A DNA stretch of 20,230 nucleotides from a virus: IMG/VR virus record IMGVR_UViG_3300020469_003314, positions 1 through 20,230 of that record; one strand, given 5' to 3'. Under the pieces are notes generated by a model that worked only from the letters and a program-made list of their open reading frames with translations, did no database searches and was not told where the DNA came from. Each line of letters opens with the position of its first letter. Within the stretch, counting starts at the first letter, position 1. The translations under genes and the position numbers were made by a program. Below, in pieces: positions 1 to 20,230 of this stretch.

Positions 1-289
1 CTTTTGCATCAAGTGGAACATCTTCCGGCCGCATTTGTGTAATGACTGGCCATTCGTCCGAGTACCTTTGATTAAATAATTCCCAGTATGCTTGTTTATC
101 TGGATCCAATGCATTGTCTGGTACAATAGCATCAACAGGACATTCAGGTTCACACACTCCGCAATCAATACACTCCATAGGATTTATAACAAGCATGTTT
201 TCGCCTTCGTAAAAACAGTCTACTGGGCATACTTCTACACAATCCATATGCTTACATTTAATGCAATTATCTGTTACTAGATACGTCAC
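1..289 (-). CDS. fdxA: FdxA-type 7Fe (3Fe-4S/4Fe-4S) ferredoxin, 3' end outside window
   Basis: This is a small soluble electron carrier. 96 codons are visible and the C-terminus runs off the window edge; family members are about 105-110 residues, so only a short tail is missing. The reading begins [13 protein letters not shown], the classic FdxA start. Cysteines lie at 9, 12, 17, 21, 25, 40, 43, 46 and 50. That is the Azotobacter ferredoxin I pattern, in which one set binds a 3Fe-4S cluster and the other a 4Fe-4S cluster. The GTG start shares its first base with the TAG stop of the clamp-loader gene, and a GAGG ribosome site lies five bases upstream inside that gene. The N-terminal match to the family supports this start. 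It appears to be the last visible gene of the operon driven from about 1394-1422. The family call is secure. Its partner is unknown; an electron-transfer role in host metabolism or for a phage enzyme is inference. Confidence 0.93.
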
Positions 290-1203
290 TATAACCTCGC
301 TAGTCTAATAAGCGTTGCCGCTAAGTTAATCTCCGGATCAACTACTAGGGTGTGATCCACTAATCCTTGTTTAATTACAAGCACAGCAGTATCTTGTTTT
401 TCTTCATCTCCAAACAATTCTATATTGTCATACAGCCAACGATAGATATCATCCATTTCTTCTGGACGTACTGCGCCACACAAAAGTTTACGTGCCTCTT
501 GGATTTTGCCTGCCTTGAAAAGCTCAACCATGTCAAGTTTCCAGTCGCTTTCGCCTGTGTCACCTTCGTTTGGTTTTAACAAACTGTTATCTTGTACGTT
601 CATCTGTACTGTGTTTATACACTTACGCAAGTCAGGATATGTTGCTTTTACATATGTATCAAGTGTATCCAAGTCTGGAGTTACACCTTCTGTGATTAAT
701 ATTTCTGCAACTCTTGCTGTAAACTCTGTTTGATCTACTTTAGCAATATGAAAGCCCTGACATCTACTGTGTAGTGCAGGAATAATTTTGTTTGGATAGT
801 TACAAGTAAGTATGAATCTTGCTGTTGTGTGATACTCTTCCATTACACCACGTAGTGCCGCTTGTGCGTTTGGACTCAAGTAGTCAGCTTCATCAAGTAG
901 CACAACCTTAAAGTCACCAAATGGAATCATCTGTACAAAGTTTACAATCTTATCACGTACATCATCTACTGAGTTTGTTCTCGATGCGTTAATCTCTAGT
1001 ATGTCTAGCGGATTAAGATCAAGCTCATTAAACAACAACTTAGCAAGTGTTGTTTTACCAATACCGGCATTGCCACTAAACAGCAAGTGTGGTATTGTTT
1101 GATCTTTAATCCATGTTTTAACTTGGTTACGTTGCGCCTCATCTCTAAACACATAACCGTCTACCGTTTTAGGACGATACTTCTCTACCCATAATTCTTT
1201 CAT
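289..1203 (-). CDS. 44: Sliding clamp loader large subunit (T4 gp44-like AAA+ ATPase)
   Basis: This ATPase opens and loads the phage sliding clamp onto primed DNA for the replisome. It has 304 residues (T4 gp44 has 319). The N-terminal WVEKYRP motif is typical of RFC/gp44 proteins. Walker A is GNAGIGKTT (residues 44-52), Walker B is VVLLDEAD (100-107), sensor 1 lies around TCN (133-135), and the arginine-finger SRC motif is at 146-148. The C-terminal helical collar domain is more divergent. The ATG overlaps the stop of the upstream 55 aa gene (ATGA) and the stop overlaps the ferredoxin GTG, so the three genes look translationally coupled. In T4 the small subunit gene 62 directly follows gene 44; here a ferredoxin does. 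Family assignment is very secure from the motifs. Confidence 0.96.
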
Positions 1204-1367
1204 TTGTTACCTACCATTATTAATATTGCTATAAAGAAAAATGCAAACACGAACACTGGTGCCGCATTTGAAATTTGCTTGGTGCTATTAGGCTCAGGCT
1301 TTACATAATGCCCGCCCATGTAATCTCTATCCCAGGCATCACGTCTTGTATCTTTTTTATTTTTCAA
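1200..1367 (-). CDS. Small single-span membrane protein (55 aa), function unknown
   Basis: This is a 55-codon gene starting at TTG, with AGGAG seven bases upstream. It ends in a TGA that overlaps the clamp-loader ATG. The N-terminal half is charged and hydrophilic (KNKKDTRRDAWDRDYMGGHY), followed by KPEP. The C-terminal half, about residues 36-52, is one strongly hydrophobic helix rich in Phe, Ile and Ala and ending VGNK. An inside-positive N-terminus with one C-terminal transmembrane segment is the likely topology. It is the first gene behind the sigma70-like promoter at 1394-1422, so it would be expressed together with the clamp loader. I do not recognise the family. Its reality rests on the good ribosome site, the ATGA coupling and the lack of any other explanation for the gap. 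Confidence 0.72.
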   Translation of the reverse strand: MKNKKDTRRDAWDRDYMGGHYVKPEPNSTKQISNAAPVFVFAFFFIAILIMVGNK

Positions 1368-1393
1368 AAGAAAACTCCTATTAATTTACACTT

Positions 1394-1422
1394 ATTATAG
1401 CGTATAAACTAATAGAAGTCAA
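1394..1422 (-). promoter_or_regulatory. Near-consensus sigma70 promoter for the 55 aa / clamp loader / ferredoxin operon
   Basis: Reading the minus strand, TTGACT (1417-1422) is followed by a 17-base spacer and a perfect TATAAT (1394-1399). The first gene starts at 1367, with AGGAG between. The box sits just after the stop codon of the BI-1 gene, so it re-initiates transcription for the last operon in the window. It differs from the TATAAATA-type boxes before the structural genes, which suggests early or middle expression by host RNA polymerase. The match is direct; activity is inferred. Confidence 0.8.
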
Positions 1423-1429
1423 GTGTTTT

Positions 1430-2098
1430 TTATTCTCGGTTGCCCATTAAGTGTAATAACATTTGGAATAGGTTTATAAAGTTGAGATACAAGCTCAGAG
1501 CAAATCTTATTCCCATGCTACTATCTTGATATTGTAGGTACATTCTTTTAGCATTTTGAGTATCCCATGCTGTCAATCCTGTAAAGATAAGCACACCTAT
1601 AATACTGATTGCAAATTGCATACCTGTGCTTTGTAAAAATAAGTTTACAACACTAGCAATAATAATTCCAATAAGTCCTACAATAAGAAAGCTACCCATA
1701 CTTGTAAGGTCTTTCTTAGTTGTATATCCGTATAGGCTCGCACCAGCAAATGTTGCTGAGGTTACAAAGAATACCTGCACAATACTATATGCCGTGTATA
1801 CAGCAAATATTGTACTTAGACTTACTCCCATGACTGCCGTAAAGATGTAATAAAATTTTGTTAGAGTATCTTTACTCCAGTTTTGTCCTGCAAAACTATA
1901 GTATAGTATCATACCTAATGGAGCAAGCATAAACAGCCACATAAGACTGCCCATTGCATATAATGCTCCGGTTGAATATGTTAACCATGCAATAACTCCA
2001 CTAACACCTAAACCTGCGGCTGTGTGATTATACATGTTAAGCATAAAATTACGTAGCCCTTCGTCGTAGGCTGTACGTGTTTCTGCAATAGTACTCAT
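1430..2098 (-). CDS. Bax inhibitor-1 family (YccA/YbhL/YetJ-like) multi-pass membrane protein
   Basis: The 222-residue protein contains about seven hydrophobic segments after a short polar N-terminus, as in bacterial BI-1/TMBIM proteins, which are usually 210-240 residues. Family signatures are clear: TSATFAGASLYGYTTKKDL (113-131), GLIGIIIASVVNLF (141-154), LTAWDTQNAK (175-184) and SLYLNFINLF (202-211). The family normally has a buried Asp pair in the last helices (D171 and D195 in B. subtilis YetJ). Here the first is present (D179), but the second position is Asn206. Known relatives leak Ca2+ or, in the case of E. coli YccA, bind and restrain the membrane protease FtsH. A phage copy could act on FtsH or ion balance; this is inference. 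The ATG abuts the MazG stop (TAAATG) and an AAGGAG lies eight bases upstream, so it is co-translated with the MazG-like gene. Confidence 0.92.
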   Translation of the reverse strand: MSTIAETRTAYDEGLRNFMLNMYNHTAAGLGVSGVIAWLTYSTGALYAMGSLMWLFMLAPLGMILYYSFAGQNWSKDTLTKFYYIFTAVMGVSLSTIFAVYTAYSIVQVFFVTSATFAGASLYGYTTKKDLTSMGSFLIVGLIGIIIASVVNLFLQSTGMQFAISIIGVLIFTGLTAWDTQNAKRMYLQYQDSSMGIRFALSLYLNFINLFQMLLHLMGNRE

Positions 2099-2518
2099 TT
2101 ACAGATCTCCTTCTTTTCTGTTTTCTGAATAGTATGGATCAAATTCTCCACCTGGATAACGCTTCTTAAGTTTATTTACATTTTCTGCAATTACATCATT
2201 GGGGTCAATTCCCAATGCACTGCAACTGTTCATCCAGTACCACATAATGTCGCCTAGCTCACGCATAGCATGAAACTGTGTATCTTCGTCCATAGGCTTG
2301 CCTTGGAACACACACTTTTTAATGATCTCCATAAACTCGCCGCCTTCAGCACAAATGCCAACAGCACCTGTCATAAGTTGCGCCATGTTTACTTTCATTT
2401 TACTTTCGGTAGTTTCAATTTCAATTATACGATTATACATCTGCATACTTGATAGTGATTCACCGCTAGTTACTTCTCGGACGAAGTCTTTATATTTGTT
2501 TAGATCAATGTTACTCAA
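2099..2518 (-). CDS. mazG: MazG-like nucleoside triphosphate pyrophosphohydrolase
   Basis: This 139-residue all-alpha NTP pyrophosphatase is predicted to hydrolyse NTPs or dNTPs, or an alarmone, to the monophosphate plus pyrophosphate. The Mg-binding pattern is visible as E58-x-x-E61 (AEGGEFMEIIKK) and E87-x-x-D90 (MRELGDIMWYW). It is followed by the conserved third helix with N113 and K116 and the end LKKRYPGGEF. The single-domain form is common in marine T4-like phages. The frame starts at TTG (2516-2518), eight bases after a weak GAGAAAG site that overlaps the stop of the GroES-like gene. The next in-frame ATG is well inside the protein. It directly precedes the BI-1 gene. Roles proposed for phage MazG include recycling host nucleotides and damping stress signalling; substrate cannot be read from sequence. 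Confidence 0.9.
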   Translation of the reverse strand: MSNIDLNKYKDFVREVTSGESLSSMQMYNRIIEIETTESKMKVNMAQLMTGAVGICAEGGEFMEIIKKCVFQGKPMDEDTQFHAMRELGDIMWYWMNSCSALGIDPNDVIAENVNKLKKRYPGGEFDPYYSENRKEGDL

Positions 2519-2532
2519 TTTATTTACTTTCT

Positions 2533-2916
2533 CTATTGTGCGTTAACAAATGATGACGGATCAATTGTAGCGTGTTCACCGTCGGAATATTCTGCACCTA
2601 TTTGTACATCATCTGGTTTAGTCTCTGAGTATGCTAAAATACTTTCTGCTTCAACCATCCTTATTGTAATATCGTCAAGTTCAACACCTCTTGTCCAACG
2701 ACCATGTTCTACTAAAATCCAGTCTCCTACATTATAGTCATCAATGTTTCTTGGACCTTTATCATAGACTTTACCCCATCTCGGATAAATGCCTCTTGTA
2801 GTTCCGTCATCTGTTTTGATTATCAGTCCGCCTTTAGTAGTCTGCTCTCCAAAGTGCATGTGTGACACTAATACTCTGTTGTTGATAGCCCTAATAGGAC
2901 CTTTGACTTTATGCAA
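2533..2916 (-). CDS. GroES-like co-chaperonin (T4 gp31-type role)
   Basis: The 127-residue protein follows the GroES fold in order: IRAINNRVLVSHM (8-20) matches the first strand, FGEQTTKGGLIIKTDD (22-37) the mobile loop and following strand, TTRGIYPRWGKVYDKGP (39-55) the next strand pair, and NVGDWILVEHG (62-72) the KVGDxV motif. TIRMVEAESILAYSE (84-98) matches the C-terminal strand that ends in DILA. About 28 acidic residues follow that GroES lacks. T4 gp31 replaces GroES so that GroEL can fold the major capsid protein, and the same job is likely here. The start is TTG, eight bases after GGAG; a start at Met20 would delete the first strand, so TTG is preferred. The ribosome site lies in the last codons of the 109 aa gene. 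Confidence 0.85.
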   Translation of the reverse strand: MHKVKGPIRAINNRVLVSHMHFGEQTTKGGLIIKTDDGTTRGIYPRWGKVYDKGPRNIDDYNVGDWILVEHGRWTRGVELDDITIRMVEAESILAYSETKPDDVQIGAEYSDGEHATIDPSSFVNAQ

Positions 2917-2918
2917 TT

Positions 2919-3248
2919 CTATTTCTCCTTTGTAACAAAGTTTCCGTCGTCGTCTTCAACCCATTCGTCTTCTATTACTAATGCATCATTTTCTTCTGCT
3001 TCAGCATCTTTTGATTTTGCTACAGCAAGTTCGTCTGGCACACCTGGATTTGAGTTTTGATAATCGGCTAAAACTTGTTCCCTTGTTTTAATAATTTTGC
3101 CGCCAGGGCCTAATTCATCGCCTCTAGCATTTACTTTTGCATTACCCACTGCCGGAGTAAGCTCATTTTTTTGACGTAGTAAATCCATATCAATGCTTTT
3201 ACCCTGCATCGACTTATATGTTTTACGTCCTACTTGTTTCATTGGCAT
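2919..3248 (-). CDS. Conserved-looking phage protein of unknown function (109 aa)
   Basis: This small hydrophilic protein has a basic N-terminus (KQVGRKTYKSMQGKSIDMDLL), a Gly/Lys-rich centre with ELGPGGKIIKTREQVLADY (46-64), and a very acidic C-terminal tail from about residue 80 (DAEAEENDALVIEDEWVEDD). There is no signal peptide or membrane segment. The ATG has a strong GGAGG seven bases upstream. Only two bases separate its stop from the GroES-like TTG, so the two are probably co-translated. The overall look resembles a conserved protein of T4-like cyanophages and pelagiphages, but I cannot attach a function. The charge asymmetry would suit a nucleic-acid or virion accessory protein, which is a guess. 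Confidence 0.82.
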   Translation of the reverse strand: MPMKQVGRKTYKSMQGKSIDMDLLRQKNELTPAVGNAKVNARGDELGPGGKIIKTREQVLADYQNSNPGVPDELAVAKSKDAEAEENDALVIEDEWVEDDDGNFVTKEK

Positions 3249-3276
3249 AGTTATACCTCCTTAGTTATATTAGTAC

Positions 3277-3807
3277 TTATCTCAAGAACTCACGCCAATC
3301 CAGGTCAAACTGGATTGAATTAATCTTATGCACTCCAATTAAATACAGCACATAACTTGCCACACTTGATCCTCTTCCTACACCCCAAACAATGTCGTTC
3401 TCACGCATAAAGTCTACAAGATAAATCATATAGCGTAATAAGTTGATCATATCACGTTCTTTAAAAGCATCTAGTTCTTCCCATACACGATCTTGTACGT
3501 GTTGTGGACAGGGTGTTTCTACTTTTTGTAGTACATATTCATATACATTAATGGCTTTGTATGCATCAGGCATAAACCATTCACTTTGGCATACACCGTC
3601 AAAGGTCTTTTGGTCTACATCTAATGGGATATATTTCTGTAGTTTATTGTGTCCTTGTAAATCACATACTTCATTAAACTTATCTACATCGTCATTAGCA
3701 TCACACAATACCACGTGAACTTTATCTGCATGACCTGAATAGATCATATCAATTAAGTCTTTATTTGTAAATCGCGGAATACCGAGAGAGTCTGTTTTCA
3801 TAAGCAT
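3277..3807 (-). CDS. C-family DNA polymerase (PolIII alpha, DnaE-like) fragment without catalytic aspartates
   Basis: The last 50 residues of this 176-residue protein match the start of the PolIII alpha palm: a helix (LLRYMIYLVDFMRENDIVWG) leading into VGRGSSVASYVLYLIGVHKI (143-162), then FDLDWREFLR. The equivalent in DnaE is GPGRGSGAGSLVAYxLxIT followed by FDLLFERFLN. In DnaE the catalytic PDxDxDF motif comes shortly afterwards; here the protein stops at FLR with TGA. The first 120 residues are less clear, with a possible degenerate upstream DnaE region. It cannot polymerise DNA alone. It may be a retained accessory fragment, a nucleotide or triphosphate binder (the GRGS loop contacts the incoming nucleotide), or a decoy. 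Start ATG at 3807 has no strong ribosome site; an ATG two codons later is an alternative. There is no downstream continuation in any frame before the next gene. Confidence 0.72.
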   Translation of the reverse strand: MLMKTDSLGIPRFTNKDLIDMIYSGHADKVHVVLCDANDDVDKFNEVCDLQGHNKLQKYIPLDVDQKTFDGVCQSEWFMPDAYKAINVYEYVLQKVETPCPQHVQDRVWEELDAFKERDMINLLRYMIYLVDFMRENDIVWGVGRGSSVASYVLYLIGVHKINSIQFDLDWREFLR

Positions 3808-3816
3808 ACATGTATT

Positions 3817-4050
3817 TTAACTGATATTAATCAGATTGTCAAGAGAATTATCGCCATCATCGTCAATATTTTCTACTGGTTTTGACCGTCTAAGTGCTAA
3901 TTCGTATTTTAGTTCGTCTATTATAACCAACATTTGCGAACGAACGTCTGGATTTTGAGTTTGCCAATATTTTGTTGAAATGCTTGAAAGACGTTCTTGT
4001 AAGTCTGCTTCGGATAGTACTGTAAGATCTTCTAGCAGAGGATGACTCAT
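3817..4050 (-). CDS. Small unknown phage protein (77 aa)
   Basis: This short, mostly helical hydrophilic protein reads MSHPLLEDLTVLSEADLQERL at the start and ends in an acidic stretch (ENIDDDGDNSLDNLINIS). There are no cysteines, signal peptide or membrane span. Its ATG overlaps the stop of the 188 aa structural gene by one base (TAATG), and AGGTGAG lies ten bases upstream in that gene, so it is translationally coupled to it. Nine bases separate it from the polymerase-like gene downstream. It resembles small proteins placed at the end of tail gene clusters in marine T4-like phages. Function is not recognised. Confidence 0.8.
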   Translation of the reverse strand: MSHPLLEDLTVLSEADLQERLSSISTKYWQTQNPDVRSQMLVIIDELKYELALRRSKPVENIDDDGDNSLDNLINIS

Positions 4051-4616
4051 TACGAGCTATACTCACCTGCATAATCAGCAAATACAGATACACCAGCGTT
4101 GGTTGTCCAAAAATCTACCATTGCGTAGTTAGTAAGATCACCAACAGTAAAAGATGCTGGAAATCCAGGTCCTTTGTATAATGTTCCACCAACTGCGTTA
4201 AAGGTTACAACGTGTGCTATATCATCTGTCTGCATCTGTAGTCTAATTTTACAAAGTTTTCCTGATTCGCCCCATCCTGTAAATGACAAAGTAATATCAT
4301 CTTTAACAGTTAGTGTCTGATAATTCCCGTCAGTCCAGTTTATATTTTGGCTAGCAGAAACAGGTCCAATATTATTTACTTCTTCAGTGTTAGCAATAAG
4401 AATTGCATCAGTAATAATATTACGATTAAAATCATTAGTGCCATTTAACTTTGCAGTATTAGTATCTAGTGTCGTTAGATCTGTTGCTGCATTGGTTAAC
4501 TGTGTTTTTATAATATTAAAGTTATCTCTAAAACCCTGTGAATCGTTATCCACACCAGCTACAGGATATAGAGCGTCTATACCTTGTATTGCACTTGAAC
4601 TTGTTGTAGTAGTCAT
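4050..4616 (-). CDS. Tail or fibre-associated structural protein (188 aa)
   Basis: The low-complexity Thr/Ser start (MTTTTSSSAIQGIDALYPVA) leads into DNDSQGFRDNFNIIKTQL (23-40), a degenerate version of the N-terminal module shared by neighbouring fibre proteins. The C-terminal half (SQNINWTDGNYQTLTVKDDI and onward, ending MVDFWTTNAGVSVFADYAG) is a beta-rich domain seen at the C-termini of many phage fibre proteins. No enzymatic motif is visible. It has its own late-type promoter (4635-4642) and CGGAG ribosome site, and is coupled to the 77 aa gene at its 3' end. The structural role is inferred from composition, shared motif and position at the end of the fibre cluster. Confidence 0.75.
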   Translation of the reverse strand: MTTTTSSSAIQGIDALYPVAGVDNDSQGFRDNFNIIKTQLTNAATDLTTLDTNTAKLNGTNDFNRNIITDAILIANTEEVNNIGPVSASQNINWTDGNYQTLTVKDDITLSFTGWGESGKLCKIRLQMQTDDIAHVVTFNAVGGTLYKGPGFPASFTVGDLTNYAMVDFWTTNAGVSVFADYAGEYSS

Positions 4617-4634
4617 AATTTGTTTCTCCGTTAG

Positions 4635-4642
4635 TATTTATA
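4635..4642 (-). promoter_or_regulatory. T4-type late promoter box (TATAAATA) before the 188 aa gene
   Basis: This is an exact match to the T4 late consensus on the minus strand, 18 bases before the ATG at 4616, with CGGAG between. It lies in the short gap after the 849 aa gene. In T4 the box is read by sigma gp55 with the sliding clamp as activator, which would fit the clamp loader in this window. Confidence 0.75.
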
Positions 4643-4646
4643 TCTA

Positions 4647-7196
4647 TTAAAGATTGTATTTGTAATTCGCGAACATTATATATTTTTCTTCACTTACGCC
4701 AGTTGTGCTATCTATCACATATCTATCTATATCATAATTGAATTGATTAAATTTTATGTTTGCATTGTTAATAGCATTCTTTACACTTGTGCTTTGTCCT
4801 GGCTTACAATATGCTAAAGGGATTGCATTTACAAATCCTAAAGTTGCTATTGCTCCTGGTTGTGACGTTCTCATCCACAAAGGTAAGAAGTTTATTTCTG
4901 TTTCACCTACAGTCTTTATTCTTGCTCTCATGTTATCAATACTAGAAATAAATCTTTTAGTATCATTTGTACCGTCAATACTTAACGCATCAGAATCTAC
5001 TTTTACAGTATTTTCTGGATTAGGTCTAAATCTATACGGGTCAAATTGACCTTGCGTTACTGGACTTGTAATATCTAAACCACTGCGAACACCTACCAAA
5101 AAGCCATCACCGCTTGTAATTCTTACTACTGAACTATCACGTAAAGTAACAGTGATACTAGGTGTCAAATCTACTTCAACATTACTAAATCGTCTTGTAC
5201 CTAAAGTTAATGAGTCTGGCGTAGTAAGATCAATAGTTTCACCTTCGATTGTATATCCGTCTGAAGTGTACAGTTCAGAATCTACCGAGTTTTTATTTTG
5301 TGTAGTAATTGTAAAATTATCACGTGTTTTTACTCCTGTACTACTTTCTGCAGGATCAATAACTTCTATATAGACTACTTCATATACTATTGCACTGCTT
5401 CCTGAATTTTTTGCTATTGCTGTTTTGACATCACCTAGTTTAAATTTTTTACGCTTGTGGTTCTTTGCCATAGCTGCAACATATTGATTTATTAGTTTTG
5501 TTTCTATTCCTGCATATATTAACATTTGCAGATTTTTTTGTAAACCAAAATTTGGATCATTAGGTCTGTAAATTTTATCATTATCAAATATTCTACTATC
5601 AGTAATTATTTCTGTAAGTGAACTGCGTTGAGATTGAGGAAGTAACGGCCTTACATTTATATTACTATATAATTTGTCATCCGGATCAGTAACAGATAAT
5701 TTAAATGTACGTGTAATTTTACTATATCCATAATGGTCTCTAACACTAACAGTAAAAGAAAATTCTCTGTCAATGCTTGATGTGTTACCATCTAATATTA
5801 AACTTTGATTGTCAAAAACAGTAAGTCCCGGATTACTTACAGTACCAAAGCTGTTAATTTTACCTATTATATCTCCGCCTGGACCTAAGCGCAACCCTGG
5901 CGGTAAAGACCCGCTTTCTAAAATATATAATAAGTTTGCATTAGGTACAGTAGTAGTTGCTGTAATCGATAACGTGCTTATGTAATTAGAATTAATTGAT
6001 CCTAGTGCAGATGCGGTGTTCCATGTAATAACACTATCTATTTCTCCTAACAAATTTATAGTAAATGTTTTATCTTTAAATGGTTGATCAGTTGTATTTG
6101 CCTCTGATCTAGTTGCTCTAACAGTGAATTTATATTCAATAGTAATAGCAGGTTGATACGGCACCTTACCACCTAATTCTCCGGTTTGTAAATCTAATTC
6201 TAGTCCTGGTGGCAATACACTTGCACTTCCGTCATTGTTAGTTGCGAGTAGGCTATAGGTTATAATTCCCGTATCTGGATTAGGATCAATTACATCTAAG
6301 TATAAAGTAACATAATTGTTTGCTCGTCTAAAACCAAAATTGCTAGGAGTCAACCATATAGGAACTCTCACATTAGAAACATCTGCAGTAAATATTCCGT
6401 TGGCCACTTGCATGATAGAGTTGTCTGCTCTAAGAAAGTCATCGCCGACAACATAAATTTTGAATGTTCTGTCTGCAATACTATCGCCGTCTGATACTCT
6501 TACAGTAAATTCATAATATCTATTTAATTTTTTAGGTGACTGTGTAGGAGTCGATAAATCATAAATTCCTAGGTCATAGAAGAAACTATCAAACCCGTTG
6601 CTTGATCTTTCACCAAAATCAAAAGGAAAACTGCCATAATTATTCTCATCATAAAAACCTGATCCTGCTGGCTTTTCTAAAGCAAGTATAGGTTCTACAA
6701 CACCTACAAGTCTACCATCATTAGTAAGAGTAATACCAGGAGGTATTTCACCTGCTATTTTTGTATATTCTAAATGGTCACCCGCAGAGATATCTGGATC
6801 TACTGCTATTAACTGATAATCTAAAGGAGCACTATCAATTATAAACAATGCTTTGTTTGATCCTACTGGTAAACTACCTTCAGGAGTTGTCCATACAGGA
6901 TCATCTGCACCAGTCACTATTACATTAAAAGTTCTATCATTTATAACTCCATTTAGAGATGCTCTTACACAAAATTCGTATTTTGTATCTCTAACAACTT
7001 CAAACGGTGTACCAATTATTTCGTAACCCGATAAACGCATACCTTTAGGTATGTTACCTGATATAACTGTTACAGTCATTCCAGACGTAGCTAATGGTAG
7101 ATATCTTCCGTTTACAGGTAGAGATAATCTAACAGTAACACGTTCTTCAATTGTTGCGATTGTTCTATCTGATGGTATTGTCCAAAAGTCGGCCAT
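4647..7196 (-). CDS. Large adhesin or fibre protein with tandem Ig/cadherin-like repeats (849 aa)
   Basis: The first 510 residues consist of four divergent tandem beta-sandwich repeats of the putative-Ig (He_PIG) or cadherin-like type. Each has a turn of the form PPG-L/I-x-L-x(3-5)-G-x-L/I-x-G: PKGMRLSGYEIIGTP (50-64), PPGITLTNDGRLVG (152-165), PPGLELDLQTGELGG (329-343) and PPGLRLGPGGDIIG (432-445). Each ends in a strand of the form RTFxxxVxGxDD (88-99, 243-253, 377-384, 497-507). The remaining 340 residues are different and end with FLPLWMRT followed by LGFVNAIPLAYCKPG, a tail-protein-like domain. It is probably an elongated virion protein that binds host surface glycans or proteins. It starts at ATG 7196 with AAGGAG and its own late promoter. 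Confidence 0.85.
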   Translation of the reverse strand: MADFWTIPSDRTIATIEERVTVRLSLPVNGRYLPLATSGMTVTVISGNIPKGMRLSGYEIIGTPFEVVRDTKYEFCVRASLNGVINDRTFNVIVTGADDPVWTTPEGSLPVGSNKALFIIDSAPLDYQLIAVDPDISAGDHLEYTKIAGEIPPGITLTNDGRLVGVVEPILALEKPAGSGFYDENNYGSFPFDFGERSSNGFDSFFYDLGIYDLSTPTQSPKKLNRYYEFTVRVSDGDSIADRTFKIYVVGDDFLRADNSIMQVANGIFTADVSNVRVPIWLTPSNFGFRRANNYVTLYLDVIDPNPDTGIITYSLLATNNDGSASVLPPGLELDLQTGELGGKVPYQPAITIEYKFTVRATRSEANTTDQPFKDKTFTINLLGEIDSVITWNTASALGSINSNYISTLSITATTTVPNANLLYILESGSLPPGLRLGPGGDIIGKINSFGTVSNPGLTVFDNQSLILDGNTSSIDREFSFTVSVRDHYGYSKITRTFKLSVTDPDDKLYSNINVRPLLPQSQRSSLTEIITDSRIFDNDKIYRPNDPNFGLQKNLQMLIYAGIETKLINQYVAAMAKNHKRKKFKLGDVKTAIAKNSGSSAIVYEVVYIEVIDPAESSTGVKTRDNFTITTQNKNSVDSELYTSDGYTIEGETIDLTTPDSLTLGTRRFSNVEVDLTPSITVTLRDSSVVRITSGDGFLVGVRSGLDITSPVTQGQFDPYRFRPNPENTVKVDSDALSIDGTNDTKRFISSIDNMRARIKTVGETEINFLPLWMRTSQPGAIATLGFVNAIPLAYCKPGQSTSVKNAINNANIKFNQFNYDIDRYVIDSTTGVSEEKYIMFANYKYNL

Positions 7197-7213
7197 GTAT
7201 GCTCCTTATAATG

Positions 7214-7221
7214 TATTTATC
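7214..7221 (-). promoter_or_regulatory. Late promoter box (GATAAATA) before the 849 aa gene
   Basis: GATAAATACATT lies 17 bases upstream of ATG 7196, followed by AAGGAG. The twelve bases are identical to those before the IscA-like gene at 19027-19034, which supports a shared late element. One mismatch to the T4 consensus. Confidence 0.68.
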
Positions 7222-7225
7222 GGAG

Positions 7226-7930
7226 TTAGGCAAACGTACCCATGTCAATTACTGATGCATTCGGAATAGTAAATGATTCTAGATCGACATCAGTGTTTGC
7301 TGCAAAATACTGTGAAAAACTATTTATTACCGGAACAATAGCACCAAAGTCAAAGCCAAGAACAAACTGATCTAAACTACTTACATCTATTCCGTTAACT
7401 AAACCAGTTAAAGGCCCAACAAATGATGTTGCTGTAACTGTACCTGCTGCTGATATATTTCTACTGTTTGCATTTAAATTGCCACCTAGTACCGGAGCAG
7501 TATCAGCTGCAACTAAATTAGTACCTTCAATATCGATAAACACGTCTTCGGATGTAACCCTAGTAGTTAATCCTGTACCACCCTGTATTCTGATGGTTTG
7601 GTTGCCAGTGCCTAGTACAACACTGCCGCTATCACTTACAACAATAAGTTGTTTCATAGCTGCATCGCCGCTTATAGTAATACTATTGCCGCCGCCACTT
7701 AAACTTATATTAGATCCTGCTACTATACTTCTAAGTTGTAGAGTGTTGTCACTTTTTTGTGCAAATATTCCTTCGCCTAATCCTAAATTTTCTGCATCAC
7801 TTCCTTCAGCTACACTTAATTTTGAATCTAAATCCGTAAAATTTGCATTTACTTTATTAAATGCTTCACGAAGATCATCACCAGTACCGTCGTTTGCTAT
7901 GCTACCTATGTTAATTGATTGTATTGCCAT
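7226..7930 (-). CDS. Tail fibre protein with shared N-terminal module (234 aa)
   Basis: The N-terminus has the pattern INIG-x(2-4)-NDGTGD-x-LREAF-x-KVNANF-x-DL (residues 6-34), also found at the starts of the 84 and 2842 aa proteins. A beta-rich middle follows (GSNISLSGGGNSITISGD). Next is a fibre-type segment, APVLGGNLNANSRNISAAG, and GTVTATSFVGPLTGLVNG, a phrase common in phage fibres. The C-terminal 50 residues (FVLGFDFGAIVPVINSFSQ) look like a small distinct domain that may contact another tail part. No enzymatic motifs are seen. Probable role is a short fibre or adaptor in the baseplate-fibre complex. It starts at ATG with CGGAG and a TATAAATG box upstream; 29 bases separate its stop from the 849 aa gene. 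Confidence 0.82.
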   Translation of the reverse strand: MAIQSINIGSIANDGTGDDLREAFNKVNANFTDLDSKLSVAEGSDAENLGLGEGIFAQKSDNTLQLRSIVAGSNISLSGGGNSITISGDAAMKQLIVVSDSGSVVLGTGNQTIRIQGGTGLTTRVTSEDVFIDIEGTNLVAADTAPVLGGNLNANSRNISAAGTVTATSFVGPLTGLVNGIDVSSLDQFVLGFDFGAIVPVINSFSQYFAANTDVDLESFTIPNASVIDMGTFA

Positions 7931-7941
7931 CTATATCTCCG

Positions 7942-9828
7942 TTATGCATTTATAGTAATATTTTGTGCAGCTATTACTGCCCATCCGCTGTTTGTATATA
8001 ATAAACTGACACAATTAAAATTGGATGCTAATTCTACAGATGTCCCATTTGCAAATGATGCCGGAGTAATTGTTGCTGCTCCAGGGCCGCCTATTTTAAT
8101 TATATGTTTAATTTGTCCATAAGTTCCGCTGGCTAAGGTATAAGCATCTGTACCAGTAGTAACAATTTCCGTACTCGTAGTAGTAAGGTTGACCACTCCT
8201 GGACCCACAAGTTCTTGCATGCCGCCTTGGACTATTCCATTTATAGTATTATTAACACCATCTACTATTACTGTTGAGTCATCACCAAACACACTACCTG
8301 TTATATCACCGTCAAATGTACCTGTGTTTGAAATATCTATCCAAGCACTGTTTTCATATGCTTGGAATTTGCTAACAGTTGTATTATATATAACCATTCC
8401 GTTAGCAGGTGTAAGGGCGTTTCGTTCTGTGGTAGTGTATGAACCAAATTGTACAAATCCGCTTACTGTAGCACCTTTGCCTAATTTAAGCATAGTACCA
8501 TAAGTGCTTGCATATGCACCGTTTCTAGTTAAAAAGTTTATTTCACTATCAATATCATCTGTGCCACCTATTCTATCTGTGACTACGTGCATAGCACCTA
8601 TTGTAGTATAGTCACTTCCGTCGTGGGCTCTTATTGTGATACTACCCGAAAAGTCACCGCTTTGTACTGCCGTTGGAGCAGCATAGGTTCCGTTTGATCT
8701 ATTAAATGTAATTTCTTGACCATATGTACCTGTATGGTTATTCCAAACTCGTAAAATAGAAGTACCAAACCCGCCAGTGTTTGTTTCGCTTTTTAATGAT
8801 AACTGAGGTTCTGGATCAGATGCATTAATTTTTTCTAAATTTATACTGCGTGTAGTTGTTATTTGTGATTCAACGTTACCAACAATTTTTCCGTTGACTG
8901 CATCAACAAGTATTGTACTGTCATCTGCAAAAACACTACCCTTTATGTCTCCTGCAAGGCTACCTACAACATCAGCAATTTTATACCATGCTCCTGCATG
9001 AGCTCCATACCAAGCACCTTCGCTGTGTACATGGATTATCATACCGTGATATGTTACAGGACTTATACTAGCTAAATCACTATACTGGCTAACCAATGAA
9101 GAAAATCTTGCTTGTCCACCGTTGGTATCAATAGGACCAACTAGTTTAGAATTAATACCATCTACCAATAAAGTACTATCATCACCAAACACTGATCCTT
9201 TTAGGTCTCCTGTAGGAGCAGATATTTGTGCGTCAACTTCTGCTTTTGTATATGCATTTGTTATGCCATATCCTGAAAGCGTAGTAGGCACACCTGTAAG
9301 TTCATTAAATGCAATATTACTATTAGCAAATGTCGCACCTGTCCATTTTAACACTTGGTTAGTGGCTATACTAATTACTGCAACATCAGCTAGTTCCGAA
9401 ATACTTTGGCTTGTTAAGTCTAAAGCAGCATCTGCTACACTTCCGGGCTCGTATACTCCGCTTGTAGAATTATATATTAATGCTTGTCCATTTGTTGCTT
9501 GTGTGCTTGATACGTCTGCTAAGTCTTCGGTTGTTGATACTATAGTAGGACGTCCTGTAAGTGAAGCATATTGTCCGTCAAACAATGAAGGTTTATTACT
9601 TAAATCTGTGTAACTATTTGTAACTGCTACAGTTGCTATGGAGTTGCCATTAATAGACACACTTGAACTATCAACTACCAAATTAGCAACAGTCAGTGTT
9701 CCACTGGCAGTTATGTTGACAGCATTTACAATACTGTTTGTGCTAAGATTCAAACTATCGTTTAAGGGTAGTTCTTTAATCTTATTATTATCTGTTGTAT
9801 CTATTACTAGTGGGTATCTAACTGCCAT
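7942..9828 (-). CDS. Tail fibre protein with GDDST repeats (628 aa)
   Basis: This is a long beta-rich, Ser/Thr/Ala/Gly-rich fibre protein. Residues 1-200 carry fibre-like segments (LSTNSIVNAVNITASGTLTV; YTDLSNKPSLF; ELTGVPTTLSGYGITNAYTK). Three copies of a 27-residue unit, GD-h-KGSVFGDDST-hhVD-x-hN (h, hydrophobic), occupy 207-233, 293-319 and 507-533. Residues 468-499 hold TERNALTPANGMVIYNTT and KFQAY, matching the 84 aa protein. The last 80 residues (EIVTTGTDAYTLASGTYGQ ... WAVIAAQNITI) form a C-terminal domain common in marine phage fibres. It lacks the INIG-NDGTGD module of its neighbours and so may be a distal piece attached to another protein. It starts at ATG 9828 with TAGGA and an ACTAAATA box; its stop lies 11 bases before the 234 aa gene. 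Confidence 0.85.
   Translation of the reverse strand: MAVRYPLVIDTTDNNKIKELPLNDSLNLSTNSIVNAVNITASGTLTVANLVVDSSSVSINGNSIATVAVTNSYTDLSNKPSLFDGQYASLTGRPTIVSTTEDLADVSSTQATNGQALIYNSTSGVYEPGSVADAALDLTSQSISELADVAVISIATNQVLKWTGATFANSNIAFNELTGVPTTLSGYGITNAYTKAEVDAQISAPTGDLKGSVFGDDSTLLVDGINSKLVGPIDTNGGQARFSSLVSQYSDLASISPVTYHGMIIHVHSEGAWYGAHAGAWYKIADVVGSLAGDIKGSVFADDSTILVDAVNGKIVGNVESQITTTRSINLEKINASDPEPQLSLKSETNTGGFGTSILRVWNNHTGTYGQEITFNRSNGTYAAPTAVQSGDFSGSITIRAHDGSDYTTIGAMHVVTDRIGGTDDIDSEINFLTRNGAYASTYGTMLKLGKGATVSGFVQFGSYTTTERNALTPANGMVIYNTTVSKFQAYENSAWIDISNTGTFDGDITGSVFGDDSTVIVDGVNNTINGIVQGGMQELVGPGVVNLTTTSTEIVTTGTDAYTLASGTYGQIKHIIKIGGPGAATITPASFANGTSVELASNFNCVSLLYTNSGWAVIAAQNITINA
7947..7954 (-). 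promoter_or_regulatory. Late promoter-like box (TATAAATG) before the 234 aa gene
   Basis: This is a one-mismatch T4 late box on the minus strand, 16 bases before ATG 7930, with ACGGAG in between. It lies within the last codons of the 628 aa gene. Its spacing matches the other late boxes in the window. Confidence 0.6.
8230..9210 (-). repeat. Three 27-residue GDDST repeats in the 628 aa fibre gene
   Basis: Copies lie at 9130-9210, 8872-8952 and 8230-8310. The protein versions begin GDLKGSVFGDDST, GDIKGSVFADDST and GDITGSVFGDDST and share VD-x-hN after them (h, hydrophobic). They are diverged at DNA level but clearly one unit, spaced about 260 and 640 bases apart. They probably form repeated beta or trimerisation elements along the fibre. 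Confidence 0.8.
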
Positions 9829-9846
9829 TTTCTTTTCCTATGTGTA

Positions 9847-9854
9847 TATTTAGT
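9847..9854 (-). promoter_or_regulatory. Possible late promoter box (ACTAAATA) before the 628 aa gene
   Basis: ACTAAATA lies 18 bases before ATG 9828 and overlaps the stop of the 84 aa gene. It is a weaker match to TATAAATA than the others, but has the same distance to the start codon and an AGGA ribosome site in between. Confidence 0.5.
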
Positions 9855-10104
9855 GTAAATCAGCCCATCCAGCTGTACTATCATTATTAGCATCTGCAGC
9901 ATAGCCTTGGAACTTTCCTGTTGTGGTGTTGTAAACCATCATGCCAACTACTGGTGTAAGTGCATCTATAGCAGTTTGTGTCAATTGTTGTGGCCCAATA
10001 TATAACTCGTCAAAGTTGTCGTTAATCTTATCAAATGCTGTGCGTAACGGATCGCCATCGCCTTTGTTTACACTTGATCCAATGTTTACAGTTTGCTTAG
10101 CCAT
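9850..10104 (-). CDS. Short tail fibre adaptor protein (84 aa)
   Basis: This 84-residue protein joins two recognisable pieces. Residues 1-35 (MAKQTVNIGSSVNKGDGDPL then RTAFDKINDNFDELY) are the same module that starts the 234 and 2842 aa proteins. Residues 45-83 (AIDALTPVVGMMVYNTTTGK then FQGY ... GWADLH) match residues 468-499 of the 628 aa protein. Its ATG overlaps the stop of the giant gene (TAATG), with GGGAG six bases upstream inside that gene, so it is made by coupled translation. It could cap or connect the giant fibre, or be a minimal fibre whose distal part is supplied in trans by the 628 aa protein. Both ideas are inference from the shared ends. Confidence 0.82.
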   Translation of the reverse strand: MAKQTVNIGSSVNKGDGDPLRTAFDKINDNFDELYIGPQQLTQTAIDALTPVVGMMVYNTTTGKFQGYAADANNDSTAGWADLH

Positions 10105-13100
10105 TACACTCTCCCTACTACAACTTCAACAGTGCCTTTGCCTTCATCGGACTTAGCACCTACTGCTTTACCAATTACTTGGCCAACACCTGGTGAGTTG
10201 TTAACTATTGCGTATCCTGGTATGGCGCTTGTAACCAACATATCTCCTTTGGCTACTTGTCCTAATACCTTACATGGTACACGACCTTGTAAGCCTATTG
10301 CTGTAACATAATTACCTTGTAATGCACTGTTCATTAAGTGTGCTGGATTAGTTGATACTACACCAGCAACTCTTGTATTGCCTTTTGTAGTTGTAACTGT
10401 AACTTCTTCGTCTCCACCAAACACTAGCACCGTTCCTTCGTCGTAGTCTGCATCTGCCAAATAGTTCTCTGCCAAGTCAGCGTATTGTGCTGAAGTTGCA
10501 GTTCCATCAAACACACTAGCATAGACTGTGTTCCATTTTCTAGCTGTGTGACCTATGTTTCTATTGTTTGCAGTTGCGTCTGGTTCAAAAGTACTATTTA
10601 CTCTTGCGTTAAATGTTACTGTTTTTGAAGTTGCATTACCTATTGTAACGCTATCACGTAACACTGATGTACCTTCAACTGTCAATGAATCATTTACATA
10701 AACACCCTGATTTCCTTTACCTTGAAGTGTCAATAAAGTGTTAGTTCCGCTGTATGCACTAATTGTATCAACATCTAAACTGTCAGTAATATTAACATTA
10801 CCTGTTCCGTTACCGCTTAAATTAAGATCGCCATCTGTAGTTAAGCTAGTTACATCATTGACATTTAAGCCCGAGTCGTTTATAGTAGCTTCACTAGTAC
10901 CGTTAGTAACAAACACAATAGTATTTGCAGCACTTTCAGTAAATCCGCCACCTGTACCTAAGCCTATACCTGTACTTGAAGCATCTCGTTCAGTTAGGGC
11001 TTCGATAAAGTTACTGTAAAGCCAATCAGTTGATACAAAGCCTTCTCCTGTGTATGAACTAGCTGTATGGAAGTTACTTTCTGTTGTTTGTCCAGTACTA
11101 CCTACATCTATAATACCCGGGAATTCTGTAACCAAAGATGCACTATCTGTTCCTACTGCATTTAAAATAACAGCCTGACCAGGTGTTTTTAATGTAAGTG
11201 TTGTACCAGTGCCGGTTGTTGTTGCGACTTCGTAAGTATCAGCACCGCCTAGTATCAATCCTTGCGCCCTAATATTACCATCTGCTTGTGTTTTTACGAT
11301 CCTACTATTTTCACCAGTTGTAGTAACTTCAGTAGTACTATATGTATTTGCAGCTGTTCTAATAAGAACTTCATCGCCACTGTTTCCAAAAGCACCTAGT
11401 TCACTGTCTCTAACTGCGCCACCTTCTGATAAAACTGTATCAAATGATATTGCACTTACAGCACCATTACCTGCAGCACTTCTACCTAACACTGTATCAG
11501 TAGCCACCCATTGTAGTTTTACAGGATCAATACCTGTTGCTATACTTGTACTAGTTTGTAATTCTACAAAACCACTAGTGTGTGTAAATTCAGTATTTTT
11601 AAATGTAGCAATACCTAAGTCACTTTGTGCTATGCCTGAAGCATTTGCCCTTGTGCCAGCAGTGTTCATTGCAAGTTTACTTTGTGCAATAGCTGCTGTA
11701 GGACTTACATCAGCGTTGATTAAACTATCTGCTTCGTACTGTAAATTATATTCTGTACCTACTGATGTTCTAGTAACAGTTACATTTATATCACTACCAG
11801 TTGCTTCACTGGCATGTGTTATTTCAGGAAACGGTCCGCCTACATCTGCTTGTAGTGATGTAGTAAGTCCAACTGCCTGAGCAACACCATTATAAATTGT
11901 ATCACTATCTGGATCAAAAGTTCCACTACCTATAGTATATACAATTTTTCTAATACTTCCAAACTGTTCATCAGTTAGTGTGCTTATTTCAATTATTGTA
12001 CCTGTTGCACTAGGAGTTGAAGGATCATTTTGTATTGTGTTTCCAATTGCAAACGTTCCTCCTGTTTCAGGCTCTGTATATATAATTTGCTTGCCACTGA
12101 ATACTACTAGTTCATTTTGGCCAACAGTTCCTACAGACGTATCACGTAGTTGTTTTACAGTTGCAAATGCGTTTGCATTATCGTCAACATAGTTTTTGTT
12201 TGTAGCATCGCTTCCGCTTGCAGGCAATGCAAGGTTTTGAATTTTGTTTGAATTTAAATTTAAGTTGCCTTCCATTGGACTTAGTCCGTTTAATGGAACA
12301 AATCCTGTACCAATTCTATTTGAAGCACTTGTAATTTGTGCTCCTGACTTAACATTAAATCCTAGTACTCTGTTGATGTATCCGCCAACTGCTTTTTCTG
12401 TAGGTGAAGCCTGTCCTGAATCATCAGCAAAACTATCGTCTGCACTAAATTCATTTATTGTAACACCCTTTTTAAATCCAAGAGCGTTGGCATTGGACAA
12501 TCCAATTTCACCAGCAAATGTAATATCACCAGTTGCTTGGTCTACACTAAAGAATTTTCCTACACGGAAGAAACCATTTTGATCTGTACTAACAAAGAAC
12601 ACTCGTCCTTTTCGTCTTTCCCAAACTTGTGCAGTAGATGCTGTTTCCGAATCTGTATAGAAATCGGCTAAACTATTTACAGGCTGTCCTAATATAACAT
12701 TAGGATAGTTAGAATCATTAAATGATCCTGTTCCTATTTGTGTGAAGTCGTGGCCGGTTGCTCTCATCAGCGAAATAGCTACTGTTATTTCACTTGTCGC
12801 TCCTGTTGCTAAACCTGCAGTAATAATTCTATCTACGGCTGGTATACCACTATTCAATCCGGAGCCGCCGTAACCGCTATTAATATTTGTTAATGCGACA
12901 TCAACAAATGTCACATATGCCCAACTAGTTAGATTTATTGTTACAGGCACACTGTTAGCACCTAATGCTCCACTAGTGGTTCCTGTCCATGAATCAGTTG
13001 AATTAAAGCTACCAGACACATTTTCTAATTCTATTGTACTACTAGTTACAGATGCATGTACAACACCAGTTGCGCCTGTATTAGCCTGTGTTATAGTCTC

Positions 13101-16100
13101 ACCTGCTGTAACACTTATGCTACCAGTTACTGTAAATTCTGCAACAGGCGTGTAATTTGTTACACCATGTGTTTTTCCGTCCCATAAGAAACGCATACCG
13201 CCACTAGCACTATATCCAACATCTCCTGGATAAAGACCTGCTGTTGTGCTACTATCTCTTGTAACACGTTCTGTATCATCAAATGCGTTGTTTGAGCTTG
13301 CTACTAATTGTGTTACAGCAAGTTTTGTATCACCTTGTGCTGAACCATACCCACCTGCCAACTTAGTTGTATTTACAGCTAAATCAACAAAATCATATCC
13401 TACTTCAAATGTTGTAAGAATTTCATCTGTTGCTAGGTCCTGACTAAAGCTATCTTTGTTACTGAAAGCAATACTTCTATATGTTGTATTATCACTTTCG
13501 TCAAAGTTAATAGCTGTACTTGGTCTAGTTACAAGAGCTGAAGGATCACCTACACTATCAAATATATGATTAAAGCTATTTCTGTATTCTATAATTGTAT
13601 TATTGGCTACGGTTGCTTTTAGTACGCCAAAGAAGTCTAATGCACTAACATCATCTGCTTTAAGATCTAACTTGTATACAAAATTATTATGTACTCCTGC
13701 TACTGTTCCAAAAATTGTATCTACATCAATTGTTAAATCATTAGTAGGTGAACTACCTCCTAACAAACTACCACTAATTGTAATAGTATCAGTAGTAGTA
13801 TATCCACTACCGGGAGTTGCTATAGCTACAACTGCCGCTCCTGAGGCGCCAATTACACCCACACCTGTTATTGTTACATTAACAGTAAGACCTGTACCGC
13901 TTCCTGAGTTGTTAGTTGCAATTCCTGCAAATGTTCCTGTGCCTGCTGTAGTACCTGCTAGTGTTCCGTTGTCTAAAGCACTAACACCGGTAACAATTAC
14001 ATCCCCGGCTTCGCCTGATACCCCGTCACTGTCCACATCACTTAGATTTGTAACTGTTGAAATAACATAATTAAGTGTACCTGTTGCTCCGCCATGATCA
14101 ATTGTAATTATGCTATTAGCACTTGGAGGATTTTTTAAATCAGTTACTGTAATACTAGGATCATCTAGTGCGTTAGTATATGTTCCTGTAGTAAATGCCT
14201 TTGCTGGCTGTACCATGTCGTTCTTAAGCGTTACTTGATCAGGTATCTCGTTTGGATCAGCTCCTTCAGCAATTAAGCCAAAGTTTCCATAACCGTTAGA
14301 GCAGTTTAGTCCTCTAATTTCAGAACCATTGTTTGCATACATAGCTGTTTGACAGTAGTATGTAAATGTTGAAACTTGTTCTGAGAACGCAGCGTTGTTT
14401 GCAATAAGACCGTAACCTAGGTCGTTAATTTGTGTAAAGTCGTTTGCTAACATACTTCTGTTACCAGCTGTTTGTAAGAATATATCCCTCTCTACAGACG
14501 AATCATCAAACTGTTCAATGTCATATCCTCTACCATCGTTTGAATTAGCATCTAGGTATAGTGTTGCTGTACCTTGTCCTTGATCGTAATCTGAAATAGC
14601 GTTTACCTGATAACGTCTGCCTTCTACATAAAATGGACATGGAAGTTCAGGCGGGCGTAATCTTAACCCTTCTCCTAAATCACTTTGTACTGTAATTTTA
14701 AATCTGTTTGCTGTTTCTGGTTGCCCTGTAACTCTTGTTGGTAAGTTACCAACATACGCATCAACATACATACCACCTGCAAACGTTTTCTGGTTTATAC
14801 TCTTTGAGAAACTAGATGCAGTTTGTATATACGGCGACTTAGTTAGAACCTGTCCTTGCGGATCAAGCACACACATAAATCCGCCATGTCCTTGTACAGT
14901 TACGTTACGAATAATTGTAGCATCACTCATTAAGAACACATCCATAGCGTCATTACGTTTAGGTGGATTGTATTGCGGATCAAATACAAATGTAATTTTA
15001 TCAATCAACTGCCCAACCACTGCCGCTGTGCCCGACTCACCTGCACCTAAGGATATATCCACAGGTTCAGCTGCAACAACTGCTGCCGCACCTGCTGTAT
15101 ATTCTCCGAATGTAATTGCGTTAGTTGCTGCACTTACAAAGGTGTGTGCCGATGTTTCAGATGACGTTCCTACATTTACAGTAATTGTATTGGATGTTTT
15201 AGCTGTAATTTCTAGTTTAGTTTGGAATGCCGGATCTGTTGATCTAGGAAAAGTAACTGGTGTTACGTTTCCGTCAGATGCACAGGTAAACGTAAATCCG
15301 TTTAGTTCAATTTCAATGTATTGTCCTACTGTTAAACTGTGTGAGCCAATTGTTGCGACTAATACACCTGTAACAGGATTATATGTTGCGTTAGTAGGTG
15401 TAAATTGTGCATCTACTACAGTGTAATTTGGAGCAACGCCTGTTAACAATGCATTTGAGAGTGTACTAATGTTATCAATTGCTGCTTCAGTAGCAATTTC
15501 TTGTGTACTATCACCTAATTGTGTTAGATAATCTCCGTTAGTTAGTAACGAATGATACGAACCTTGTACTTCCAAAGTCATAACTTCGCCGCCATCACGA
15601 AGGTCTTTAATTAGTGCATCTACAATAAGTTTTGTATCTCGTCTACATTTTGCTTCAGAATATGTTAATGAAGGGAATCTATCACTGATGTATCTAATTG
15701 TTTCTTCAACAATGTAATCTTTGTTTTCTAGAATAATATTACTAGCAGTTGTATAACTTCCTACGTTAGTAACTGTTGGTCCTAAATTTAATGCTTTTCC
15801 GCCTTCTGATAGATAATGATAGCCAAATTTACCTTGTGATACTCCATCTTGATTAAAGAATTCTGTACCGCCGTTGTTGATTGTTAATCCATCAAATGTA
15901 TTATCCCTATAAAAATATAAGTTTGCCCATTTACTTTGAGATACTCTTGGAATCCTACTATCTGTTTCTGTTTTTGGTTTGATAATTACACGTCTAAATT
16001 CATCACCTTTAAGTGATACATTGTTCGACAATCTAATTGGATAGTCTTCCTCGTATATACCTGTTTCGACCATAATAGTAACTTGTTTTTTAGCAACAAA

Positions 16101-18632
16101 GTTACCATACTCTAGTGGCTCTTCTGGTTCAAAATCTTTTGCACCTAATAAATGTACTTGGAATACAGTCGGACCGGGTTCGTTTGAACCTGTTTGCGGG
16201 TCATTCGCAGATTCTGCGCCTACATCGTTAGTAAAGCTAACAATCTGACCAATTGCTTCTGAACGTTTTCCTCTTATCACTTTACCAGGTAATGCATCAG
16301 TATTGTTAGGATTTGTTTGATCTGTATAAGAAGCAGCGCCATTTGTTACAACAATTTTATATGTGCTTCCATATACTATATCACCACCTGCATCTAAACC
16401 GCTTTGTATAATAGTGTTAACAAGATTAAACTTATCTTGGATTGCTGTCACAGCGTTTGCATCTGCATCAAAAGAATTATCAATTACTGATGGTACACTG
16501 TCTACACCTAATGAACCACTAGTTGATCCTGTGAATTCATTTCCTGTGTTAAAAGTTCCGGTAGTTTGTTGTAATCTTATAGTCGATCCGGTAGTTACAC
16601 TTGCTACAACTACGCCAGTTGCACCACTACCTGCTTGTGTAAGTGTTTCTCCTTGCACCACAGTTATATTTCCAGCAGTAGTAATTGTAAAAATATTTCC
16701 TAGGTCTAAGTATTGGTCTTCTTCAATTTGATAGACTTGCCCTAGTATACCAGCTGTAAATCCTGTAAATGTTGATGTGTTATATGGCGTAATTAAATTA
16801 ACATCGTTATATAATTCAAAACTTTGCGATCCAGTAACCTTTACATATTTTTTAGTATTGTTTGTAATTTCTACCATACCTTGTATGTCACGGAATACAA
16901 CAATATTTTTATCAACTAAACCGTGTGCAGTGCTTGTAGTTACTGTCGAAATAGCACCTACTGTAATACCCGTTATAGTTTTTTGGTTGAATAAGTCATT
17001 TGTTAAAAGTGCTGTTGCTATATTTCTTGCGGCAACAATACCTGCTACAGTTTGTGATAACTGTGTAGTAATTGCAAGCCTAGCACTGACACCAGAATAG
17101 TAACTTTCAGCAGCTTGTCTTGTGAGATAGTTTGCTGTTAGTCCTCTGTTAACATCTAAAGCAATAGCATCAATGATCAATCCTGTGTCTCTAGCACATT
17201 TTGCAGAGTTGTAAGCAAAGTTAGGGAAAGTAGTATTAATATATCCAACTACCTCAGCCGCTATGTAATCTCTGTTATTATCTAATAGTTTACGTGCTTG
17301 TTCAAAAACAGGAACATCGACGTCTGCATTTATCACAACAGCATCTTTACTAAAGGTACTGTGTGTTAGTGTCTGCATATAATTGCCAGGCTCTTTAGAA
17401 GCACTTCTAATTAATTCTTCTGCTCTTTTCGCTGCAGCATTAATTGTTTTGAATGCATATGTTAATGATGTACCTTCTTTACCAGCCGGCACACCTTCCA
17501 TTAAGTCGTTGCCCTTTGTACTAACAAATAGTGCTTCTGGTGAGCTATATGCTGTGTTATCAACATAATATTTAGATGCAGCTTGCAAATCTTCTACTCC
17601 ATTAGGAGCACCTTCACCGGCTAATTCACCAGGATGATCATTCAGGTACAACGCACCTGTCATTGTGTCACCTTGTCTACGTACTGTAGAAGTTCTTGGC
17701 ATGCCTGTATCAGATAAGAAGTTACCAGATAGAGTATTGTCTAAAGCAGCATCTACAATAGTATGCGTATCATCAGCCGCAATAACTCCTGATGGACTTA
17801 TTTTGAAAGAATCAGCATCTGACTGGACATCAGTAGTTGCATATGCTTTATTTGATTCTGAATACAAATAAAGCCTTGTGGGAGATACTACTCTAAGATA
17901 ATAAGTTGTTCCTGAAACTAAATTATTAGGGTCAGTATCTTCAGCATTAAAAGTTACAGCAGTTCCATTAGCACCACTTTCTAATCCGTGTCCACCGGAT
18001 GTTAGAGCCTGTGATACATTGTAATGAGATACAATCTCTATGCTATCGTCGACATACTGTGCAATATTCCAAGTGTATTGTAATTTTCCAGATGGTTCAT
18101 CTGCTACACGTAATGGCAACCCTGATGTAATATATCGTTGGTCTGCATAACCTTTTGTAATAACTAAGTCATCTACAGTCAACCCTGATAAGTTATCGTG
18201 GGTGGTGTTTAATCTTTCTGCTTCTATACTACTAATACCTACGTTAGCAATACCAAAGCCTCCTGCATCTAATGGACCTCCTAGTGTAGGACTTAGGTCA
18301 TCGCTCATCTTTGTAAACGAACTTGATATAATTAACTTTCCTGCAGTATCATAACTAAATGTAATAGTGTCTGTGGCTCCACCACCTAAAGCACTATTTG
18401 ATGCAAGTGTTACTAGTTGTACAAGTGTACCAGCATCATTTATTAATGGAATAGTGTTAGGTGTTAATTCGTCTGGTGTATCACTTAATGTGGTAAAAGT
18501 AATCTGTCCACCAACACCAAATACTGCGTATAGTTCAGTAAAGTTCTCATTGGATTTACGAAACGATTCTCTAATACTATCGCCAGTACCGTCATTTCCC
18601 TCTACGCCAATGTTAATATCTTGTTTTGCCAT
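10104..18632 (-). CDS. Giant tail fibre / beta-helix adhesin (2842 aa)
   Basis: This is the largest gene here, 8.5 kb. Residues 1-40 carry the shared INIG ... NDGTGDSIRESFRKSNENFTE module. Phage-fibre units ending in YAD or YVD occur near 117-160, 330-357 and 2122-2157. From about 365 (VFVSTKGNDLMEGVPAGKEG) to about 1465 the sequence looks like a right-handed beta-helix of the pectate-lyase type, with KTINAAAKRAEEL near 400, ETGIYEEDYPIRLSNNVSLKG near 855-875, VTVQGHGGFMCVLDPQG near 1240 and GYGLIANNAAFSE near 1400. Two segment types are duplicated. The last 150 residues (AENYLADADYDEGTVLVFGG, VAGVVSTNP, GRVPCKVLGQVAKGDMLVTS) resemble an end domain found on phage and bacterial surface proteins, possibly an intramolecular chaperone. 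No catalytic residues can be assigned. Its ATG abuts the IscA-like stop, with GGAG six bases upstream. Confidence 0.9.
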   Translation of the reverse strand: MAKQDINIGVEGNDGTGDSIRESFRKSNENFTELYAVFGVGGQITFTTLSDTPDELTPNTIPLINDAGTLVQLVTLASNSALGGGATDTITFSYDTAGKLIISSSFTKMSDDLSPTLGGPLDAGGFGIANVGISSIEAERLNTTHDNLSGLTVDDLVITKGYADQRYITSGLPLRVADEPSGKLQYTWNIAQYVDDSIEIVSHYNVSQALTSGGHGLESGANGTAVTFNAEDTDPNNLVSGTTYYLRVVSPTRLYLYSESNKAYATTDVQSDADSFKISPSGVIAADDTHTIVDAALDNTLSGNFLSDTGMPRTSTVRRQGDTMTGALYLNDHPGELAGEGAPNGVEDLQAASKYYVDNTAYSSPEALFVSTKGNDLMEGVPAGKEGTSLTYAFKTINAAAKRAEELIRSASKEPGNYMQTLTHSTFSKDAVVINADVDVPVFEQARKLLDNNRDYIAAEVVGYINTTFPNFAYNSAKCARDTGLIIDAIALDVNRGLTANYLTRQAAESYYSGVSARLAITTQLSQTVAGIVAARNIATALLTNDLFNQKTITGITVGAISTVTTSTAHGLVDKNIVVFRDIQGMVEITNNTKKYVKVTGSQSFELYNDVNLITPYNTSTFTGFTAGILGQVYQIEEDQYLDLGNIFTITTAGNITVVQGETLTQAGSGATGVVVASVTTGSTIRLQQTTGTFNTGNEFTGSTSGSLGVDSVPSVIDNSFDADANAVTAIQDKFNLVNTIIQSGLDAGGDIVYGSTYKIVVTNGAASYTDQTNPNNTDALPGKVIRGKRSEAIGQIVSFTNDVGAESANDPQTGSNEPGPTVFQVHLLGAKDFEPEEPLEYGNFVAKKQVTIMVETGIYEEDYPIRLSNNVSLKGDEFRRVIIKPKTETDSRIPRVSQSKWANLYFYRDNTFDGLTINNGGTEFFNQDGVSQGKFGYHYLSEGGKALNLGPTVTNVGSYTTASNIILENKDYIVEETIRYISDRFPSLTYSEAKCRRDTKLIVDALIKDLRDGGEVMTLEVQGSYHSLLTNGDYLTQLGDSTQEIATEAAIDNISTLSNALLTGVAPNYTVVDAQFTPTNATYNPVTGVLVATIGSHSLTVGQYIEIELNGFTFTCASDGNVTPVTFPRSTDPAFQTKLEITAKTSNTITVNVGTSSETSAHTFVSAATNAITFGEYTAGAAAVVAAEPVDISLGAGESGTAAVVGQLIDKITFVFDPQYNPPKRNDAMDVFLMSDATIIRNVTVQGHGGFMCVLDPQGQVLTKSPYIQTASSFSKSINQKTFAGGMYVDAYVGNLPTRVTGQPETANRFKITVQSDLGEGLRLRPPELPCPFYVEGRRYQVNAISDYDQGQGTATLYLDANSNDGRGYDIEQFDDSSVERDIFLQTAGNRSMLANDFTQINDLGYGLIANNAAFSEQVSTFTYYCQTAMYANNGSEIRGLNCSNGYGNFGLIAEGADPNEIPDQVTLKNDMVQPAKAFTTGTYTNALDDPSITVTDLKNPPSANSIITIDHGGATGTLNYVISTVTNLSDVDSDGVSGEAGDVIVTGVSALDNGTLAGTTAGTGTFAGIATNNSGSGTGLTVNVTITGVGVIGASGAAVVAIATPGSGYTTTDTITISGSLLGGSSPTNDLTIDVDTIFGTVAGVHNNFVYKLDLKADDVSALDFFGVLKATVANNTIIEYRNSFNHIFDSVGDPSALVTRPSTAINFDESDNTTYRSIAFSNKDSFSQDLATDEILTTFEVGYDFVDLAVNTTKLAGGYGSAQGDTKLAVTQLVASSNNAFDDTERVTRDSSTTAGLYPGDVGYSASGGMRFLWDGKTHGVTNYTPVAEFTVTGSISVTAGETITQANTGATGVVHASVTSSTIELENVSGSFNSTDSWTGTTSGALGANSVPVTINLTSWAYVTFVDVALTNINSGYGGSGLNSGIPAVDRIITAGLATGATSEITVAISLMRATGHDFTQIGTGSFNDSNYPNVILGQPVNSLADFYTDSETASTAQVWERRKGRVFFVSTDQNGFFRVGKFFSVDQATGDITFAGEIGLSNANALGFKKGVTINEFSADDSFADDSGQASPTEKAVGGYINRVLGFNVKSGAQITSASNRIGTGFVPLNGLSPMEGNLNLNSNKIQNLALPASGSDATNKNYVDDNANAFATVKQLRDTSVGTVGQNELVVFSGKQIIYTEPETGGTFAIGNTIQNDPSTPSATGTIIEISTLTDEQFGSIRKIVYTIGSGTFDPDSDTIYNGVAQAVGLTTSLQADVGGPFPEITHASEATGSDINVTVTRTSVGTEYNLQYEADSLINADVSPTAAIAQSKLAMNTAGTRANASGIAQSDLGIATFKNTEFTHTSGFVELQTSTSIATGIDPVKLQWVATDTVLGRSAAGNGAVSAISFDTVLSEGGAVRDSELGAFGNSGDEVLIRTAANTYSTTEVTTTGENSRIVKTQADGNIRAQGLILGGADTYEVATTTGTGTTLTLKTPGQAVILNAVGTDSASLVTEFPGIIDVGSTGQTTESNFHTASSYTGEGFVSTDWLYSNFIEALTERDASSTGIGLGTGGGFTESAANTIVFVTNGTSEATINDSGLNVNDVTSLTTDGDLNLSGNGTGNVNITDSLDVDTISAYSGTNTLLTLQGKGNQGVYVNDSLTVEGTSVLRDSVTIGNATSKTVTFNARVNSTFEPDATANNRNIGHTARKWNTVYASVFDGTATSAQYADLAENYLADADYDEGTVLVFGGDEEVTVTTTKGNTRVAGVVSTNPAHLMNSALQGNYVTAIGLQGRVPCKVLGQVAKGDMLVTSAIPGYAIVNNSPGVGQVIGKAVGAKSDEGKGTVEVVVGRV
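12936..16652 (-). repeat. Duplicated 57-residue GETxTQ module in the giant fibre
   Basis: One copy lies at 16482-16652 (residues 661 on) and one at 12936-13103 (residues 1844 on). They read GETLTQAGSGATGVV ... NEFTGSTSGSLGVDSVP and GETITQANTGATGVV ... DSWTGTTSGALGANSVP. Identity is high for such distant copies in a fast-evolving fibre, pointing to internal duplication or a shared domain acquired twice. Confidence 0.85.
15588..17267 (-). repeat. Duplicated 43-residue helical module in the giant fibre
   Basis: Copies lie at 17139-17267 (residues 456-498) and 15588-15716 (residues 973-1015). They read YIAAEVVGYINTTFPNFAY then KCARDTGLIIDAIALDV, and YIVEETIRYISDRFPSLTY then KCRRDTKLIVDALIKDL. 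The predicted helix pair with a conserved KCxRDT motif is out of character with the surrounding beta-rich sequence. Confidence 0.85.
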
Positions 18633-19007
18633 TTATTGCTCCATCTCAACTGGTATTTGTAATTTGTCCATATCAAAGTTTACACTCACTCCACAACCGC
18701 AACTACTTTGTGCGTTTGGATTTGTAATATCAAACATTGAACCTATAATATCTTTTTTGTAATCTACAACAGTTCCTATCATAAACATAATGCTATGTGA
18801 ACCTATAATAAAACTGAAGCCTTCGTCTGTTGATATAATTTCGTCACCATTTTCTATTTCACGTGCATCACTTATAGTGCCCCAGTCATATTCAAAGCCA
18901 GCACATCCGCCGCCCTTCATATTTAATGTCACTGCAATAGCATTATTTTCTCTACATATTGTATCAATCTGCGTTTTTGCGGCATCAGTAAGTGTACAAA
19001 CAGTCAT
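18633..19007 (-). CDS. A-type iron-sulfur carrier (IscA/HesB/ErpA-like)
   Basis: This 124-residue protein carries all three cluster-ligand cysteines of the A-type carriers: Cys35 in KGGGCAGFEYDW and the C-terminal pair SSCGCGVSVNF (Cys103, Cys105), the same spacing class as E. coli IscA (35, 99, 101). A-type carriers hand 2Fe-2S or 4Fe-4S clusters, or iron, to apoproteins. The start chosen is ATG 19007, with AAAGGAG five to six bases upstream and a late box behind that. The frame remains open to 19133, but that stretch has no family similarity and overlaps the divergent zinc-ribbon gene. The stop abuts the ATG of the giant fibre gene. Late expression with fibre genes suggests a role in virion assembly (an Fe-S or metal-containing tail part) or support of host Fe-S enzymes late in infection; both are inference. 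Confidence 0.93.
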   Translation of the reverse strand: MTVCTLTDAAKTQIDTICRENNAIAVTLNMKGGGCAGFEYDWGTISDAREIENGDEIISTDEGFSFIIGSHSIMFMIGTVVDYKKDIIGSMFDITNPNAQSSCGCGVSVNFDMDKLQIPVEMEQ

Positions 19008-19026
19008 TTTGGCTCCTTTATCAATG

Positions 19027-19034
19027 TATTTATC
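19027..19034 (-). promoter_or_regulatory. Late promoter box (GATAAATA) before the IscA-like gene
   Basis: GATAAATACATT on the minus strand lies 19 bases before ATG 19007. It is identical over twelve bases to the element before the 849 aa gene. It would drive the IscA-like, giant fibre and 84 aa genes as one transcript. Confidence 0.7.
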
Positions 19035-19043
19035 GTTGCTTTT

Positions 19044-19049
19044 TATAAT
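19044..19049 (+). promoter_or_regulatory. Possible -10 element (TATAAT) for the zinc-ribbon gene
   Basis: A perfect TATAAT on the plus strand lies 18 bases before ATG 19068. No convincing -35 is found 16-18 bases upstream. The leader would be about a dozen bases with no Shine-Dalgarno, so this is a weak call based on the hexamer alone. Confidence 0.3.
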
Positions 19050-19067
19050 CTTAATGTAAATATAGTT

Positions 19068-19355
19068 ATGTATATAAAAGAATTTTCCATAGCAAAGCGG
19101 CACACTAGACTTAGTAAATGCGGAGTGAAACATGAATATACCCGTAATAGAACTATGTTAGTATTACGCTGTGATAATTGTAGTACAGAATTTGAAAGAC
19201 CAAGAGGTAGTATGGATCCTAACAGAATCAATAATAATTATTTTCATGTGTGTGGTAGTTGTGATTCTAAAAAATTTGCACAAAAGATGGGGGTCACAAG
19301 AAAGCAAATCTGGGACTTACCAGCTAGTAGCGGTTTAGATATAAGTAAACTTTAG
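19068..19355 (+). CDS. Small zinc-ribbon protein (95 aa), only plus-strand gene
   Basis: Two CxxC pairs frame a treble-clef or zinc-ribbon-like fold: RCDNCSTEF (Cys35, Cys38) and HVCGSC (Cys62, Cys65). They are separated by FERPRGSMDPNRINNNYF. An additional Cys18 lies in a basic N-terminus (AKRHTRLSKCGVKHEYTRNR). The C-terminus (GVTRKQIWDLPASSGLDISK) is mildly basic, then polar. The pattern resembles a conserved small protein of T4-like cyanophages, and the spacing with PNR and FHxCGxC is reminiscent of zinc-binding modules linked to phage homing or DNA-binding proteins. There is no clear ribosome site before the ATG, which is unusual in this window. It runs opposite to all neighbours: divergent from the IscA-like gene and convergent with the 53 aa membrane gene, whose stop overlaps its own. 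Role: probable nucleic-acid-binding regulator, inferred. Confidence 0.85.
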   Translation: MYIKEFSIAKRHTRLSKCGVKHEYTRNRTMLVLRCDNCSTEFERPRGSMDPNRINNNYFHVCGSCDSKKFAQKMGVTRKQIWDLPASSGLDISKL

Positions 19356-19513
19356 TCTTTTTTCCAAATAGTCCATGCACCATATGCTATGGCTGCGTAA
19401 GCTGCTAATTTAGCAAATGGTCCTGCAATCAATACAATTAGTCCTAGTCCTATTAAAACAGCACCATCTATTGATGTGCGTTCTTCAATTCTTGCTTTGA
19501 TCCAATTTTTCAT
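19352..19513 (-). CDS. Small two-span hydrophobic membrane protein (53 aa)
   Basis: This is a 53-codon gene starting at ATG, with AGGAG five bases upstream. It begins with an amphipathic basic segment (MKNWIKARIEERTSIDGA), then a hydrophobic stretch (VLIGLGLIVLIAGPFA, 19-34) and a second one (LAAYAAIAYGAWTIW, 36-50), ending KKD. A helical hairpin or a single long helix with a Gly-Pro kink is likely. It resembles a small conserved membrane protein of marine T4-like phages. Its TAA overlaps the TAG of the convergent zinc-ribbon gene (19352-19355). It follows the 56 aa gene by eight bases. Function is unknown; small phage membrane proteins can affect lysis timing or exclusion, but nothing here shows that. 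Confidence 0.78.
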   Translation of the reverse strand: MKNWIKARIEERTSIDGAVLIGLGLIVLIAGPFAKLAAYAAIAYGAWTIWKKD

Positions 19514-19521
19514 TTTAACTC

Positions 19522-19692
19522 CTAATATTTCCAGCCGTCTTTTTTAATATTATCTTTAGCTTTAATAGATTTTTCAGGCGTCGGAAATTTAAATTCCTTT
19601 ACGACAGGGACATATGTCACAGGCCCTGTATCAATACGGATCCCTTTAATTTTATCCAAGGACAAGTTCTTTTTTATGCCTTTTGTTTTCAT
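19522..19692 (-). CDS. Small basic protein of unknown function (56 aa)
   Basis: This 56-codon gene begins at ATG 19692, with TAGGAG six bases upstream, and overlaps the last 41 bases of the UV endonuclease gene in another frame. It is rich in lysine (MKTKGIKKNLSLDKIKG) and ends KSIKAKDNIKKDGWKY, with a central beta-like part (IDTGPVTYVPVVKEFKFPTP). It has its own late-type box (TATAAATA at 19710-19717) inside the endonuclease gene. No family is recognised. The ribosome site, late box and tight spacing to the 53 aa gene support it as real. Confidence 0.72.
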   Translation of the reverse strand: MKTKGIKKNLSLDKIKGIRIDTGPVTYVPVVKEFKFPTPEKSIKAKDNIKKDGWKY

Positions 19693-20230
19693 GTTTGTCT
19701 CCTATATAGTATTTATACAAATCTATACTAGCAAGGTTCTTACACTTGCTCTCGCACATAATATCGGCATGTTGTAAAAAGCTCAATGCCCAGTCATTAA
19801 CAGCATTGTTAGGATAATAGTCACTATGGGCTCTAAGTTTTGCTTTCTTGTAGCCTGACTCTAGTAATACTGCCATATCGGGCATACCTGTATGATTGTA
19901 ACCGCCTGGTAGATGTTCATTGCGGCTGTATGAATAATGTATTGTAGGGCGTACACCACGCCACGAATCTATTACGCGAGCAAATCTATCGTCGGTGGGA
20001 CGTATATATTCACCTTCGCGGCACCAGTGATGGTGTATGTCCAATACCAATGCGCAGGTGTCGACAAGTTCGAGGCTTGCTTCGATGCCCCATTTGTTCT
20101 CGTCGTTCTCGATCGTAATCGTGTTTCTCGCTTCTGGAGAAAGTCTGTTGTTGACTGCGTGTTTGATACCGGCTGGACCTTGCCTACCGGATATATGGAC
20201 GTTGCATTTAAAGTCTTGGAAGGTACGCCC
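19652..20230 (-). CDS. UV-damage endonuclease (UVDE/UvsE family), 5' part outside window
   Basis: The visible 192 residues are the C-terminal two-thirds of a TIM-barrel endonuclease; whole members are roughly 300 residues. The family nicks DNA just 5' of UV photoproducts and some other lesions. Motifs in order of visible residue: HISGRQGPAG (12-21), the metal-binding ENDEN (41-45), VLDIHHHWC (62-70), GVRPTIHYSYSR, KAKLRAHSDYY and ADIMCESKCKN. In studied members a modified lysine two residues before the His of the K-x-H strand helps metal binding; here that place looks like Thr in PTIHYS, which needs an alignment to confirm. The frame is open to the window edge, and the TTG at 20050 is internal, since the similarity continues upstream of it. 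The 5' portion is richer in G and C than the rest of the window. It is probably a phage genome repair enzyme for sunlit water. Confidence 0.9.
   Translation of the reverse strand, partial: GRTFQDFKCNVHISGRQGPAGIKHAVNNRLSPEARNTITIENDENKWGIEASLELVDTCALVLDIHHHWCREGEYIRPTDDRFARVIDSWRGVRPTIHYSYSRNEHLPGGYNHTGMPDMAVLLESGYKKAKLRAHSDYYPNNAVNDWALSFLQHADIMCESKCKNLASIDLYKYYIGDKHENKRHKKELVLG
19710..19717 (-). promoter_or_regulatory. Late promoter box (TATAAATA) inside the UV endonuclease gene
   Basis: This is an exact T4 late consensus on the minus strand, 17 bases before ATG 19692 of the 56 aa gene, followed by TAGGAG. It would let the 56 and 53 aa genes be expressed late, independently of the endonuclease. 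Confidence 0.72.

Follow-up and report, generated by a model that had tools for sequence, protein, structure and literature searches.

A YbhL-type BI-1 membrane protein carried beside an NTP pyrophosphohydrolase in a lineage of large phages

Introduction

BI-1/TMBIM proteins regulate cell death and ion balance in eukaryotes and in the viruses of eukaryotes. A gene that seems to encode such a protein lies in a virus record from IMG/VR (IMGVR_UViG_3300020469_003314, of which we analyzed one stretch of 20,230 nucleotides, "the window"). What is this protein, and what might it do for a phage? A sequence-only reading of the window had described it as a BI-1/YccA-like protein in which an asparagine (Asn206) replaces a family aspartate, and had proposed that the viral copy lost a regulated ion leak and became a modulator of the protease FtsH. 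In the titles and abstracts of the literature, we found no description of BI-1 from a bacteriophage.

Results

A phage member of the BI-1 family

The open reading frame (Table 1) begins with ATG, and the plus strand across the same interval has stops throughout. Residues 16–218 match the Pfam family Bax1-I (PF01027; E = 6.8e-58, 196 bits), and the match covers positions 1–207 of the 207-position profile. There was no match among the PHROG families. An AlphaFold model computed from an 87-row alignment of phage and cellular proteins has a mean pLDDT of 94.2 and superposes on YetJ from B. subtilis (6nq9_B) with TM scores of 0.79/0.84 at 2.5 Å. At E ≤ 0.001, 10 of the 10 fold matches to this model are YetJ entries. 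(A first model, from a 27-row alignment, superposed on YetJ at 9 Å rmsd and was dropped; weak fold similarity to giant-virus and cytomegalovirus proteins was confined to this poor model.)

Table 1. Features in and around the BI-1 locus of the window
Feature	Position	Strand	Evidence
Clamp loader (T4 gp44-like), downstream border of cargo region	289..1203	-	phrog_168
Small ORF, 55 aa, one hydrophobic segment, after BI-1	1200..1367	-	sequence
Sigma-70-like promoter TTGACT-N17-TATAAT, just past BI-1	1394..1422	-	near-consensus; kept in L002, L007, L014, L018, L045
BI-1/TMBIM (YbhL-like) membrane protein, 222 aa	1430..2098	-	PF01027, model vs YetJ, dN/dS
Codon of N206 (YetJ D195 equivalent)	1481..1483	-	N/D alternate in phages and cells
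Codon of D179 (YetJ D171 equivalent)	1562..1564	-	D in 290/292 aligned sequences
MazG NTP pyrophosphohydrolase	2099..2518	-	PF03819 E = 9e-8; PHROG 229 MazG-like E = 4.5e-46
GroES-like / head morphogenesis protein, conserved backbone	2533..2916	-	phrog_931, phrog_3188
Conserved 109-aa backbone protein (g109), function not known	2919..3248	-	phrog_14844
Short DNA polymerase III alpha-like protein, backbone	3277..3807	-	PF07733, phrog_11127
Sigma-70-like promoter TTGACA-N17-TAAAAT, 11/12	3814..3842	-	consensus match; region total not above shuffles

Which branch of the family does the protein belong to? It is 39% identical to YbhL of E. coli (E = 2e-46), about 34% identical to YetJ in a local alignment, and 33% identical to YccA over 111 residues only (E = 5e-14). 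YccA, a modulator and substrate of FtsH, is likewise an inner-membrane protein of the BI-1 family, but it sits on a distant branch. We therefore kept the BI-1 half of the earlier description, which both PF01027 and the YetJ fold support, and rejected the YccA-like half, because YbhL is closer and because YccA has neither of two aspartates discussed below. Both YbhL and the alphaproteobacterial BI-1 proteins share full-length homology, a similar length, and the motifs GLTAxDTQ and LYL[ND]F[IV]NLF with the window protein. Among the matches listed, the nearest cellular relatives are all alphaproteobacterial and are at most 55–57% identical, and the window protein adjoins alphaproteobacterial BI-1 proteins in the tree. 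What sets it apart from cellular YbhL-like proteins is that it is phage-encoded, falls in a clade of its own with signature residues (e.g., T26, G71, W74, F82, A120, and A183), and adjoins an NTP pyrophosphohydrolase (NTP-PPase). vGAAP, the cytomegalovirus US-family proteins, and giant-virus BI-1 are also virus-encoded members of the superfamily, but their hosts are eukaryotic and their sequences are not close to that of the window protein. Overall, the window protein is a genuine phage copy of a YbhL-type BI-1/TMBIM seven-helix inner-membrane protein.

The phage proteins form a monophyletic clade of 66 sequences, with support of 100/99 in a 67-row IQ-TREE tree and 0.99 in a 289-row FastTree tree. 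Between the window gene and four relatives that are at least 91% identical, dN/dS is 0.03–0.05, which indicates that the gene is under purifying selection; values in more distant or other pairs are 0.05–0.13. The phages that carry the gene form a lineage known from uncultivated sequence only. Large phages of this lineage have retained BI-1 for a long time, and their proteins make up a new group, specific to phages, within a known family.

Matches in named phages (unannotated Enterococcus, Listeria, and Salmonella records) and in gut contigs may derive from host DNA, and we left them out. Similarly, five short, unannotated "phage" records with BI-1 (OR846624, PQ520055, OR847411, OR848970, and OR851037) may reflect host contamination.

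BI-1 probably joined a replication backbone as cargo

In forty-odd related loci, the genes mostly follow the order g188, g77, polymerase-like, g109, GroES-like, (NTP-PPase), BI-1, clamp loader. The clamp loader of the window is most similar to those of PA5oct, MIJ3, and Paride (Wroclawvirus; 55%) and then to that of Atu_ph07. These phages share the replication backbone (the polymerase-like gene and the clamp loader, with the GroES-like gene in Atu_ph07), but they are without BI-1: in Atu_ph07 and Paride, which have the same backbone, BI-1 is absent at that position, and we found no BI-1 elsewhere in PA5oct, MIJ3, Paride, or Atu_ph07. Given the BI-1-free backbones of Atu_ph07 and Paride, the gene is probably cargo that was inserted between the gene for the GroES-like protein and that for the clamp loader.

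The DNA polymerase III alpha-like protein of the window (176 aa) stands alone, and many large phages, Atu_ph07 and Paride among them, have its gene at the same position. Between BI-1 and the clamp loader, six loci (L008, L010, L013, L015, L034, and L042) carry variable cargo, which includes a hydrophobic protein of 52–72 aa (GIGTTGATGI...) and a DexA-like 3'-5' exonuclease (PF16473); the cargo of L034 also includes a QueC-like protein. Family scans of three other neighboring proteins (as 90-residue starts or whole) and of the small ORF gave no match.

Farther along the window, on the minus strand, are a very large gene for a probable tail or fiber protein (2842 aa, 10104–18632), which is followed by several smaller repetitive proteins, and a gene for an IscA/HesB-like Fe-S assembly protein (PF01521, 18633–19133). 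Apparent Fe-S genes also flank BI-1 in L059, L062, and L366.

How might BI-1 be transcribed? The promoter-like sequence upstream of the polymerase-like gene is a candidate start for an operon that ends with BI-1. The second promoter, just past BI-1, has a similar AGGAGTTTTCTTTTG-type leader in all five of the loci in which it is kept, while the gene that follows it varies (the small ORF, the exonuclease, or the clamp loader). Because a promoter is kept just after BI-1, the operon probably ends with this gene.

A recurrent pair with NTP pyrophosphohydrolases

The sequence-only reading had BI-1 coupled to MazG, and this holds: mazG lies directly upstream, its stop codon abuts the ATG of BI-1 (GAAGGAG ... 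TAA ATG), and the ribosome-binding site of BI-1 falls inside the end of mazG. To describe the pair across the clade, we considered the 64 distinct loci with enough upstream sequence. BI-1 directly follows a MazG gene (PF03819) in 25 of them and a PRA-PH-like gene (PF01503) in 20; both families are all-alpha NTP pyrophosphohydrolases. At another 12 of the 64 loci, an NTP-PPase gene is not adjacent but lies within about 1.7 kb, and the remaining 7 have neither MazG nor PRA-PH-like nearby. The pair also persists where the surroundings do not. In the rearranged loci L023, L028, L037, L043, L051, and L331, MazG and BI-1 are still adjacent (in L047 they are slightly apart), while the GroES-like gene or the clamp loader gene lies elsewhere or is not visible in the vicinity.

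Clustering the immediate neighbors of 170 distinct viral BI-1 genes without a preset family gave the same two partners: PRA-PH-like proteins were the largest cluster (45) and MazG the second (26), in viral sets that, as for the other pair counts, were retrieved by motif. In 25 of the 45 cases, the PRA-PH-like gene is beside a BI-1 gene from outside the window's clade. Several of these outside pairs have divergent BI-1 proteins and no shared backbone, and two pairs are in reverse order. With the phage proteins as queries, we found no MazG or PRA-PH-like homolog near cellular BI-1 genes (0 of 80 loci). Part of the pairing may be an old neighborhood, as Atu_ph07 has mazG near the backbone cluster although BI-1 is absent there. 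Three loci (L325, L334, and L352) have the PRA-PH-like/BI-1 pair without the window's backbone, and by eye they also have ClpP-like protease genes about 3.4 kb upstream of BI-1.

What would the partner enzyme do? Earlier, MazG had been taken as a stress-linked gene, and this part of the reading is weak, as the preferred substrates of a cyanophage MazG are dGTP and dCTP and the enzyme leaves (p)ppGpp uncleaved (PMC6850273). By analogy with that preference, the NTP-PPase partner probably acts on deoxynucleotides. We propose, tentatively and as less likely than not, that NTP-PPase and BI-1 are a phage-specific two-gene module, recurring in unrelated large phages, that would act as one inner-membrane unit for host takeover or counter-defense.

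A narrower reading is that the pair is an anti-abortive-infection module, in which BI-1 would blunt host suicide effectors that damage membranes and the NTP-PPase would remove defense nucleotides or signals. The recurrence of a compact two-gene unit in unrelated contexts fits this reading, as does the protection from death that BI-1 proteins give to cells in eukaryotes and bacteria. Yet the pair lies among replication and nucleotide genes, not in a recognizable anti-defense island, and large phages of this kind hold many host-takeover genes. We consider this reading unlikely. Even less credible, to the point of being highly improbable, is that BI-1 is a passenger: a copy of a host housekeeping gene that does nothing particular for the phage. 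The family is an ordinary cellular one, and the gene is absent from the named phages with the same backbone, as a passenger might be; against this are the dN/dS values (0.03–0.13 overall), the 66-member phage clade, the conserved position, and the retained coupling to an NTP-PPase.

Asn and Asp alternate at position 206

YetJ, which has a solved structure and a pH-sensitive Ca2+ leak, has the same fold as the window protein and the same first aspartate. In alignments to the solved YetJ chains (numbering in 4pgr chains is native +3), D179 of the window protein corresponds to D171 and N206 to D195. As the sequence-only reading had it, D179 is retained, in line with nearly all the aligned sequences (Table 1), and N206 stands where both YetJ and YbhL have Asp. 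The C-terminus (GIRFALSLYLNFINLFQMLLHLMGNRE) has no other Asp near N206 that could replace the missing one. Among the E. coli MG1655 paralogs, YbhL has D/D at the two columns, YccA has E/S, and YbhM has neither Asp. YccA is divergent here, as had been said, but a loss shared with YccA is not the pattern, given its Glu and Ser.

We then asked how the column varies in phages and in cells. Within the window's clade (at least 56% identical), 57 of the 63 distinct scored sequences have Asn, so other phage copies do share the substitution, and six have Asp (L330, L331, L356, L375, L397, and L434), with the same backbone genes around them. A set of 80 viral relatives is also mostly Asn, with the proviso that one of the search patterns for it was an Asn-bearing peptide. 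Scans of viral contigs, one for each motif, returned both forms among the matches listed, in a ratio that is not a frequency. Asn is common in cells, too, and many alphaproteobacterial YbhL-like proteins carry it. In an alignment with the 80 closest cellular proteins among the matches listed, Asn is found in 39 rows (the window's own included). Evenly drawn alphaproteobacterial genomes gave 19 Asn and 110 Asp motifs among the matches listed, and in evenly drawn Pseudomonadota genomes the Asn motif was found in 17 genomes versus 48 for the Asp motif.

On trees built without the N206 column, the state switched at least 23 times (289-row FastTree tree) or 13 times (67-row IQ-TREE tree). Inside the phage clade, a well-supported Asp group is nested among Asn sequences, which is a reversion at the same locus. 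A D-to-N change that is special to the virus is ruled out by the cellular Asn forms, the frequent switches, and this reversion; the statement that the change is common applies to the cellular family. Across the sequences compared, Asn206 is one of two normal states of this column and not a viral loss.

Would the substitution abolish a regulated leak? This does not follow. The equivalent change in camelpox vGAAP (D219N) still gives a channel (79 pS versus 29 pS for the unchanged protein) and removes its anti-apoptotic activity, whereas mutation of D213 in human BI-1 (hBI-1) cuts or destroys function (PMC4416878). In TMBIM proteins, TMBIM5 among them, mutations that alter the charge at this Asp lower transport, abolish it, or make the protein unstable (PMC9206080). 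With vGAAP D219N conducting and the hBI-1 and TMBIM5 results pointing to loss, the sign of the effect of D-to-N cannot be inferred. The proposal that the Asn marks a viral copy turned from leak to FtsH modulator gets the column right and the prevalence of Asn in the clade right. It has against it that Asn is common in cells and switches often, that phages revert to Asp at the same locus, that vGAAP keeps its conductance, and that YccA, the known FtsH modulator, lacks both aspartates and is on a more distant branch. We consider it very improbable.

A second charged position also varies. In TM2, 106 of 111 sequences in a cellular set keep a basic residue that belongs to the closed-state latch. 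About half of the members of the phage clade, with the window protein among them, appear to lack this residue (in a gappy alignment). No Arg or Lys aligns at or beside R60 of YetJ: Q72 is there and K76 is further on, in a gappy stretch. Because so many phage proteins appear to lack this residue, the function of BI-1 may have shifted in phages. There was no clear link between N206 and loss of the TM2 residue, and every cellular Asn form keeps it.

These data bear on another explanation, in which phage BI-1 is a cation leak or exchanger in the host inner membrane. By letting Ca2+, K+, or H+ through, it would keep ion balance and pH fit for replication, with Asn206 giving a freer-opening or pH-insensitive channel. 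The YetJ fold of the model, the apparent lack of the latch residue, and the channels formed by vGAAP and hBI-1, with the larger conductance of vGAAP D219N (PMC4416878), all point this way. The effects of charge-changing mutants in TMBIM proteins (PMC9206080; hBI-1 D213) point the other way, and the free alternation of Asn and Asp, with both at one phage locus, speaks against selection for altered gating. A leak of some kind is a real possibility, if one that we would not expect to prevail.

Discussion

We favor, as the rather probable overall explanation, that the window encodes a phage YbhL-type BI-1 that is the last gene of its operon, is coupled to an NTP-PPase, and alters host membrane proteostasis. 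In this scheme, BI-1 would be expressed from the end of a replication-region operon together with the NTP-PPase. The NTP-PPase would trim nucleotides during host takeover, and BI-1 would insert in the host inner membrane and change proteostasis there. Most likely it would do so at the FtsH/HflKC protease, which it would occupy in the manner of YccA and the mitochondrial protein TMBIM5, with or without a cation leak.

YccA binds FtsH and TMBIM5 binds AFG3L2 (PMC9379554), so two very different members of the BI-1 family both modulate FtsH-type proteases. Deletion of BI-1 in Brucella raises HflK/HflC protein (PMC7876416), and the related phage MIJ3 encodes its own FtsH (PMC6892783). We found no FtsH or Band_7/HflKC genes on 23 contigs of BI-1 phages, most of which are fragments, and a target would therefore have to come from the host. 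In the literature, we found no report of a YbhL-type protein that binds FtsH. That phage BI-1 modulates FtsH-type membrane proteolysis is plausible, at somewhat under an even chance. Modulation of FtsH, a cation leak, and counter-defense can overlap.

To judge from titles and abstracts, this conserved phage gene had apparently not been described before. The pairing of NTP-PPase and BI-1 in phages, of which we found no report either, is the part most worth following: the module, if true, spans two enzyme families and several BI-1 lineages. The N206 and D206 forms at one phage locus are a natural set for testing the role of the second Asp. More broadly, the phage BI-1 clade offers a route into how phages handle host membrane proteases or ion balance.
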